Shown here: piece by piece, positions 1 through 64,000 of the stretch
How positions within the stretch are numbered: position 1 is the stretch's first letter
How the letters are laid out: each line of letters opens with the position of its first letter
DNA from: Cellulophaga sp. HaHa_2_95
Lineage (GTDB): Bacteria; Bacteroidota; Bacteroidia; Flavobacteriales; Flavobacteriaceae
Reading direction: 5' to 3'
Assembly: GCF_019278565.1 (NCBI RefSeq)
Contig: NZ_CP058988.1
Location: forward strand, 1,426,001-1,490,000
Length of the DNA: 64,000 bases
Program-made: the position numbers and the translations under genes
Notes under the pieces: generated by a model
What the model was told of the DNA's origin: nothing
Database searches by the model: none
What the model saw: only the letters and a program-made list of their open reading frames with translations

Positions 1-1427
1 TATTTTTTAGTCGCAATTCCTCGAAGCATTCCTCCAAAAATAAAAAAATGAAAAGGTAGTACGCTATACCAATAGAGCCTACCGCGAAGTCCGCGAGGTC
101 TAAATGTCGCAGTTTGATGCAATACATTACTTTCGTCAATTTCAAATTCTAACCAAGCTTCTCCTGGTAAGCGCATTTCTGCAAATAAAAGCAAGCGTTT
201 ATTTTTTTTATCGGCAAGCAAAACACGCCAAAAATCAAGGGCGTCACCTGTAAAAATCCTGTCTGGATGTGTTCTTCCACGGCGCAGCCCAACACCGCCA
301 GAGAGTTTGTCCATAAAACCTCTTATTTTCCACAACCAATTGGCATAGTACCAACCTGTTTCGCCGCCAATTTTCCAGATGTTCTGAAGTGCTAATTCAG
401 GGTCATCAACTTTCATTGATTTTTTATCGGTAAGAACACCATATTTGGGAACTTGAATATGTTTTTCTAAATTTTTTCTAAAACGCCCACTAATCATACT
501 ATCCTTCCAGCTACTCACTACTAAATTCTGTTCAATTTTTTTGAACGCCATGTCTATAGCTTCCATGTAGGAGAAAGGGGTTATTTCTAAGAGGTCTTGC
601 AGGCGCTGATCTTTTGCAACAACCTCCATTTTCATACTATCAACAAGATTAATAGCAAGCTTGTAAGACGTAGAGGTGACAAAATATAACCAATAGGAAG
701 AGAGTTTAGGAGTCATTATAGGTACTGTAACAATCCAATTTTTAAAACCTCTAGCTTTTGCATATTGGTGAAGCATCTCTTTATAGGTGAGCACATTAGG
801 GCCAGCAATATCGAAAGAATCGTTATACGTTTCTTTATGGCCAATTACGCCGGTTAAATAGGAAATTACATCTCTTATGGCAATAGGTTGTGTTTTTGTT
901 AGTACCCATTTTGGAGTGATCATAAAGGGTAATTTCTCACATAAATCACGGATAATTTCAAAAGAGGAGCTTCCTGATCCCACAATTATTCCGGCTCTTA
1001 AAACCGTAAGATTAAAATTCCCTTGATAGAGAATGTCCTCAACGTTTTTTCTAGAACTTAAATGCTTAGATAGTTCTGTGTCATTCACTATTCCGCTTAA
1101 GTAAATTACTTGTTGCACATTTGTTTCTGCTAAATAAGCGTTGAAATTGTGTGCTGTAATGGCTTCTTGTTTATCAAAATCTTGAGTAGAAGAACTCATA
1201 GAGTGTATTAGGAAGTAAGCAATATCTATATCTTTTGGTATTTTTCCAGATGAAAAATCTTCTAGTAAATCCAATTCTATAACTTCTATTTGTGCTCTTG
1301 TTTCTTTATCTATAGACAAGCGGCGCTCATTGCGTACAGCGCATACTACTTCATGACCTAACTCCAAAAGCTGCGGCAATAATCGCATGCCAATATAGCC
1401 ATTTGCGCCAGTGAGAAGTATTTTCAT
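1..1427 (-). CDS. SDR-family oxidoreductase with DUF2867 tail (3' end outside window)
   Basis: This is a predicted NAD(P)-binding reductase or epimerase of the extended short-chain dehydrogenase group. The reverse-strand reading begins MKILLTGANGYIGMRLLPQL, a Rossmann nucleotide-binding motif of the form TGxxGYIG. A SSRKNVEDIL stretch and a region typical of NmrA-like proteins follow. The C-terminal part contains GGETGWYYANWLWKIRGFMD, recalling the DUF2867 domain often fused to this fold in Bacteroidota. About 475 codons are visible and no stop is reached, so the C terminus lies beyond base 1. The ATG is 9 bp after the stop of the upstream gene, so it is probably the last gene of a three-gene unit. 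Substrate unknown. Confidence 0.82.
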   Translation of the reverse strand, partial: MKILLTGANGYIGMRLLPQLLELGHEVVCAVRNERRLSIDKETRAQIEVIELDLLEDFSSGKIPKDIDIAYFLIHSMSSSTQDFDKQEAITAHNFNAYLAETNVQQVIYLSGIVNDTELSKHLSSRKNVEDILYQGNFNLTVLRAGIIVGSGSSSFEIIRDLCEKLPFMITPKWVLTKTQPIAIRDVISYLTGVIGHKETYNDSFDIAGPNVLTYKEMLHQYAKARGFKNWIVTVPIMTPKLSSYWLYFVTSTSYKLAINLVDSMKMEVVAKDQRLQDLLEITPFSYMEAIDMAFKKIEQNLVVSSWKDSMISGRFRKNLEKHIQVPKYGVLTDKKSMKVDDPELALQNIWKIGGETGWYYANWLWKIRGFMDKLSGGVGLRRGRTHPDRIFTGDALDFWRVLLADKKNKRLLLFAEMRLPGEAWLEFEIDESNVLHQTATFRPRGLRGRLYWYSVLPFHFFIFGGMLRGIATKK

Positions 1428-1436
1428 ATAGTGGTT

Positions 1437-1862
1437 TTAAAGATCTGTTATAGAAGTGGGGGTATTTTCGATTTTAAAATCGAGGATTTTTTTAAAATAA
1501 TTTTGGATTGCTTTGGTGTCAGATTTTACTTTGATGAAATAATGATCCTTATAAATAGAATATACCGCAAAATCTCCTTTGTAAATGGTGAGTTTGTAAT
1601 ATGGAATTACTAAAGCAAAAGTTTCTAATAGTGATCTAAAGCGAACAATGATTCCCTTTGGTCGTAACTCTACATTGCAAGAATCTGTATTGTTATCTAG
1701 AAGTAATAGATTACGTATTTCAATGCTTGTTTCCGTAATAAATAGCTTAGGAGAGCCAATTCCTTTCATAGCCCAACGTTCTTTTAACGTAAAAGGCTTA
1801 CCTACTAGTTCATCTACTTTTCGGGTAATTTCTTTGTTATTGTAAGATACATTAACAAGCAT
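1437..1862 (-). CDS. hypothetical protein, 141 aa
   Basis: I do not recognise this family. The protein is soluble, with no signal peptide or membrane segment, and reads as mixed alpha/beta. A conspicuous segment is PFTLKERWAMKGIGSPKLFI near the N terminus. It lies between a 64-codon gene ending 3 bp before its ATG and the SDR gene starting 9 bp after its stop. The tight spacing suggests a single transcript. Its coding character (A+T-rich third positions) matches the neighbours, so it is probably a real conserved flavobacterial protein. Function unknown. Confidence 0.65.
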   Translation of the reverse strand: MLVNVSYNNKEITRKVDELVGKPFTLKERWAMKGIGSPKLFITETSIEIRNLLLLDNNTDSCNVELRPKGIIVRFRSLLETFALVIPYYKLTIYKGDFAVYSIYKDHYFIKVKSDTKAIQNYFKKILDFKIENTPTSITDL

Positions 1863-1865
1863 AGA

Positions 1866-2060
1866 TTAGAGTTTTCTGTTTACAGGAACTTTTCTGCCAT
1901 CAACACGTTGCGCTATGTATTGAACTTTCTTACCAGATTGATCGTTGTCGTCTTTAAAAAATGATGCTATCATCTCATTGAAAAAAGTAGCTATTGATAC
2001 GGCTATCTGCCTTAAACGAGAAGAACTTAGTTGCGCAATTACTTTTTGTATATCTGCCAT
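1866..2060 (-). CDS. small hypothetical protein, 64 aa
   Basis: A small protein beginning MADIQKVIAQLSSSRLRQIA. The first half looks helical and amphipathic (IAVSIATFFNEMIASFF), and the tail is basic (GRKVPVNRKL). No known domain is recognised. It is the first gene of the 2060-to-1 minus-strand unit and sits 3 bp before the next ATG. It faces argS, which is transcribed away from it. Upstream on the minus strand is TAACTTTA, one mismatch from the Bacteroidota -7 box TAnnTTTG. Function unknown; a role tied to the two downstream genes is only inferred from spacing. Confidence 0.6.
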   Translation of the reverse strand: MADIQKVIAQLSSSRLRQIAVSIATFFNEMIASFFKDDNDQSGKKVQYIAQRVDGRKVPVNRKL

Positions 2061-2138
2061 GATGCAATTTTTCTTATAAAGTTACGCAATTAGGAGTTGT
2101 TTAAGTCTTAATATACTATTAAAAGGACAAAAAATGTT

Positions 2139-2146
2139 TAGTTTTG
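2139..2146 (+). promoter_or_regulatory. candidate -7 box (TAgtTTTG) for argS
   Basis: TAGTTTTG fits the Bacteroidota sigma consensus TAnnTTTG and ends 22 bp before the argS ATG. No clear TTTG -33 box lies at the usual distance. Confidence 0.5.
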
Positions 2147-2168
2147 CAGATTGATAAGTCAAATAATC

Positions 2169-3947
2169 ATGAATATCCAGAACGTATTAGAAACCAAGGT
2201 AAAAGAAGCGGTTTCAACATTATTTAAAGCAGAATTACCATCGGTTGAATTTCAACCAACACGCAAAGATTTTGAGGGCGATATCACTATCGTTGTATTC
2301 CCAATGTTACGTGTTGTAAAAGGCAATCCGGTACAGATAGGAAATGATATTGGTGCTTATTTAGTAGCGCAAGTTGAGGAAATTATTGGGTTTAATGTAA
2401 TCAAAGGGTTTTTAAATCTGGTAATTAGCGACCCATATTACTTGGCAGATTTTAAAATGATTGATGCGAATTCAACTTTTGGCCATGTAGCTCCAGATGC
2501 AGCAAACGCTGTTATGGTAGAATATTCTTCACCAAATACAAACAAGCCCTTGCATTTAGGGCATATCAGAAATAATTTATTAGGTTATTCTGTTGCGGAA
2601 ATATTAAAAGCATCAGGAAAAAAAGTATATAAAACCCAAATTATTAATGACCGAGGAATCCATATTTGTAAAAGTATGTTGGCTTGGCAGAAGTTTGGAA
2701 AAGGAGAAACTCCTGAAAGTACTGGTTTGAAGGGTGATAAGTTGGTGGGAAACTATTACGTAGCCTTTGATAAAGCTTATAAGGAAGAGGTTGCTAATTT
2801 AATAGCTAATGGAACGGTTAAAGAAGTTGCAGAAAAAGAAGCGCCAATTTTAGTAGAAGCACAACAAATGCTTTTAAAATGGGAAGCTGGAGATGAGGAT
2901 GTTGTAGCGCTTTGGAGGACTATGAATCAATGGGTGTATGCAGGATTTGAAGTTACATATAAAAATTTAGGAGTAGATTTTGATACCTTATATTATGAGA
3001 GTGACACCTATTTACTAGGAAAAGATGTTGTTGCTGCTGGCTTAGAAAAAGGAGTTTTCTTTAAAAAAGAAGATGGTAGTGTTTGGATAGATTTGACAGA
3101 CGAAGGTCTTGATGAAAAGATTGTATTGCGTTCAGACGGTACGGCAGTCTATATGACTCAAGATATTGGTACGGCTATACAACGGGTAAAAGACCATCCT
3201 GATGTCAGTGGTATGGTGTATACCGTTGGGAATGAGCAAGATTATCACTTTAAAGTGTTGTTTTTAATTTTAAAGAAATTAGGTTTCTCTTGGTCAGAAA
3301 ATTTATTCCATTTGAGTTATGGGATGGTAGATTTGCCAAGTGGAAAAATGAAAAGTAGAGAGGGCACGGTTGTAGATGCAGATGATTTAATGCAAGATAT
3401 GACAACTACTGCTGGTGAAATTTCTCAAGAATTAGGAAAACTTGAAGATTATTCTGCTGATGAAAAGCAAGATTTATATAAAATGATTGGCTTGGGGGCT
3501 TTAAAATATTACATTTTAAAAGTAGATCCTAAAAAGCGAATTTTGTTTAATCCTGAAGAATCCGTAGATTTTCAAGGAAATACAGGTCCGTTTATTCAGT
3601 ATACCTATGCAAGGATACAATCTATTTTACGCAAGGCAGATGAATTAAAGTTGAATGGTTTTGATGGGTTGAAAGAACTTCATGCAAAGGAAAAAGAATT
3701 AATTAAACAATTACAGGGATATCCAGAGACCATTCAATTGGCAGCAGCTAATTATAGTCCGGCATTGGTTGCTAATTATACGTATGATTTAGTAAAAGAA
3801 TTTAACTCATTTTATCAGAATGTATCTATCTTAGGAGAAGAAGATACAGCGAAGAAAGCATTTAGAGTGCAATTATCTAAAAAGGTAAGTGATGTTATAC
3901 AGTCTTCTTTTAAATTATTGGGAATAGAAGTTCCTCAACGTATGTAA
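2169..3947 (+). CDS. argS: arginyl-tRNA synthetase
   Basis: It charges tRNA-Arg with arginine in the cytoplasm and is a class I synthetase. The protein of 592 aa is within the normal size range. An N-terminal additional domain of about 110 residues leads into SSPNTNKPLHLGHIRNNLLG, where HLGH is the HIGH signature (about residue 130). The KMSKS-type loop reads GKMKSREG near residue 385. The C-terminal helical anticodon-binding part contains GNTGPFIQYTYARIQSILRK. I chose the ATG at 2169; an upstream in-frame TTG at 2151 lies only 4 bp past the predicted -7 box and is unlikely to start the protein. The next gene begins 15 bp downstream, so co-transcription is likely. Confidence 0.97.
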   Translation: MNIQNVLETKVKEAVSTLFKAELPSVEFQPTRKDFEGDITIVVFPMLRVVKGNPVQIGNDIGAYLVAQVEEIIGFNVIKGFLNLVISDPYYLADFKMIDANSTFGHVAPDAANAVMVEYSSPNTNKPLHLGHIRNNLLGYSVAEILKASGKKVYKTQIINDRGIHICKSMLAWQKFGKGETPESTGLKGDKLVGNYYVAFDKAYKEEVANLIANGTVKEVAEKEAPILVEAQQMLLKWEAGDEDVVALWRTMNQWVYAGFEVTYKNLGVDFDTLYYESDTYLLGKDVVAAGLEKGVFFKKEDGSVWIDLTDEGLDEKIVLRSDGTAVYMTQDIGTAIQRVKDHPDVSGMVYTVGNEQDYHFKVLFLILKKLGFSWSENLFHLSYGMVDLPSGKMKSREGTVVDADDLMQDMTTTAGEISQELGKLEDYSADEKQDLYKMIGLGALKYYILKVDPKKRILFNPEESVDFQGNTGPFIQYTYARIQSILRKADELKLNGFDGLKELHAKEKELIKQLQGYPETIQLAAANYSPALVANYTYDLVKEFNSFYQNVSILGEEDTAKKAFRVQLSKKVSDVIQSSFKLLGIEVPQRM

Positions 3948-3962
3948 ATTAAAGTAAGAAAT

Positions 3963-4739
3963 ATGTGGATACCTGTTTTGGTTATCATTGTAATAGCCGC
4001 ATATTTCTTATATGTTTTGCGTTATGCTTATCGCATATATTTCACGCAATTAGACCCATTAACCATTTCAGAAAAGAAAATTATTCTTAATAATTTTCCA
4101 GTCTATAAAAAGTTATCAAATAAACAGAAGCAGAAATTTGAGTATCGTTTGCTTCGGTTTAGGAGAGATAAGCAATTTGTCTTTCATGGTTTGACACCGC
4201 GGCAAGAAGATATGGCGTTGCTTCTTAGTGCTACAGCTACTATTTTAACCTTGGGCTTGAAAAGATATAAGATTCCCGCTATAGAGCGTCTAATTATCTA
4301 CCCAAATCAATATTTTTCTAAACTTAATCGTCAGAACCATATTGGAGAATATAATCCGGGATTAAAAACCATTGTTTTTTCTGCAGAACATGTAAAGCAA
4401 GGGTTTGATATTCCTAACGATAATAAAAATCTAGGGGTTCATGAGTTTGCTCATGCTTTAAGTTTTAATGCCGTGTTAGAACGTAATCTTGAGAATAGGA
4501 ATTTTAGAAAATATATGGATCTTTTAGCCTCCGTGTATAGTTCTACTTTATTTCAGCAGAAATTTAAAGAAAGCACTTATTTTAGAGCCTATAGCAAAAC
4601 CAATGTTCAGGAGTTTTTTGCTGTTGCTGTAGAAAATTATGTAGAAACCCCTTTAGAATTTAGGCAAGAGTTTCCTGAGATATATTTGATTCTGAGAAAG
4701 ATGCTGAATTTTGATTTTCAGAAACCTTTTGAGGTGTAA
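3963..4739 (+). CDS. MtfA-like zinc metallopeptidase (M90), membrane-anchored
   Basis: Predicted zinc-dependent peptidase of the MtfA family. E. coli MtfA is a cytosolic aminopeptidase-like protein that binds the Mlc repressor. Here residues 3-20 form a single N-terminal membrane segment, which the E. coli protein lacks. The zinc motif HEFAH is at residues 160-164, and a likely third ligand is the Glu in NVQEFFAVAVENYVETP, a conserved segment of the family. The length of 258 aa matches the family. It follows argS by 15 bp and its stop abuts the stop of the convergent TonB receptor gene with no gap. Substrate unknown; no Mlc equivalent is visible nearby. Confidence 0.85.
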   Translation: MWIPVLVIIVIAAYFLYVLRYAYRIYFTQLDPLTISEKKIILNNFPVYKKLSNKQKQKFEYRLLRFRRDKQFVFHGLTPRQEDMALLLSATATILTLGLKRYKIPAIERLIIYPNQYFSKLNRQNHIGEYNPGLKTIVFSAEHVKQGFDIPNDNKNLGVHEFAHALSFNAVLERNLENRNFRKYMDLLASVYSSTLFQQKFKESTYFRAYSKTNVQEFFAVAVENYVETPLEFRQEFPEIYLILRKMLNFDFQKPFEV

Positions 4740-7295
4740 TTAGAAGAACATTCGAAAACTGAAATTAGGAGTAATTCCCAGCGAAACACTTTCTACGGTT
4801 TCTATTTCATCTTGGTCATTTAATCGGTAGTATCTATTCAGGATGTTTTTATGGTCTAGTATATTCAACAGCGATGCGCCAACAGATGCTTTTATATTTT
4901 GGCTGATTTTAAAATCATAAATTGCAGATGCATCTACGCGTAGATATTCTGGTAACCTACTGTTGTTGGAGTCTTCGTAATTGATAGTATTCGGGAAAAC
5001 TAAGGTATTTATGGCGTTTCCGTTTTCTTGTGGCTTTGTGTAGGGTCTTCCCGTTCTGTAATTAAGGCCAAGACCTAGTTTTAGGTGTTCATAGCTGTAG
5101 GTGCTTGCAAAAGTGATAGTATGCCTGATATCTAAATTATTAGGAAATGTAGTAGGGTTTAAGAGGTCAAACGAATAATCATTTTTATTATACGTATAGG
5201 TTAGCCAGTTACTGAGATCCCTTGTTTTTTGGTTGATTAAGAATTCGACTCCTCTTGCGGCATAGGTTCCAATTTCCCCATTAAACTGATCTTCATTCTG
5301 AAAACCTTGGGTAGTGGTGCTAATACCATCTACATATTTGTAAAACCCTTCTAAGCCAATATAAATCTTGTTTTTATCGTAATTAACGCCTAATGAAACT
5401 TGTTTACTTCTGGTAATTGGTAAGTCTTCTTCATTAGACAAAACCCATCTTCGTTTTTCAATTCCTAGAAAATTTTGTTTCAAATCAATGACCTGGTTGG
5501 TAGTCTGATTTTTAAATTCACCTTGTAATTCCACCTTAAGGTTACGAATCAATTTATAATTTATATTTACCCGTGGTTCTAGAATAAGCTTTTTAAAAGT
5601 GGCTAAGTTTTCTGCATAGTTTGCACGTACACCTGCTCTAGCCCAAAGTTTCTTATTTTCAGAGGCGTAGGTAAGTTCTGAAAATAGGGCGTGCGTTCTA
5701 ATAACCCCTTTTATATTACTTTTGAACGGGGGTTGCGTTACATTCGTAAAATTTATAATTCCGACTTCTTTAAATTCATATCCATTTTTCCAAGCCAGCT
5801 GTTCAGAGAAATGGTAGTTAGATGTTAATTGAATGGCAGTTTCTAATACTTCGTTATTTTGAAGTAACTGCTGACCATTTTCTGAGGTGAAATTTTCAGA
5901 GTCTAAATGGTAAGAGGTGTAATAGGTATTTATTTTTGTGGAGAAATTAGAATTCCATGTGCTCTCTAAATAACCACCAATAGAAATATTGGTTTGCATT
6001 AATTTACTCTTGGTATTTTCTGTGGTGTTCGTATTTAAAGCAGTATATTCTAATAAATTATTTATGGCAATAAAACTTATACGTGCCTTATGCTTCTGTG
6101 AAATATCATATAATAATTTACCTGTAAAATCGTAAAAATAGAAGTCTTCGCTTCTAGCTATATTTTCTTGTTCAGGTTCATTGCCTTTAATTTCGGTATC
6201 CTGAAAAGCTCTTTCATAAAACTGATTGTACGTAGGAGTGTTTAAAAGATCAGTGATAGAACGTCTTCCTGAAAATTGAAATGCTAAATTTTCCTTAAAG
6301 GGAATTTGGCCATACACATCACCACTTAATAAATTAATTCCTGCGCCACCATATAATTCGCCAGTAATAGTATTCTTTGTTCGCATATCCAAAATACTGC
6401 TCACGCCGTCTCCAAAAGCAGCACTTGAGCCATTCTTTATAAGAGTAACTTTATCTGTGAGGTAGGGGTTAAAAGCAGAAATTAAGCCAAAGAAGTGTCC
6501 CGATTGATACATTTTTATGCCCTCCCAAAGTATTAAGTTTTGGTCATTAGTACCGCCACGGACATTAATATCAGAAACGGTTTCGTCAATACTTTTTATT
6601 CCGGGTAGTGCTTGTACGGTTTGTAGAATATCAGGTTCTATTAGACCGGGGAGAATCCCGAAATCGTCAGTATTTAAAAGAAGACTAGCATCATCTTGTT
6701 TCTCTAGTCCAGTAGTTAAAAATTTATAGATAATAACTTCATCTAATTGTTGAATATTTTGAGCTAATGCTATAATTTGACAAGGCCCATCATGTTCTAA
6801 TTCCTCTGCTTTTATAAACGTGGGTTTAAAACCTACATGTCTAATTTCTAGAATAGAACCTTTTGGGATGTTGTTCAAATAGAATACACCAGTATTATCT
6901 GTAATGGTAGTTATACCTTGTTCAAGCACTTTTATCGTGGCGTGGTATAAGGTGTTTTGCTCGAAGTTATCTAGAACTTTTGCGCAAACAGAAATTACCT
7001 TTTTGGAAATAGTGTAATACCTCGTGTCTATTTTTTTTAAATCTAAGGGTATTTTTGTTTCAATATAATGTATGGCAGCTTCAAGTTCATTGAATTCTTG
7101 AGGAGTAATAGAAAAGGTGTTAATGGTGTTATCTGCAAATGAAAATTTTACAGAAAAGGTTTTTTCTATTTGATTTAAATACGTTCTAAGCGAAACCTGT
7201 GCAGCCCTATTTTCCTGCCCCGAGATTTTTAAGGAGGAGAAAAATATAACGGCAATTAAAAATATAGTTACTATACTACTCAGCGTTTTTAGCAT
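4740..7295 (-). CDS. TonB-dependent receptor with N-terminal carboxypeptidase-like domain
   Basis: Outer-membrane active transporter of 851 aa, regulated by its own sigma/anti-sigma pair. An N-terminal signal segment (about residues 7-25) is followed by an STN-like signalling region (about 30-100) and a CarboxypepD_reg-like beta domain (about 105-185, with TDNTGVFYLNNIPKG). The plug (about 200-310) contains LPGIKSIDETVSDINVRGG, and a 22-strand barrel ends in FSFRMFF. The STN region is the contact for FecR in FecA-type signalling. No SusD-like partner gene is adjacent, so this is not a classic SusCD polysaccharide locus. The gene overlaps fecR by 20 bp, consistent with translational coupling. 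Ligand unknown. Confidence 0.93.
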   Translation of the reverse strand: MLKTLSSIVTIFLIAVIFFSSLKISGQENRAAQVSLRTYLNQIEKTFSVKFSFADNTINTFSITPQEFNELEAAIHYIETKIPLDLKKIDTRYYTISKKVISVCAKVLDNFEQNTLYHATIKVLEQGITTITDNTGVFYLNNIPKGSILEIRHVGFKPTFIKAEELEHDGPCQIIALAQNIQQLDEVIIYKFLTTGLEKQDDASLLLNTDDFGILPGLIEPDILQTVQALPGIKSIDETVSDINVRGGTNDQNLILWEGIKMYQSGHFFGLISAFNPYLTDKVTLIKNGSSAAFGDGVSSILDMRTKNTITGELYGGAGINLLSGDVYGQIPFKENLAFQFSGRRSITDLLNTPTYNQFYERAFQDTEIKGNEPEQENIARSEDFYFYDFTGKLLYDISQKHKARISFIAINNLLEYTALNTNTTENTKSKLMQTNISIGGYLESTWNSNFSTKINTYYTSYHLDSENFTSENGQQLLQNNEVLETAIQLTSNYHFSEQLAWKNGYEFKEVGIINFTNVTQPPFKSNIKGVIRTHALFSELTYASENKKLWARAGVRANYAENLATFKKLILEPRVNINYKLIRNLKVELQGEFKNQTTNQVIDLKQNFLGIEKRRWVLSNEEDLPITRSKQVSLGVNYDKNKIYIGLEGFYKYVDGISTTTQGFQNEDQFNGEIGTYAARGVEFLINQKTRDLSNWLTYTYNKNDYSFDLLNPTTFPNNLDIRHTITFASTYSYEHLKLGLGLNYRTGRPYTKPQENGNAINTLVFPNTINYEDSNNSRLPEYLRVDASAIYDFKISQNIKASVGASLLNILDHKNILNRYYRLNDQDEIETVESVSLGITPNFSFRMFF

Positions 7296-8184
7296 GCAAA
7301 ATCACTTTATTCCCCTCTAAAGTATATGTTATGTTATTTGGAACACAGATACTTTTTAATGCCGAATCTATATTTTTATTAGTGAACGTTCCTGTGAACA
7401 AGGTATTCGTATTTATAGAACTAGAGCTTATTGTAAGATTATATTGACGTTCTAGTTCTGCTAAAACAAAGTTTAATGGAATACTGGTAAAGGTACTTTC
7501 GTTGGTGATCCAAGAAGGCTTATCTGTTTTAGGTGCTTCTGTAGGAATAATTTTATCATTCAAAACTAGGAATGAAGTTCCTGCTGGTAATTTCAATGTC
7601 TTGTTTTTATAAGTAACGCTAACTAAACCTTCAAAGCAGGTAACTTTAAAATAATTAGGCCTATTAGTAACATTAAATTGAGTTCCTAAGACTTGAATGG
7701 TTCCGGAAGAAGTTTCTACTGTGAACTTTTTCCCTTTGGCCACTTTAAAATAGGCTTCTCCATTAAGGGTAAGGTGCCTTTTTTGATCCCAATTTTTTAT
7801 GTTATAATCCATTTGTGAATCCGCATTTAAAACTACTTCTGAAGCATCTGGCAAAGTAATGAGTTCTGTTTGTGCTAGGGCTGTTTCTACATGCTCATTT
7901 GTATTCATAAAGAAATAAGCTCCGGTTATCAATAGCACAATGGCAGCTGCAATACGTGTAAATTTCTTTAAAGGGCTAAGCTTTACAACTTTTCCTTTTG
8001 TGGTTTTACGACCTAGTTTACTTTCAGCCAATGCCTTCTCAATATCAAATTCAGGCGTTTCTAGGGTGCTGGAAACAGTAGCAATTTTTTTGTACGAAGC
8101 ATACTCGTCAGACTTTTTAAAAGCCTCGAGTTCAGCATCCGTTAATTCGTTGTTCAGCCATTTGGCTAAGTAATTTTCTTGCAT
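7276..8184 (-). CDS. FecR-family anti-sigma factor
   Basis: Inner-membrane anti-sigma regulator of 302 aa. A cytoplasmic N-terminal region (residues 1-75) would bind the sigma factor. One membrane helix follows (about 78-94, IAAAIVLLITGAYFFM). The periplasmic FecR domain holds EAYFKVAKGKKFTVETSSG and QVLGTQFNV, and a C-terminal DUF4974-type domain holds PLNFVLAELERQYNLTI. In this family the periplasmic part senses the ligand-loaded receptor through its STN domain. The gene is 83 bp downstream of the sigma gene and overlaps the receptor gene by 20 bp, the usual Bacteroidota order sigma, fecR, receptor. Confidence 0.95.
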   Translation of the reverse strand: MQENYLAKWLNNELTDAELEAFKKSDEYASYKKIATVSSTLETPEFDIEKALAESKLGRKTTKGKVVKLSPLKKFTRIAAAIVLLITGAYFFMNTNEHVETALAQTELITLPDASEVVLNADSQMDYNIKNWDQKRHLTLNGEAYFKVAKGKKFTVETSSGTIQVLGTQFNVTNRPNYFKVTCFEGLVSVTYKNKTLKLPAGTSFLVLNDKIIPTEAPKTDKPSWITNESTFTSIPLNFVLAELERQYNLTISSSSINTNTLFTGTFTNKNIDSALKSICVPNNITYTLEGNKVILHAKNAE

Positions 8185-8267
8185 AATTTATGCTTTATAT
8201 AGCTATAACACTCTGCAGGGCAAAAACCCTACTATTTTTATTAATATTAATCCACTATTAGAGAAGT

Positions 8268-8777
8268 TTAGATCCCGTCAATTTTTTCGCGTAATGATTT
8301 TAGCGCTAAATGCATTCTTTTTTCAATGGCTTTAACACTTACTCCTTCCAGCTCCGCAATCTCCTTATATTTTTTTCCATCAATTCTATTCAACAAAAAA
8401 GTACTGCGTTGGTTTTCTGGTAAATCGGATAAGGCTTGTTCTAATTTTAATTTAAATTCTTTTTCTTCTAGAAGAAATTCAGGAGACTCATGAGTAACTT
8501 CTAACGTTTCTTTAGCATGCTTAAAGCGCACTTTTTCGGCTTTAAGGACATTTAAATACAAATTATTAGCAACCGTATATACAAACGACTTCGCTTTTTC
8601 TGGAGCTACCTTTTTGCAATTTTCCCAAAGTTTTATAAAAGCTTCTTGTACAACATCATAGGCTTTCTCCTCATTCCCATATTTATAATATATGTAGTTA
8701 AAAACCGTTTTAGAATTGGTTTTAAATAATTCATTATAAACTTGTTCCGCACAAACGTTTTGTTTTGGTGTATCCAT
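8268..8777 (-). CDS. ECF RNA polymerase sigma-70 factor
   Basis: ECF sigma factor of 169 aa directing transcription of cell-envelope genes. Region 2 is seen in VFNYIYYKYGNEEKAYDVVQ, followed by EAFIKLWENC. Region 4 is seen in LPENQRSTFLLNRIDGKKYK, followed by the helix-turn-helix EIAELEGVSVKAIEKRM. I chose the ATG at 8777; a TTG directly before it is less likely. It heads the operon with fecR and the receptor, so its targets probably include this operon. The divergent lipoprotein gene starts 115 bp away and may share control, which is inference from layout only. Confidence 0.95.
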   Translation of the reverse strand: MDTPKQNVCAEQVYNELFKTNSKTVFNYIYYKYGNEEKAYDVVQEAFIKLWENCKKVAPEKAKSFVYTVANNLYLNVLKAEKVRFKHAKETLEVTHESPEFLLEEKEFKLKLEQALSDLPENQRSTFLLNRIDGKKYKEIAELEGVSVKAIEKRMHLALKSLREKIDGI

Positions 8778-8892
8778 CAATCAATTATCAAAAAGTATTT
8801 TTCAAAGGTATTTTAAAAATAATTAAAAGTTTTGGTAGGGTTTTTTAAACGTGAGTTGTTTTAATGGTATAATAACAGAAAACCAAATCATT

Positions 8893-10602
8893 ATGAAAAA
8901 GGTATTTAAAAATTTTGCATTTATAGGCCTATTGATAAGTGCATTATTTATTTCTTCTTGTCAAGAAGAATTTGAAGAGCTTCCAGATTCGGAAGAACAG
9001 TCAACAATTACAGCAAGTTCTAGCACTGCTAAGTTAATTACAGATGCGTCTGCTAAAGATGGCTCCTATGATAATATTGTAGATGGCGCTAGTTGTTTAG
9101 CGGTACAATTTCCGTATAGCGTTATGGTGAATGGTTTAGAATTAACGATAGATTCTATCGAAGATTTAAAATTAATTGAAACTATTTTTGATCAATTAGA
9201 AGATGATAGTGACCTTCTTACTATTGTTTTTCCTATAAAAATTACCTTATCAGATCATACAGAAATTGAAATTTCAAATGCAGCTGCTTTGCAAGAATTA
9301 GCAAAAGACTGTATTGAGAATGGCGCTGATGATGATATAGAATGTATTGATTTTGTATATCCATTAACCTTTTTTACTTATGATACGAATAGCCAGCAAA
9401 CAGGAAGTGTTGCCGTAGAAAGTGATAAAGAGTTGAGGTTTTTCTTCAATGATTTAGGTGATAATGATGTGGTAAGTTTAAATTTCCCTGTTTCCCTAAA
9501 ACTATATGATGAAACAATAATTACGGTAAATTCTAATGAAGAGTTGGCACTAGCTTTAAGTAATGCTAAAGATTCTTGTGATGAAGATGATGATGATGAT
9601 TATAATGATGATGATTTTAGTAAGGAAGAATTAGATGCTTATTTAGTAGACTGCGGCTTTTTAGTAAAAGAAGTTAAAAGATATAATCAATATCAAACAG
9701 AACAATATTTTTCTTATACCATGAATTTTAAGGCAGATGGTACTGTAAAAGTGTATAGCAGTTTAGGGAATCTTTTTGAAGGTACTTGGAGCACAAGTGC
9801 TAATGATGATGGTGTTTTATTGAACTTAGAATTTTATGAGCTTGTAGATTTTTCATTAGAATGGTCTGTATACGAATTGGAAGCGGGGAGAATAAAGCTT
9901 TTTGAAAGTGACGGAGATAGAATTATTCTTAAAAAAGATTGTGACGTATCAGAGGGCAATTCAAATGAAGAATTAGAGGTTGTACTAGAACAATGTAAAT
10001 GGAAGTTTGCTGTTCCTAGTAGTTCAAGTATTGGATTATATACTATTAAGTTTTTAGAAAACGGATCTGTGAAATTTGTAGATGACAACGGGGAATTTTT
10101 TGATATAGACACTTACGCCACTTGGGCAATAGTTAATAATTCTATTGTGTTTTACAACGTAAATCAAGAGATAATTGCTGAAAGATGGAAGATTACAGGT
10201 AGTTCTAATGCGCAATTAAGTGTTGAAATATATAACCAGGATGAGTTAATCTATGAGAATGTGTTACTAAGAGATTGTGAGGATCTTAATACCGTTTGTG
10301 AAGAGGCGTATATTTATGATGTCATCCAATCTTGCCGATGGACAATCACAAATCTTGATGGTACTTTCTTTGATGCGTTAGATATAGATTTCTCTAATGA
10401 GAACATCCATGTGTACAATGCCAATGAGGAAGTGGTTGAAGAGGGTAATTGGGAACTGACGGGCTCTGTCCTGAAATTTAATAACCTAACTATGGCTTTA
10501 GCTAATTATGAAGGCGAATGGACGGTTGTAGCATGTGCCGATAATTTATTTAAGATACAAAGAGGAGAAGAAATTCTTCTTTTAACCAAAACATGTGACT
10601 AA
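8893..10602 (+). CDS. large surface lipoprotein built from two kinds of tandem repeats
   Basis: An exported lipoprotein of 569 aa with no family I recognise. The lipobox is LFISSC, with lipidated Cys23. Residues 69-229 hold four related segments of roughly 35-45 aa, three starting with a hydrophobic-FP motif (FP at 73, 113, 198) and one with VYP at 155. An acidic linker at 229-241 is almost all Asp and Glu and could bind calcium. Residues 246-351, 360-462 and 470-569 are three lipocalin-like beta modules, each starting near a Cys and ending in a Cys (DC, DC, TCD). I chose the ATG at 8893 because an upstream in-frame start would put 14 residues before the signal peptide. It is divergent from the sigma/FecR/receptor operon. 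Confidence 0.8.
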   Translation: MKKVFKNFAFIGLLISALFISSCQEEFEELPDSEEQSTITASSSTAKLITDASAKDGSYDNIVDGASCLAVQFPYSVMVNGLELTIDSIEDLKLIETIFDQLEDDSDLLTIVFPIKITLSDHTEIEISNAAALQELAKDCIENGADDDIECIDFVYPLTFFTYDTNSQQTGSVAVESDKELRFFFNDLGDNDVVSLNFPVSLKLYDETIITVNSNEELALALSNAKDSCDEDDDDDYNDDDFSKEELDAYLVDCGFLVKEVKRYNQYQTEQYFSYTMNFKADGTVKVYSSLGNLFEGTWSTSANDDGVLLNLEFYELVDFSLEWSVYELEAGRIKLFESDGDRIILKKDCDVSEGNSNEELEVVLEQCKWKFAVPSSSSIGLYTIKFLENGSVKFVDDNGEFFDIDTYATWAIVNNSIVFYNVNQEIIAERWKITGSSNAQLSVEIYNQDELIYENVLLRDCEDLNTVCEEAYIYDVIQSCRWTITNLDGTFFDALDIDFSNENIHVYNANEEVVEEGNWELTGSVLKFNNLTMALANYEGEWTVVACADNLFKIQRGEEILLLTKTCD

Positions 10603-10625
10603 GAATTTAGGTTTCAGATTTGAAA

Positions 10626-10657
10626 AAGGGCAGCTGTAAAAAAGCTGCCTTTTTTTT
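10626..10657 (+). terminator. rho-independent terminator after the repeat lipoprotein gene
   Basis: Perfect 7-bp stem GGCAGCT (10629-10635) with AGCTGCC (10643-10649), followed by eight T. It separates the lipoprotein gene from ffh. Confidence 0.88.
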
Positions 10658-10704
10658 GTGCATATATTTTTGCAATCTAACTTCGGACTTCCCATTGTTA
10701 TTAT

Positions 10705-10712
10705 TAAATTTG
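10705..10712 (+). promoter_or_regulatory. candidate -7 box (TAaaTTTG) for ffh
   Basis: TAAATTTG fits TAnnTTTG and ends 26 bp before the ffh ATG, directly after the preceding terminator. The -33 box is weak. Confidence 0.55.
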
Positions 10713-10738
10713 CAGCACTTGATAATTAAGGTAATACT

Positions 10739-12076
10739 ATGTTTGATAATTTAAGCGAAAAGTTAGATAAAGCACTTCATGTTCTAAAAGGGCATGGTCA
10801 AATTACAGAAATTAATGTTGCAGAAACTTTAAAAGAGGTTCGACGCGCTTTATTAGATGCCGATGTCAATTTTAAAATAGCGAAAGAATTTACCAATACG
10901 GTAAAAGAAAAAGCGCTAGGTCAAGACGTTTTAACAGCGTTGCAGCCAGGTCAGTTAATGGTGAAGTTGGTAAAAGACGAACTTACCCAGTTGATGGGTG
11001 GAGACGTGGAAGGAATTAATTTATCTGGAGACCCCTCTGTAGTGTTAATGTCTGGTTTACAAGGTTCTGGTAAAACTACTTTTTCTGGAAAACTTGCTAG
11101 TTACCTAAAAACTAAAAAAACTAAAAAGCCATTATTAGTAGCTTGTGATGTTTATCGCCCAGCGGCAGTTGATCAGTTACATGTAGTTGGTGATCAAATA
11201 GGAGTTGAGGTTTTCTCTGACCGCGGCAATACAGATCCTGTAGCTATTTCAAAAGCGGGTATTGCGCATGCAAAAGCAAATGGTCATAATGTAGTCATTA
11301 TCGATACTGCCGGTCGTTTAGCGGTAGATGAAGAGATGATGAATGAAATTGCTAATATTCATAAAGCAATTAACCCTCAAGAAACATTATTTGTTGTAGA
11401 TGCTATGACGGGGCAAGATGCTGTAAATACAGCAAAAGCCTTTAATGATATTTTAAATTTTGATGGGGTTATCCTTACCAAATTAGATGGTGATACTCGT
11501 GGAGGAGCAGCAATCTCTATTAAATCTGTTGTAAATAAGCCAATTAAGTTTATTGGTACAGGAGAAAAAATGGATGCTATTGATGTGTTCTATCCTGCAC
11601 GTATGGCAGAACGTATTTTGGGGATGGGTGATGTTGTGTCACTTGTAGAAAGAGCTCAAGAGCAGTTTGATGAAGAGGAGAGTCGTAAAATTCAAAAGAA
11701 AATTGCTAAAAATCAATTTGGTTTTGATGACTTTTTAAGTCAGATTCAGCAAATTAAGAAAATGGGTAGCATCAAAGATCTTATGGGGATGATTCCTGGT
11801 GCTGGTAAGGCATTGAAAGGTTTAGATATTGATGATGATGCTTTTAAACATGTAGAGGCTATTATTCATTCGATGACCCCGTTAGAAAGAGCTACGCCCG
11901 CAAAATTAGATGCTAGTAGAAAAAAACGTATTGCTAAAGGTAGTGGAAGATCTATCCAAGAAATAAACCAATTGCTAAAACAATTTGATCAAATGAGTAA
12001 GATGATGAAAATGATGCAAGGCGGTGGCGGCAAAAAGATGATGCAAATGATGGGTGCAATGAAAGGCATGCAATAA
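10739..12076 (+). CDS. ffh: signal recognition particle GTPase Ffh
   Basis: Protein part of the signal recognition particle, which delivers nascent membrane proteins to FtsY at the inner membrane. The 445-aa protein has the N domain (1-85) and the GTPase G domain with G1 GLQGSGKTT (about residue 106), DTAGR and TKLDGD. The C-terminal M domain is Met-rich, ending KKMMQMMGAMKGMQ, and binds SRP RNA and signal sequences. Length and motifs are normal. A TAnnTTTG box precedes it and folD follows after 48 bp, so the two may share a transcript. Confidence 0.98.
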   Translation: MFDNLSEKLDKALHVLKGHGQITEINVAETLKEVRRALLDADVNFKIAKEFTNTVKEKALGQDVLTALQPGQLMVKLVKDELTQLMGGDVEGINLSGDPSVVLMSGLQGSGKTTFSGKLASYLKTKKTKKPLLVACDVYRPAAVDQLHVVGDQIGVEVFSDRGNTDPVAISKAGIAHAKANGHNVVIIDTAGRLAVDEEMMNEIANIHKAINPQETLFVVDAMTGQDAVNTAKAFNDILNFDGVILTKLDGDTRGGAAISIKSVVNKPIKFIGTGEKMDAIDVFYPARMAERILGMGDVVSLVERAQEQFDEEESRKIQKKIAKNQFGFDDFLSQIQQIKKMGSIKDLMGMIPGAGKALKGLDIDDDAFKHVEAIIHSMTPLERATPAKLDASRKKRIAKGSGRSIQEINQLLKQFDQMSKMMKMMQGGGGKKMMQMMGAMKGMQ

Positions 12077-12124
12077 GTAGAGATAAGCTAAAATAACGAC
12101 TTAATAAACGAAGCAACCCATACC

Positions 12125-13009
12125 ATGGAAATATTAGACGGGAAAAAAGTATCTAACGAAATTAAACAAGAGATTGCTGTTCAAGTAGCAAAAATGCGTG
12201 AAAAAGGGGAGAAAGTTCCTCACTTGGCAGCGATATTAGTGGGTAGTGATGGGGCAAGTTTAACATACGTAGGTAGTAAGGTAAGATCTTGTGAGAAAGT
12301 TGGTTTTGAATCTACTTTGGTGAAAATGCCAAGTACTACATCGGAATTAGAACTTTTAAATAAGATTGAAGAATTAAATAAAAATGAGGATATAGATGGT
12401 TTTATTGTACAATTACCATTACCTCCACAAATAGATACTCAAAAAGTATTACTAGCGGTTGATCCTGATAAAGACGTAGATGGTTTTCATCCCATGAATT
12501 TTGGAAAGATGGCGCTAGATATGAGTACTTTTATTCCTGCAACACCCTTTGGAATCTTAGAACTTTTAGAACGTTATAATGTAGATACTAAAGGAAAGCA
12601 TACCGTAGTTATTGGTAGAAGCCATATAGTGGGGAGACCTATGAGTATCTTAATGGGAAGAAAAGGCTGGCCAGGAAATTCTACGGTAACCTTAACTCAT
12701 AGCCATACTAAAAATATTACTCAAATTATTTCTCAAGCAGATATCGTAATTTCTGCACTAGGAGTGCCTAAATTCTTAAAAGCAGAAATGATTAAAGATG
12801 ATGCGGTCATTATAGATGTAGGTATCACAAGAGTTGCAGATGATTCTTATGAAAAAGGATACTATATTACAGGCGATGTAGATTTTGAGAATGTTAGTAA
12901 AAAAGCAAGTTTTATAACACCTGTGCCAGGCGGTGTAGGACCTATGACTATTGCAATGCTTCTTAAAAACACACTTTTAGCTCGTGATCGTCATAGAAAC
13001 AGAAAATAA
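12125..13009 (+). CDS. folD: methylenetetrahydrofolate dehydrogenase / cyclohydrolase
   Basis: Bifunctional cytosolic enzyme that interconverts 5,10-methylene-, methenyl- and 10-formyl-tetrahydrofolate. It has 294 aa, the usual length. Family signatures seen are YVGSKVRSCEKVGF with the catalytic Lys, DKDVDGFHPMNFGKM, PATPFGILELLERY, VIGRSHIVGRPMS for the nucleotide, and PVPGGVGPMTIAML near the end. It follows ffh by 48 bp and is closed by a strong terminator 22 bp past its stop. Confidence 0.98.
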   Translation: MEILDGKKVSNEIKQEIAVQVAKMREKGEKVPHLAAILVGSDGASLTYVGSKVRSCEKVGFESTLVKMPSTTSELELLNKIEELNKNEDIDGFIVQLPLPPQIDTQKVLLAVDPDKDVDGFHPMNFGKMALDMSTFIPATPFGILELLERYNVDTKGKHTVVIGRSHIVGRPMSILMGRKGWPGNSTVTLTHSHTKNITQIISQADIVISALGVPKFLKAEMIKDDAVIIDVGITRVADDSYEKGYYITGDVDFENVSKKASFITPVPGGVGPMTIAMLLKNTLLARDRHRNRK

Positions 13010-13031
13010 TATAGAACGTATTTCGTTGACT

Positions 13032-13066
13032 ATTGAGACTTAATTATTTAAGTCTCAATTTTTTTT
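13032..13066 (+). terminator. rho-independent terminator after folD
   Basis: Perfect 12-bp stem ATTGAGACTTAA (13032-13043) with TTAAGTCTCAAT (13048-13059), a 4-nt loop and a run of T to 13066. It argues against a translation start at the TTG at 13033. Confidence 0.93.
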
Positions 13067-13083
13067 CTAATAGATCAGAATTC

Positions 13084-14139
13084 ATGCCGTATAGTCTGGA
13101 ACCTTTCTTTAAAAATTCTCATGATCTACTTTGTATAGCGGGTTATGATGGGTATTTTAAAAAGGTAAATCCGGCTTTCATACATCTTTTAGAATATTCA
13201 CAGGAAGAATTGTTCTCAAGGGAAATAAGCAACTTTATACATGAAGATGATCGTTCAAGAACGGCATCCAATAGAGAAAATTTAAAAAAGAGTCTTCCTT
13301 TATTAAATTTTGAAAACAGGTATGTGAGTAAGTCCGGCGCTATTATTTGGTTGGACTGGACCTCTATACCGCTGCCAGAGGAGAACTTAATCTACGCAAT
13401 TGCAAAAAACATTACGCACAAGAAAAAATTAGAATCTGAGCGTGCTGTGCATTTATTTTCTTTAGATAAGAAGAATAAAAACCTCAAGAATTTAAATTTC
13501 AAAACCTCTCATGATTTAAGATCACCTGTAAACAACTTGCTTACTTTGTGTAATATTTTGGATTTAAATAAGATTACAGATCCTGAAACACTAGAGGTGT
13601 TTAACTTGATTAAAAATTCTACAGAAGGGCTTAGAGATTCTTTAAATAGCTATGTAGACTCCTTAACGCAGACAGAAGAACTTGAGTCTGCTAAAGAGGC
13701 AATTTCACTCTCAGAAGTCTTGCAGGTGGTGCAATCTTCGATTAGTGCTCTAGTATATGATTCCAAGGCGAAGATTAGCAGTGATTTTTCTGCATTTGAT
13801 ATCTTATCGTTCAATAGAACCTTTATGGAGAGTATCTTTTTAAACTTGATTACAAATTCTATCAAGTATGCCAGGCCAGAGTTTTCGCCAAGAATAAATA
13901 TTGCTACTGCCGTAGTAGACGAAAAAAAAGTGTTGGTATATACGGACAACGGACTTGGATTTGAAATGAGTAAAGTTGAAGGCAAGATTTTTAATCTTAA
14001 CCAACGTTTTCATTCCACAAAAGATAGCAAAGGAGTAGGGTTATATCTAATTTCCAATTATATTTCTGAAATGGGAGGCAAGATTGAAGTATCAAGTGCG
14101 GTAAACCAAGGTGCAATTTTCACCATTACTTTTCAGTAA
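13084..14139 (+). CDS. PAS-domain sensor histidine kinase, cytoplasmic
   Basis: Soluble two-component kinase of 351 aa with no membrane segment. A PAS domain (about residues 6-120) begins FFKNSHDLLCIAGYDGYFKK and includes the PAC-like WLDWTSIPLPEENLIYAIAKNI. The dimerisation helix has the phospho-acceptor His143 in TSHDLRSPVNN. The ATPase domain shows the N box NLITNSIKYARP, the G1 box DNGLGFEM and the G2 box SKGVGLYLI. I chose the ATG at 13084 because the PAS fold begins just after it and the upstream TTG lies inside the folD terminator. No response regulator gene is adjacent, so it is an orphan kinase. Only 17 bp separate the terminator's T run from the ATG. Confidence 0.88.
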   Translation: MPYSLEPFFKNSHDLLCIAGYDGYFKKVNPAFIHLLEYSQEELFSREISNFIHEDDRSRTASNRENLKKSLPLLNFENRYVSKSGAIIWLDWTSIPLPEENLIYAIAKNITHKKKLESERAVHLFSLDKKNKNLKNLNFKTSHDLRSPVNNLLTLCNILDLNKITDPETLEVFNLIKNSTEGLRDSLNSYVDSLTQTEELESAKEAISLSEVLQVVQSSISALVYDSKAKISSDFSAFDILSFNRTFMESIFLNLITNSIKYARPEFSPRINIATAVVDEKKVLVYTDNGLGFEMSKVEGKIFNLNQRFHSTKDSKGVGLYLISNYISEMGGKIEVSSAVNQGAIFTITFQ

Positions 14140-14140
14140 A

Positions 14141-14159
14141 GCAAAATTTCTTATTTTGC
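14141..14159. terminator. weak hairpin between convergent genes
   Basis: GCAAAAT (14141-14147) pairs with ATTTTGC (14153-14159) right after the kinase stop. It overlaps the last codons of the convergent VOC gene. The stem is A+T-rich and short, so termination is only possible. Confidence 0.35.
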
Positions 14160-14576
14160 AAATAGCTGATTCATATCCTTAAAAGATTTAAACTCCAAAG
14201 CATTACCTGCAGGATCTAAAAAGAACATAGTAGCTTGTTCGCCCACCAAACCTTCAAATCTAATATAAGGCTCAATAATGAATTTGATTTCTTTTGTTTT
14301 AAGGGTTTCAGCAAATTGTTGAAATACACCCCAAGGCAATACCACTCCGTAATGTGGTACAGGAACGTCATGGCCGTCTACAGGATTATGATGTAGGTTT
14401 TCTTTATTAGATTTTGGTTTGTAATGAATTACTAATTGATGCCCGAATAAATTAAAGTCTACCCAATGATCACTGCTACGACCTTCTTCGCAATTTAATA
14501 CATCGCGATAAAATGTTCTACATTCTGCTAGGTTATGTACAGGAATGGCAATATGAAAAGGAGTGACGGTTGACAT
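14151..14576 (-). CDS. VOC-superfamily (glyoxalase/bleomycin-resistance fold) protein
   Basis: A 141-aa vicinal-oxygen-chelate protein. The start [20 protein letters not shown] and the segment [20 protein letters not shown] are typical of the first beta-alpha-beta-beta-beta unit. The second unit contains [18 protein letters not shown] and ends with [15 protein letters not shown], where the Glu is the usual metal ligand. Metal-dependent small-molecule chemistry is likely, but the substrate cannot be told. It is followed on the minus strand by unrelated genes and ends against the kinase gene. Confidence 0.88.
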
Positions 14577-14604
14577 GTTTTTTATTTTAAAAATAGTCTT
14601 TTAA

Positions 14605-15444
14605 TTATGATTTTAAAAACGCAATAATTTCTTTATTCACCACTTCTTGATGCAAAGAGTGTCCTAAGCCTTCTGTAGTAATAAGCTGACTCTCTTTCCA
14701 ATTTTTATGTACGCGTTCAGAAGCGTGGTAAGGTGCTATTTTATCAAACTTATCGTGTATTAGAAGTCCCTTTTTAGAAATGTCCTTGGCCATTCGTGAT
14801 ACAGAAAAATCATTGATTGTAAATTTAAATTTCCGTATAAATAGCTCGTTTATACCTGTTAAAACTTTGGTGTTGAATTTCAAAATCTTTTGGTAATTAG
14901 CCATTATCTCTGATAATTCTGAGGGTGCACCTAAAGAGATAACTTTTTCAATAGAATTTATTGGGTTTTTATATTGGTTATATAGGCTGGTCATACCACC
15001 AACAGAATGCCCTATGATATATTTAGGAAGGTATGTCTCAATAATTTTTTCTGCACATTTATTATACAGCGGAACATTAAATATGTGACCAGAAGAATTC
15101 CCATGACCAGGAGCATCAAAGGCAATAATGGTATAGTCTTCTTTTTTTAAATCATCAATTAAATTGCGCCATCTAAAAACATTACTTTCCCAACCGTGCA
15201 GAAGAAGTACGGTTCCTTTAGTGCCTGTCCATTTATAGGTTTGTAACTGAATCTCATCTACTGTAAGAATGTTATTTTTAGCCTTGTCAAGAAATTCTTT
15301 CTGGTGCGGTTTTACTTTGCCACTCCTAGGGGTGCAAAAAAGCTCAAATGCTTTCTGCGCCGCTTTTTCTTTAGAGACCAACGCTAAAGAGTTAAAATAG
15401 CTTCCGTAAAACAAAGGAATGTATTTATTGAGTATTTTTTTCAT
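14605..15444 (-). CDS. alpha/beta hydrolase
   Basis: Serine hydrolase of the alpha/beta fold, 279 aa. The oxyanion region reads LLLHGWESNVFRWRNL, and the nucleophile elbow is GHSVGG with the catalytic Ser. The acid is likely in LLIHDKFDKIAPYH, and the His is in TTEGLGHSLHQEVV. Lack of a convincing signal peptide suggests a cytoplasmic enzyme. Its ATG overlaps the TGA of the upstream cupin gene by one base, so the two are translationally coupled. Substrate unknown; esterase or lipase-like activity is the broad family expectation. Confidence 0.88.
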   Translation of the reverse strand: MKKILNKYIPLFYGSYFNSLALVSKEKAAQKAFELFCTPRSGKVKPHQKEFLDKAKNNILTVDEIQLQTYKWTGTKGTVLLLHGWESNVFRWRNLIDDLKKEDYTIIAFDAPGHGNSSGHIFNVPLYNKCAEKIIETYLPKYIIGHSVGGMTSLYNQYKNPINSIEKVISLGAPSELSEIMANYQKILKFNTKVLTGINELFIRKFKFTINDFSVSRMAKDISKKGLLIHDKFDKIAPYHASERVHKNWKESQLITTEGLGHSLHQEVVNKEIIAFLKS

Positions 15445-15809
15445 CAGGAATCTTCTCTATGAACTTTTGTAAAATCAAAAGCGGGTAAGCATACCGCCAA
15501 ATATTCACATTCCTCATCAAAAGGATTAGCATATTGTACGCGCGTATTCTTTTCTATTTTTATAGATTGCCCAGCTTCTAATATGATAGTTTCATCAGCA
15601 ATCGTAAATTGTTTTTTCCCTTTGATAATATATGTGTACTCATCAAACTCAGGAGTTTGAAAAGGTTCGCTCCAACCTGGTGGTGCAATCATATGAGCAA
15701 TACTAACTTGGTCATCATGAGTACTAGCCTTGCCAAAATGTTCTTCAATGGTTTTACCATCTGTTGTAGGAACTACAAAAGGCGATTTTTGAATAGTATA
15801 TTTCTTCAT
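15444..15809 (-). CDS. cupin-domain protein
   Basis: Small single-domain cupin, 121 aa from the ATG at 15809. The beta-barrel motif region contains HMIAPPGWSEPFQTPEFDEY and then TYIIKGKKQFTIADETIILE, followed by AGQSIKIEKNTRVQYANP. The metal-binding His of motif 1 is replaced (PEFDEYTYIIKG rather than HxH...E), so it may bind ligand without a classical metal site. A TTG 18 bp upstream gives a longer reading that looks less natural. The stop overlaps the hydrolase start by one base. Confidence 0.85.
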   Translation of the reverse strand: MKKYTIQKSPFVVPTTDGKTIEEHFGKASTHDDQVSIAHMIAPPGWSEPFQTPEFDEYTYIIKGKKQFTIADETIILEAGQSIKIEKNTRVQYANPFDEECEYLAVCLPAFDFTKVHREDS

Positions 15810-15837
15810 TGGGTTAAGAGTAAACAATAGTTAAAAT

Positions 15838-16461
15838 TTATTCCCAAGCAAGCATCATATATTTGATCTTTGCGGCATCTGGAATCTGTACTTCTTCGAT
15901 ATTTACACTAGAATCATATCTAAGGCTAGAAGGTAATTCTTGCTTATCTATGGTGAAATATAGCCCCGTATCTTTCAATAAAATTACCACATTATTCATA
16001 GAGGTAATTATTTTTTTAATAGCATACTTATCTTTAATATCTTTAAAGGTGCTGTTCATAGAGACGCCTTTATCAGTGACATAGCGCGGGTCATAAATTC
16101 TAATATTTTCTATTTTTGGCACACTATCTCTAGTAGGAGTAAGGCTCAATAATTGTTTGCCTCCTTTTTCATAGATATCAATCTTATTATAGATGAAATT
16201 AGATTTTATAATGCGTGTAGTATCCGTATTAGTGTCATTCAAAACTTCATTTTTAAATCCTACTTGTAAATTTAGATTAGGAATACCATTTTCAGCAACT
16301 ATAGAATCTTCAGCATAAATGGTTTCCAGGTCAATTACCTTGGTGTCTTTTGTAAGTTGGCCAATAACACCAGTGCTGATATTAAATTTTTTATCAGCAG
16401 ATTCACAGTTTAAGAATAGTAAAGAAGTTGCGGCAAGGGCAACAGATAATATTTTTTTCAT
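15838..16461 (-). CDS. hypothetical lipoprotein, 207 aa
   Basis: Exported protein with signal peptide MKKILSVALAATSLLFLNC, giving a lipid-modified Cys19. The mature part has no recognised domain. It looks beta-rich with repeated short strands such as KQLLSLTPTRDSVPKIENIR, and ends with the aromatic tail KIKYMMLAWE. It lies 28 bp before the cupin gene on the same strand and 27 bp after the HerA-like gene, so it could be part of one unit. Function unknown. Confidence 0.7.
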   Translation of the reverse strand: MKKILSVALAATSLLFLNCESADKKFNISTGVIGQLTKDTKVIDLETIYAEDSIVAENGIPNLNLQVGFKNEVLNDTNTDTTRIIKSNFIYNKIDIYEKGGKQLLSLTPTRDSVPKIENIRIYDPRYVTDKGVSMNSTFKDIKDKYAIKKIITSMNNVVILLKDTGLYFTIDKQELPSSLRYDSSVNIEEVQIPDAAKIKYMMLAWE

Positions 16462-16488
16462 TCGGTAGTTTAATTTTTAAATGATTTT

Positions 16489-18000
16489 TTAACGCATTAC
16501 TTTTTTTAGGACACCTAAAACTCCACGAATAAAGGTAGCGCTGGTTAACACTTTTATAATAGGGTTTTGTCGTGTACTCGTTCTGCTTCTAGAAGAAGAT
16601 TTTGTAGTCTTTGGTTTTTCTTTCTCCTTTTCTGCTTGCGCTTCTGCTTTTTCTATTTTTTCATTTAGAAGTTCATAGGCACTTTCTCTGTCTATAATAT
16701 CTTCATATTTCTTAACCAGCTTAGATTTTTTAATCAGTGTACTTAATTCACTTTCCGTTAAAACATCCATTCTACTCATGGGAGCTCTAAGCATAGTGGC
16801 TGCTAATGGCGTAGGTCTTCCTTTTTCATCTAGCGCAGAAATTAACGCCTCGCCGATACCTAGAGACGTTAACACCTCTTTAGTATCGTAATACTCAGAA
16901 TCAGGGTAATTCTCGGCAGTAAGTTTAATTGATTTTCTATCTCTAGCAGTAAAAGCACGTAATGCATGTTGTACTTTTAAACCCAATTGTGCCAAAACAT
17001 CATTAGGAACATCGGTAGGGTTTTGGGTGACAAAATAGACGCCGATTCCTTTTGAACGAATAAGTTTAACAATGTTCTCTATTTGATCAATAAGCGCTTT
17101 TGAAGCTTCATCAAAAATTAAATGTGCCTCGTCTATAAACAACACTAATTCTGGCTTATCACTATCTCCTTGTTCAGGGAAAGTGCTGTAGATCTCCGCA
17201 AGCAAACTCAGCATAAATGTAGAGAATAATTTAGGACGGTCTTGAATATCAGTTAAACGTAATATATTAATGTAACCGTTTCCATTTTCATCAATGCGTG
17301 TCAAATCATTGACATCAAAAGATTTTTCTCCAAAGAAAAGTTCGGCTCCTTGTTGCTCTAATTCAATCACTTTTCTAAGAATAGTACCTGTAGAACTAGT
17401 GCTGATACGCCCGTAATTTTCTTTGAATTCTTCTTTTCCGCCATCGGTAGCGTATTGTAGTACTTTTTTGAAATCTTTTAAATCTAAAAGAGGTAATTTA
17501 TTATCATCACAGTATTTAAAAATAACCGCAACAATACCTTCCTGCGTTTCAGATAAATCTAAAATTCGGGAAAGTAAAATAGGTCCAAACTCAGAAACTG
17601 TCGCTCGTAGTTTTACGCCATCTTGCTCCGAGAGTGATAAAATTTCTACAGGGAAACCCTTAGCTTCAAACGGAATGCCAATTTTAGCATGGCGTTCATC
17701 AATCTTGGCATGCCCGGGACTTGGTTGCGCAATACCACTTAAATCACCTTTTAAATCCATCAGCATCACAGGAATTCCTTTTTCGGAAAGATTTTCGGCA
17801 AGAACCTGTAGGGTTTTCGTTTTTCCTGTACCTGTTGCTCCCGCAATTAAACCATGTCTGTTTAATGTTTTTAAAGGTATTTTAACAAAGGCATTTGTTA
17901 CGGTTTCGCCATCTAAAATAGCAGATCCCATAGTGATAAAATCACCTTTTGTTTTGTAGCCTTCTTCGATGTAGGAGAGGAATTCGTCTTTGGTACTCAT
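16489..18000 (-). CDS. HerA-like ATPase (DUF853)
   Basis: Hexameric-type P-loop ATPase of the HerA/FtsK class, 503 aa. The Walker A motif GATGTGKT is at residues 54-61. Walker B is LVLFIDEAHLIF near residue 290, and a downstream motif GVYFVTQNPTDVPNDVLAQL is typical of the DUF853 helicase-like family. The C-terminal 60 residues are basic and Lys/Glu/Ser-rich (for example KEKEKPKTTKSSSRSRTS), suggesting nucleic-acid contact. The family may act as a DNA translocase or helicase, but its cellular role is not established. No NurA nuclease gene is adjacent, unlike archaeal herA operons. Confidence 0.9.
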   Translation of the reverse strand: MSTKDEFLSYIEEGYKTKGDFITMGSAILDGETVTNAFVKIPLKTLNRHGLIAGATGTGKTKTLQVLAENLSEKGIPVMLMDLKGDLSGIAQPSPGHAKIDERHAKIGIPFEAKGFPVEILSLSEQDGVKLRATVSEFGPILLSRILDLSETQEGIVAVIFKYCDDNKLPLLDLKDFKKVLQYATDGGKEEFKENYGRISTSSTGTILRKVIELEQQGAELFFGEKSFDVNDLTRIDENGNGYINILRLTDIQDRPKLFSTFMLSLLAEIYSTFPEQGDSDKPELVLFIDEAHLIFDEASKALIDQIENIVKLIRSKGIGVYFVTQNPTDVPNDVLAQLGLKVQHALRAFTARDRKSIKLTAENYPDSEYYDTKEVLTSLGIGEALISALDEKGRPTPLAATMLRAPMSRMDVLTESELSTLIKKSKLVKKYEDIIDRESAYELLNEKIEKAEAQAEKEKEKPKTTKSSSRSRTSTRQNPIIKVLTSATFIRGVLGVLKKVMR

Positions 18001-18116
18001 TGAAGTTAATTTTGTATAAAAATAAGGGTTTTTTAGGCAACTTTAAAAATGTAATCTCTCTTAGATTTTTGTAAGGACAAATTTAATTGTTATGCGATAG
18101 ACTCATAAGTAAAATG

Positions 18117-18124
18117 TATCTTTG
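18117..18124 (+). promoter_or_regulatory. candidate -7 box (TAtcTTTG) at the queE start
   Basis: TATCTTTG fits TAnnTTTG and ends 4 bp before the ATG at 18129. A transcript from it would have essentially no leader, or the true start is a downstream Met. Confidence 0.45.
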
Positions 18125-18128
18125 CAGC

Positions 18129-18761
18129 ATGGTAGAAAATGATGTTTTGACATTAGTCAATAAAGGAGAAATGTTGCCGTTAATGGAAGAGTTTTATACG
18201 ATCCAAGGAGAGGGTTTCCATAAAGGTACTGCGGCTTATTTTATTCGAGTAGGTGGTTGTGACGTGGGATGCCACTGGTGTGATGTAAAAGAAAGCTGGA
18301 ATGCAGATACACATCCTCCAACAGCAACAGACACCATAATTTCTAATGCAGCAAAATATTCTGACACTATTGTAATTACAGGTGGAGAACCACTAACCTG
18401 GGATATGGGGCCTTTAACAAAAGGTTTAAAAGCTAGAAATCTCCAAACGCATATTGAAACTTCTGGAGCGTATCCGCTCTCTGGTGAGTGGGATTGGATT
18501 TGCCTATCACCTAAGAAAAATAAATTACCGGAAGGAAGAATCTATGATGAAGCACATGAATTAAAAATGATCATTTTTAATAAGCACGACTTTATTTTTG
18601 CAGAAGAACAAGCCGCAAAAACCAATAAAGATTGTATTTTGTATTTACAACCAGAATGGAGCGTTCGTGACAAAATGGTACCACTTATCGTAGATTATGT
18701 AATGAAAAATCCGAAATGGAAAGTATCCTTACAAACCCATAAGTATTTAAATATACCTTAA
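18129..18761 (+). CDS. queE: 7-carboxy-7-deazaguanine synthase QueE
   Basis: Radical-SAM enzyme making 7-carboxy-7-deazaguanine from carboxy-tetrahydropterin for queuosine biosynthesis. The signature EEFYTIQGEG precedes the cluster-binding motif GGCDVGCHWC (three Cys, CxxxCxxC type), followed by DVKESWN. The glycine-rich motif VITGGEPLTWD is also present. The length of about 210 aa is normal. Several starts are possible: TTG 18087, ATG 18114, ATG 18129, or the Met just before LPLMEEF. I report 18129. The rest of the queuosine pathway is not in the window. Confidence 0.95.
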   Translation: MVENDVLTLVNKGEMLPLMEEFYTIQGEGFHKGTAAYFIRVGGCDVGCHWCDVKESWNADTHPPTATDTIISNAAKYSDTIVITGGEPLTWDMGPLTKGLKARNLQTHIETSGAYPLSGEWDWICLSPKKNKLPEGRIYDEAHELKMIIFNKHDFIFAEEQAAKTNKDCILYLQPEWSVRDKMVPLIVDYVMKNPKWKVSLQTHKYLNIP

Positions 18762-18808
18762 TGTCTAATGTTTGGTTTGCCTAGAAACGGCTAATAGAAG
18801 GCGCTAAA

Positions 18809-19639
18809 TTATCTTCCGCCGTTAGCTTTTAGATCACGTAAGCATTCAACATCTAATTCTGGCACTTGTCCGTTTTTAGCAGTTATGGCTTCTTTCATAG
18901 CGGCTCCAAACTCTAATTCTGCACGCATTAAACAGCCATCTTGGTTGCAATGTTGACTCGGTGTTTCTACACCATTTTCATTCGTAAAAGTTCCTTCATG
19001 ATCGTTCACCATTTCAGTTCCAATATTTACAAGTCCAAGTAAGTGTCCTAATTCATGATGTAAGGTAGCTGTTTCTACAGTGGCCACATCTACGCGGAAT
19101 GATTTGTTAGCTAAATCTATAATCGTAGATTCATAAATTACTAATGAGGTATTTCTAAAGGCAGCACCTAAAGTTACCAAATCTTCTTCTGGCTCGTCTT
19201 CATCAGAAGGGGCATCAGAAAAATAAATAAAGAGGGCTAAAGTATCGTCTGTGTTGTAGGCTGTTCTTTCTTCCTGTATTATATCATCTACCTCATTTAT
19301 CGATAGATTTTCTTTTCCTGAAGAACTCAATTCTAAGTATTGAATTTCAACGGTTTCTTTAAAAGTAGTTTCCTTGATAAATTCGATAAAATCATCAATA
19401 GCAGTTTCGTCAGGTTTAAAACCTGTTACATACCCTATTTCTATTAAAAGCTTATCAAAATTTGCGTTGGATAAAAAATCATTTGCGGAGTCTCCGGTGC
19501 CTTGTAAATTAGGAACTTTATTTATAGTTACATTTGGGTCTGTAGATCCAGAACTTTCGGTGTCTGTACTCGTACTTTTAGAGCAATTAACAAATACCAA
19601 AAAGGCTAATAAAAGAACAACGGGGAAACTTTTTTTCAT
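18809..19639 (-). CDS. exported zinc metalloprotease, metzincin-like lipoprotein
   Basis: Predicted extracytoplasmic protease of 276 aa. The signal peptide ends in the lipobox VFVNC, with lipid Cys at about 20. The zinc motif HHELGHLLGLVNIG is of the HExxHxxGxxN type. The segment SQHCNQDGCLM that follows holds a possible third His ligand, two Cys and a Met-turn-like CLM, as in flavobacterial membrane metalloproteases. The ATG at 19639 is preferred over one at 19654. It is transcribed after the methyltransferase gene on the same strand with a 57-bp gap. Its target is unknown. Confidence 0.82.
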   Translation of the reverse strand: MKKSFPVVLLLAFLVFVNCSKSTSTDTESSGSTDPNVTINKVPNLQGTGDSANDFLSNANFDKLLIEIGYVTGFKPDETAIDDFIEFIKETTFKETVEIQYLELSSSGKENLSINEVDDIIQEERTAYNTDDTLALFIYFSDAPSDEDEPEEDLVTLGAAFRNTSLVIYESTIIDLANKSFRVDVATVETATLHHELGHLLGLVNIGTEMVNDHEGTFTNENGVETPSQHCNQDGCLMRAELEFGAAMKEAITAKNGQVPELDVECLRDLKANGGR

Positions 19640-19696
19640 AACGTCATGTATCAAATTAGATCATAGATCAACTAAAATAACGTATTTACGAAAAAT

Positions 19697-20410
19697 CTAT
19701 TGTTGTTTTAAGGTAAGTTTGGCTAAATAATCAAAATGTTCGCCTTCTTTTACAAGCTCACATTCTAAATTATTAGCTACTGCAGCTCTTTGTAGCGTGT
19801 TGTAGTCTAAGTATAACCAATTGAAAGATTCACTTTTTTTAGATTGATATTCCATTTCGAAAGAGACTTCTCCGTAGTATTCAACATCGGGAATCCAATA
19901 TCCGCCATCCTCATCGGGATCAAACATATATAAGATATCACTTGAATCTAGAAGTATTTGTCCCCCAGGGTTTAAGAATGATTTTAATTGGGTTAGAAAT
20001 TTATTTATGTGATTTAGTTTCCCTGCCAAACCAATACCATTCATTAAAAGAAGTAGGGTATCAAATTTTTGATCTTTAAAGTCATAAAGATTTATACAGA
20101 CTGTTTTTGTTATTCCTCTAGCCTTACATACTTCAATAGCTCCTTTAGAACTGTCTAATGCAGTAACATTTTTTCCGGTTTCTTGTAAATACAAACTATG
20201 ACTTCCTGCTCCACAACCGATATCTAAAATAGTACCTTTTGCTAGTTGTAATGCTTTTTTTTCTAAGGGAGGCATTTCTGCATACGAACGAAATAAATAA
20301 GGAATGGGGATTATATCTTCTTCCTCTAAAGAGGAGTAGGTTTTTATATCTGTAGTATAGTTTCCGTTTTGAAAATCTAAAACTGCTGCGCCTAAAATAT
20401 CAGTTTGCAT
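19697..20410 (-). CDS. class I SAM-dependent methyltransferase
   Basis: Soluble Rossmann-fold methyltransferase, 237 aa. Motif I reads ILDIGCGAGSHSLYL, and the following acidic residue is in VTALDSSKGAIEVC. Motif II/III is seen at FDTLLLLMNGIGLAG. It ends in a beta-rich C terminus (YLAKLTLKQQ). The methyl acceptor cannot be read from the sequence. It is divergent from the DUF2059 lipoprotein gene with a 64-bp gap. Confidence 0.9.
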   Translation of the reverse strand: MQTDILGAAVLDFQNGNYTTDIKTYSSLEEEDIIPIPYLFRSYAEMPPLEKKALQLAKGTILDIGCGAGSHSLYLQETGKNVTALDSSKGAIEVCKARGITKTVCINLYDFKDQKFDTLLLLMNGIGLAGKLNHINKFLTQLKSFLNPGGQILLDSSDILYMFDPDEDGGYWIPDVEYYGEVSFEMEYQSKKSESFNWLYLDYNTLQRAAVANNLECELVKEGEHFDYLAKLTLKQQ

Positions 20411-20474
20411 TTAATTTGTAATTTGCGGCAAAATTCAGCATTTTAACCCATTCACAAAAATAAAACGCGACCAG

Positions 20475-20990
20475 ATGAAACTATTAAAAAATTTTTTGAC
20501 ATTATTCTTACTAATTACATTATCTAGTTGCGGACAAGAAGCAACTTTTCAAGAAGATGTAATGACTTATTTAAAGAGTAATGGAACAGCAAAGCAGTAC
20601 AACTATGCGTATGATGAGTTGTTAAAAATGTTAGGCAATCAATTTCCGAAGACAACAGAAAATGCAACAGGTTGGGACTATTTAGAAGCCAACAAGGAAA
20701 AATACGTTAGTGAGATGTTGAGTCTACTAGAGCCCGTGTATGTTAAGAACTTTACACATGAAGAAATAAAAAAAATGAATGCCTTCTACCAGTCAGAAGC
20801 AGGTAAGCAGTTAGTGGCAGATGGAGAGAAGTTGACAGAAGACCAGAAAAAAGAAGTGAATGACTTTTATGGTTCTGAAACGGGCAAAATAATTGTAGAG
20901 AAGCAGCCTGTTTTGGCAGCTGAGATTGGAAAGGTTTCTGAAGGTTGGAGTAGAGACTTGTATGAAACAGCTTTAAGCATGTTAAAATAA
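20475..20990 (+). CDS. DUF2059-type lipoprotein
   Basis: Exported lipoprotein of 171 aa. Signal peptide MKLLKNFLTLFLLITLSSC gives lipid Cys19. The mature protein is helical, with YVKNFTHEEIKKMNAFYQSE followed by AGKQLVADGEKLTEDQKKEV, the pattern of the DUF2059 domain of unknown function (often linked to envelope maintenance). Its stop and the next gene's ATG share one base (TAATG), so translation is coupled to the cysteine-cluster protein. Confidence 0.82.
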   Translation: MKLLKNFLTLFLLITLSSCGQEATFQEDVMTYLKSNGTAKQYNYAYDELLKMLGNQFPKTTENATGWDYLEANKEKYVSEMLSLLEPVYVKNFTHEEIKKMNAFYQSEAGKQLVADGEKLTEDQKKEVNDFYGSETGKIIVEKQPVLAAEIGKVSEGWSRDLYETALSMLK

Positions 20991-21481
20991 TGGAAGAATT
21001 TATAGCGCAACTCCCTAAGCTGGCAAAGGATAAACAGAATGAGAATAAGAAATTCTTTGCTAAGCTAAAGAAGAAAACACCAAAAAATTTGGATTATCTC
21101 ATGCAAGAATTGCATGAAAACGAATTTGAACGCACAGATTGTTTGGAGTGTGCTAACTGCTGCAAAACTACCGGGCCGTTATTTACAAACGCAGATGTTG
21201 AGCGTATTTCAAAGCATTTCAGGCAAAAACCACAACAATTTATAGACCAATATTTGCGCATAGATGATGAGAATGATTATGTGTTGCAACAGGTGCCGTG
21301 TACTTTTTTAGGGACGGATAATTATTGTTCTATCTATGATGTACGCCCAAAAGCATGCAGAGAATTCCCGCATACGGATCGTAAAAAGTTTCAGCAAATT
21401 AGTAATTTGACGATCAAAAATGTGGCTATTTGCCCAGCGGCATATAATATAGTAGAAGAAATGAAGAAACGTATTAGCTAA
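20990..21481 (+). CDS. YkgJ-type cysteine-cluster protein
   Basis: Small cytoplasmic protein of 163 aa in the zinc/iron-chelating YkgJ family. Cysteines fall in the expected pattern: DCLECANCCKTTGPLFT, then CTFLGTDNYCSIYDVRPKAC with REFPH, and NVAICPAAYNI near the C terminus. These are presumed to coordinate a metal or Fe-S cluster; the biochemical role is not established. It overlaps the preceding lipoprotein gene by one base. Confidence 0.9.
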   Translation: MEEFIAQLPKLAKDKQNENKKFFAKLKKKTPKNLDYLMQELHENEFERTDCLECANCCKTTGPLFTNADVERISKHFRQKPQQFIDQYLRIDDENDYVLQQVPCTFLGTDNYCSIYDVRPKACREFPHTDRKKFQQISNLTIKNVAICPAAYNIVEEMKKRIS

Positions 21482-21527
21482 GGGTATGTTAGCGTTCTTT
21501 TCGGTTTAGTTTTATATATTTAAACAG

Positions 21528-22335
21528 ATGGAAGCACTAATACATTACTTTGAAACAATATCTTCTTTCCATCGATCCTTATTTTTAATAGGTGGGATTT
21601 CTTTTTTTTTGGCTGTTGGAAGGAGCTATCCCCTTGGTATTTTTTAAGTATAGAAAATGGAAGCATACCTTACCAAATTTGTTCTTTACAGGAACAACGG
21701 TACTTATCAATTTTGCCTTGGCCTTTCTGTTATTAAACACTAGTGATTGGACGGTAGAAGCTAATTTTGACATTATTAATTGGCTCCCATTACGTTTCTG
21801 GGCCTATGTTGTTTTAGGGGTGTTATTATTAGATTTTTTTGGTGCGTACTTAGCGCATTATACAGAGCATAAAATAAAATGGTTGTGGAGGATACATTTG
21901 GTGCATCATACAGATCATCATGTAGACGCAACTACAGCAAACAGACACCACCCTTTTGAAAGTATTATACGCTTTGTGTTTACATTATTTGGTGTTGTAA
22001 TAGTCGGCGCGCCAATTGGAATTGTAATGTTATATCAGTCTGTATCTTTAATAGCTACGCAATTTACCCATGCAAGTATTAAACTGCCTAAAAAAGTAGA
22101 TGAGATATTGAGTTGGGTATTGGTGTCACCAGATATGCATAAAGTACACCATCATTATAAGTTGCCATATACAGATGCTAATTACGGAAATATATTTTCT
22201 ATTTGGGATCGCATTTTTGGCACTTTTATGACCTATGATCGGGAAGCTATCGTGTATGGAGTAGATACATTTCCTAATGAAGAGGAAAACGGAGTTATTA
22301 AATCACTCTTAAAACAACCTTTTCATAAATATTGA
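21528..22335 (+). CDS. sterol desaturase / fatty-acid hydroxylase family protein with apparent frameshift
   Basis: Integral-membrane di-iron oxygenase fold. The histidine clusters are HYTEHK, HLVHHTDHH, NRHHPFES and MHKVHHHY. An ATG at 21528 opens a frame reading MEALIHYFETISSFHRSLFL, then IGGISFF, which fits the start expected for this family, but it stops at 21647. The rest of the protein lies in another frame, open from a GTG at 21592 and continuing FFWLLEGAIPLVFFKYRKW to 22335. The join falls at a run of nine T (21602-21610); eight T would fuse the two frames exactly. It is either a sequencing or assembly error, a slippage-controlled gene, or a decaying gene. If the GTG were the true start, the first membrane segment would be truncated. 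Confidence 0.8.
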
Positions 22336-22360
22336 AAGCCAACCACCGTAAACAAGTAAT

Positions 22361-22873
22361 TTAATATTTTAGGAATAGTACATGATTAGGGTTCGTGCGG
22401 GTTTCTGAAATTTGATAATCATGAGATCCCACAATTTTAAATCCGCTTTTTTTATAAAACCGAAGGGCTTTCTCATTTTCGGTCCATACATAAAGCCATA
22501 GACCTAATTGGTTTTCGTTTTTAGACAGCGCTACGTTATGATTAAATAATGCAGTTCCTAAATTTTGACCATGAAACTCTTGTAAAAGATAAATCCTATC
22601 TAATTTGGTAATATTTTTTTCGGAAATATTTGGGTGTGTTTGGTTAAACGCAATTTTAGAGTACCCCGCCAGATCGTCATTACTATAGATTAAATAATAA
22701 ATGTTATTGGGGTTATTTAGCTCATCAAAAAAAGCAGTTTCCGTATAATACTTAGCTGTAAAGGCAGCTATATCTTTTTCAGGGGCACTTCTACCATGGG
22801 TTTGTAAAAATGCTTCTTTTCCAATTTCAGAGAGTAACCTACTGTCTTCCGTTGTGGCTTTAGTAATATTCAT
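22361..22873 (-). CDS. GNAT-family N-acetyltransferase
   Basis: Acetyl-CoA-dependent acetyltransferase of 170 aa from the ATG at 22873. The acetyl-CoA loop region is LDRIYLLQEFHGQNLGTALF, a variant of the Q/RxxGxG/A motif, followed by WLYVWTENEKALRFYKKSGF and KIVGSH, typical of strands 5-6. The substrate is unknown. An upstream in-frame start would add 12 residues without homology signal. It is separated from the NamZ-like gene by about 44 bp on the same strand. Confidence 0.9.
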   Translation of the reverse strand: MNITKATTEDSRLLSEIGKEAFLQTHGRSAPEKDIAAFTAKYYTETAFFDELNNPNNIYYLIYSNDDLAGYSKIAFNQTHPNISEKNITKLDRIYLLQEFHGQNLGTALFNHNVALSKNENQLGLWLYVWTENEKALRFYKKSGFKIVGSHDYQISETRTNPNHVLFLKY

Positions 22874-22916
22874 AGAAGTGCATTCAGCGCAATTTATTTT
22901 ATTTTTCACGAAAAGG

Positions 22917-24161
22917 CTATTGATATAATAGGTGTTTACCTCTAATTTTCTTGAAGCTCACTATATCCGTTTGCCATGTTTCTCTTATTTCAGTGGCATT
23001 CATTCCGGCTTCAATTTGTTTTTGCAGCTTCTCCGTTCCGGCATGTTTTGTAAACCCGCTGGTTAAAAAGAATACGCTTTTATCTTTTGTGTGAGTATAA
23101 GCATCGATAATCCACTGAAGATCTACCGTTTTTAAGTCTGAGGTGTCTATCGTTGTTAAATCAGAACCAAAACAAACTTCACCTTTGTGTTTTGGGTATT
23201 TAGCACCAAAATTAGCAATGGGAGTGTAGGAAAAGCTATAATGAGACTGGTCTAGAAAAGGAGCGCCGTAACGTTGAAACTGAAATTCGGTGCCACGCCC
23301 CGCATTGACATCAGTACCCTCAAAAAGCCCTAAGCTTGGATATAATTTTATGGACAGGTCATTGGGTAAATTGGGGGAAGGTCTAATTGGTAGGCTATAA
23401 AAGTATTCGTGATTGTAATGATCCATTGGTACTACGGTTAAGTTGGTCTTCACTCCATCGGTTAACCAACCCTCTTCATTTATCATTTGAGCATACTCGC
23501 CAATAGTCATTCCGTACACCAAAGGTATTTGGGTCATTCCTAGGAAACTAGTGTGTTCAGATTCCATCGTTGGTCCGTCTACATAATGTGCATTCGGGTT
23601 TGGTCTATCTAAGACAATTACAGGAATATTTTGTTCAGCACAAGCTTCCATAACAAGTTGCAATGTAGCAATATACGTGTAGAATCTAACGCCAACATCT
23701 TGAATATCAAATAATACTAAATCAATATCCTTCAATTGTTCTTTTGAAGGTTTCCTGTTTTTTCCATAGAGCGAAACAAGGGGCAGTCCGGTTTTTTTAT
23801 CTAATCCATCTTTTACATGCTCCCCAGCATCTATAACACCTCTAAATCCGTGTTCAGGAGCAAAAACCTTAGCAATAGAAATATTTAAGGTCGCTAAGGA
23901 GTCTACGATATGAGTGTAGCCCGAAGTGTTAAAAATTACACTAGTCTGGTTGGCGACTATTGCAATGTTTTTGCCTTTTAGTAGGGGTAAATATGCAGCC
24001 GTTTTATTTGCAGCGATAACTAAGGGCGTATCTATGGCTTTTAGTGCTTTTATATTTAGGCTTTCTTCAGTCTTAATTGTCGTCTTCTTTGTCTTTCCAC
24101 AAGAAGAAATCACTAAAACCAATAATAAAAATGTATTTTTGAGACAAGGAAAAAGCATCAT
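22917..24161 (-). CDS. exo-beta-N-acetylmuramidase NamZ-like lipoprotein (DUF1343, GH171)
   Basis: Predicted cell-wall recycling glycosidase of 414 aa. NamZ of other Bacteroidota removes MurNAc from the non-reducing end of peptidoglycan fragments. The signal peptide ends LVLVISSC, giving a lipoprotein. DUF1343 signatures are KVFAPEHGFRGVIDAGEHV, LVLFDIQDVGVRFYTYI, VLDRPNPN and NAGRGTEFQFQRYGAP. Two adjacent ATG codons (24161 and 24158) could start it. The start faces the permease start at 24165 with only 3 bp between, so each gene's leader lies inside the other coding region. Confidence 0.92.
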   Translation of the reverse strand: MMLFPCLKNTFLLLVLVISSCGKTKKTTIKTEESLNIKALKAIDTPLVIAANKTAAYLPLLKGKNIAIVANQTSVIFNTSGYTHIVDSLATLNISIAKVFAPEHGFRGVIDAGEHVKDGLDKKTGLPLVSLYGKNRKPSKEQLKDIDLVLFDIQDVGVRFYTYIATLQLVMEACAEQNIPVIVLDRPNPNAHYVDGPTMESEHTSFLGMTQIPLVYGMTIGEYAQMINEEGWLTDGVKTNLTVVPMDHYNHEYFYSLPIRPSPNLPNDLSIKLYPSLGLFEGTDVNAGRGTEFQFQRYGAPFLDQSHYSFSYTPIANFGAKYPKHKGEVCFGSDLTTIDTSDLKTVDLQWIIDAYTHTKDKSVFFLTSGFTKHAGTEKLQKQIEAGMNATEIRETWQTDIVSFKKIRGKHLLYQ

Positions 24162-24164
24162 AAA

Positions 24165-25406
24165 TTGAATTTAGAATATTTTATTGCAAAACGACTTTCG
24201 TCTGGTAAAGGGCATAAAAATAGTATTTCGGCTCCGATAATAAAAATAGCAATAGCAGCAATTACAATAAGTATTGTAATGATGTTAATTGCCATAGCGA
24301 CTGGTGGCGGACTCAAGAAAAAGATTAGAGAAAAAATAGCGGCTTTTAATGGGCATATCCAGATTAGCACTTTTGACAATAACAGGTCAGATGTTTCTGT
24401 GTCTCCTATTTACTTAGAGCAAGATTTCTATCCAGAATTTAAAAATGTTTCAGGCATACAGCATGTGCAGGCAGTTGCTAGTAAAGGCGGAATTGTACGT
24501 ACAGAAGAGACTGTAGAAGGTATTTTGGCCAAAGGTGTAGGTCAAGATTATAACTGGAGCGTTTTTGAAGAATTTATAGTAGCAGGTAGGGTTCCTAATT
24601 TTTTGGAGGACCGTAGTGATGAAGTCCTGATTTCTAGACTACTGTCTAATAAGTTAAAGTTAAAATTAGGAGACACATTCATGTCTATCTTTTTAAGAGA
24701 TAATGACCCTTCTAAAATGCCTAATCAGCAAAAATCTACCATTGTGGGCATTTATGATAGTGGATTTGAAGAGTTTGATGCTACCTATGTTTTTATGGAT
24801 ATTCGCCATATTCAGCGTATGAATAAATGGGAAGACAATCAAATTGGAAATTTTGAAATCTTTATAGACGATTTTGATGCTATCGATGAGAAAAGTTTAG
24901 AAATAAGTGGAAAAACCTTTTCGCTACTGCAAACAACTACAATAAAAGATAAATTTAGCTTCATATTTCAATGGTTAGACCTTTTTGATTTTAATACGGC
25001 ATTGATCATCGGAATTATGATTTTGGTAGGAGGTATTAATATGATTACGGCATTGTTGGTGCTAATTTTAGAGCGTACCACAATGATTGGGATTTTAAAA
25101 GCATTAGGTGCCAATGATTGGAGTGTTAGAAAAATATTCTTATACAATGCTGCTTATCTTATTAGTATTGGATTATTCTTAGGAAATTTTATTGGCTTAG
25201 GAATAATTTGGGCACAGGACAAGTATAGAATGTTTAAGTTCCCAAACCCTAAGGAATATTATATCGAGTACATTCCGGTACATATAAGTGTTACGGCTAT
25301 TGTGGCATTAAATATAGGAGTGATGATTTTATGCTTATTAATGCTAATTATACCTTCCTATATCATCACAAAAATTACGCCTGTCAAGGCTATTAAGTTT
25401 GATTAA
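24165..25406 (+). CDS. ABC transporter permease of the LolE/MacB (FtsX) type
   Basis: Inner-membrane permease of 413 aa with the LolC/E layout. It has an N-terminal membrane segment (about 24-46), a large periplasmic domain (about 47-275) and three C-terminal segments (about 277-300, 325-350, 370-400), with FtsX motif MIGILKALGANDWSVRKIF. LolE-type proteins extract lipoproteins from the inner membrane, which suits a lipoprotein-rich organism; a MacB-like role is also possible. The start is a TTG reading M(TTG)NLEYFIAKRLSSGKG, since no ATG is available close by. No ATPase gene is adjacent. Confidence 0.88.
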   Translation: MNLEYFIAKRLSSGKGHKNSISAPIIKIAIAAITISIVMMLIAIATGGGLKKKIREKIAAFNGHIQISTFDNNRSDVSVSPIYLEQDFYPEFKNVSGIQHVQAVASKGGIVRTEETVEGILAKGVGQDYNWSVFEEFIVAGRVPNFLEDRSDEVLISRLLSNKLKLKLGDTFMSIFLRDNDPSKMPNQQKSTIVGIYDSGFEEFDATYVFMDIRHIQRMNKWEDNQIGNFEIFIDDFDAIDEKSLEISGKTFSLLQTTTIKDKFSFIFQWLDLFDFNTALIIGIMILVGGINMITALLVLILERTTMIGILKALGANDWSVRKIFLYNAAYLISIGLFLGNFIGLGIIWAQDKYRMFKFPNPKEYYIEYIPVHISVTAIVALNIGVMILCLLMLIIPSYIITKITPVKAIKFD

Positions 25407-25426
25407 TTAATTTTTAAAATAACGCT

Positions 25427-26719
25427 ATGAAAAAACATTACATCTTCCTTTGTTTACTAGCACTTTCATTAAATGGATTTTCTCAGAAATTATCCAAAAC
25501 TGAAAAAAAAATTATAGCCAGTGTTGAAGGTAATAATGCAGAAGCAAGGCAGTTTCTAGAAAAAGTGGTGAATATAAATAGCGGAACTTTAAATCTTCAA
25601 GGAGTAAAAGAAGTAGGGCTTGTCTTTAAAGATGCCTTTGATGCTATTAACTTCAAAACGAATTGGATAGAAATGCCGGCAGAATTAAATAGAGCAGGTC
25701 ATCTGTTTGCTGAAACTTCAGGTGAAAAAGGTAAAAAACTTTTATTAATTGGTCACTTAGATACTGTTTTTGAAAAAGATAGCCCATTCCAAAAGTTTGA
25801 AATGATTAATGATAGTGTTGCACATGCTCCTGGAGGTAATGATATGAAAGGGGGTAATGTTATTATTCTGTATGCTTTAAAAGCTTTGCATGATAACGGA
25901 TTATTAAAAAATGCCCAAATAATTGCTGCTTTTACAGGCGATGAAGAGAGTACCGGAAAGCCTTTGACTATTAGCAGAGAAGATTTAGTAGCTGCAGCAA
26001 AACAAAGTGATATTGCTTTAGGGTTTGAAACTTCTACAGGATTTAATTACGCAACAGTTGCGCGCCGTGGCTCTTCTAGTTGGGAAGTTGAGGTTACGGG
26101 TAAAAGAGCACATTCTTCCGGAATATTTAATGAAACTACGGGGGCTGGTGCTATTTTTGAAATGTCTAGAATTCTCAACAGTTTCTATGAAGATGTAAAA
26201 GGAGCGGAGTATTTGACTTTCAATCCTGGAGTTTTATTAGGAGGTACATTTATTGATTACGATGCAAAGACAGGAAAAGGAAATGCTTTTGGCAAAACCA
26301 ATGTGGTGGCACAAACGGCACTAGTAAAAGGTGGACTCCGATTTATGTCTGAAGAGCAAAAAGAAAATGCTAGAGGTAAAATGCGTGAGATTGTTGCGAA
26401 TAATTTACCCAATACTTCTGCTACAATATCTTTTGAAGATAGCTATCCTGCGATGGGCCCTACAGCTGGTAATTTAAATCTTTTAAAACAATTAAATCAA
26501 GTAAGTCTAGATTTAAACCAAGGAGAAGTTATCGCTTATGATCCGGGTAAAAGAGGTGCGGCAGATACTTCTTTTGTTGCTGCGTATGTAGATGCATTAG
26601 ATGGCTTAGGAACTATGGGTACAGGTGCACATACCCCAGAAGAAACGGTAAATCTAAATACAATAGAAGCATTAACGAAAAGAACGGCAATTTTAATTTA
26701 TAGATTAATACATCAATAA
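25427..26719 (+). CDS. M20-family metallopeptidase (glutamate carboxypeptidase-like), exported
   Basis: Di-zinc exopeptidase of 430 aa. The signal peptide MKKHYIFLCLLALSLNGFSQ indicates export to the periplasm. Metal-site motifs are LIGHLDTVFEKDSPF, GGNDMKGG, FTGDEESTGKP and DIALGFETSTG, with PGKRGAADTSFVA near the end. A lid domain starts at about residue 210. The closest well-known relatives cleave C-terminal glutamate or act on small peptides; the real substrate is unknown. It lies 20 bp after the permease gene and 4 bp before the epimerase gene. Confidence 0.9.
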   Translation: MKKHYIFLCLLALSLNGFSQKLSKTEKKIIASVEGNNAEARQFLEKVVNINSGTLNLQGVKEVGLVFKDAFDAINFKTNWIEMPAELNRAGHLFAETSGEKGKKLLLIGHLDTVFEKDSPFQKFEMINDSVAHAPGGNDMKGGNVIILYALKALHDNGLLKNAQIIAAFTGDEESTGKPLTISREDLVAAAKQSDIALGFETSTGFNYATVARRGSSSWEVEVTGKRAHSSGIFNETTGAGAIFEMSRILNSFYEDVKGAEYLTFNPGVLLGGTFIDYDAKTGKGNAFGKTNVVAQTALVKGGLRFMSEEQKENARGKMREIVANNLPNTSATISFEDSYPAMGPTAGNLNLLKQLNQVSLDLNQGEVIAYDPGKRGAADTSFVAAYVDALDGLGTMGTGAHTPEETVNLNTIEALTKRTAILIYRLIHQ

Positions 26720-26723
26720 AATT

Positions 26724-27503
26724 ATGACAACACTTTCTTATAAGAACCAATCGGTACACATTGATGCAGGGGAATTGGTAAGTTTTCAAGTAGATGCCCA
26801 AGAATATATTCATCAAAAGGGGAGTCCCGGGTGGCGTAATGCAGATACAGAAATGTTTCCTATCATCGGACCTACGGCAGATGCTAATTTTAGAGTAGAA
26901 ACCCCAAAAGGAACGGCTGTCCAAGATCAACATGGTTTGCTTCGTGAAATGAACTATCAAAAAGTTTCAGGAACTACAACCGAAGCCATATTTGAAAAAA
27001 CGTACAAAGCAGGAACTTTGATTAAGAATTCTAAATATCCGGAAAAATCAACAGAGGAATTCTTGCAATGGCCGTATGATTTTACCTTTAGAAAAATTAT
27101 AACACTTTCGGAAGAAGGTTTAGAAGTTCGTTTTGTGATTTCAGGAGTTTCAGGAATGCCGTATATGCTAGGGTATCATCCTGCTTTTAACCTAGTAACC
27201 GCTAATCCAACACTCCATGCGGGGACAATAGAAATAAGTCTAGAAGATGTTTTGGCCGTGGGGAGTAGAGCCTTACAGGTAGCAAAGTGCAAAGAGATTG
27301 CACTAAAAGACAAAAACACCATACATATAAAGACAGAAGGTTTTGGGAATTTTATGTTATGGACAGAAGTAAAAAATATGGTGTGTATTGAACCCATAAC
27401 TTTTTATCCATATGCCGTGAAACAGGAACATCTTGCGGAAGGCTTTTCTATACTTGGAGCAGAAGACGCTATTTACAAAATGACGATTTCTGTTTCCAAT
27501 TAA
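26724..27503 (+). CDS. aldose 1-epimerase family protein
   Basis: Sugar mutarotase-fold protein of 259 aa. Characteristic pieces are WRNADTEMFPIIGPTADANF, DQHGLLREMNY and YMLGYHPAFNLV. The His in each of the last two corresponds to conserved active-site positions. It probably equilibrates alpha and beta anomers of a sugar or sugar phosphate, with substrate unknown. It starts 4 bp after the peptidase stop, so it is likely the last gene of that operon. The palindrome for the next gene lies 25 bp after its stop. Confidence 0.88.
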   Translation: MTTLSYKNQSVHIDAGELVSFQVDAQEYIHQKGSPGWRNADTEMFPIIGPTADANFRVETPKGTAVQDQHGLLREMNYQKVSGTTTEAIFEKTYKAGTLIKNSKYPEKSTEEFLQWPYDFTFRKIITLSEEGLEVRFVISGVSGMPYMLGYHPAFNLVTANPTLHAGTIEISLEDVLAVGSRALQVAKCKEIALKDKNTIHIKTEGFGNFMLWTEVKNMVCIEPITFYPYAVKQEHLAEGFSILGAEDAIYKMTISVSN

Positions 27504-27528
27504 ATATTTGAAATCAAGTATTTTATGA

Positions 27529-27542
27529 GTAACCTAGGTTAC
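27529..27542. promoter_or_regulatory. GTAAC-N4-GTTAC operator candidate upstream of the SulP gene
   Basis: Perfect 14-bp palindrome GTAACCTAGGTTAC, extending to 16 bp with flanking A and T. It ends exactly 22 bp before the -7 box at 27565, centring near -40. The same layout occurs before the MBL/rhodanese gene. Confidence 0.75.
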
Positions 27543-27564
27543 TTAGAGAATTAAAAATTAAGCA

Positions 27565-27572
27565 TAAATTTG
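27565..27572 (+). promoter_or_regulatory. -7 box (TAaaTTTG) for the SulP gene
   Basis: TAAATTTG fits TAnnTTTG and ends 4 bp before the ATG. Transcription would start at or beside the ATG. No TTTG -33 box is seen; the palindrome occupies that place, as expected for an activator-dependent promoter. Confidence 0.65.
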
Positions 27573-27576
27573 ACGA

Positions 27577-29304
27577 ATGCAAAAATACATTCCGATATTG
27601 AAATGGTTGCCTACCTATGATAAGCGCAACCTTTCTAAAGATTTGATAGCAGGTTTTACCGTAGGAATCATTTTGGTTCCACAGGGTATGGCTTATGCTA
27701 TGATTGCAGGTTTACCACCTGTATATGGTTTGTATGCGGCACTTTTTCCGGTGTTAATGTATATGGTTTTTGGTACTTCACGGCAAGTGTCTGTAGGTCC
27801 AGTAGCTATGGATTCTCTTTTGGTAGCGGCTGGTTTAGGAGCCTTAAGTATTATTGGTATAGAAAATTATGTAGCCATGGCCATCCTATTGGCTTTTATG
27901 GTAGGAGTTATTCAGTTTTTATTAGGGGTGCTAAAAATGGGTTTTTTGGTAAATTTTTTGTCACGACCTGTTATCAGTGGTTTTACTTCTGCCGCGGCTT
28001 TTGTAATTATCTTTAGTCAGTTAAAACATTTATTAGGAGCGCCAATAGAAAGTAGTAAAATGTTTCATCAATTAGTGATCAATGCCTTTGATAAATTCGG
28101 AGAATCAAATTTGTATGATTTTGCGATTGGCTTATTAGGGATTATAATCATTTTAGTATTTAAGAAAATAAATAAAAAAATCCCAGCAATTTTGATAGTA
28201 GTAATTCTAGGTATTTTAGCTGTGTATGGTTTTAATCTAGAACAATACGGTGTTCATGTGGTAGGGGCAATTCCGACTGGACTGCCTATTTTTTCGCTGC
28301 CAACAATAGCCTTGGAAAATGTATTAAACCTGTGGCCCATAGCCTTAACCTTAGCATTAGTAGGATATTTAGAGACTATTTCCATAGGAAAAGCATTGGA
28401 AGAAAAATCAGGAGAAGAGACCATAGTTGCCAACCAAGAATTGATAGCTTTAGGTTTAGGGAATATTGTAGGATCTTTTTTTCAATCATACTCATCTACA
28501 GCTAGTTTTTCCAGATCTGCAATTAATGGTGAAGCAGGAGCAAAGACCAATTTATCGGCCTTGTTCAGTGTTGTTATGGTTATAGGAACCTTACTTTTTC
28601 TAACCCCCGTATTTTATTATTTACCTAAGGCTGCTCTAGCAAGTATAATTATGGTTTCTGTAATTGGGTTGATAGATGTGGCGTATGCTAAACAATTATG
28701 GCACAAACGAAAAGATGAATTTGTAGTATTGTTAATCACTTTTTTTGTAACCCTTTTTATTGGTATTCCTCAGGGAATTTTAATAGGGGTATTAAGTTCT
28801 CTTTTATTGATGGTATATAGAACTTCTAATCCGCATTTTGCAGTTCTAGGAAATATAAAGGATACAGACTATTATAAAAATATTACGCGGTTTGCAGATG
28901 AGGTAATCAATAGAGAAGACTTGCTTATTGTTCGTTTTGACGCACAATTATACTTTGGAAATGTAGGTTTTTTTAAGAACCAATTATTTAATGAGATTGA
29001 TAAAAAAGGTATTAAATTAAAAGGGGTAATTCTAAACGCAGAGGCAATTAATTATATAGATTCTACTGGAGCACAAGCTTTGACAAAAGTAATTAGGGAG
29101 ATTCACGATAGAAATATGCAATTCTATATTGCTGGCGCTATAGGACCTACCAGAGACATTATTTTTAATAGTGGAATTATCAATGAACTGCACAAAGAAT
29201 TTTTATTTGTAAAGATTAAAGAAGCAGTGGCTTGTTTTGATGACCCTAGCTCTGTCTCTAGTTTAAAGGGACGGGTAGCGTATCAAAATCAGTTTAGAGT
29301 GTAA
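27577..29304 (+). CDS. SulP-family anion transporter with STAS domain
   Basis: Inner-membrane permease of 575 aa, of the SLC26/SulP group that carries sulfate, bicarbonate or other anions. The N-terminal family signature is GFTVGIILVPQGMAYAMIAG, then LPPVYGLYAALFPVL. About 10-14 membrane segments run to residue 420. The C-terminal STAS domain (about 440-560) contains IDSTGAQAL, a regulatory phosphorylation-type motif. It is followed by the persulfide-dioxygenase-like gene, and the two share a palindrome and promoter layout. This suggests sulfur anions as substrate, though bicarbonate cannot be excluded. Confidence 0.93.
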   Translation: MQKYIPILKWLPTYDKRNLSKDLIAGFTVGIILVPQGMAYAMIAGLPPVYGLYAALFPVLMYMVFGTSRQVSVGPVAMDSLLVAAGLGALSIIGIENYVAMAILLAFMVGVIQFLLGVLKMGFLVNFLSRPVISGFTSAAAFVIIFSQLKHLLGAPIESSKMFHQLVINAFDKFGESNLYDFAIGLLGIIIILVFKKINKKIPAILIVVILGILAVYGFNLEQYGVHVVGAIPTGLPIFSLPTIALENVLNLWPIALTLALVGYLETISIGKALEEKSGEETIVANQELIALGLGNIVGSFFQSYSSTASFSRSAINGEAGAKTNLSALFSVVMVIGTLLFLTPVFYYLPKAALASIIMVSVIGLIDVAYAKQLWHKRKDEFVVLLITFFVTLFIGIPQGILIGVLSSLLLMVYRTSNPHFAVLGNIKDTDYYKNITRFADEVINREDLLIVRFDAQLYFGNVGFFKNQLFNEIDKKGIKLKGVILNAEAINYIDSTGAQALTKVIREIHDRNMQFYIAGAIGPTRDIIFNSGIINELHKEFLFVKIKEAVACFDDPSSVSSLKGRVAYQNQFRV

Positions 29305-29314
29305 CTAATGTTAC
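29301..29314. promoter_or_regulatory. GTAAC-N4-GTTAC operator candidate upstream of the MBL/rhodanese gene
   Basis: Perfect palindromic half-sites GTAAC and GTTAC around TAAT, overlapping the SulP stop codon. It ends exactly 22 bp before the -7 box at 29337, as at the SulP promoter. Confidence 0.75.
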
Positions 29315-29336
29315 TGATAACGTATGTAAGTTTATG

Positions 29337-29344
29337 TACTTTTG
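29337..29344 (+). promoter_or_regulatory. -7 box (TActTTTG) for the MBL/rhodanese gene
   Basis: TACTTTTG fits TAnnTTTG. No TTTG -33 box stands 17-23 bp upstream. The palindrome at 29301 is placed where a class II activator would bind. The leader to the ATG is about 85 nt. Confidence 0.65.
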
Positions 29345-29435
29345 GAGTAAGGAGTAGTAGATTAATTAATAAAAATTGAGTAGGTATTCATCAAATTTCA
29401 AATGATGGCGCTAATCGAGAAAAAATAATAGAGAT

Positions 29436-30845
29436 ATGAAAATTGAACAAATATATACTGGATGCTTAGCACAAGGTGCTTACTATATTGAAAGTAAAGG
29501 AGAAGTGGCTATTATTGATCCGCTAAGAGAAGTAGGTCCTTATATGAAAAGGGCAGCGAATGATAAGGCGAAAATAAAGTACATTTTTGAAACTCATTTT
29601 CATGCAGATTTTGTTAGTGGTCATGTTACCTTAGCTAAAGAAACAGGGGCTGCAATTATTTACGGACCTAATGCAAACCCTTCTTTTGATGCTATAATTG
29701 CTACCGATGGTCAGGAGTTTACAGTAGGAGATATCACTATTAAGGTCTTACATACTCCAGGACATACTATGGAGAGTTCTACATTTTTACTAAAAAATGA
29801 AAATGGAAAAGACCATGCTATTTTCTCAGGAGACACCTTATTTTTAGGGGATGTGGGTAGACCGGATTTAGCCCAAAAAGCAGCAGATATGACGCAGGAA
29901 CAGTTGGCAGGAACACTGTTTGATAGTCTACGTAATAAGATTATGCCTTTGGCAGATGACGTTATTGTATATCCTGCTCATGGTGCAGGATCTGCATGTG
30001 GTAAAAACATGATGAAGGAAACGGTAGATACTCTAGGGAATCAGAAGAAAATGAATTATGCCCTTCGTGCAGATATGACAAGGGATGAATTTATAAAAGA
30101 AGTTACAGACGGACTTTTACCTCCTCCAAAATATTTTCCTCTAAATGTGAAAATGAACAAAGAAGGTTACGAAGATTTTGATGAGGTTCTAGAACGAGGA
30201 GCTACAGCTTTAACTCCAGATGCTTTTGAAGTAGCAGCGAATGAAACGGGTGCTATAGTGCTGGATGTTCGCCATCAAGATGATTTTGTAAAAGGACATA
30301 TTCCGCGTTCAATCTTTATTGGACTAAATGGTGATTTTGCTCCATGGGTGGGTGCATTAATTGCAGATGTTGATCAACCTTTATTGCTTGTAACTCCAGA
30401 AGGCAAAGAGGAAGAGGCAATTACTAGGTTATCTCGTGTTGGTTTTGATGGAACGATAGGCTTCTTAAAAGGTGGATTTGATGCTTGGAAGAAAGCAGCT
30501 AAAGATTATGACACGATTACATCGGTGCCAGCTTCTGAAGCCGTGAAGACCATAGCCGCAAAACATACTCCTGTATTTGATGTACGTAAGGAGACAGAAT
30601 TTTTATCAGAGCATGTGAAAAGTGCAGAAAACACGCCTTTAAGTTCTTTAAATGATTATCTAGCAGAATTTCCTGAAAAAGAAACATTCTTTGTGCACTG
30701 TGCAGGAGGATACAGGTCTGTTATAGCAGCATCTATATTAAAGAGTAGAGGAATTCATAACTTAATAGATGTAGCAGGTGGCTTTGCAGCTTTGAAAGCA
30801 GATGGAGCGGAAGTAACAGAGTATGTTTGCCCCACAACATTGTAG
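29436..30845 (+). CDS. MBL-fold / double rhodanese protein, persulfide dioxygenase-like
   Basis: Predicted sulfur-oxidising enzyme of 469 aa, cytoplasmic. The metallo-beta-lactamase domain (about 1-250) has THFHADFVSGH, the ETHE1/persulfide-dioxygenase version of HxHxDH, with GHTMESSTF and FSGDTLFLGDVGRPDL. Two rhodanese domains follow. The first (about 265-350) has no Cys in its active loop, replaced by VTPEGKEEE. The second (about 365-465) has FFVHCAGGYRS with the sulfur-carrying Cys. The family oxidises glutathione persulfide to sulfite, or handles low-molecular-weight persulfides. Neighbour SulP could move the sulfite or sulfate produced (inference). Confidence 0.93.
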   Translation: MKIEQIYTGCLAQGAYYIESKGEVAIIDPLREVGPYMKRAANDKAKIKYIFETHFHADFVSGHVTLAKETGAAIIYGPNANPSFDAIIATDGQEFTVGDITIKVLHTPGHTMESSTFLLKNENGKDHAIFSGDTLFLGDVGRPDLAQKAADMTQEQLAGTLFDSLRNKIMPLADDVIVYPAHGAGSACGKNMMKETVDTLGNQKKMNYALRADMTRDEFIKEVTDGLLPPPKYFPLNVKMNKEGYEDFDEVLERGATALTPDAFEVAANETGAIVLDVRHQDDFVKGHIPRSIFIGLNGDFAPWVGALIADVDQPLLLVTPEGKEEEAITRLSRVGFDGTIGFLKGGFDAWKKAAKDYDTITSVPASEAVKTIAAKHTPVFDVRKETEFLSEHVKSAENTPLSSLNDYLAEFPEKETFFVHCAGGYRSVIAASILKSRGIHNLIDVAGGFAALKADGAEVTEYVCPTTL

Positions 30846-30865
30846 AAAAAAATAGAATTTTATAA

Positions 30866-30901
30866 AAAGACCATCAGCAATTTGTTGATGGTCTTTTTTT
30901 T
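30866..30901 (+). terminator. rho-independent terminator after the MBL/rhodanese gene
   Basis: GACCATCA (30869-30876) pairs with TGATGGTC (30886-30893), extended by A/T pairs and followed by a T run. Confidence 0.9.
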
Positions 30902-30978
30902 ATCACTTTTATGATTTTTATCATTTTTATTGGTAGGGCGTAGTACTAATTTTACACGCTAAACAAACTTAATAAATT

Positions 30979-31107
30979 ATGAATAAGCTAGCCATATCTT
31001 TAGTAAACTGGAACAACGGAATTGTCATGATCGGAATTTTTGCAGCCGTGTGTATTTCTTTAGTTTTAATTATTATTGCATTTATCAATAGTGAAAAGAA
31101 AAAATAA
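30979..31107 (+). CDS. 42-aa single-pass membrane protein
   Basis: A short open frame from ATG 30979 to TAA 31107. It reads MNKLAISLVNWNNGIVMIG, then a hydrophobic stretch (IGIFAAVCISLVLIIIAFI, about residues 18-36), and ends NSEKKK. The layout, with a short N-terminal tail, one membrane helix and a basic cytoplasmic tip, is that of bacterial small membrane proteins. It lies between a terminator and the convergent exonuclease gene (7-bp gap). Function unknown; no known family is recognised. Confidence 0.55.
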   Translation: MNKLAISLVNWNNGIVMIGIFAAVCISLVLIIIAFINSEKKK

Positions 31108-31114
31108 TAGCGGG

Positions 31115-32488
31115 TTATTTTGTAGACAGGCTATAAATTTTATCTTCATTTTTGATTACATAATTGGCTATTAGTCGTTCTGTCTCAAAAGTATTTTTTT
31201 GCGGTGTGATAAACGGTGTTAGATCATCAATATTTTCAATCGCTATCTCATTTTCTACGAAGCCATATCCCATGTAGGTATTGTCTTGAATAAGGATGAC
31301 CCCAGACTCATCTAGGGTTCTTCCTTTTTCTCTTATGATAAAGTTTACATTTTTAGACTGGATATCGTTTATGGCAGTTTTAACTTTGGTATTGTACACT
31401 TCAATAGGCTCTGTACCTCTGCAGATGCCTTCGCATTCTAAAATATCATAATGGGAGCATGCTGTTACATTCTCTTGCAAATGGCAGAATTTAGGACATA
31501 GTTTGTAGGTTTTGCAAAGCTCCTGTAAAAAACTTCTGCAATCTGTTTTTGAGTATAAAATATGAAAAGCATTGGGAGCCATTTTCAGGGTGTTCCAAGC
31601 TAAATGCATTACTCCATTACGGTCTTCATACGTAAATATTCCAAAAGGTTGAATCTTTTTTTTCTGCGCTCTATTGTATTCGGGATAGTGCTGTTTGATT
31701 GCATCAGATTCCATCAACAATGCCAATAGTTCACTCCCTGAAAGTTCAAAATCTAGAGCAGCGGTATTTTGACAAAGCGTAATTTCTTTAGTAGATTTAT
31801 CATAGAAATGGCTAAGCACTCTTTTCTTTATATCTATAGCTTTACCTACATATATAATTTTACCCTTTGCATTTTTAAAAAAATAAATACCAGGTTCATT
31901 AGGTAACTTATCAAAATCAGATTTTGGCAAACCTGGCGGTAATGTAGCCTCTTGAGAACGTGCATTTAAAAACGACTTAAATACCGCGTCAGCATCCTCA
32001 ACACGCAATAACTTTGCAAATAAAATAGTGGTTGCTTCAGCATCACCTCTAGCCCTATGTCTATCTGTAAGTGGTATCTCTAAGGCAGCACATAATTTCC
32101 CTAAACTGTAGCTATTATACCCTGGGATTAGTTTTCTAGACAAACGTACGGTGCACAGTTTTTTACGAATAAAGTCTACCCCAATAGATTTAAACTCGTG
32201 TTTTATGATATTGTAATCAAAATTTACATTGTGTGCAACAAAGATGGTTTCCTTCGTAATTTCTAATATTTTATCAGCAACTTCAGCAAATTTAGGGGCA
32301 TTACGCACCATATTATTATCAATGCCTGTGAGGCCAGTAATAAAGTATGGAATTTCAGCTTCTGGATTTACAAGCGTTGTAAATTCATCTATGACATCAT
32401 ATCCGTCATATTTAAAAATAGAAATCTCTGTAATTTTATTGCCTTCAATGCCATTTCCTGTAGTTTCAATATCTATAATTGTATACAA
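31115..32488 (-). CDS. 3'-5' exonuclease (DnaQ-type) fused to GIY-YIG nuclease
   Basis: Two-nuclease protein of 457 aa. The N-terminal half is a DEDDh exonuclease: IIDIETTGNGIEGNKITEIS (motif I), VAHNVNFDYNI (motif II) and HRARGDAEATTIL (motif III). The second half has the GIY-YIG fold: PGIYFFKNAKGKIIYVGKAI, followed by DIKKRVLSHF and LLMESDAIKQHYPEYN, as in UvrC and Cho. This arrangement is related to Cho/DnaQ fusions thought to act in DNA repair. A Cys-rich segment (TACSHYDILECEGICRG) lies near residue 345. The start is the TTG at 32488, since the exonuclease motif begins three residues later. Confidence 0.9.
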   Translation of the reverse strand: MYTIIDIETTGNGIEGNKITEISIFKYDGYDVIDEFTTLVNPEAEIPYFITGLTGIDNNMVRNAPKFAEVADKILEITKETIFVAHNVNFDYNIIKHEFKSIGVDFIRKKLCTVRLSRKLIPGYNSYSLGKLCAALEIPLTDRHRARGDAEATTILFAKLLRVEDADAVFKSFLNARSQEATLPPGLPKSDFDKLPNEPGIYFFKNAKGKIIYVGKAIDIKKRVLSHFYDKSTKEITLCQNTAALDFELSGSELLALLMESDAIKQHYPEYNRAQKKKIQPFGIFTYEDRNGVMHLAWNTLKMAPNAFHILYSKTDCRSFLQELCKTYKLCPKFCHLQENVTACSHYDILECEGICRGTEPIEVYNTKVKTAINDIQSKNVNFIIREKGRTLDESGVILIQDNTYMGYGFVENEIAIENIDDLTPFITPQKNTFETERLIANYVIKNEDKIYSLSTK

Positions 32489-32505
32489 AAGCCCTTTTTT
32501 TGTAG

Positions 32506-32513
32506 CAAAGTTA
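32506..32513 (-). promoter_or_regulatory. candidate -7 box (TAacTTTG) for the exonuclease gene
   Basis: On the minus strand TAACTTTG fits TAnnTTTG and ends 17 bp before the TTG start, which supports that start codon. Confidence 0.5.
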
Positions 32514-32620
32514 CGGTATTTTTAAGCATGAAATATTCTTGAAAATATTTGAAAAACATGTTTGTTTTTTTACTTCATTTGTACTATAATTTTTGTGTTT
32601 ACCCTAATAGGGAGGGCACC

Positions 32621-32812
32621 TTGAAGAAAAATATTTATTTCGGGTTTTTGAGGATTTTGAAATCGTTCTCAAAAGCATTCCATAGTTTGGAAGACCGATT
32701 ATTAGGCCAGATTTCTTACTTCAGATCTATTAAAGAGTTTCATTTTTTGATTGTGAAAAATGAACGTACTATTCGTATTTTATTATTAAAACCCTTTACG
32801 AGCAAAGCATAG
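32621..32812 (+). CDS. doubtful 63-aa open frame in a 421-bp gap
   Basis: A TTG-started frame reading M(TTG)KKNIYFGFLRILKSF and ending LLKPFTSKA, preceded by GGAGG five bases upstream. No signal peptide, membrane segment or known domain is seen. It lies in the gap 32489-32909, which also holds the exonuclease promoter and a short palindrome at 32835-32847. Such Shine-Dalgarno-like sequences are of little weight in Bacteroidota. I regard it as possible but unproven. Confidence 0.2.
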   Translation: MKKNIYFGFLRILKSFSKAFHSLEDRLLGQISYFRSIKEFHFLIVKNERTIRILLLKPFTSKA

Positions 32813-32909
32813 AAAGCTGTTATTGTTACCATGGCATACCAGGTATGAAGGGTAAGAGTCTATTATTCAACCAAAAAAATATAACGCTAATTAATTAACA
32901 ATAATAAAT

Positions 32910-33224
32910 ATGAAAATAGTAGCAATTTCCATTTTACTATTAATAACCTCTTTTCTGAAAACAAATCAAGATACTTTAACAGTTACAGCAACCTATGAAG
33001 GTGTAGATGACGGTGTGTATTATTTTTCATCAGAAGAAGATTTTAACACCTATGCTTTTAAAGAAATAGAAGATGCAGCTAGTTCTAAATATAACATGGC
33101 TGATAGAAAATTAATAGGGACCGACTTTGAAGTTACCTATACATCTGAGGAGTTTTTAGATGAAGAAAACGAGACGTATGAAGTTTTAACGATTACGGAT
33201 TTAAAACTAATTAAGAAAAATTAA
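32910..33224 (+). CDS. small exported protein, 104 aa
   Basis: Protein of 104 aa with an N-terminal hydrophobic signal (MKIVAISILLLITSFLKTNQ) and a short acidic beta-rich mature part (TVTATYEGVDDGVYYFSSEE). No lipobox or known domain is recognised. It stands alone between a gap and a strong hairpin at 33232. Function unknown. Confidence 0.6.
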   Translation: MKIVAISILLLITSFLKTNQDTLTVTATYEGVDDGVYYFSSEEDFNTYAFKEIEDAASSKYNMADRKLIGTDFEVTYTSEEFLDEENETYEVLTITDLKLIKKN

Positions 33225-33231
33225 ATATATA

Positions 33232-33270
33232 GATAAGAGGGTATAGCTTTTTTGTTTATACCCTCTTATC
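33232..33270. terminator. perfect 14-bp hairpin with T-rich loop
   Basis: GATAAGAGGGTATA (33232-33245) and TATACCCTCTTATC (33257-33270) are perfectly complementary around an 11-nt loop that holds a six-T run. It starts 7 bp after the stop of the 104-aa gene. It lacks a T run after the stem, so it may be a terminator of unusual form or an mRNA-stability element. It lies inside any 5' extension of the next gene, supporting the start at 33294. Confidence 0.55.
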
Positions 33271-33293
33271 ACATACCTAAACGGCATAATAAA

Positions 33294-34589
33294 TTGCGAA
33301 AAATAATTCAGGTTAAAAAGAATTTTTTATTTATCTCTCGCTGGGGAGAGTCATTAGATATTGCTTATGCTACCTTACAAGAAGGTAATGAAGTAAAATT
33401 CTACATAGAAGACAAAGCGTCTAAAGAAATTGGATATGGTTTTGTAAAGAAAGTACAGGACTGGAAAAAGCATGTAGATTGGGCAGATGTACTAATTTTT
33501 GATTATACCGGAAACGGAAAAGTATGTCAAGAATTACGTGCGCAAGGTAAATTGGTTTTTGGAGGTACTGAATATACAGACGCCTTAGAACTAGACCGTA
33601 ATTTTGGACAAGAAGAGCTTAAAAGACATAAGATTAATATTCTGCCATTTAAAGAATTTGAGACTTTTAAAGAGGCTATAAAGTATGTTGAAGGGAATCC
33701 TAATGCCTATGTAATAAAACCATCTGGTGAAACACAAGAGTTAAAACAATTGCTTTTTGTGGGTAATGATGACTCTGGGCAAGATGTAGTTCGGGTATTG
33801 AAAGCTTACGAGAAATCTTGGGGAGATGATTTTGGTACCTTTCAACTGCAGCGAAAAGTAAAGGGAGTAGAGATATCTGTTTCTGCTTTTTTTAATGGTA
33901 TTGAATTTTTAACGCCGATAAACATCACTTTCGAGCATAAAAAATTATTCCCAAAGGAGCTGGGAGTATCAACAGGAGAAATGGGGAGTAGTATGTTTTG
34001 GGTCAAAGATTCTCCAATTTTTGATAAAACACTAAAAAAAATGGAAGCAATACTTGCTAAAAATAATTTTTTTGGACATATAGATTTAAATTGTATTGTA
34101 AACGGACACGGCATTTATCCTTTGGAGTTTACCTCTCGCTTTGGTTTTCCGCAAATTTTTATCCAACGGGCAGGAATAACAGAGCCTATTGGTGAGTTGT
34201 TATATAAAGTAGCTTCTGGACATAAATTTCAACTTCAAGTAAAAAAGGGGTTCCAAGTTGGTGCTTTTGTGGTCGTACCACCATTTCCATATGAGGACAA
34301 AAAAACCTTTGAGTTATTTTCTAAAGATGCGGTAGTAATTTTAAAAAAGGATAGTTTGGAAGGGATACATCCCATGCATTTAAAAATTGTTAACGATCAG
34401 TGGCTCATTACAGGGAATACAGGGATAGCCCTATTAGTAACAGGAACGGGTTTAACCATGAAAGATGCGCAAAAAATGATGTATAATCGTATCAATACGG
34501 TCATTATAAACAACTGTTATTATCGTACAGATATAGGTGATCGTTGGTTTGAAGATTCGGATAAATTATGGTCTTGGGGGCTTTTATAA
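33294..34589 (+). CDS. PurD-like ATP-grasp protein
   Basis: ATP-grasp ligase-like protein of about 431 aa, related to phosphoribosylamine-glycine ligase but with an unusual N terminus. It starts near FLFISRWGESLDIAYATLQE and lacks the GGREHA loop of true PurD. ATP-grasp parts seen are NAYVIKPSGETQELKQLLFV, GVEISVSAFFNGIEFLTPIN and HIDLNCIVNGHGIYPLEFTS, which form the ATP and metal site. The start is a TTG at 33294; no near ATG exists, and an upstream TTG lies within the hairpin. The GNAT gene starts 8 bp after its stop. An amide or peptide-bond-forming reaction is inferred from the fold; the real purD is not seen here. Confidence 0.75.
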   Translation: MRKIIQVKKNFLFISRWGESLDIAYATLQEGNEVKFYIEDKASKEIGYGFVKKVQDWKKHVDWADVLIFDYTGNGKVCQELRAQGKLVFGGTEYTDALELDRNFGQEELKRHKINILPFKEFETFKEAIKYVEGNPNAYVIKPSGETQELKQLLFVGNDDSGQDVVRVLKAYEKSWGDDFGTFQLQRKVKGVEISVSAFFNGIEFLTPINITFEHKKLFPKELGVSTGEMGSSMFWVKDSPIFDKTLKKMEAILAKNNFFGHIDLNCIVNGHGIYPLEFTSRFGFPQIFIQRAGITEPIGELLYKVASGHKFQLQVKKGFQVGAFVVVPPFPYEDKKTFELFSKDAVVILKKDSLEGIHPMHLKIVNDQWLITGNTGIALLVTGTGLTMKDAQKMMYNRINTVIINNCYYRTDIGDRWFEDSDKLWSWGLL

Positions 34590-34596
34590 AAAAAGT

Positions 34597-35046
34597 ATGG
34601 CGTTAGTTTTTTCTAAATATGTGGGTCATCCAGATACTTTTATTGATATGCTACCCTTAGATTGGCAAGAAGCTCTAAAATCAGTTTGGAATAAAATATC
34701 CGGAACTTCAGAAATTGTAGTTCTGAAGGAAGAAGGTGCTATTCTGGCAGGAGGAATTATTTTTAAAGAAATGACTGCAGATATGCAATTGTTTAAGGAA
34801 GAAGCAGAAGAGCTATTAGCGTCAAATAGCTATTATATTGGATATTTATGGGTTATAGAAGCCAGAAGAGGAGAAAACCTAGGCTCCTTATGGTTGCAGT
34901 ATATACAGCTGCAGTATGCTAACAATTCTTTTTGGTTAACCATTGAAGAAGAAGGGCTAAAGCAATTTTATGAGAAAAATGGTTTTAGTTTATACTTAGA
35001 AAAAGAGAGCAATACGGAAAAAGAATGGTTGCTAAAGTCAAAATAA
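34597..35046 (+). CDS. GNAT-family acetyltransferase, 149 aa
   Basis: Small acetyl-CoA-dependent transferase. After the ATG at 34597, the central strand and loop read YLWVIEARRGENLGSLWLQY (a GNAT beta-4/alpha-3 motif), and the end reads EEEGLKQFYEKNGFSLYLEK. The gene follows the ATP-grasp gene by 8 bp, so they are probably co-transcribed and may act on the same small molecule. Substrate unknown. It is followed by a promoter and a receiver-domain gene. Confidence 0.75.
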   Translation: MALVFSKYVGHPDTFIDMLPLDWQEALKSVWNKISGTSEIVVLKEEGAILAGGIIFKEMTADMQLFKEEAEELLASNSYYIGYLWVIEARRGENLGSLWLQYIQLQYANNSFWLTIEEEGLKQFYEKNGFSLYLEKESNTEKEWLLKSK

Positions 35047-35057
35047 ATCCCAAGTTC

Positions 35058-35088
35058 TTTTGTTGTTATAGGATTTATCTTACATTTG
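35058..35088 (+). promoter_or_regulatory. candidate promoter for the receiver gene (TTTTG...TAcaTTTG)
   Basis: TTTTG at 35058-35062 and TACATTTG at 35081-35088 are 18 bp apart, fitting TTTG-N(17-23)-TAnnTTTG. The start codon at 35114 lies 25 bp downstream. Confidence 0.6.
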
Positions 35089-35113
35089 TTGTTCGTCTTT
35101 GATTCTGAATGCT

Positions 35114-35536
35114 ATGAAAATCGACACTGTTTGTATTATTGATGATGATCCAATATTTGTATACGGGACAAAAGTGATCCTAAATAGCAATGGTAAATTT
35201 TGCTCTACAATTACAGTTTTTGAGAACGGCCAAGAGGCCCTAGATGATTTGGAGGCAATGCTAAAGTCTAATCAAGAATTACCAGAAGTAATTTTTTTAG
35301 ATTTAAATATGCCTATTATGGATGGCTGGGATTTTTTAGATGAATTTTGTAAAATTCCAGATATAGAAAGTAAAACAAGAGTTTATATTTTAAGTTCTTC
35401 TATTTTTTCTGGAGATATAGAAAAATCAAAAGAATATAGTATTGTAAAAGACTTTATAAGTAAACCACTCACCGATATAAAATTCGAAAATCTTTTAAAG
35501 GAAATAGAGAATGAAAGAATAGGTAGAACTGCTTGA
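35114..35536 (+). CDS. stand-alone response regulator receiver
   Basis: Single receiver domain of 140 aa with no DNA-binding output. It begins MKIDTVCIIDDDPIFVYGTK. The acidic pocket is formed by IDDD, the phospho-acceptor is Asp63 in IFLDLNMPIMDGW, and the later Ser/Thr and Lys are near YILSSSIF and FISKPL. Such proteins act as phosphorelay intermediates or bind other proteins. I chose the ATG at 35114; a possible upstream start would lie close to the promoter. No kinase gene adjoins it. Confidence 0.88.
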   Translation: MKIDTVCIIDDDPIFVYGTKVILNSNGKFCSTITVFENGQEALDDLEAMLKSNQELPEVIFLDLNMPIMDGWDFLDEFCKIPDIESKTRVYILSSSIFSGDIEKSKEYSIVKDFISKPLTDIKFENLLKEIENERIGRTA

Positions 35537-35553
35537 GTTCTACCTATTTTTTT
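35518..35553. terminator. bidirectional terminator between the receiver gene and dipeptidase
   Basis: AATAGGTAGAACT (35518-35530) pairs with AGTTCTACCTATT (35536-35548), a perfect 13-bp stem with a 5-nt loop and a T run. The left arm lies in the last codons of the receiver gene, whose stop is 35534-35536. Confidence 0.85.
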
Positions 35554-36856
35554 ATAGAGTTTTAGCGACAGCCTGTACTTGATCTAAAACACGCAGTAAG
35601 TTGCCACCCCAAAGTTTAGCAATATCTTCTTCAGAATACCCTCTTTTTACTAATTCAAAGGTAACGTTATAAGTTTCAGCAGCATCGTCCCAACCTTCAA
35701 TACCACCACCACCATCAAAATCAGAACTCAAGCCTACATGATCTATGCCTATCAATTTTACTAAGTAATCTACATGGTCAATAAAATCAGATACATTTAC
35801 GGCAGGAGGGGCATTGGTATCTGTCGCCACTAGTTCTTTTCCAATTTTTTTCACTTCAGTATAATCAGCAAAAAAAGCTTTCTTTTCATCGGTACTAAGG
35901 GCTCCTATTTCTGAACGCTCATAAAGTTTAAGATTAAGAGAATCGGCTATTTTATTGTAAATACCTTTCAGGTAAGCAGCTCTGGCCTCATGCTTTTCAG
36001 TATTTAGATAAGAGCTAAAGGCTACCGTTTGTATAACGCCACCGTTTTCTTTTAATAAAAGAAGTTGTTCGTCATCTAAATTTCTACTGTGATCACAAAG
36101 TTTACGTGCAGAAGAATGGGAGGCAATGATAGGTGCCTTAGATAAAGCAATCATTTGCTTCATAGCTTCTTTAGATGGATGAGAAATATCTATCATAACC
36201 CCGAGCTTATTCATTTCTTCAATTCCTTGTTTGCCCAAATCACTTAATCCATTATGAAGCCAAATACTATCATTTTCACCTGTATTAGAATCAGAAAACT
36301 GACTATGGCCATTGTGTGATAAGGAAATGTAACGAGCTCCTAAGTCATAATATTTTTTGAAATTAGAAAGATTCTCTCCAATAGGGTAGGCATTCTCCAC
36401 ACCAATCATCGCTACTTTTTTTCCGGCTTTATGAATTTTTCGCACATCATCAGATGTAAGAGCTAATTCAATTTTCTCTGGTGCAATTTTTTCGCATAAA
36501 AGATGTATGGCGTCAAATTTTTCTAAGGCATTAATTTCTGCTTTTTTATAGCCTGCAGGAGTTAGAGAATCTTGTCCTGTGTAAACAATTAACCAAGAAA
36601 CATCCAAACCACCTTCTACCATCTTAGGAAGATTTATCTGCGTGTCTAAGCGTTGCGTGTAATTTATGCTATCTGTAAAATGAGCTACATTAATATCATT
36701 ATGGGTATCTATAGTAATTACATTCTGATGAATGCGCTGTGCCTTTTGCTCTATAGTTTCTTCAGCTACTTCTTTAACCTCTTTTGGTTTCTCTTTACAA
36801 GAAAAGAATACTAAGGTTAGTAGCATAGCAAGGAAGGGAGTTAGTTTTTTTTTCAT
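35552..36856 (-). CDS. membrane dipeptidase (M19 family), lipoprotein
   Basis: Exported dipeptidase of 434 aa. The signal sequence ends LTLVFFSC, lipidated at about Cys20. The M19 barrel begins TIDTHNDINVAHF with the HxD metal pair. Later motifs are YISLSHNGHSQFSD, DISHPSKEAMKQM, IIASHSSARKLCDHSRNLDD and GIDHVGLSSDFDGGGG, which hold other metal and substrate residues. The product cleaves dipeptides, including ones with D-residues, and may take part in wall peptide recycling. It stands alone, convergent with the receiver gene. Confidence 0.93.
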   Translation of the reverse strand: MKKKLTPFLAMLLTLVFFSCKEKPKEVKEVAEETIEQKAQRIHQNVITIDTHNDINVAHFTDSINYTQRLDTQINLPKMVEGGLDVSWLIVYTGQDSLTPAGYKKAEINALEKFDAIHLLCEKIAPEKIELALTSDDVRKIHKAGKKVAMIGVENAYPIGENLSNFKKYYDLGARYISLSHNGHSQFSDSNTGENDSIWLHNGLSDLGKQGIEEMNKLGVMIDISHPSKEAMKQMIALSKAPIIASHSSARKLCDHSRNLDDEQLLLLKENGGVIQTVAFSSYLNTEKHEARAAYLKGIYNKIADSLNLKLYERSEIGALSTDEKKAFFADYTEVKKIGKELVATDTNAPPAVNVSDFIDHVDYLVKLIGIDHVGLSSDFDGGGGIEGWDDAAETYNVTFELVKRGYSEEDIAKLWGGNLLRVLDQVQAVAKTL

Positions 36857-37159
36857 TTTGGTTTAAAGTTTTAATAGATTATTTAGTTCTCAGTACTAAA
36901 CTTAAGCTTTTTTAATGGTATACTAAAAAGTATAGGAAAATGTGGACTTGAAATTAAGGGTTTGTAAAAATAGTGATGACACATTATTGTAAACCTATTT
37001 TAAGGGGGTAGTTATTGCGAAATGTAATATAAATGAAAGTTTAAATAATTGTACTTAGTGCTATTTTAGGACTATAAAAGGCCACTATTAGCAGTAAACA
37101 CCCCTGATTTTTAGTGAAATAATAATACGTATTCAGAATAGGGAATTTAACTATTTTTA
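36857..37159. other. intergenic region, no gene found
   Basis: A 303-bp A+T-rich gap between the divergent dipeptidase and efflux genes. I see no open frame of note. An AT-rich inverted repeat TATACT-AAAA-AGTATA (36919-36934) is present, of uncertain meaning. The dipeptidase promoter should lie at its left end but has no clear consensus. Confidence 0.4.
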
Positions 37160-37175
37160 ACAAACATACGTTTGT
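37160..37175. promoter_or_regulatory. palindromic operator candidate ACAAAC-N4-GTTTGT before the RND efflux region
   Basis: ACAAACATACGTTTGT has perfect 6-bp arms with a 4-bp centre. It overlaps the TTTG -33 box at 37171-37174. This is the expected position for a repressor, for example a TetR-family regulator, though none is seen in the window. Confidence 0.6.
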
Positions 37176-37202
37176 CCACTACAGTTTCTTAGTATAATTT
37201 TG
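37171..37202 (+). promoter_or_regulatory. promoter (TTTG-N20-TAatTTTG) for the efflux region
   Basis: TTTG at 37171-37174 and TAATTTTG at 37195-37202 are 20 bp apart, a complete Bacteroidota-type promoter. Predicted transcription starts around 37207-37210, immediately before the ATG at 37211. Confidence 0.7.
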
Positions 37203-37210
37203 GTCCCTTG

Positions 37211-37624
37211 ATGAAAAAGGCATTCGGGCAATTTTTACTTCTAATTTGCATTCTAATCACCAACGGATGCAATGCCAGTAACTCCAATGTTGGGGACTCC
37301 TTTATATTTCAAAATTTTAATTCTTTAGAACGTTACGGAAACTATTTGAATGACGATCCGTCAATTCCTCAGTTTGTAGAAGCTCAAGATTTCAATGCGC
37401 ATAAAAGACATTTTGCCGAAATCTCAGATGTTGAAGAAGAGAATGAAGAGCGCGTTTCTTCTCAAGAAAAAATTAATAACCTTACTTTTTCTGATCACTC
37501 TTTTGATCATGATAGTGTAAAACAGCTTTCTTACAAACTTTTAAAAGACATACGTTCTTTTGAAGCCAAATGCGTTGCAGTTTGTTTTAAACACTACGTG
37601 CGTTTTCAGGTGTATCGTATCTGA
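37211..37624 (+). CDS. small lipoprotein upstream of the RND genes, 137 aa
   Basis: Exported lipoprotein with signal peptide MKKAFGQFLLLICILITNGC and lipid Cys20. The mature part is polar, acidic in the middle (EEENEERVSSQEK) and ends with a basic, Cys-containing tail (CVAVCFKHYVRFQVYRI). I recognise no family. It is first behind the efflux promoter, with the adaptor gene 151 bp downstream. It may be a co-regulated envelope component, but function is unknown. If the promoter is right, the mRNA has almost no leader. Confidence 0.6.
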   Translation: MKKAFGQFLLLICILITNGCNASNSNVGDSFIFQNFNSLERYGNYLNDDPSIPQFVEAQDFNAHKRHFAEISDVEEENEERVSSQEKINNLTFSDHSFDHDSVKQLSYKLLKDIRSFEAKCVAVCFKHYVRFQVYRI

Positions 37625-37775
37625 TACATTCTTTGGTAGCCAACATCTTCCATGTGCTACTTAGTATTTCTTTTTAAATTATTTACAACAAAACAGGTGA
37701 GTTCTAATCCAAATAGAATTTAGGCTTGCCGCTATTTCAAACTTAAAAAATCATTTATTTTAAACTAGTAAAACT

Positions 37776-38858
37776 ATGAGTAAAACTCCTATGTTTATTG
37801 GCTTGCTTGTATTCTTAATGCTTACAAGCTGCGGAGCAAAAAAAGAGGAAAAACATGAAGAAACTAAATTTCTTGTTACCAGTCCTATTAAAAAAGACAC
37901 CTCAATAACTAAAGACTATGTAAGTCAAATTCATTCTATTAGGCATATAGAAGTTCGTGCTTTGGAAAGAGGATATCTTAAAAACATTTCGGTGGATGAA
38001 GGACAAACAGTAAAAAAGGGACAGGCGATGTTCCAAATTATGCCTAATGTGTATCAAGCAGATTTACAAAAAGCAGCTGCAGAAGCAAAAGTTGCAGAAA
38101 TTGAATTGAAAAACACACAATTATTAGCTGATGGTCAGGTGGTGTCAGAAAATGAACTTTCTATGGCTAAAGCTAATTTTGATAAAGCCAATGCTGAAGT
38201 GTCACTAGCAAAAACCCACTTAGGATTTACAAATATCAGAGCACCTTTTGATGGGATTATGGATCATTTACATGTACGAGAAGGAAGCTTGTTAGATGAA
38301 GGAGAATTATTAACTACACTTTCTGATAATAGTAAAATGTGGGTGTACTTTAATGTTCCAGAAGCAGAATACTTAGATTATATCATGAGCTTTGATAAGA
38401 AGGAAAAGAAAGAAGTTAGGCTTCTAATGGCAAATAACAAACCTTTTAATCAAAGTGGTATTGTGGAAACTATAGAGGCGGATTTTAATAATCAGACTGG
38501 AAATATTGCTTTTAGAGCAACCTTTAATAACCCAGATAGGATATTAAGACACGGAGAAACTGGGAGTATTTTAATGACCACTCCTTATAAAGACGCATTA
38601 ATTATACCACAGAAAGCAACATTCGAAATTCTAGATAAAAAATACGTGTTTGTGGTAGATCAGGAGAATATTGTCAGACAGACTGAAATTTTTATCGCTG
38701 CAGAATTGCCCCATTTATACGTAATAAGCAAAGGTTTGAAGGCTTCAGATAAATTTTTGTTAGATGGTATCCGTATGGTGAAAAATAATGAGAAAATTAG
38801 CACTGAATTTATGGAACCTAATGAGGTGATTTCTAAGTTGGCGGTTTACGCTGAGTAA
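37776..38858 (+). CDS. RND efflux periplasmic adaptor lipoprotein
   Basis: Membrane-fusion protein of 360 aa that couples the inner-membrane pump to the outer-membrane channel. The signal peptide ends MLTSC (Cys19 lipidated). A lipoyl-like half (VDEGQTVKKGQAMFQIMP), a coiled-coil hairpin (about 85-150), the second lipoyl half (GFTNIRAPFDGIMDHLHVRE, followed by GSLLDEGELLTTL) and beta-barrel parts are all present. It lies 21 bp before the pump gene and belongs to the AcrA/MexE type. Confidence 0.95.
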   Translation: MSKTPMFIGLLVFLMLTSCGAKKEEKHEETKFLVTSPIKKDTSITKDYVSQIHSIRHIEVRALERGYLKNISVDEGQTVKKGQAMFQIMPNVYQADLQKAAAEAKVAEIELKNTQLLADGQVVSENELSMAKANFDKANAEVSLAKTHLGFTNIRAPFDGIMDHLHVREGSLLDEGELLTTLSDNSKMWVYFNVPEAEYLDYIMSFDKKEKKEVRLLMANNKPFNQSGIVETIEADFNNQTGNIAFRATFNNPDRILRHGETGSILMTTPYKDALIIPQKATFEILDKKYVFVVDQENIVRQTEIFIAAELPHLYVISKGLKASDKFLLDGIRMVKNNEKISTEFMEPNEVISKLAVYAE

Positions 38859-38879
38859 TAAAACTAATCCAAAAAAGAC

Positions 38880-41800
38880 ATGTTCAGTAATTTTATAAAA
38901 AGACCGGTATTGGCAATTGTCATATCGGTAATAATCGTATTTACGGGGCTGCTTTCTATAAAGCAATTACCCATATCACAATTTCCAGAGATTGCACCAA
39001 CTACCGTAAACATTTTTATAGCCTATCCTGGTTCAAGTGCAGATGTATTGGTTAAATCTACATTAATACCTTTAGAAACGGCTATAAATGGTGTGCAAGG
39101 CATGCGTTATATCGCGTCAGATGCTACAAGTGCTGGGGAAGGGACGTTGCGTATCATCTTTGAACCGGGTACAGACCCTAATCAGGCAGTAGTCCGGGTA
39201 AAAACAAGAGTAGATCAGGTTATGCCTTTATTGCCAGACTTGGTACAGCGTGAAGGGGTAATTATTACGCCAGTACAACCAAGCATGTTGATGTACGTAA
39301 ACTTGTATAGTGATAATGTGGATGACCATGAATTATTTCTCTACAATTATGCATATACTAAGATGATCCCTGAAATTCAGCGAATTGATGGGATAGCGAG
39401 TGCTCAGATCTTAGGGAGTCGCAAGTATGCTATGCGTGTTTGGCTGAAACCAGATCGCATGCGCGCATATAATGTTTCTGCAGAAGAAATATTAAAAGCA
39501 ATGGAGGAGCAAAGTATTTTGGCAAGACCAGGTAGAATAGGGCAGAGCTCAGGTAAAACTTCGCAATCTTTAGAGTATGTATTAATGTACCAAGATAGGT
39601 ATGACGAACCAGAGCAATACGAAGATATTATCATTAAGGCCAACGAGGAAGGGGAGATTTTAAAATTAGGAGACCTAGCGGATGTGGAGCTTGGTAGTGA
39701 GTTTTTTGATATCTATTCCAATTTAGATGGTAAGCCTTCAGCATCAATTGTTTTAAAACAAACTTTTGGCAGCAATGCAAGTGATGTTATAGCAGAAGTC
39801 AAGGACAAATTAAAAGAGTTGAAGGAGGATTTACCTTCTGGTATGGAGTACAGAATTAGTTATGATGTTTCTAACTTTTTGAATGCGTCTATAGAGCAAG
39901 TTATTCATACACTTAGAGATGCTTTTATACTGGTAGCTATAGTGGTATTCTTATTTTTAGGAGATTGGAGGTCTACTTTAATTCCTATCATCGCAGTGCC
40001 TGTTTCATTGATTGGAGCCTTCTTTATTATGCAATTGTTTGGTTTGTCAATTAATTTAATAACCTTATTTGCTTTAGTGCTAGCTATTGGTATTGTCGTT
40101 GATGATGCTATTGTTGTTGTAGAAGCCGTACATGCAAAAATGGAAGAAACCCATTTAGGTCCTTTTGAAGCCGTGAAGCTAGTCGTAAATGAAATAGGAG
40201 GTGCTATTATAGCGATAACATTGGTGATGGTATCGGTTTTTATTCCGATTGCATTTATGTCGGGCCCTGTTGGAGTATTTTATAGACAATTTTCCATAAC
40301 CATGGCTGGGTCTATCATTTTATCTGCGGTAGTAGCGCTTACATTAACCCCGGTTCTCTGTGCAATGATTCTTAAAAATGATCATGGCAAACCTAAGAAG
40401 AAATCACCGATAGATAAATTTATTGCTTGGTTCAATAGAGGTTTTGAAAAGCTTACGGGAAGGTATGTGAACATTTTAAATAAAATTGTTGCGAGAAGAG
40501 TTTTGACTTTTGGGATCTTAATAGCATTTTGTGTTGGGATATTTGTTACAAACGAAGCACTACCCGCTGGTTTTATTCCAAATGAAGATCAGGGGATGAT
40601 TTATGCGATAATCCAAACCCCACCAGGATCTACCCTAGAGCGAACAAATGATATTGCTAGAAAATTACAGAAGATATGTGAAGAAACAGCAGGTGTAGAA
40701 TCTGTCTCTTCTTTAGCAGGATATGAAATTATGACAGAAGGGCGTGGTTCAAATGCAGGTACTTGTTTGATTAACCTTAAGCCTTGGTCTGACCGGGAGC
40801 ATTCCGTACATGAAATCATGGAAGAGCTAGAAGAGGAAACTAAAAATTTGGGTGCAGTCATTGAGTACTTTGAACCACCAGCTGTACCAGGTTTTGGATC
40901 TTCAGGAGGCTTCTCAATGCGTTTGTTAGATAAAACCAATGGTACGGATTATCAAGAGTTTGATAAAATCAATAAGAATTTTATGGATGCGCTAGCTAAA
41001 CGGGAAGAACTAACAGGCTTGTTTACCTTCTTTTCCGCGAATTACCCTCAGTATGAGTTAAAAATTAATAATAAAATTGCCATGCAAAAAGGGGTTTCTA
41101 TTGATAAAGCAATGGAGAACTTAAACATTTTGATAGGTAGTACTTATGAACAAGGGTTTATCCGCTTCGGGAGATTTTTTAAAGTGTATACACAAGCAGC
41201 TCCAGAATACAGGGCATTACCCTCAGACCTTGAAAAATTATTTGTAAAGAATGAAGAGGGAGAAATGGTTCCGTATTCTGCATTTATGACCATGGAAAAG
41301 CGTTTGGGACCAAATGAAATTACACGTTATAACTTATATAACTCAGCATCAATAAACGGACTTCCTTCCAACGGATTTACCACTGGCGATGCTATCACTG
41401 CGATAAAAGAAGTAGCCAAAGAAACACTGCCAAGAGGCTATGATATTGCTTGGGAGGGCTTGTCGTATGATGAGGCGCAGCGAGGGAACGAATCACTTTA
41501 TATTTTCATGGTAGTTCTAATCTTTGTATACTTTGTTCTTGCCGCTCAATATGAAAGTTTTTTACTTCCTTTTGCGATTATTTTATCACTTCCTGTTGGT
41601 GTTCTAGGTTCATTTGTATTATTGAAGACTATGGGGTTAGCCAATGATGTCTATGCGCAAATTGGACTTATTATGTTAGTTGGGCTTTTGGGGAAAAACG
41701 GAGTGCTTATTGTGGAGTTTGCAGTTCAGAAAAGGCGTCAAGGAAGTACAATTCTTGAGGCTGCCATTGAAGGAGCAAGAGTAAGGTTTAGACCAATTTT

Positions 41801-42125
41801 AATGACTTCTTTTGCTTTTATAGCAGGATTGATTCCTTTAGTTGTGGCGCATGGCGCGGGTGCAATTGGAAACAAAACTATTGGTGGTTCTGCCATGGGA
41901 GGTATGTTAATGGGGACTTTTATCGGCGTTTTAATTATCCCAGGATTATATTACATATTTGCAACTATGGCAGACGGAAGAAGTTTAATTAAAGGAGAAG
42001 CTACGGAGCCTGTTTCAGAAGAATTTATTAGAGAGAGTGAAGCCGGAGGTAAGACAAAAGCAACACTTCGAGAAGTAAAAAAATTATTGAAAAAATTAAC
42101 CAAAAAAAATGAGGATGAAATTTAA
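38880..42125 (+). CDS. RND efflux pump, HAE1 type (AcrB/MexF-like)
   Basis: Inner-membrane proton-driven multidrug pump of 1081 aa. It has 12 predicted membrane helices and two large periplasmic loops. Typical pieces are FIKRPVLAIVISVIIVFTGL at the start, LALVLAIGIVVDDAIVVVEA (TM4 with two Asp needed for proton relay) and GLLGKNGVLIVEFAVQKRRQ (TM10 with Lys). The C-terminal tail is about 45 residues longer than in AcrB, Lys-rich and probably cytoplasmic (KKLLKKLTKKNEDEI). Substrates are unknown. The gene overlaps the channel gene by 17 bp. Confidence 0.96.
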   Translation: MFSNFIKRPVLAIVISVIIVFTGLLSIKQLPISQFPEIAPTTVNIFIAYPGSSADVLVKSTLIPLETAINGVQGMRYIASDATSAGEGTLRIIFEPGTDPNQAVVRVKTRVDQVMPLLPDLVQREGVIITPVQPSMLMYVNLYSDNVDDHELFLYNYAYTKMIPEIQRIDGIASAQILGSRKYAMRVWLKPDRMRAYNVSAEEILKAMEEQSILARPGRIGQSSGKTSQSLEYVLMYQDRYDEPEQYEDIIIKANEEGEILKLGDLADVELGSEFFDIYSNLDGKPSASIVLKQTFGSNASDVIAEVKDKLKELKEDLPSGMEYRISYDVSNFLNASIEQVIHTLRDAFILVAIVVFLFLGDWRSTLIPIIAVPVSLIGAFFIMQLFGLSINLITLFALVLAIGIVVDDAIVVVEAVHAKMEETHLGPFEAVKLVVNEIGGAIIAITLVMVSVFIPIAFMSGPVGVFYRQFSITMAGSIILSAVVALTLTPVLCAMILKNDHGKPKKKSPIDKFIAWFNRGFEKLTGRYVNILNKIVARRVLTFGILIAFCVGIFVTNEALPAGFIPNEDQGMIYAIIQTPPGSTLERTNDIARKLQKICEETAGVESVSSLAGYEIMTEGRGSNAGTCLINLKPWSDREHSVHEIMEELEEETKNLGAVIEYFEPPAVPGFGSSGGFSMRLLDKTNGTDYQEFDKINKNFMDALAKREELTGLFTFFSANYPQYELKINNKIAMQKGVSIDKAMENLNILIGSTYEQGFIRFGRFFKVYTQAAPEYRALPSDLEKLFVKNEEGEMVPYSAFMTMEKRLGPNEITRYNLYNSASINGLPSNGFTTGDAITAIKEVAKETLPRGYDIAWEGLSYDEAQRGNESLYIFMVVLIFVYFVLAAQYESFLLPFAIILSLPVGVLGSFVLLKTMGLANDVYAQIGLIMLVGLLGKNGVLIVEFAVQKRRQGSTILEAAIEGARVRFRPILMTSFAFIAGLIPLVVAHGAGAIGNKTIGGSAMGGMLMGTFIGVLIIPGLYYIFATMADGRSLIKGEATEPVSEEFIRESEAGGKTKATLREVKKLLKKLTKKNEDEI

Positions 42126-43566
42126 TAAAAGCAAGCTCATAGGCTATAGATGGTCCTCTTTGGTAGGTCTTTTAGCACTGGTAAGTGTCTATGCTTGTGT
42201 GCCAATGAGAACGCTAAAAGAAGAAGACACCAGCGTTCCGGAACAGTATGCAAATCAAACTATAGATACTGTAAATACCGCTAAGATGAAATGGCGCGAT
42301 TTTTTTTCGGACCCTTATCTAGTTTCTTTAATAGACACAGCATTGGTGCATAATCAAGAGTTAAATATCATGCTTCAACGCGTAGATATGTCTAAAAATG
42401 AAATAAAAGCGAGAAAAGGGGAGTATTTACCTTTTGTCAATTATTTTGGTGGCGCTGAGGTTGAGAAAGTAGGTGAGCATACCCGAAATGGCGCTGTGGA
42501 AAACAACCTTGAAATTAGAGAAGGAGAGGAGTTTCCAGAACCGTTATCAAACTATGCTTTTGGCCTAAAAGCCTCTTGGGAAATTGATGTTTGGAAGAAG
42601 TTACGCAATGCTAAAAAATCTGCTGTGTTTGAATATTTATCTACCGTAGAAGGTAAGAATTTCATGGTGACTAGTTTAGTTTCTGAAATAGCTAATTCTT
42701 ATTATGAGTTACTAGCCGTAGATAGTCAGTTGGCTATAATTGACCAAAATTTAGAGCTTCAGGAGCATGCGCTTATTATGGTTAAGCTTCAAAAGCAAGC
42801 AGCAAGAGCCACGGAGTTGGCGGTCAAAAAGTTCGAGGCAGAAGTTTTGAAAAATAGAAGCCATAGATTTGAACTAAAGCAAGAGATCGTAGCGATAGAA
42901 AATAAGATTAATTTTCTAATGGGTAGATCGCCACAAACGGTAGCTCGTAAGTCTGGAGATTTTATTACGACAGCTGTTGATGCTATGTATGCAGGTGTAC
43001 CATCTCAATTATTTTTAAATCGTACCGATGTTCGCCAAGCAGAATTAGAGTTAGAAGCGGCTAAATTAAATATAAGCGTAGCAAAAGCTAATTTCTATCC
43101 TTCATTTGATATAACAGCAAATGTAGGTTTAGAGGCTTTTAAACCGAAGTATTTAAACACAACTCCAGAATCTCTTTTGTATTCTGTTGTGGGTGATGTT
43201 GTAGGACCTTTAATTAATAGAAATGCGATTAAAGCGGCATATAAAAATGCTAATGACAAGCAGATACAAGCAGTTTTTGAATATGAAAAAGCAATCTTAA
43301 ATGCCTATATAGAGGTTTCAAATGAACTTTCTAATATAGATAATTTAAAGAAAAGTTTTGATTTAAAAGTAGGCCAAGTAGATGCGTTAACAGAGTCTAT
43401 TGATATTTCCATACGTTTGTTTCAGTCCGCTAGAGCAGATTATATGGAGGTGCTTTTAACGCAGCGTGATGCGCTAGAGGCTACTATTGAGCTTATTGAA
43501 ACTAAAAAAGATCAATTGATTGCACAGACCACGATGTATAAAGCACTAGGTGGCGGCTGGAATTAA
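42109..43566 (+). CDS. outer-membrane efflux channel lipoprotein (OprM/NodT type)
   Basis: TolC-like channel of 485 aa and the third part of the tripartite pump. The N terminus carries a signal with lipobox-like VSVYAC, as in OprM-type lipoproteins. Two long helical repeats follow (for example LALVSVY to PVLTQRD regions), with typical OMF segments such as YAFGLKASWEIDVWKKLRNA and RTDVRQAELELEAAKLNISV. It ends TTMYKALGGGWN, as in the family. It overlaps the pump gene by 17 bp (start ATG at 42109 or 42115), so translation is coupled. Confidence 0.95.
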   Translation: MRMKFNKSKLIGYRWSSLVGLLALVSVYACVPMRTLKEEDTSVPEQYANQTIDTVNTAKMKWRDFFSDPYLVSLIDTALVHNQELNIMLQRVDMSKNEIKARKGEYLPFVNYFGGAEVEKVGEHTRNGAVENNLEIREGEEFPEPLSNYAFGLKASWEIDVWKKLRNAKKSAVFEYLSTVEGKNFMVTSLVSEIANSYYELLAVDSQLAIIDQNLELQEHALIMVKLQKQAARATELAVKKFEAEVLKNRSHRFELKQEIVAIENKINFLMGRSPQTVARKSGDFITTAVDAMYAGVPSQLFLNRTDVRQAELELEAAKLNISVAKANFYPSFDITANVGLEAFKPKYLNTTPESLLYSVVGDVVGPLINRNAIKAAYKNANDKQIQAVFEYEKAILNAYIEVSNELSNIDNLKKSFDLKVGQVDALTESIDISIRLFQSARADYMEVLLTQRDALEATIELIETKKDQLIAQTTMYKALGGGWN

Positions 43567-43594
43567 CGCTTAAAAAATTGTTTAAATGCCGTGA

Positions 43595-43630
43595 AAAAGC
43601 CTGTAGAGAAATTTACAGGCTTTTGTTTTT
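43595..43630 (+). terminator. rho-independent terminator after the RND operon
   Basis: AAAAGCCTGTA (43595-43605) pairs with TACAGGCTTTT (43614-43624) around an 8-nt loop, followed by GTTTTTT. Confidence 0.88.
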
Positions 43631-43851
43631 TAGGATGCTTTTGATCCAACTGTTTTTTTTATGACACACACTATATCGTCATCAGCTAATCGTGAAGCAT
43701 TTAATCTTCCAATTATAGATTCTGTTTCTAGATATTCAAATAGTGCATCAGAGACATAAGGCTTTAAGTGATTGATGTTTGTACTATTTGATAGTATTAC
43801 TTCTCCGGTATGCTTATTAATTAAGCTATAATAGTAGTTAAATAATTCCAT
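43630..43851 (-). CDS. hypothetical protein, 73 aa
   Basis: A small soluble protein beginning MELFNYYYSLINKHTGEVIL and ending VCVIKKTVGSKAS. No family is recognised. Its stop directly adjoins the terminator of the RND operon. It is transcribed away from the next gene, which starts 316 bp to its right. A conserved small flavobacterial protein is possible. Function unknown. Confidence 0.5.
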   Translation of the reverse strand: MELFNYYYSLINKHTGEVILSNSTNINHLKPYVSDALFEYLETESIIGRLNASRLADDDIVCVIKKTVGSKAS

Positions 43852-44167
43852 AACTTATTTTGTTTTATTTTGGATGCAACTGACGTGTTTTTAGAACTAT
43901 AAAACTAATAATAGATTATTTTTTAAATGAACTCAAATGCTAAAAAATAAAACTCAAATCACTTTTATAGCTTTGTTTAAGTACTTTTAGAGAGGTGGTT
44001 GAAATAATCTATTGACATTTATTTATAAGTTACAATGTAAATTTGTTTTCATGGTAGAATATATATCCTCACTTTTGCGTTGTACTTAGATGATCAAAAT
44101 TTTTATGATTTGAGGTTGACTTTACAGGAGATTTAGTTAGTTAAATTAAACATGACAGTAGTAAGAA
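43852..44167. other. intergenic region with a candidate promoter for the YbjQ gene
   Basis: A 316-bp A+T-rich gap. TAAATTTG at 44038-44045 fits TAnnTTTG, with a TTG at 44012-44014 23 bp upstream, giving a possible plus-strand promoter and a leader of about 118 nt. I see nothing else. Confidence 0.4.
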
Positions 44168-45226
44168 ATGGAAAATTTTAAGCATATAAAAGTAACAACA
44201 ACTTCTTCTCTGCAGAATGTTGAAATAGTAGAATACTTGGAACCTATTTCTGTAACTATCGTTATTGGGATGAATTTCTTTGAAGATGTACTAACAGGAT
44301 TTCGGGATGTTATTGGAGGTAAGTCTAATACGTATACCAAATCATTAGAAAAGATTAATGAAGAAGCTATTATAGAACTTAAAAGACGTGCCCATTATTT
44401 AAATGCCAATTACGTTATTGGTCTCAGTATTGATAATGATGAGATTTCTGCGCAAGGAAAATCAATGTTGATGGTTACAGCAATGGGTACAGCGGTAAGA
44501 GTTGCCGGAAAGGCTAAGAATATCATAAAGAATTCAACATCCATAAATTTAGAAGCTTTTGAACAATTGTCGTTAAAAGCGCAACTCCTGGAAAGTGCAG
44601 AGAAAGACGAATTGATTTTAACTGAAAATAAGTGGCATCAAATTATAGAAAATCAAGTGTCAGAATTAATTCCTTTTCTTTTAACCAAGCTCACCAATAA
44701 CTTAAGCCAGTTTGATGTCAAAGAAAATATTAAGTTATTTTTTGATACGCTGGAAAGAGAAGACACGATTACCCAGATTTTTGATTTCTTAGAACGCAAT
44801 GAAGATAGAGATTTGGAGTATGTACTTGAAGTAATACAAGAATTGCATATGGTAGATTATGATAAAAACCTAAAGCTACTGACGAGCAAGAAGCGGTATT
44901 TGAATATTTTGGGCGCTTCCATCGCAGGAATGCATAAGAAGGCCTATTATACATCTGATCTAAAATTGATGGAAGAAACCATTTTGGTGCTCGAGGAAAA
45001 ATTTCCTGTTACAGCAAGCTTTATGAGGTCTAAAGAATCGTTCTCAGACAAAGAAATTGATGTTTGGAAATGTGAATGCGGCACTGAAAATAATTTAGAA
45101 AGAGAAAGCTGTAGAGCGTGTAAAACAGATATTCATGGGTTAAAAGATGCTACAATTAATCTAAAAGAAATTAAAGAAAGCTTGATTTATAAATTGGCTA
45201 TTTTACAGAAAAATTTTGCTCAATAA
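44168..45226 (+). CDS. YbjQ-domain protein with C-terminal zinc ribbon
   Basis: Cytoplasmic protein of 352 aa. The N-terminal 105 residues match the YbjQ/DUF74 putative heavy-metal-binding family, with FFEDVLTGFRDVIGGKSNTY, then INEEAIIELKRRAHYLNANY and VIGLSIDNDEIS. This domain forms a pentamer in known structures. A helical middle follows (about 120-295). A C-terminal zinc ribbon reads WKCECGTENNLERESCRACK, with four Cys in a CxC...CxxC pattern. The combination is unusual and its function unknown. It starts a pair with the GH114 gene, 10 bp downstream. Confidence 0.82.
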   Translation: MENFKHIKVTTTSSLQNVEIVEYLEPISVTIVIGMNFFEDVLTGFRDVIGGKSNTYTKSLEKINEEAIIELKRRAHYLNANYVIGLSIDNDEISAQGKSMLMVTAMGTAVRVAGKAKNIIKNSTSINLEAFEQLSLKAQLLESAEKDELILTENKWHQIIENQVSELIPFLLTKLTNNLSQFDVKENIKLFFDTLEREDTITQIFDFLERNEDRDLEYVLEVIQELHMVDYDKNLKLLTSKKRYLNILGASIAGMHKKAYYTSDLKLMEETILVLEEKFPVTASFMRSKESFSDKEIDVWKCECGTENNLERESCRACKTDIHGLKDATINLKEIKESLIYKLAILQKNFAQ

Positions 45227-45236
45227 ATTTAGTGCA

Positions 45237-46085
45237 ATGAAATATTTTTTAAGTATTACCCTCTTATTATCAATTCTTTCATGTAGCAGTGAAGAAAACA
45301 CTACTTCTGCTGATCCTGTGGATGATACGGGCACTCCGCTAGTAAGTAGTGCTATTCCCATTTACAATCAGGCGTATCAAGAGAACTTTGAGGCAGATAA
45401 GATTAGTGCTATTTTAAACAACGCCAAAAATGGATATGTTTTATTAGATCCTTTTCAAGAAGAGGTAACTAATCATGTAGCAGCGATACAGGCAAATGGT
45501 AACCAAGTAGGTGCTTATATCAGTATTGGTACGGGTGAAACTTATAGAGATGACTATGAACAAATAAAACCTTACTTAGTAGCCACTCCTTGGGGAGAAT
45601 GGCCCGATGAGTTCTTTGTAAAAGAAACTACATCTGGAGTATTAGAAGTAATGAAGGCGAGAATAGATAAGATTGCTGCTTGGGGATTTGACTGGGTAGA
45701 GTTTGATAATATGGATTGGGCTTTTGATGATGAAGCTAGAGATACCTATAGAATAACAGCATCGGAAAGTGAAGCAATTACTTACTATCAAGAATTATGT
45801 GCTTATGTGCATTCAAAAGGAATGAAATGTATGGCGAAAAATAGTGTAGAAGATGCTGCCAATTTTGATGGTGTCCTATATGAATCTTATTCCGATGAAA
45901 AAAATTGGTGGGATCAATCTGGAGCACAAAGCTTTTTGGATGCGGGAAAATTGGTGATTATTAATCATTACAATGAGAAATCTTGTGGAGAAGTGTATTC
46001 TGAATATAAGGGCATTTATAATGATGACCTTTCCTTTATTTGTGAAGATGCCATATTAAAAAAATATGTTCATTATAATGAGTAG
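45237..46085 (+). CDS. GH114 endo-alpha-1,4-polygalactosaminidase-like lipoprotein
   Basis: Exported glycosidase-like TIM barrel of 282 aa from the ATG at 45237. The signal ends LLSILSC, lipidated. GH114 signatures are GAYISIGTGETYRDDYEQIK, ATPWGEWPDEFFVK, WGFDWVEFDNMD with likely catalytic Glu and Asp, and FDGVLYESYSDEKNWW. The family degrades galactosaminogalactan-type polymers; the present substrate is unproven. The start is 10 bp after the YbjQ gene stop. A terminator follows. Confidence 0.85.
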   Translation: MKYFLSITLLLSILSCSSEENTTSADPVDDTGTPLVSSAIPIYNQAYQENFEADKISAILNNAKNGYVLLDPFQEEVTNHVAAIQANGNQVGAYISIGTGETYRDDYEQIKPYLVATPWGEWPDEFFVKETTSGVLEVMKARIDKIAAWGFDWVEFDNMDWAFDDEARDTYRITASESEAITYYQELCAYVHSKGMKCMAKNSVEDAANFDGVLYESYSDEKNWWDQSGAQSFLDAGKLVIINHYNEKSCGEVYSEYKGIYNDDLSFICEDAILKKYVHYNE

Positions 46086-46111
46086 GTGAGCCTATCGTAG
46101 TCAAATAAAAG

Positions 46112-46144
46112 ATCCCAGTAAATTTAAATTTGCTGGGATTTTTT
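46112..46144 (+). terminator. rho-independent terminator after the GH114 gene
   Basis: ATCCCAG (46112-46118) pairs with CTGGGAT (46133-46139), then a T run. Confidence 0.8.
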
Positions 46145-46335
46145 ATAGACTATTATGGCTAGATCTATCACCATTTACGTCAGTTTTACTATAAGTTACT
46201 ACAGATGAAGTTCCTGTGATTTCTAGTGATTAGCGCATAAATACATGTTAATTAGGGAGTTGTGTTCTGGCAAATAACATAGGAGTCTCGAAATTAATAG
46301 TGCTAAATTAATATATTTATGCTAATTTGGTATAT

Positions 46336-46755
46336 ATGAAAATTGAACTATGTCCTAATTGTGGGTCAGACCATAAGATTAAAAGCGGAATTGTCAATAA
46401 TAGGCAGCGGTATAAGTGTAAACAGTGTAGTTATTTCTTTTCTGTAAATAAGATAGGAAAGAAGATAGATGATTATTACATAAACAAGTCGCTTCAGTTG
46501 TATTTAGAGGGATTGTCATATCGGGAGATAGAACGTATTCTTGGGGTGTCTCATGTTAGTATTATGAACTGGGTCAAGAAGTATAATGTTAAGCGTCCTT
46601 ACAATTCTAGCTACCACCCTACCTATAAAATATTAAATGCAATAGAGCTAGGTAAGTACTTTCTAAATGCTGAAAATATTAAAGGGGCAGGAGTAGTAGT
46701 GACAGAGTTGGGAGATAAATTTATGCTTATAAAATGGGAGCGTTTCAAGGATTAA
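46336..46755 (+). CDS. InsA-like zinc-ribbon / helix-turn-helix protein
   Basis: Small DNA-binding protein of 139 aa. Cys6, Cys9, Cys28 and Cys31 form a zinc ribbon (CPNCGSDHK...CKQC). A helix-turn-helix follows at about 53-82 (LYLEGLSYREIERILGVSHV, SIMNWVKKY), as in the InsA half of IS1-type transposases. There is no catalytic DDE part and no InsB partner, and I see no terminal inverted repeats. The C-terminal 50 residues (about 90-139) look like a folded extra domain with no transposase motif. It lies directly upstream of the acetate porin/symporter genes and probably regulates them. The ATG at 46336 is chosen over a TTG at 46327. Confidence 0.8.
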   Translation: MKIELCPNCGSDHKIKSGIVNNRQRYKCKQCSYFFSVNKIGKKIDDYYINKSLQLYLEGLSYREIERILGVSHVSIMNWVKKYNVKRPYNSSYHPTYKILNAIELGKYFLNAENIKGAGVVVTELGDKFMLIKWERFKD

Positions 46756-46765
46756 GTATATCTAT

Positions 46766-46800
46766 TTAACAAAATAGTATATTAGTTTTTTGTTAACAAA
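46766..46800. promoter_or_regulatory. two TTAACAAA repeats upstream of the porin gene
   Basis: TTAACAAA occurs at 46766-46773 and again at 46793-46800, the second within the perfect palindrome TTTGTTAACAAA (46789-46800). They lie in the 107-bp gap between the zinc-ribbon/HTH gene and the porin. They could be binding sites, but two short AT-rich copies may be chance. Confidence 0.35.
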
Positions 46801-46862
46801 TTGTTTTTAAGAGATTAGTGGTGCACACAAAACCAATTATTCACTTATTAATCAACGTAACA

Positions 46863-48110
46863 ATGGGAAAACAAACACTAATATGGATAGGGGTATTTCT
46901 CGCCTCCTTTCAGATTATAAATGCCCAAGGCTCTCCTGATTATACCGGAGGTCTTAAATTTAAATTTAATGAGGAGGGCTCAAAATATCTGCGAGTCATT
47001 TCCTGGGCACAAGTACAAGCAAATTATAATACGGAGAATACCTTTGATGCCAATGGTAATGAGAATAGTCGCCTAAACTTTAATCTACGACGAGCACGTG
47101 TATTAATGTTTGCACAAATCAATAAAGATTTTTTAATCTTAACGCATTTTGGACTCAATAGTTTAACAAGCACTACCCTAAGTCCTACAGGAAAAGGAGA
47201 TGGTTCTCAACTATTTTTTCACGGAGTTTGGGCACAATATAATATAGGCGATGATCTAACGCTAGGCGGAGGCTTGCATTATTTTAATGGTATTTCAAGA
47301 TTAAATAATCAGAGCACCTTAAACATGATGACGATGGATAACCATCGTCAAGCTTGGGCAACTATTGGGTTATCGGATCAGTTTGCACGTCATTTAGGAT
47401 TTTTTGCCAAAGGAAATTTTGATCGGTTGCAATACCGGGTGGCAATCAATGATGCTTCGGCCTCTTCTTTAGATTCACGTACTGCGGCGGTAAATAGTTT
47501 TGCGGTTTATAATGGGCGTGCTACTTTGGGGTCTAAAGATGCCGGTAAAGCCTATGCCGGTTACTTCGATTATCATTTTTTAGATCAAGAATCTAACTTC
47601 TTGCCCTATAAAGTAGGAACGTATGTGGGAAGTAAAAAAGTGTTCAACATAGGAGCAGGCTTCTTTCTACATCCCAAAGGATCTGTTATAGACAATGGTA
47701 CTTTAGCCGCTCCTAATTTAGTAGGAGAAGATGTCTCAATTTTCGCTGCAGATGCTTTCTATGATGCGCCAATTGGCGAAGATGGTAGTGCTGTAACTGC
47801 TTATGCAATGTTTCAATCTAGTGATTACGGAAAAGATTATTTATTCAGTGCCTATGGCACAGGGAATATGCTTTACGGGCACGTAGGTTACGTTTTCAAA
47901 GGAGACATTACAAAGACAAGGTACCAACCTTATTTAAGCTATGGCACCCATAGTTATGATGCTGTAGAGGACAACCGAAATACCTTTGGTATTGGAGTAA
48001 ATGCTTTTATGAGTGGTCACAACTCAAAATTAACGTTAGAATATCAAAATCAAAGTTTTGGCGCAGTAGATTCTAATATTATATCGCTTCAAGCGATGAT
48101 TTACCTATAA
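46863..48110 (+). CDS. outer-membrane porin
   Basis: Beta-barrel porin of 415 aa from the ATG at 46863. The signal peptide is MGKQTLIWIGVFLASFQIIN, cleaved after NAQ. The barrel contains typical strands such as RLNFNLRRARVLMFAQINKD and KAYAGYFDYHFLDQESNF, and ends in LQAMIYL with a C-terminal hydrophobic strand. It resembles phosphate-selective or carboxylate porins seen beside DUF4212/symporter pairs. It is 12 bp before the DUF4212 gene, so it probably lets acetate or a similar small carboxylate through the outer membrane (inference). Confidence 0.85.
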   Translation: MGKQTLIWIGVFLASFQIINAQGSPDYTGGLKFKFNEEGSKYLRVISWAQVQANYNTENTFDANGNENSRLNFNLRRARVLMFAQINKDFLILTHFGLNSLTSTTLSPTGKGDGSQLFFHGVWAQYNIGDDLTLGGGLHYFNGISRLNNQSTLNMMTMDNHRQAWATIGLSDQFARHLGFFAKGNFDRLQYRVAINDASASSLDSRTAAVNSFAVYNGRATLGSKDAGKAYAGYFDYHFLDQESNFLPYKVGTYVGSKKVFNIGAGFFLHPKGSVIDNGTLAAPNLVGEDVSIFAADAFYDAPIGEDGSAVTAYAMFQSSDYGKDYLFSAYGTGNMLYGHVGYVFKGDITKTRYQPYLSYGTHSYDAVEDNRNTFGIGVNAFMSGHNSKLTLEYQNQSFGAVDSNIISLQAMIYL

Positions 48111-48121
48111 AAATAAAAATT

Positions 48122-48382
48122 ATGTCTGATAAACAAAAAAATGCAACAGCGTACTGGAAGGAAAATCTGCGGTACCTAACTATTCTATTATCCATTTGGT
48201 TTTTAGTTTCCTTCGTTTTTGGAATCTTAATGGTCGATCAATTAAATGAGATAAAAATGGGTGGCTTCAAGCTAGGGTTCTGGTTTGCACAGCAAGGGTC
48301 TATTTACGTATTTGTTGTACTCATATTCGTCTATATACGATTGATGAATAAGTTGGATAAAAAATATGGTGTTGACGAATAA
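48122..48382 (+). CDS. DUF4212 small symporter subunit
   Basis: Small inner-membrane protein of 86 aa. It begins with YWKENLRYLTILLSIWFLVS, and two membrane segments (about 18-37 and 55-76) form the DUF4212 family. This family is encoded next to sodium:solute symporters and is regarded as their small subunit. It lies 24 bp before the large symporter gene and 12 bp after the porin gene. Confidence 0.92.
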   Translation: MSDKQKNATAYWKENLRYLTILLSIWFLVSFVFGILMVDQLNEIKMGGFKLGFWFAQQGSIYVFVVLIFVYIRLMNKLDKKYGVDE

Positions 48383-48406
48383 ACTAACTAAAAAAATAAA
48401 TATATT

Positions 48407-50113
48407 ATGGGAATACTAACTTGGACCTGGATACTCGTAGGGATAACTTTTGCACTTTATATCGGGATTGCCATTTGGGCTAGAGCAGGATCTTCAAAAG
48501 AATTTTACGTTGCAGGAGGTGGTGTGCCACCAATTATCAATGGTATGGCAACTGCAGCCGATTGGATGTCTGCAGCATCATTTATATCATTAGCAGGTAT
48601 TGTATCTTTCGGGGGCTATGATGGCTCTGTTTACCTTATGGGGTGGACCGGTGGGTATGTGCTTTTAGCTTTGCTACTCGCTCCTTATCTAAGGAAATTT
48701 GGAAAATTTACAGTACCAGATTTTATTGGAGATCGGTATTATTCTAACGTAGCCCGTATCGTGGCTGTCATTGCGGCCCTAATAGTGTCATTTACTTATG
48801 TGGCTGGTCAAATGAGAGGGGTAGGCATTGTTTTTTCAAGATATTTAGAAGTAGATATTGAGACTGGTGTTTATATCGGTATGACTATCGTACTCTTCTA
48901 TGCAGTACTTGGCGGGATGAAAGGAATTACCTATACACAAGTAGCGCAATATTGTGTTCTTATTTTTGCTTTTATGGTTCCAGCGATTTTTATTTCGTTT
49001 GAAATGACAGGAAATGCTATTCCGCAATTAGGATTTGGCGGTACAGGTGATGATGGGACGTACCTTTTGGATAAATTAGATGGTTTACATGCAGAACTAG
49101 GTTTTAGTGAGTATACTACAGGAAGTAAATCTATGATAGATGTGTTTGCGATAACACTAGCCTTGATGGCGGGTACTGCTGGTTTACCGCATGTTATTGT
49201 CCGTTTCTTTACAGTACCTCGTGTAAAAGATGCAAGGAAATCTGCAGGTTGGGCTTTATTATTTATTGCAATCATGTATACTACAATTCCGGCTGTAGCG
49301 GTGTTTGCGAGAGTTAATCTTATAGAAACAGTTAGTAATAAGCCCTACGACGGATTGCCAGAATGGTTTGCAAATTGGGAGAAAACTGGACTTTTAAAAT
49401 ATGAGGACAAAAATAATGATGGTGTAGTTCAATATGTGGCAGATAAGAATGCAAATGAACTTACTATTGACCGTGATATAATGGTACTTGCAAATCCTGA
49501 GATAGCAAAATTACCTAATTGGGTAATTGCATTAGTAGGAGCAGGAGGATTGGCTGCAGCATTATCTACAGCGGCAGGTTTATTATTAGTAATAGCATCT
49601 TCTATTTCTCATGATTTATTCAAGAAAATTTTAATGCCCACAATTAGTGAAAAAGGTGAGCTTATTGCTGCGCGCCTCGCAGCTGCAGTTGCAGTAGTAA
49701 TTGCAGGTTATTTTGGGATCAATCCTCCAGGATTTGTTGCCGCTGTCGTCGCATTAGCCTTTGGTCTTGCTGCCGCCTCATTCTTTCCGGCAATTGTATT
49801 AGGAATCTTCGATAAACGTATGAATAAAGAAGGGGCCATTGCAGGTATGGTAATAGGTTTGGGCTTAATGCTATTTTATATGCTGAAATTTAAATTTGGA
49901 ATCTTTGACGGAGGGAAAGAAGCTGTTGATAGTTTAAAATCTAGTTGGTGGTTTGGTATATCACCTGAAGGATTTGGTACGGTCGCTATGTTCGTAAACT
50001 TTGTCTTCTCTGTTGTGATCTCGAGAATGACACCTGCCCCACCAGAAAATGTTCAGGATATTGTAGAAAATATCAGAATACCTTCTGGGGCAGGAGAGGC
50101 TTCTGGACATTAA
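48407..50113 (+). CDS. sodium:solute symporter, ActP-like (acetate/short monocarboxylate)
   Basis: Inner-membrane symporter of 568 aa in the SSS family. Segments seen are FYVAGGGVPPIINGMATAAD, followed by WMSAASFISLAGIVSFGGYD, and FTYVAGQMRGVGIVFSRYLE. It has about 13 membrane helices with a charged periplasmic insertion (YEDKNNDGVVQYVADKNANE). With the porin, DUF4212 subunit and acs nearby, acetate is the most likely substrate, though propionate or pyruvate is possible. A strong terminator follows. Confidence 0.9.
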   Translation: MGILTWTWILVGITFALYIGIAIWARAGSSKEFYVAGGGVPPIINGMATAADWMSAASFISLAGIVSFGGYDGSVYLMGWTGGYVLLALLLAPYLRKFGKFTVPDFIGDRYYSNVARIVAVIAALIVSFTYVAGQMRGVGIVFSRYLEVDIETGVYIGMTIVLFYAVLGGMKGITYTQVAQYCVLIFAFMVPAIFISFEMTGNAIPQLGFGGTGDDGTYLLDKLDGLHAELGFSEYTTGSKSMIDVFAITLALMAGTAGLPHVIVRFFTVPRVKDARKSAGWALLFIAIMYTTIPAVAVFARVNLIETVSNKPYDGLPEWFANWEKTGLLKYEDKNNDGVVQYVADKNANELTIDRDIMVLANPEIAKLPNWVIALVGAGGLAAALSTAAGLLLVIASSISHDLFKKILMPTISEKGELIAARLAAAVAVVIAGYFGINPPGFVAAVVALAFGLAAASFFPAIVLGIFDKRMNKEGAIAGMVIGLGLMLFYMLKFKFGIFDGGKEAVDSLKSSWWFGISPEGFGTVAMFVNFVFSVVISRMTPAPPENVQDIVENIRIPSGAGEASGH

Positions 50114-50190
50114 AAATAAATACTTTTTTATGTATGAGATATCGTTTGAATAACGGAAGGGTATTAAATTAAAATTAGTTAGTTAACCTA

Positions 50191-50225
50191 AAATCAGCAT
50201 TGCAATTTTTGTAATGCTGATTTTT
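50191..50225 (+). terminator. rho-independent terminator after the symporter gene
   Basis: AAATCAGCATT (50191-50201) pairs with AATGCTGATTT (50213-50223) around an 11-nt loop, followed by T bases. Confidence 0.85.
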
Positions 50226-50301
50226 ATTGAGGTAATAAAATGATTTTTTTTCACTACTTTATACACGGCAAACAGTATAGTAAATCAACTAATAACTAAA
50301 C

Positions 50302-50496
50302 ATGAAGAAACGTCATGAACAAAAACTAGTCGTCCTTTCGATTGCTTTATTTTTACTATTTAATGTACCCTTTGTCTTAATTTTTAATTTTGAAGGGGCG
50401 TTATTTGGTATTCCAACGTTTTACTTTTCTATGTTTTCTATTTGGTTGCTTTCTATCGTAATTTCAGGAATTGTTCTAAAACGATATTATGAATAA
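50302..50496 (+). CDS. small two-helix membrane protein, 64 aa
   Basis: Protein of 64 aa starting MKKRHEQKLVVLSIALFLLF. It has two hydrophobic segments (about 9-27 and 36-57) and a short basic end (KRYYE). Its last codons overlap the symporter-kinase start by 8 bp, so translation is coupled. Similar small proteins accompany SSS transporters and may be their accessory subunits, but no function is proven. Confidence 0.75.
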   Translation: MKKRHEQKLVVLSIALFLLFNVPFVLIFNFEGALFGIPTFYFSMFSIWLLSIVISGIVLKRYYE

Positions 50497-53176
50497 TTAC
50501 TTGTTAATCATTATTATCGTTGTGTATTTAGCAGTGCTGTTTTTCATTGCTTTTTTGGCGGAAAAAAAGAAAAAAAGCAAATGGGTAAACAATCCCTATG
50601 TGTACACTTTGTCTTTAGCAGTTTATTGTTCTGCTTGGACGTACTATGGCAGTATCGGGATTGCGGCCAATTCTGGAATTGATTTTTTGCCTATTTATTT
50701 AGGTCCTGTTATTGCTGCACCTTTATGGATTGTAGTGCTTCGTAAAGTAATACGAATTTCTAAGCAAAATAAAATCTCTTCCATAGCAGATTTCATTTCT
50801 CTGCGGTATGGGAATAATAGGTTTCTGGGAGCTCTAGTTACCTTGGTTTGTCTTTTTGGTACCATTCCCTATATTTCGTTACAACTAAAAGCGGTCTCAG
50901 AAACCTTTGAAATTATGGGTGATAATATTTCGCATGTTTCAACTAATATTTTTAATGATTCTACCTTTTATGTAGCGCTACTTTTAGCCATATTCGCAAC
51001 GTTTTTTGGTACACAAAAAGCAGATGCGTCAGAAAAACATACAGGAATCATTGCAGCAGTAGCTTTTGAATCGGTATTAAAACTGGTGTTCTTCTTAGTT
51101 GTTGGTGTTTATGTAACTTTCTATTTATTTGATGGTACCACCGATATTTATGCGCAAATAGCCACTAGAACTAATTTTAAAGAACTAACCAGTCTTTCTG
51201 GATTGGAAGAAGGGTTTAATTGGTTTTTTATGATTGGATTGTCATTTATGGCCATCTTTTTATTGCCTCGACAATTTCAGGTTTCAGTATTAGAAAATAC
51301 CAGAGAAAAATATTTAAAAAAAGCGATCTGGTTATTTCCACTTTACCTCCTATTGTTTAACATATTTGTAATTTTTATCGCTTGGGCGGGAGAGCTAACT
51401 TTTGGAGGTACTGCGAATTCAGAATATTACACCTTACTTTTACCTTTAGAGAATGGCAACTCATTTCTAGCCACTTTAGTTTTTCTTGGAGGATTCTCTG
51501 CAGTCATTTCCATGGTAGTGGTTTCTACATTAGCACTGTCAACTATGGTGAGTAATAATTTAATTATTCCTTATGGCTTTTTAGACAAATTCATTAGGAA
51601 TCAAACGGAAAGGAATGCGAAGTATATTAAGAATATTCGTCGGATTTCTATTTTTACCATTATCATCATAGCGTATTTCTTTTATGTCTCTTTTTCGAGC
51701 GAATTATCTTTGTATGCTATAGGGCTAATTTCATTTGTGATTATAGGCCAACTAGCACCTTCTTTCTTTATTGGATTATTCTGGAACCGTGGCTCTTCCA
51801 AAGGGGCTATAATAGGGATTATTGTTGGTTTTCTTATAACCGTATATACGTTAATACTTCCATTTACGATAGCAGCAACGGGTCGAGAGAATTTTACGGA
51901 GTTAGGATTGTTTGGTATTAGTGCTCTTAAGCCTTATGCTCTTTTTGGAATTGATTTTTTGAGTCCGCCAGCACATGCTTTTTTTTGGAGTATCTTAGTT
52001 AATTTACTCTGCTATCTCGTGTTCTCTATTATGACGAAAGGGAATTATCGAGAACGTAATTACGCAGAAATGTTTGTAGATAGTAATAACTTCACCGCCT
52101 TGCAAGACAGTGCACTTGTTTGGAAAGGAGAAGCCTACGTAGCAGATATAAAAAATGTCCTTATTCGATTTTTAGGAGAAACTAAAGCGGCTAGAGCCTT
52201 AAAATTATTTTTCACAAAATATAACTTACCATTAGATACGCAATTAGCAGATGCTAGACTGATCAATTTTTCAGAAAAGCTTTTGACGGGGAGTATAGGT
52301 AGTGCATCTGCTAAAATATTAATTTCTAGTGTGGTTAAAGAAGAGCAAATAAGTTTAGTAGAGGTGCTAAAAATTTTAGAAGAATCAAAGAAGAATATCG
52401 TAAGTAATAAAATGCTTCTTGAAAAATCAGACGAGCTCTCGCAATTATCTTCAAAATTAAAAGATGTAAATGAAGAGCTTGTAGTTAAGGATAAGCAAAA
52501 AGATGAGTTTTTAGATACCGTAGCACATGAGTTGAAAACGCCTATTACGGGGATTAGAGCTGCTACGGAACTTCTAATGGATGAAGAGGATGATATGCCA
52601 AAGGAGATTAAAAAGCAGTTCCTGAATAACATCCTTCAAGATTCAGATAGGCTAGGGCGACTCATTAACAATATTCTGGATTTTGAAAAGATGGAAACAG
52701 GTCGACTTAGCTTAAATAAAAGCTCTTTGGATATTCAAAAAACCATAAGAACGGCAGTAGAACGCACGCAACATATTGCAGCTAAAAAAGGAATCAAAAT
52801 AAACATAAAAAATGTCCATCGTTTTTATTTAAATTATGATGAAGATAGAATTATTCAGGTGTTGTACAATTTGCTTTCAAATGCTTTGAAATTTTGTGAG
52901 CCAGAATCTGGACACATTGAAATAGATTATAGGCTAGGAAACGAAGTGCTTGAGATTGTGGTAAGAGACAATGGAAAGGGGATACCTCTTGAGGATATCG
53001 ACTTTATTTTTGATAAATTTTATCAATCTCAACATCAAAATACCATTAAGCCAGAAGGCAGTGGATTAGGCTTAGCGATTACACGACAAATTATAGAAAA
53101 ACACGGTGGAAAAATTTGGGCCTCTAAACATATAAAAACAGGTGCAGAACTTGTTTTTACGTTGCCATTTAGTTAA
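50489..53176 (+). CDS. SSS-transporter/histidine kinase fusion (CrbS/CbrA-like)
   Basis: Membrane sensor kinase of 895 aa. The first 540 residues form an SSS-transporter-like domain of about 13 helices, for example KKSKWVNNPYVYTLSLAVYC, then SAWTYYGSIGIAANSG. A linker and coiled coil (about 570-670) lead to the HisKA domain with His680 in VAHELKTPITGIRAA. The ATPase domain has the N box NLLSNALKFCEP, the G1 box DNGKGIP and the G2 box GSGLGLAI. CrbS-type kinases sense or respond to acetate and control acs and actP in gamma-proteobacteria. The receiver gene follows after 16 bp. Confidence 0.93.
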   Translation: MNNYLLIIIIVVYLAVLFFIAFLAEKKKKSKWVNNPYVYTLSLAVYCSAWTYYGSIGIAANSGIDFLPIYLGPVIAAPLWIVVLRKVIRISKQNKISSIADFISLRYGNNRFLGALVTLVCLFGTIPYISLQLKAVSETFEIMGDNISHVSTNIFNDSTFYVALLLAIFATFFGTQKADASEKHTGIIAAVAFESVLKLVFFLVVGVYVTFYLFDGTTDIYAQIATRTNFKELTSLSGLEEGFNWFFMIGLSFMAIFLLPRQFQVSVLENTREKYLKKAIWLFPLYLLLFNIFVIFIAWAGELTFGGTANSEYYTLLLPLENGNSFLATLVFLGGFSAVISMVVVSTLALSTMVSNNLIIPYGFLDKFIRNQTERNAKYIKNIRRISIFTIIIIAYFFYVSFSSELSLYAIGLISFVIIGQLAPSFFIGLFWNRGSSKGAIIGIIVGFLITVYTLILPFTIAATGRENFTELGLFGISALKPYALFGIDFLSPPAHAFFWSILVNLLCYLVFSIMTKGNYRERNYAEMFVDSNNFTALQDSALVWKGEAYVADIKNVLIRFLGETKAARALKLFFTKYNLPLDTQLADARLINFSEKLLTGSIGSASAKILISSVVKEEQISLVEVLKILEESKKNIVSNKMLLEKSDELSQLSSKLKDVNEELVVKDKQKDEFLDTVAHELKTPITGIRAATELLMDEEDDMPKEIKKQFLNNILQDSDRLGRLINNILDFEKMETGRLSLNKSSLDIQKTIRTAVERTQHIAAKKGIKINIKNVHRFYLNYDEDRIIQVLYNLLSNALKFCEPESGHIEIDYRLGNEVLEIVVRDNGKGIPLEDIDFIFDKFYQSQHQNTIKPEGSGLGLAITRQIIEKHGGKIWASKHIKTGAELVFTLPFS

Positions 53177-53192
53177 CTTGGTTACAGATTTT

Positions 53193-53558
53193 ATGAAGTA
53201 CAAGATTTTAATCGTCGATGACGAACCAAATATAGTAATGTCACTAGAATATGCCTTTAAAAAGCAGGATTTTGAGGTTTTTATAGCTAGGGATGGTAGT
53301 GAAGCATTAGAACTATTGAAACTTAGCACGCCAGATATTGTGTTGCTAGATATTATGATGCCAAATGTAGATGGGTATCAGACGTTAAAACATATAAAAA
53401 GTACCGCTAGTTTAGAAGCTACAAAAGTAGTTTTCTTAACAGCAAAAAATAAAGCTTCGGATATTGAAAAAGGATTAAATCTAGGAGCTGATAAATATTT
53501 AATTAAACCTTTTTCAGTAAAAAAAATAGTCGCAGAAATTCTGCAACTAATGACTTAA
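53193..53558 (+). CDS. lone receiver-domain response regulator
   Basis: Single receiver domain of 121 aa with no DNA-binding domain. The acidic pocket is in KILIVDDEPNIVM, and the phospho-acceptor Asp53 is in IVLLDIMMPNVDGY. The later conserved Thr is in VVFLTAKN and the Lys in LIKPFS. It starts 16 bp after the symporter-kinase gene, so it is probably its partner. CrbR, the partner of CrbS, carries a LuxR-type HTH that this protein lacks. Output must therefore come from another protein or be protein-protein. Confidence 0.9.
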   Translation: MKYKILIVDDEPNIVMSLEYAFKKQDFEVFIARDGSEALELLKLSTPDIVLLDIMMPNVDGYQTLKHIKSTASLEATKVVFLTAKNKASDIEKGLNLGADKYLIKPFSVKKIVAEILQLMT

Positions 53559-53632
53559 AAGCAGTCTTATAAGTCTTTTTTAAATATTGGTTTTGTGTGC
53601 AAACAAACAATGTTTAACTAAAATTTTAAGAC

Positions 53633-53857
53633 GTGAAGTATCAAATAAAACCACATACATCAGATATTCTTATTACGATTTATGTAGTAATTACTTTGTT
53701 CTATAGAATAAAGTTTGAAAACGAAGCAGGCGTAACGGCACTACAATCTCTTGTAATCGGTCTATGCCTTATTGCTATGCCTTGGTCTCTTATCAAACTG
53801 AAGATCCTTAATCCCAAGTGGTTCGGCTTATTTAATCCTAAAAAATCAGAGCTCTGA
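53633..53857 (+). CDS. small membrane protein, 74 aa
   Basis: Protein of 74 aa starting with GTG (M(GTG)KYQIKPHTSDILITIYVV). Two hydrophobic stretches (about 10-25 and 37-55) suggest a membrane protein, ending with a polar tail (NPKWFGLFNPKKSEL). No family is recognised. It lies between the receiver and acs genes, in the acetate island. The gap 53858-54076 downstream holds an inverted repeat but no other gene. Confidence 0.6.
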   Translation: MKYQIKPHTSDILITIYVVITLFYRIKFENEAGVTALQSLVIGLCLIAMPWSLIKLKILNPKWFGLFNPKKSEL

Positions 53858-54036
53858 TCTTTAGGAAAAAAGTGTTGGGTGCCTAGCTTCTTTCCTAATG
53901 CTAGATGGTCAAAAAATACAAGGCTTACCCCAATACCTATTTAGATTTAGTGATGCGGCGTGCTCAGTCTGTTTTATGTCAAAGAGGTTGCGTTGAACTA
54001 GACATCATCTGTTATCAAAATAAAATCAATTTTCAG

Positions 54037-54055
54037 AATTCTAAACTCTAGAATT
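54037..54055. promoter_or_regulatory. inverted repeat AATTCTA-N5-TAGAATT before acs
   Basis: Perfect 7-bp arms with a 5-bp centre (AACTC), ending 22 bp before the acs ATG. It could be an operator for acs control or a minor hairpin. No T run follows. Confidence 0.45.
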
Positions 54056-54076
54056 TTAATTAAAAATTTAACCGTC

Positions 54077-55984
54077 ATGAGTAATTATCATATAAAACAT
54101 TTAGAAGAGTATTATCAAGTTTATCGAAAGTCTGTACGTAACCCGGAATCTTTTTGGGAAGAAATAGCAGAAGAACATTTCTTGTGGCGTAAGAAATGGG
54201 ATACGGTGCTAAGCTGGGATTTTAAGAAACCCGAAGTGAAATGGTTTGAAGGTGCTAAATTGAATATAACCGAGAATTGTATTGATAGACATCTAGCCAC
54301 GAGAGGAGATAAAACAGCTATTCTATTTGAGCCAAATGACCCAAAAGAAGCGGCAGAACATATTACGTATAAAGATTTGTATCATCGGGTTAATAAATTT
54401 GCCAATGTTTTAAAAGCGAAAGGTGTTAAAAAAGGAGATCGCGTTTGTGTTTACCTGCCTATGATTCCAGAATTAGCAGTGGCTATATTGGCCTGTGCTC
54501 GGATAGGAGCCATACACTCGGTGGTTTTTGCGGGTTTTTCTTCTATAGCCTTGGCAACAAGAATTAACGATTCCGATTGTAAGATGGTTATCACTTCTGA
54601 TGGGTCGTATCGAGGCGCTAAATCTATTGACTTAAAAGGGATTGTAGATGAAGCTTTAGAAGATTGTCATGGGGTTAATAATGTATTGGTGGTAAAACGT
54701 ACTAAGTCTGAAATCATGATGAAAGAAGGGCGTGATGAATGGTTACAACCTTTGCTGGATGATGCTTCCGATGAGCTCGTCGCCACGGTCATGGATGCCG
54801 AAGATCCTTTATTTATCCTATACACTTCAGGTTCTACAGGAATGCCAAAAGGAATGGTGCATAGCACTGGAGGATATATGGTGTATACGGCATATACCTT
54901 TAAAAATGTTTTTCAATACAGAGAGAATGATATTTACTGGTGTACAGCAGATATTGGCTGGATCACAGGGCATAGTTATATCGTGTACGGACCCTTAGCA
55001 AATGGTGCAACCACGGTAATGTTTGAAGGGGTACCTAGTTACCCTGATTATGGACGCTTTTGGGACATTGTAGAAAAGCATAAAATTACGCAATTCTATA
55101 CGGCTCCTACAGCAATAAGGGCTTTGGCAAAAGAAGGGGTGGCTTATATAGATACGCATGATTTGTCTTCTTTAAAAGTATTGGGTACGGTAGGAGAGCC
55201 TATAAATGAAGAGGCGTGGCATTGGTATGACGATAATGTAGGTAAGCGAAAGGCGCCAATTGTAGATACGTGGTGGCAAACAGAAACGGGAGGTATTATG
55301 ATTACTCCAATTCCATTTTGTACGCCTACTAAACCAACTTATGCAACCTTACCCTTTATAGGAATTCAACCAGCACTCATGGATGAAAATGGTAAAGAAA
55401 TAAAAGGAGATCAGGCGGATGGTCGTTTGTGTATAAAATTTCCTTGGCCGAGTATTGCCAGAACTATTTGGGGGAATCACCAGCGGTATAAAGACACTTA
55501 TTTTTCTGCCTATGAGAACATGTATTTTACGGGAGACGGAGCCCTCAGAGATGAGGTAGGTTATTATAGAATAACAGGGCGTGTAGATGATGTTATTATT
55601 GTTTCAGGACATAATTTAGGAACAGCACCTATAGAAGATGCTATAAATGAGCATCCTGCAGTTTCTGAAAGCGCCATCGTAGGATTTCCTCATGATATCA
55701 AAGGAAATGCATTATATGGATATGTAACCTTAAAAGAAACAGGAGAAAGCAGAAATCATGATAATTTAAGAAAAGAAATAAATCAAATTATAACAGAGCA
55801 AATAGGACCCATTGCCAAACTAGATAAGATTCAATTTACAAATGGTTTGCCAAAGACCCGATCTGGAAAAATTATGCGTCGTATTCTAAGAAAAATAGCG
55901 GGTAAAGACACTAGTAATCTGGGGGATACAAGTACCTTACTAAATCCAGAATGTGTTCAAGAGATCATGGATAATGTCCTCTAA
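54077..55984 (+). CDS. acs: acetyl-CoA synthetase
   Basis: Acetate-activating enzyme of 635 aa that makes acetyl-CoA from acetate, ATP and CoA through acetyl-AMP. Signatures are the P-loop YTSGSTGMPKGMVHSTGGY, TWWQTETGG and YFTGDGALRDEVGYYRITGR. The C-terminal PKTRSGKIMRR contains the Lys acetylated in family members to switch activity. The length and motifs are normal. Placed after the porin, symporter and symporter-kinase genes, it completes an acetate uptake and use module. A strong terminator follows. Confidence 0.97.
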   Translation: MSNYHIKHLEEYYQVYRKSVRNPESFWEEIAEEHFLWRKKWDTVLSWDFKKPEVKWFEGAKLNITENCIDRHLATRGDKTAILFEPNDPKEAAEHITYKDLYHRVNKFANVLKAKGVKKGDRVCVYLPMIPELAVAILACARIGAIHSVVFAGFSSIALATRINDSDCKMVITSDGSYRGAKSIDLKGIVDEALEDCHGVNNVLVVKRTKSEIMMKEGRDEWLQPLLDDASDELVATVMDAEDPLFILYTSGSTGMPKGMVHSTGGYMVYTAYTFKNVFQYRENDIYWCTADIGWITGHSYIVYGPLANGATTVMFEGVPSYPDYGRFWDIVEKHKITQFYTAPTAIRALAKEGVAYIDTHDLSSLKVLGTVGEPINEEAWHWYDDNVGKRKAPIVDTWWQTETGGIMITPIPFCTPTKPTYATLPFIGIQPALMDENGKEIKGDQADGRLCIKFPWPSIARTIWGNHQRYKDTYFSAYENMYFTGDGALRDEVGYYRITGRVDDVIIVSGHNLGTAPIEDAINEHPAVSESAIVGFPHDIKGNALYGYVTLKETGESRNHDNLRKEINQIITEQIGPIAKLDKIQFTNGLPKTRSGKIMRRILRKIAGKDTSNLGDTSTLLNPECVQEIMDNVL

Positions 55985-56000
55985 ACGCACCTAAATGTAA

Positions 56001-56037
56001 AAAGCCCAGTAAATTTTAAATTTACTGGGCTTTTTTT
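56001..56037. terminator. bidirectional terminator between acs and ssrA
   Basis: AAAGCCCAGTAAA (56001-56013) pairs with TTTACTGGGCTTT (56021-56033), followed by T. It lies immediately beyond the 3' end of the convergent tmRNA. Confidence 0.92.
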
Positions 56038-56038
56038 G

Positions 56039-56432
56039 TGGAGCCGGGGAGAATCGAACTCCCGTCCAAACAAGCAATTACAATGCTTTCTTCATGCTTA
56101 GTTTTCATTTGATTTTCGATGCACAACCGACTGAAAACCGCCTATTGTACACTTAGCTTCTGAAATTTTTGTGATACTACCAAAGCAATAGTACCCTTGT
56201 GTTGACATTTCTGGTGCTCCTAATAGAATCGCCGCCAACAAGGGCTATTCCGGAACATCTCGCTTCTCTACCTAGTAGAGACGAGGCTAATCTTACTATA
56301 ATTCAGATTAAGCGGCAAGAGCGTAATTATTTTCGCCAATTAAAAGTGTGGAAAATGTGATTAACGAGCTGTAGCCCAGCGCTCGGCATGCTTACATCCC
56401 AATTGGTCTCGCTGTCAAAACCAGGCGGCCCC
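56039..56432 (-). ncRNA. ssrA: tmRNA (ssrA)
   Basis: The transfer-messenger RNA rescues stalled ribosomes. Its 5' end GGGGCCG (from 56432 on the minus strand) pairs with CGGCTCC (56046-56040) as the acceptor stem, and a T-arm-like GTTCGATTC lies near the 3' end. CCA is not encoded: after the discriminator A, the genome reads CA. The tag frame, 56337 to 56308, encodes GENNYALAA followed by TAA. The usual resume Ala is expected ahead of it. The terminator is shared with acs. Confidence 0.93.
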
Positions 56433-56493
56433 TTGGAAAATTTTCAATGAACTAATCCGCTTTCAAAAGAAATTTATTTTTTCTAGCGGATGG

Positions 56494-56501
56494 CAAAGGT
56501 A
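56494..56501 (-). promoter_or_regulatory. candidate -7 box (TAccTTTG) for ssrA
   Basis: On the minus strand TACCTTTG fits TAnnTTTG, about 60 bp upstream of the mature tmRNA 5' end. A short precursor leader would need RNase P processing. Confidence 0.45.
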
Positions 56502-56595
56502 GTTCAAAAACTATTCCAAAAAAAGTTTTGCTTGTCATCTTGTCATATGTTACATTTACAACTATTGAAACGGTATAAGTTATAAAATTGTATTT

Positions 56596-57801
56596 ATGAA
56601 ATTCGGAATCATTAGAGAACGTAAAAATCCGCCAGATAGAAGAGTCGTACTATCTCCTGAAACATGTCAAAAATTACAAATAAAGTATCCTGCGGCAAAA
56701 ATTGCGGTCGAACCTTCTGCTATCCGAACGTATACTGACGAAGATTATGTAAAAGCGGGACTTAGCTTAAGTACAGATATGGAGGAGTGTGATGTTCTTT
56801 TAGGGGTTAAAGAAGTGCCGATAGAAGATTTAATTCCGAATAAAAAATACTTTTTCTTTTCCCACACAATAAAAAAGCAACCTTATAATAGAGAACTGCT
56901 ACGAGCTTTTTTAGATAAAAATATAGAAATGTATGACCATGAAGTCATTACCAATGAAAAGGGACAACGTTTGGTTGCTTTTGGTAGGTATGCTGGGATT
57001 GTAGGTGCGTATAATGGTTTTAGAGCCTACGGACTTAAGTATGATTTGTATGATTTGCCCAAAGCAGAGACGTTAGTAGATCAAAAAGCATTAATAGCTG
57101 CATTGAATAGTATTAAACTACCTGCTATAAAAATTCTTCTAACGGGAAAAGGAAGAGTAGGAAATGGCGCAAAAGAAATGTTAGATGCTATGGGGCTTAC
57201 TAAAGTTACGGTGGCAGATTATTTATCAAAATCTTTTGAGGAACCCGTATACTGCCAAATTGATGCAGCTGAGTACAACAAAAGAAAAGATGGCGTTCGT
57301 GGCAATAAAGCGGAGTTTTTTAAAAACCCAGAACTGTATCAAACTAATTTTGTTCGTTTTACTAAGGTGACTGATTTTTTCATTGCAGGTCATTTTTATG
57401 GTACTGGGGCCCCTTATCTTTTTACGAGAGAAGATGCAAAACACGAAGATTTTAGTATAAAAGTTGTGGCAGATGTAAGTTGTGATATTGATGGGCCCGT
57501 GGCAACAACCATTAGACCATCAACCATTGCAGATCCAATATATGGGTATGATCCTTTAACGGAAAAGGAGGCAGATTTTAAATCGATAAACGCTATTGCT
57601 GTTATGGCCGTAGATAATTTACCGTGTGAATTGCCAAGAGATGCTAGTGAAGGTTTTGGAGATGCTTTTCTAAAAAATGTTATTCCCGCATTTTTTAACA
57701 ACGATAAAAATGGCGTATTAGAGCGTGCAAGAATGACACAAAATGGAAAGCTAACAGAGCGTTATGCCTATTTGCAAGATTATGTAGATGGAAAAGAGTA
57801 A
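56596..57801 (+). CDS. NAD(P)-binding dehydrogenase of the alanine dehydrogenase/PNT-N superfamily
   Basis: Dehydrogenase of 401 aa. The N-terminal domain starts KFGIIRERKNPPDRRVVLSP, typical of the alanine dehydrogenase and saccharopine dehydrogenase superfamily, with a later FGRYAGIVGAYNGFRAYGLK. A Rossmann-like site is suggested by ILLTGKGRVGNGAKEMLDA. Residues near DVSCDIDGPVATTIRPS match lysine-forming saccharopine dehydrogenases. A role in lysine or alanine metabolism is likely, but the exact substrate cannot be told. It is alone, divergent from ssrA. Confidence 0.8.
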   Translation: MKFGIIRERKNPPDRRVVLSPETCQKLQIKYPAAKIAVEPSAIRTYTDEDYVKAGLSLSTDMEECDVLLGVKEVPIEDLIPNKKYFFFSHTIKKQPYNRELLRAFLDKNIEMYDHEVITNEKGQRLVAFGRYAGIVGAYNGFRAYGLKYDLYDLPKAETLVDQKALIAALNSIKLPAIKILLTGKGRVGNGAKEMLDAMGLTKVTVADYLSKSFEEPVYCQIDAAEYNKRKDGVRGNKAEFFKNPELYQTNFVRFTKVTDFFIAGHFYGTGAPYLFTREDAKHEDFSIKVVADVSCDIDGPVATTIRPSTIADPIYGYDPLTEKEADFKSINAIAVMAVDNLPCELPRDASEGFGDAFLKNVIPAFFNNDKNGVLERARMTQNGKLTERYAYLQDYVDGKE

Positions 57802-57832
57802 CGGTGTCTAATAAAAATTATAGCTATTGTTT

Positions 57833-57877
57833 AAAATGGGAGGTGGAGAAATTTATTTTTTTCACTTCCCATTTTTT
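57833..57877. terminator. bidirectional terminator between the dehydrogenase and DUF2809 genes
   Basis: AATGGGAGGTG (57835-57845) pairs with CACTTCCCATT (57863-57873), with one G-T pair, followed by a T run. Confidence 0.8.
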
Positions 57878-57878
57878 A

Positions 57879-58250
57879 TTAATTATATTTTTTGAGATCG
57901 ATAAAAGTCACCGCAAGTACCCCCAGCGTATACGCTACTAAATCCTGAATACTAAAGCTATTGCCAAAAATTAAGTGGGCCCATTTATTTTGGTCTAAGC
58001 TTAGAAGCTGTAAAAATGTGGTGCGTTGCAGAAACTCAACCGTATAGGAGAGAACTAATGTTACCATTGCAATGTGCAGTGGATTGGTTTTTATAAAACT
58101 CCTGAAGAAACAATAGATGAGGATGACCGCGAGAAAGTCTCCCACAGTATGTCTAATGAAACCAGTTTTTAAATAGTAAGCAATCGCAATTTCAACCCCA
58201 AAAATTAGAATAAAAAAGGTAAAGTGAATTTTGTTAAAAATGAATTTCAT
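57879..58250 (-). CDS. DUF2809 membrane protein
   Basis: Inner-membrane protein of 123 aa with four predicted helices. The pattern (KTGFIRHTVGDFLAVILIYC, then SYTVEFLQRTTFLQLLSL, then FSIQDLVAYTLGV) matches the DUF2809 family, which resembles the VanZ group. Function unknown. It ends at the terminator shared with the dehydrogenase gene. Confidence 0.8.
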   Translation of the reverse strand: MKFIFNKIHFTFFILIFGVEIAIAYYLKTGFIRHTVGDFLAVILIYCFFRSFIKTNPLHIAMVTLVLSYTVEFLQRTTFLQLLSLDQNKWAHLIFGNSFSIQDLVAYTLGVLAVTFIDLKKYN

Positions 58251-58315
58251 GGTTATTTCGTTTGTGTTGATAGGTACCTAATCAGTTTTGTCATAAAATA
58301 AGGAGCGTTTATGTT

Positions 58316-58603
58316 TTAAAAACATATGCTTAAGTAGAAAAACGCAATGGGAATATTCAGGATTACTAAAATAATCGTACTAATATTTTCTTCGAAATCC
58401 CTATAATTTACCAAGGCATTTAAAAGCAATAGAATAAATAGGATCATGTTAATCACAACGGCAACCAAAACAAATATAAACCCTACCATTACTGTAGCAT
58501 CAAAAGCTAGTTTTATTAAGAAGAGTAAGGTTCCGATAATAAAAGAATAGAAGCTGATGCTTACCGCTATTCTATTTAATTTATAGGTAAAATATGACAT
58601 CAT
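58316..58603 (-). CDS. small membrane protein, 95 aa
   Basis: Hydrophobic protein of 95 aa with three predicted helices (about 13-32, 36-60, 74-93). It starts with two adjacent ATG codons, MMSYFTYKLNRIAVSISFYS. No domain is recognised. It is the last gene of the COQ4-like/large membrane protein transcript; its start is 1 bp after the stop of the preceding gene, so translation is coupled. Function unknown. Confidence 0.65.
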   Translation of the reverse strand: MMSYFTYKLNRIAVSISFYSFIIGTLLFLIKLAFDATVMVGFIFVLVAVVINMILFILLLLNALVNYRDFEENISTIILVILNIPIAFFYLSICF

Positions 58604-58604
58604 T

Positions 58605-59987
58605 TTAATGGTAGATTAAGGAGTAAATGGAATATTCTTGCCAGCTTTTTTCTTTCTCTTGCTGTATAAATCGTGAATATTTAGTACTGATGCTCAATTG
58701 ATATATAGTTGCCTTTTTCGCTTCGCTATACTTTTTTAATTGAATACTGTTAGTATCGCCTAAGTCAATAAGGTATTGAATATCTACATTTTTAATATTC
58801 TTCAAATTATAAGAGGTGATAGATTTATCCCAAGGAATTGTGGCGCTTATGAATAGCACTGCAAAAATAACAGCAACGTTCGATCGTATTAAATAGATGA
58901 AGCTTTTGGTTTTTGATACTTTCAAGTAGGTAGTACATAAACCTGCGAGGATAAATAGTAAGTATACAAAAACGCCAATTCTTTTATAAGTTAATCCTAA
59001 AGTGGCTACATACATATAATTTTTATACCACGTAAATAAGACCAGTATAAGGTTCATGGCTATCCAGCTATAAGATAAGGTCTTAATGTTTTGGTTTTTC
59101 GTGTAAAAATTAAGATCGCCTCTAAAAAAATATAATATAATAGCAATAGCGCAGATAATTGATAATAATAGGGCGTAGGCTCCTTGATGTACAGATTTTG
59201 AGTGTTCAGAATTTGTGCTGGTGTTAGCGTCTATCAAATAGATGAAATCAGTTATTAGAAAGATAAAAAGCAGACTATTTAATGCTATAAATATAATACA
59301 GCCAAGGGTGTATTCTTCGGCTAGTTTTTTACATTGTTCCAATGAAAAACTTGGCGTAGACCTTTTCAGCGTATTACTTTGTTCGGTATCTAAAGTTATC
59401 AGGGTCTCCGGGTAATAAGGCTTTAAAATATGTAAGAAGATAAAGTACCCAAATACCGTAAATAGGAGCCACGGAAAGCTTAAGAAATCAAAATTTATTG
59501 CAGAAATAAGGCCACTGAAAACAGGATTAGACTTTTGGTATAATAAAGAGAATAGTATAATTAATACTAAGGCGATGCTCAGAGCTTTAAAGATGGTTTT
59601 GGTTTTAGAAGATATGGTAGTGCTTTTGTGTCCCTCTTTTTTTAAAGAACTATTTAATTGATGAATAGAAGCCAATACCATGTTGGTGAGCCCTATGAAC
59701 CAACTTAAATACAAGGAATTTTTGGGTGCAATAGTTTTTCCTATATAAGTTAGAAATGCGATGAAGTGAACGAAAATCTTAAAATTTGTAGGATCTAGAA
59801 AGACCACTATTGCACTAAACAGATAGGCAAGTGCAAATTTTATAGTTTCTTTTTGCCCTTTATGCTCAAGGAGTACGATAGCGATAGTTACTAAAGAAAG
59901 AATCACAAGGTTAATTCCCATAGTCTTGCTGTACAGTAGTAAACTAAACATTAAAGAGGCTAGAATTGATTTGATATGAATGTTCAT
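58605..59987 (-). CDS. large polytopic membrane protein, DUF4153/DUF4173-like
   Basis: Inner-membrane protein of 460 aa with about 11-12 helices in the first 385 residues and a polar C-terminal region (NVDIQYLIDLGDTNSIQLKK). The general pattern, for example NLILVLFTWYKNYMYVATLG and LTYKRIGVFVYLLFILAG, recalls the DUF4153/DUF4173 proteins found in envelope and regulatory operons. It is 10 bp downstream of the COQ4-like gene and 1 bp before the 95-aa gene. Function unknown; family assignment is moderate. Confidence 0.7.
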   Translation of the reverse strand: MNIHIKSILASLMFSLLLYSKTMGINLVILSLVTIAIVLLEHKGQKETIKFALAYLFSAIVVFLDPTNFKIFVHFIAFLTYIGKTIAPKNSLYLSWFIGLTNMVLASIHQLNSSLKKEGHKSTTISSKTKTIFKALSIALVLIILFSLLYQKSNPVFSGLISAINFDFLSFPWLLFTVFGYFIFLHILKPYYPETLITLDTEQSNTLKRSTPSFSLEQCKKLAEEYTLGCIIFIALNSLLFIFLITDFIYLIDANTSTNSEHSKSVHQGAYALLLSIICAIAIILYFFRGDLNFYTKNQNIKTLSYSWIAMNLILVLFTWYKNYMYVATLGLTYKRIGVFVYLLFILAGLCTTYLKVSKTKSFIYLIRSNVAVIFAVLFISATIPWDKSITSYNLKNIKNVDIQYLIDLGDTNSIQLKKYSEAKKATIYQLSISTKYSRFIQQEKEKSWQEYSIYSLIYH

Positions 59988-59997
59988 AATATAATTT

Positions 59998-60453
59998 TTA
60001 GTGTATCGAGAAGGTAGTTCTGATGTTGCGAATTGGTAGATGTACTAATTTTTGAAAATCTATTTGATAAAATTTAGATGCACTCTTGCCTCTTTTGTAT
60101 TCCTGGTGGAATCTTTTAAAATGAGAGTAGTAAAAAATGGTGCCAATGGTGAGTACAGAAAAAAGGTATAAACTTCTTTTGCCATTGCCCCGTAAAAAAT
60201 ATTGCATGCTAATCTCTTCTGGAACTGTGGTCCCTATGTTTGTTAAAACATGATAGATATCATGACTTTCAAGCTTGGACTGTAATTCAAAATTGTTCTT
60301 GGTTAAAAAGTGATGCAATTCAGCGCCTAAAGAGTTGGGAGGTAAGGCTACTAAATCTTTCACAGTAACTGTCCAAGGTTTATTTTTCTTAAAATACTTC
60401 TGATATGGTTTTTTACTAATTTCATATAGCGCTTCAAAAATAAATGCTCTCAT
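59998..60453 (-). CDS. COQ4-like protein
   Basis: Protein of 151 aa with the COQ4 signature HDxxH-x11-E: His64, Asp65, His68 and Glu80 in SHDIYHVLTNIGTTVPEE. The following segment SMQYFLRGNGKRSLYLFSVL resembles the COQ4 helix. COQ4 acts in ubiquinone biosynthesis, but Bacteroidota use menaquinone, so this protein probably acts on something else. The gene follows an ACTTTG-N5-CAAAGT palindrome, is first of its transcript and precedes the large membrane-protein gene. Metal binding by His/Asp/Glu is expected from the family. Confidence 0.72.
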   Translation of the reverse strand: MRAFIFEALYEISKKPYQKYFKKNKPWTVTVKDLVALPPNSLGAELHHFLTKNNFELQSKLESHDIYHVLTNIGTTVPEEISMQYFLRGNGKRSLYLFSVLTIGTIFYYSHFKRFHQEYKRGKSASKFYQIDFQKLVHLPIRNIRTTFSIH

Positions 60454-60471
60454 AATTAAAATATTAAAAGT

Positions 60472-60488
60472 ACTTTGAATTTCAAAGT
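60472..60488. promoter_or_regulatory. ACTTTG-N5-CAAAGT palindrome before the COQ4-like gene
   Basis: ACTTTG (60472-60477) and CAAAGT (60483-60488) with an AATTT centre, preceded by AAAGT so that AAAGTACTTTG is shared with the site at 61436. It is 18 bp upstream of the ATG. This is the proposed operator of the HTH_34 regulator. Confidence 0.75.
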
Positions 60489-60507
60489 GAATGGATAAAA
60501 AAATAGA

Positions 60508-60801
60508 TTAGAATTTTTTGATTAAATTTTCAAGTGCATCAATGTGTTTTTTGAATGCTGTTTTCCCTAAAGTAGTGGCGGAATATCTCGTATTTGGTTT
60601 TCTTCCTATAAATCGTTTCTCTACCATGATATACTCTTCTTTTTCCAAAGCTTTGGCATGACTCGCTAAGTTACCGTCGGTAACATCCAGCAACTCTTTA
60701 AACATATTAAAGTCAGCATATTCATTTACCATGAGTATACTCATCATACCTAATCTAATGCGATGATCAAATGTTTTATTTATGTTGTTTATTAGTCCCA
60801 A
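60508..60801 (-). CDS. winged-helix regulator (HTH_34 type)
   Basis: Small DNA-binding protein of 97 aa. The winged helix reads INKTFDHRIRLGMMSILMVN, then EYADFNMFKELLDVTDGNLA, then SHAKALEKEEYIMVEKRFIG, then RKPNTRYSATTLGKTAFKKH, the pattern of the HTH_34 transcription-regulator family. It starts with TTG 2 bp after the stop of the upstream gene, so it is coupled to the six-helix membrane protein. No input domain is present; the membrane protein may supply it. It probably binds the two ACTTTG-N5-CAAAGT sites at 60472 and 61436. Confidence 0.88.
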   Translation of the reverse strand: MGLINNINKTFDHRIRLGMMSILMVNEYADFNMFKELLDVTDGNLASHAKALEKEEYIMVEKRFIGRKPNTRYSATTLGKTAFKKHIDALENLIKKF

Positions 60802-60803
60802 AT

Positions 60804-61427
60804 CTATTGTCTATCGTATTTGTAATACATAACTATACCGTAAAGAATATGAAGAAATCCAAATCCTAAGGCCCAAAAATACAAACCATAACCGATAAAC
60901 TGTGTGGCTATTAAACCAATAATGATATTGGCTAAACCTAAATAGCGAACGTCTCCCAAAGTATACTTACTTGCATTTAAACAAGCTAGACCATAAAATA
61001 TTAAGGTAGCAGGAGCAATAAGCCCCAAGGTCTGATTTTGTAGTAAAATAAAACAGAAGAGACCTCCAGTAATAAGCGGTACCATAAAGTTAAAAAGCAA
61101 ACGTTTAGAAGTCCTGTTCCATATCTTTTCTCCACTCTTTTTTGACTTTCTTCGTGTGAGAATTACGCCTGTAAGGATGGAGGCGATCATTACGATTAAG
61201 GCAATCGCAATCAACTGTTCGGGAGCACCAATACTTAAGAACAACTTCTGACTATAGGTAGACGTATTTTGAATGTCCGTAATAATTCCATTGGCAAAAT
61301 AGGCGCCAATTAAAGAATAGACTCCGGCCAATATTCCAGATAAACCACTGAGAGAAATAAAACGAGATGATTTGTTCATCAAATTTTTGATTTCATGTAA
61401 GTCGTCTAAATAGTTTTTTGATTCCAT
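60804..61427 (-). CDS. six-helix membrane protein paired with the HTH_34 regulator
   Basis: Inner-membrane protein of 208 aa with an acidic/basic N-terminal tail (MESKNYLDDLHEIKNLMNKS) and six helices (about 22-44, 70-92, 110-130, 133-150, 158-178, 182-200). No catalytic motif or known domain is recognised. A similar membrane protein often precedes HTH_34 regulators in Bacteroidota. The ATG at 61427 lies 8 bp after an ACTTTG-N5-CAAAGT palindrome, which may regulate it. An upstream start would place the palindrome inside the coding region. Confidence 0.75.
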   Translation of the reverse strand: MESKNYLDDLHEIKNLMNKSSRFISLSGLSGILAGVYSLIGAYFANGIITDIQNTSTYSQKLFLSIGAPEQLIAIALIVMIASILTGVILTRRKSKKSGEKIWNRTSKRLLFNFMVPLITGGLFCFILLQNQTLGLIAPATLIFYGLACLNASKYTLGDVRYLGLANIIIGLIATQFIGYGLYFWALGFGFLHILYGIVMYYKYDRQ

Positions 61428-61435
61428 CTTAAAGT

Positions 61436-61452
61436 ACTTTGAAATACAAAGT
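61436..61452. promoter_or_regulatory. ACTTTG-N5-CAAAGT palindrome before the regulator operon
   Basis: ACTTTG (61436-61441) and CAAAGT (61447-61452) around AAATA, preceded by AAAGT. It agrees with the site at 60472 in 20 of 23 bases over AAAGTACTTTGAAWTWCAAAGT plus one base. It lies 8 bp upstream of the ATG. On the minus strand its outer half TTACTTTG also resembles a -7 box, with one mismatch. Confidence 0.75.
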
Positions 61453-61524
61453 AAGTTTAAATATCGCAATCTTCCTATATTTATTTTAGAATTCTTAATG
61501 TATATAATAATTGGAATCAGAAGA

Positions 61525-62178
61525 TTAGATCGTTTTTCTTTTCAATAAAGGCTTTATAGCTACAAATGAAATCCACATAAAACCTCCAAATATAAGTGTC
61601 CATATCCATGTTTCTTTCATAAATAGGGTATGGAAGATGCTATAGAATAGAATATTGGGTCTAGAAATAATATCCCAAGAATTAAAGCGTAAAAATCGGC
61701 CTAGGAATATTCCGAATCCACCGAGTAGACAAATGCTAAATATAACAAAATGGGTAATTTTGGTGCTGTACTTGTGAGTTAGCAAATGAAATATATCCAG
61801 TAAAGAAATGATTCCCATGAGTAAGCCATTTACAGCAAAAATTAATATGAGTAGAAAATCGAACACCTGAATCCCATAATCATTATCGACATGTTTTAGG
61901 TCGGTAATAATGTAGGGGCTATTGGGGATGAATAAAAGCCAAAAAATAATGAAAAGTGCGCTAAGAAATTTAGATGTACTTATTTTTTGACTATATCGTA
62001 AAGCTTTAGAGAAAACTACAGGTAGAAAAGCTAAAAATAGATTCCAAAGTAGAAAAGTAAAAAAAATAGTTTCCGTATAAACTACTCTTCCCAATAACGT
62101 TATCGTACCTACTATTGTTAGGATCACTAGGATTTTATAACGTCTATGCTCTTTTATATGTTGGACTATTTCGGTCAA
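61525..62178 (-). CDS. DUF1361 membrane protein
   Basis: Inner-membrane protein of 217 aa with seven predicted helices. The DUF1361 family signature is seen in FTFLLWNLFLAFLPVVFS, then FIIFWLLFIPNSPYIITDLK, then SICLLGGFGIFLGRFLRFNS and WDIISRP. The start is taken as TTG at 62178 because no ATG is in frame near it. Function unknown. It stands alone, divergent from the lipoprotein gene. Confidence 0.85.
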   Translation of the reverse strand: MTEIVQHIKEHRRYKILVILTIVGTITLLGRVVYTETIFFTFLLWNLFLAFLPVVFSKALRYSQKISTSKFLSALFIIFWLLFIPNSPYIITDLKHVDNDYGIQVFDFLLILIFAVNGLLMGIISLLDIFHLLTHKYSTKITHFVIFSICLLGGFGIFLGRFLRFNSWDIISRPNILFYSIFHTLFMKETWIWTLIFGGFMWISFVAIKPLLKRKTI

Positions 62179-62329
62179 ATTTAAATGTAATCTAGTTTTA
62201 GGTTAAAAACGAAGAAACCTCATTTTTGTTGCACTTTACTATGGATCTCTTCAATTGTTGAGTTACGGAGGAAGTAGGCAATAAATGAAATTATTTTGAG
62301 TTTTTAATAACAAACTTAAAAACTACATA

Positions 62330-62800
62330 ATGAAAAAATTATTTTGGTCCCTTATTTTAGTATTTACAGTCATGAGTTGTTCTAGTGATAAAGATGATTC
62401 TAGTACGGATAATATCAGTGATCAGACCCTTACTGGAACTGTAGAAGGAAAAGCTTTTACGGTACAGGGAGGTAAGGCTTTTTTTAGATCAAGTACGAGT
62501 ACAGAAGAAATTACCATTTACCTAACCAATGAAAATTTTGGTTGCGATTCAGATATCTTTGATTATACGCTAACGGTAAATACTTCTGTTCCTAATATGG
62601 TAGGAGTATATACAGACGTGAATATTGTAACTCAAGATGGGAATAACACACCATTTAATAATTTAACAGAAACCATTGTAGAGATTACAGCAGTATCTGA
62701 CACCGAAATTTCAGGAAAAATGAAGCTTAACAAAGAGGGATCAGAGGCATTTCCCGAAAGTATTTTTGAAGGTGCTTTTACAGTTTCAATTTGTGAGTAA
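62330..62800 (+). CDS. hypothetical lipoprotein, 156 aa
   Basis: Exported lipoprotein of 156 aa. The signal peptide MKKLFWSLILVFTVMSC gives lipid Cys17, followed by a Ser/Asp-rich linker (SSDKDDSSTDNIS). The mature part is a beta-rich domain (TGTVEGKAFTVQGGKAFFRS) ending EGAFTVSICE, similar in style to other small Bacteroidota lipoproteins of unknown role. A bidirectional terminator follows. Function unknown. Confidence 0.75.
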   Translation: MKKLFWSLILVFTVMSCSSDKDDSSTDNISDQTLTGTVEGKAFTVQGGKAFFRSSTSTEEITIYLTNENFGCDSDIFDYTLTVNTSVPNMVGVYTDVNIVTQDGNNTPFNNLTETIVEITAVSDTEISGKMKLNKEGSEAFPESIFEGAFTVSICE

Positions 62801-62825
62801 ACTACTTTGCAAATAACAAGTAATT

Positions 62826-62860
62826 AAAAAGGGAAAACATATTGTTTTCCCTTTTTTTTT
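62826..62860. terminator. bidirectional terminator between the lipoprotein and kdsA genes
   Basis: AAAAAGGGAAAACA (62826-62839) pairs with TGTTTTCCCTTTTT (62843-62856) with a 3-nt loop, then T. It abuts the kdsA stop at 62859. Confidence 0.87.
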
Positions 62861-63680
62861 AGTTAAGGCCATTCACTGTTTTCCGAATAGCGACCAAATT
62901 GGTCAAAAGTTTTTCTAAATGATCTAAGTGTAACATGTTGGCGCCATCACTTTTTGCAATAGATGGGTCATAATGAGTTTCCATGAAAATACCATCTGCA
63001 CCGGTAACGATGCCTGCGCGAGCTATTGTTTCAATCATATCAGGTCTACCACCTGTAACACCACTAGATTGATTAGGTTGTTGTAGAGAATGAGTAACAT
63101 CTAGAACCACTGGAGCGTATGCTTTCATGGTAGGAATACCTCTAAAATCTACAATCATATCTTTATACCCAAACATGGTACCACGATCTGTAATCACCAC
63201 TTGCTCATTGCCAGAATCGGTTACCTTGGTTACCGCATGCTGCATACTTTCCGGACTCATAAATTGCCCTTTTTTCAGATTTACAACTTTTCCTGTATTT
63301 GCAGCAGCCACTACTAAATCTGTTTGGCGTACCAAAAATGCTGGGATTTGTAAAACGTCTACATATGCTGCAGCCATAGCAGCATCTGTTACTTCATGAA
63401 TATCTGTTACAGTAGGAACTTTAAAAGTCTCAGATACTTTTCTCAAAATTTTCAGTGCTTTTTCATCTCCAATTCCAGAGAAGGAATCTACGCGGCTACG
63501 GTTCGCTTTTTTAAAACTTCCTTTAAAAATATAAGGAATTTGAAGTTTATCTGTAACTTCCACAATACGCTCTGCAATACGCAGCGCCATATCTTCGCCT
63601 TCAATAGCACAGGGGCCACATAAAAGGAAGAAATTATCACTATTGGTGTGTTTTATTTGAGGTATCTTATCTAGATTCAT
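62859..63680 (-). CDS. kdsA: 3-deoxy-8-phosphooctulonate synthase (KDO-8-phosphate synthase)
   Basis: Cytosolic enzyme of 273 aa that condenses phosphoenolpyruvate with arabinose 5-phosphate, the first committed step to KDO for lipopolysaccharide. Signatures are LLCGPCAIEGEDMALRIAER, FKGSFKKANRSRVDSFSG, GIGDEKALKILRKV and VVNLKKGQFMSPESMQHAV, with the PEP-binding FVTDIHE-type segment FKVPTVTDIHEV. Length and motifs are normal. It is transcribed from a TAtcTTTG box upstream. Confidence 0.97.
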   Translation of the reverse strand: MNLDKIPQIKHTNSDNFFLLCGPCAIEGEDMALRIAERIVEVTDKLQIPYIFKGSFKKANRSRVDSFSGIGDEKALKILRKVSETFKVPTVTDIHEVTDAAMAAAYVDVLQIPAFLVRQTDLVVAAANTGKVVNLKKGQFMSPESMQHAVTKVTDSGNEQVVITDRGTMFGYKDMIVDFRGIPTMKAYAPVVLDVTHSLQQPNQSSGVTGGRPDMIETIARAGIVTGADGIFMETHYDPSIAKSDGANMLHLDHLEKLLTNLVAIRKTVNGLN

Positions 63681-63701
63681 TGGTACATATAATTAAGACT
63701 A

Positions 63702-63709
63702 CAAAGATA
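63702..63709 (-). promoter_or_regulatory. candidate -7 box (TAtcTTTG) for kdsA
   Basis: TATCTTTG on the minus strand fits TAnnTTTG and ends 21 bp before the ATG. Confidence 0.5.
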
Positions 63710-63803
63710 ATAGAATTTAGGTCGAATTACTATAGCTAGAACATGCTCAAAATCAGTCTAATAAAAAAATCACAACTTTCAGTTACACTTCAAAAAATAG
63801 CAG

Positions 63804-63811
63804 TACCTTTG
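63804..63811 (+). promoter_or_regulatory. candidate -7 box (TAccTTTG) for typA
   Basis: TACCTTTG fits TAnnTTTG and lies 41 bp before the ATG at 63853. No clear -33 box was seen. Confidence 0.5.
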
Positions 63812-63852
63812 CGCAAAATTTAGCAGGGAATAGTTCCTTTAATAAAGTATTT

Positions 63853-64000
63853 ATGTCAGCAACAAAAAATATTGCCATTATTGCCCATGTCGATCACGGT
63901 AAGACTACCTTGGTAGATAAGATTATGTATCACTGTCAGTTGTTTAGAGAAAATCAAAACACAGGTGATTTAATATTAGATAATAACGATTTAGAAAGAG
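63853..64000 (+). CDS. typA: ribosome-associated GTPase TypA/BipA (5' part, cut by window end)
   Basis: Start of the translational GTPase TypA (BipA), which acts on the ribosome under stress. The 49 codons visible read MSATKNIAIIAHVDHGKTTL, then VDKIMYHCQLFRENQNTGDL, then ILDNNDLERE. AHVDHGKTT is the G1 loop. The gene continues beyond the window. The ATG at 63853 is the only reasonable start. Confidence 0.94.
   Translation, partial: MSATKNIAIIAHVDHGKTTLVDKIMYHCQLFRENQNTGDLILDNNDLER

Follow-up and report, generated by a model that had tools for sequence, protein, structure and literature searches.

The locus studied here raises the question of which protein reads two short palindromes that stand at a fixed distance from the promoter boxes of two adjacent sulfur genes, and to what signal that protein would respond. 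The window, i.e., the whole 64 kb stretch of DNA that was analysed, corresponds to bases 1426001-1490000 of the 4.54 Mb single-contig genome of a Cellulophaga baltica-like bacterium. Two exact copies of GTAAC-N4-GTTAC are found in it, with the spacers CTAG (GTAACCTAGGTTAC, operator 1) and TAAT (GTAACTAATGTTAC, operator 2), against 0.03 expected, and none of 100 shuffles contained two. The preliminary description of this DNA had placed both palindromes ahead of two sulfur genes, 22 bp before a TAnnTTTG box, with no further copy in the window and no -33 box; all of this was borne out, as both palindromes are exact, exactly 22 bases intervene at each site, no third exact palindrome occurs in the 64 kb, and TTG is absent at -33 of both promoters (Table 1). 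The candidate regulator, hereafter REG, is a 210-aa Crp/Fnr protein whose start was chosen from homologues.

Table 1. Coordinates of operators, promoter boxes and genes; positions refer to the window unless marked as genome positions.
Feature	Position	Strand	Remarks
Operator 1, GTAACCTAGGTTAC	27529..27542	+	exact palindrome
-7-like box, TAAATTTG	27565..27572	+	starts 22 bp past operator 1
SulP-family anion transporter, 575 aa (target 1)	27577..29304	+	TIGR00815 491 bits, cut-off 380
Operator 2, GTAACTAATGTTAC	29301..29314	+	exact palindrome; overlaps SulP stop codon
-7-like box, TACTTTTG	29337..29344	+	starts 22 bp past operator 2
Persulfide dioxygenase (PDO)-rhodanese, CstB-like, 469 aa (target 2)	29436..30845	+	assigned from domain order, solved relatives
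REG gene	genome 2227724-2228353		outside window; stop codon 5 bases from rhodanese-gene operator
Own-genome sites in window			one before sulP, one before PDO-rhodanese gene
Two own-genome sites			between cydAB and SorA-like sulfite dehydrogenase gene
Own-genome site	genome 2227702		before rhodanese-HMA-Tll0287 genes (L020:10332-11650)
Own-genome site			before dps
Own-genome site			before 485-aa flavoprotein gene, weakly SQR-like (54.6 bits, cut-off 525)
Own-genome site	genome 2954100 (L022)		before TolC-HlyD-RND efflux operon; exact box
Own-genome site			before peroxiredoxin gene, then second PDO-rhodanese gene
Own-genome site			before 125-aa ORF, then TonB receptor gene
Eleventh site, variant GTGACTTTAGTTAC	genome 1129318-1129361 (L224)		exact box; before DUF983 membrane protein gene

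The product of the second window gene was assigned as PDO-rhodanese on the basis of its domain order and its nearest solved relatives, 3tp9 at E 1.4e-68 and 3r2u, which is S. aureus CstB, at E 3.9e-52; the PDO proteins gave no NCBIfam match above cut-off. The start codon of sulP lies 4 bases past its -7 box (27565-27577), compared with about 18 in relatives, in whose loci the median palindrome-to-start distance is 49, and the sulP mRNA is therefore predicted to be nearly leaderless. Operator 2 covers the final codon and stop of sulP with its 29301-29304 part, so that control of sulP and of the PDO-rhodanese gene would be separate yet abutting.

Genome-wide, 12 exact sites were found, 10 outside genes (counting the one that overlaps the sulP stop codon) and 2 intragenic. 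These raw counts show no excess over the reversed-pattern control, either for exact sites (12 vs 10), with up to one mismatch (167 vs 237) or for the operator-box composite with up to three mismatches (83 vs 94), as might be expected if the palindrome were an incidental or sigma-related promoter element unconnected to REG. What makes the motif significant is where its copies stand, their constant distance to the box, the genes around them and their conservation. In this genome, all 10 sites outside genes have a TAnnTTTG box (0-1 mismatch) at exactly 22 bp in the gene-facing direction, and at both intragenic sites the bases at gap 22 have at least 4 mismatches to it in either direction. The 14-mer of operator 1 recurs identically at genome position 2227702, ahead of the rhodanese-HMA-Tll0287 genes. 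The targets belong largely to one pathway, comprising SulP, PDO-rhodanese, a sulfite dehydrogenase-like protein, cytochrome bd (a sulfide-tolerant oxidase), rhodanese, the weakly SQR-like flavoprotein, peroxiredoxin and Dps; at a further composite with one mismatch (2935611), no sulfur gene is evident.

Conservation was assessed in named REG-homologue loci, the best 80 of 281 (1.53 Mb in total), which share descent and are not independent samples. The exact palindrome occurs 292 times (reversed controls, 12), in every one of the 80 loci and in 290 distinct contexts; 276 copies stand between genes and have a gene start no more than 400 bp away, 6 are intergenic but lack such a start, and 10 lie in ORFs. 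An exact box was found at gap 22 in 139 of 584 site-directions, against 0.44 expected and at most 3 at every other gap; allowing up to one mismatch, the figures were 285/584 at gap 22 and 0-16 at the other gaps of the 0-36 range. Such a 0-1-mismatch box accompanies 270 of the 292 palindromes on at least one side, leaving 22 with none. Thus the fixed operator-to-promoter-box distance by which class II CRP/FNR promoters are recognized is present here, at exactly 22 bp. In 130 oriented sites, the interval itself shows little conservation; the one exception is a weak TG right after the palindrome, which may be what is left of a -33 element. Further, a de novo scan for 5-4-5 palindromes within 3 kb around 137 Arg-Val REGs (named after two recognition-helix residues, see below; some genomes entered twice) returned GTAAC first, with 212 copies, followed by ATTTT with 47; among boxed copies, GTAAC counted 196 and the next, GTGAC, 21. 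The preliminary description had named absence of the palindrome from orthologous promoters as evidence against its claim; with sites present across the 80 REG loci, the claim was not refuted.

Counted as loci out of 80 with a site within 400 bp of the gene start, the commonest target in relatives is PDO (63/80, 75 site-gene pairs), followed by the TauE/SafE sulfite exporter (40/80), DUF983 (39/80), SQR (25/80; E 3e-104 to mitochondrial SQR), a fatty-acid-hydroxylase-family protein (FA-hydroxylase, 21/80), a YgaP-like membrane domain (18/80), SulP (17/80), a sulfur transporter (PF04143, 13/80), REG itself (13/80), peroxiredoxin (12/80), a sulfite dehydrogenase-like protein (6/80) and a SoxA/TsdA-type cytochrome (5/80), with CydA (4/80), DsrE, HMA and Tll0287 (3/80 each) at the end of the list. 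The sites proposed at the outset for relatives were thus found before sulP, PDO and SQR; those proposed before hcp-like genes were not (0/30 hcp loci, see below). HemN lies near a site in 12/80 loci and is probably just a divergent neighbour rather than a target, because the box is on its side in 1 of these 12; a methyltransferase gene near a site in 5/80 loci has a box in none. DUF983 is probably a sulfide-regulon protein, given that its gene is an operator target in 39 loci; many of its sites lie about 450 bp ahead of REG and may control REG too. In many of these loci, a small protein with a heavy-metal-associated domain and a protein with a Tll0287 domain accompany the sulfide genes. No locus had operators before both TauE and SulP, where 8.5 of the 80 would be expected if the two were independent (the loci being related), and in some Kordia loci a SulP gene without an operator stands beside a TauE gene with one; this suggests, and no more, that SulP can replace the sulfite exporter.

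REG has the features of the CRP/FNR superfamily, namely a cNMP-binding sensor domain and a Crp-type winged helix, and its model adopts the Crp fold (pLDDT 87), with 3dv8, Crp, Vfr and NtcA as leading PDB matches. Its gene ends next to the rhodanese-gene operator and is also about 4 kb (within 5 kb) from two further exact sites. A PF13545 search of the genome gave seven matches, five of them above cut-off; among the other Crp-like proteins of this genome none has the Arg-Val recognition helix of REG, and one (L016) has Arg-Gln. REG is 99% identical to a protein of Cellulophaga baltica DSM 24729 (L079). At least 8000 relatives were scored, and the 120 matches listed bear only generic Crp/Fnr names, one of which adds 'anaerobic regulatory protein'. 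The closest solved relative, and first by Foldseek E-value, is 3dv8, a Eubacterium rectale Crp/Fnr protein described as a 'putative transcriptional regulator'; it is about 23% identical to REG and shares the cysteines at C77 and C83, with Ile at C84. The clusters of 7 loci (L099, L101, L103, L113, L114, L124, L139) also contain a second protein of the Crp/Fnr type, a paralogue with 35-40% identity to REG that has an Arg-Glu helix and keeps only C77 of the three REG cysteines discussed below.

The association of operator and regulator was followed through 149 Flavobacteriaceae genomes, scoring the composite of operator, gap and box with up to 1 mismatch. Genomes with a close REG contain it in 81 of 82 cases (445 sites, mean 5.4; reversed control 27) and those with a moderately similar REG in 32 of 34 (84 sites vs 14), compared with 5 of 15 genomes with distant matches only (5 sites vs 3) and 3 of 18 without REG (4 vs 3). 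An incidental promoter element would not be expected to fall to control level with the loss of REG, nor to shift with the recognition residue as described next, and we consider that reading very improbable. For moderately similar REGs the operator link is weaker, because among 20 loci (of up to 14 kb) with Arg-Val REGs 45-51% identical, just 6 have the exact palindrome; a near-exact palindrome with a box was found in 8 of the 20.

Recognition-helix positions 180/181 have been linked to operator bases in this family (Rodionov et al., 2005; PMC1274295). In REG these are Arg-Val, with Arg in 101 and Val (the CRP-181 position) in all 102 distinct close homologues. In a Bacteroidota-wide sample the exact palindrome was present in 11 of 16 Arg-Val REG loci vs none of 11 Arg-Glu loci, and no GTAAC palindrome was found in 15 Arg-Glu (Val-to-Glu) loci of 16 kb, 10 of which have PDO, SQR, TauE, YeeE or CydA genes nearby. 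One Arg-Glu locus (L324) also has TolC/HlyD/AcrB homologues. By the published 180/181 rule, Arg-Glu REGs are expected to read GTGA. A first look at small windows around Arg-Glu REGs gave neither TGTGA-N6-TCACA nor an enriched 5-4-5 palindrome, and a second, a 5-4-5 scan with box in the 16-kb loci, gave just GTGAT and GTGAC, twice each. When all 4-6-4 palindromes in these loci were ranked by a box at the same offset, GTGA-N6-TCAC came first with 7 (second, 3), and its box distances peak at gap 22 (7 vs at most 2 elsewhere). This result, 7 sites in 6 of the 15 loci, came in the third look, though it was predicted by the published rule; five of the seven sites immediately precede a gene, for peroxiredoxin in two cases and for a sulfur transporter, a PDO or REG in the others. 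Distant Val-type REGs whose cysteines are reduced to C/G/G had 2 GTAAC palindromes in 5 loci. That residue and base change together is the best argument for REG itself, rather than some other protein, as the reader of the operator. With REG proximity and co-occurrence, it supports the initial proposal that a CRP/FNR-type class II activator may control a sulfide/persulfide regulon, and, as far as sequence comparisons can carry it, the pairing of this operator with this regulator over such a regulon appears very probable.

The motif and its layout have precedents. HcpR2, also of the Crp/Fnr family, has the published consensus GTAACnnnnGTTAC, which is identical to our motif and was found in the DNA preceding hcp in genomes of, among others, Clostridium, Bacteroides and Thermotogales; the HcpR2 regulon includes hcp, in most Bacteroides hcp alone (PMC1274295). 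REG might thus be an HcpR2-type regulator of NO/nitrosative stress whose regulon widened to sulfur genes, a reading with which cytochrome bd and Dps among the targets would agree. Nevertheless, position 181 of HcpR2 is typically Pro, with Ser or Gln in three species (PMC1274295), against Val in 102/102 for REG, and the core REG targets are sulfur enzymes. A link to hcp was also sought directly and discarded for this genome, which has no PF03063 match; neither palindrome nor REG relative was found in 30 Bacteroidota hcp loci (1.5 kb flanks), which came from 30 of 47 matching genomes among 198 and nearly all belong to one family. We therefore judge the nitrosative-stress reading unlikely.

The geometry, in turn, is that of NtcA class II promoters, described as GTAN8TAC, at several of them 22 nt from the -10 box, with a centre at about -41 (PMC3898017, PMC9430850). 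By alignment, NtcA and REG share the Arg-Val recognition helix; NtcA, however, takes 2-oxoglutarate as its signal and regulates nitrogen genes (PMC3898017, PMC9430850), whereas REG sits on sulfur genes with a TAnnTTTG-type box. The two are 21-25% identical in structure alignments, and REG was rejected as an NtcA equivalog (TIGR03697 37.8 bits vs a cut-off of 244.95).

Regarding the signal, three cysteines of REG, C77, C83 and C84, are invariant in 102 of 102 distinct close homologues and complete in 131 of 136 distinct Arg-Val homologues, the other 5 being without C83 and/or C84, as are several Glu-type REGs. They align with a segment of the CRP cAMP cassette, and in CRP that segment holds the cAMP phosphate. 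The loop is poorly modelled (pLDDT under 50 at residues 80-82). Such a cysteine-rich sensor cassette, together with cytochrome bd, peroxiredoxin and Dps as targets, could also belong to a Crp/Fnr regulator that responds to oxygen or to redox state in general and has sulfur genes among its outputs. NO or general redox stress would likewise be compatible with cytochrome bd, Dps and the TolC/HlyD/RND efflux operon as targets. In FNR, an iron-sulfur protein, an N-terminal cysteine cluster carries [4Fe-4S]; residues 1-76 of REG contain no cysteine and thus no such cluster. The commonest targets (PDO, TauE, DUF983, SQR, FA-hydroxylase, SulP and the sulfur transporter) are, moreover, narrow for a regulator of that kind, which makes a general redox role improbable as well.

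Persulfide-type sensing by REG appears rather likely. In CstR, SqrR/BigR and FisR, two or three cysteines sense reactive sulfur species and control sulfide-related genes, these being CsoR-like, ArsR-family and Fis-family proteins (PMC9774590), different from REG. The cysteines of REG, 102/102, and the persulfide-oxidation genes near its sites would fit a persulfide-sensing regulator. In the text of the same review (PMC9774590), 'Fnr' does not appear and 'Crp' occurs in the reference list only. A Crp-like protein of Acinetobacter baumannii, 50% identical to E. coli Crp, is persulfidated under sulfide, an effect of that modification not being known (PMC7315123); REG resembles it in belonging to the Crp family.

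Taken together, one Crp/Fnr-type protein very probably turns on H2S-detoxifying and H2S-burning genes at about ten promoters in this marine bacterium and at many in relatives, as judged from genome comparisons. A REG dimer would bind the palindrome with its centre about 40.5 bp ahead of the predicted transcription start, assuming that the -7 box spans -11 to -4, and would act as a class II activator beside the TAnnTTTG -7 box, in promoters with no proper -33; the Arg-Val pair of its recognition helix may read GTA..TAC as in NtcA. In the window, REG would thereby switch on sulP and the persulfide dioxygenase gene. The predicted regulon covers sulfide/persulfide oxidation and sulfite disposal, plus cytochrome bd and thiol-stress proteins. 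Because of the target list and the conserved cysteines, and by analogy with CstR, SqrR and FisR, the inducer is most likely a sulfide-derived persulfide or polysulfide, and the three cysteines in the former cAMP cassette would probably be what senses it, although for this cysteine mechanism the chances seem to us about even. As a whole, the reading of REG as class II activator of a sulfide/persulfide regulon via GTAAC-N4-GTTAC is the best explanation, and we hold it with good confidence.

Neither the DNA motif nor the class II layout nor the protein superfamily is new; a Crp/Fnr sulfide/persulfide regulon of Bacteroidota is, as far as searched, none being found in the literature covered, i.e., outside subscription journals and RegPrecise. 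The chances seem about even that REG represents a new class of sulfur sensor, in which the cyclic-nucleotide cassette of a Crp/Fnr protein was turned into a three-cysteine persulfide/polysulfide switch over a sulfide-oxidation regulon in much of Bacteroidota, with GTAAC and GTGA dialects set by one recognition-helix residue. The system offers a candidate regulator, an operator, a promoter geometry and a target list, all directly testable, and the two dialects provide a natural test of the Crp recognition code. Furthermore, a function is suggested for a large protein group with generic Crp/Fnr names among the matches listed, and DUF983 and fatty-acid-hydroxylase-family genes, which lack an assigned function, are tied to sulfide metabolism, in a phylum that plays a major part in polymer degradation, in sulfidic sediments among other habitats.
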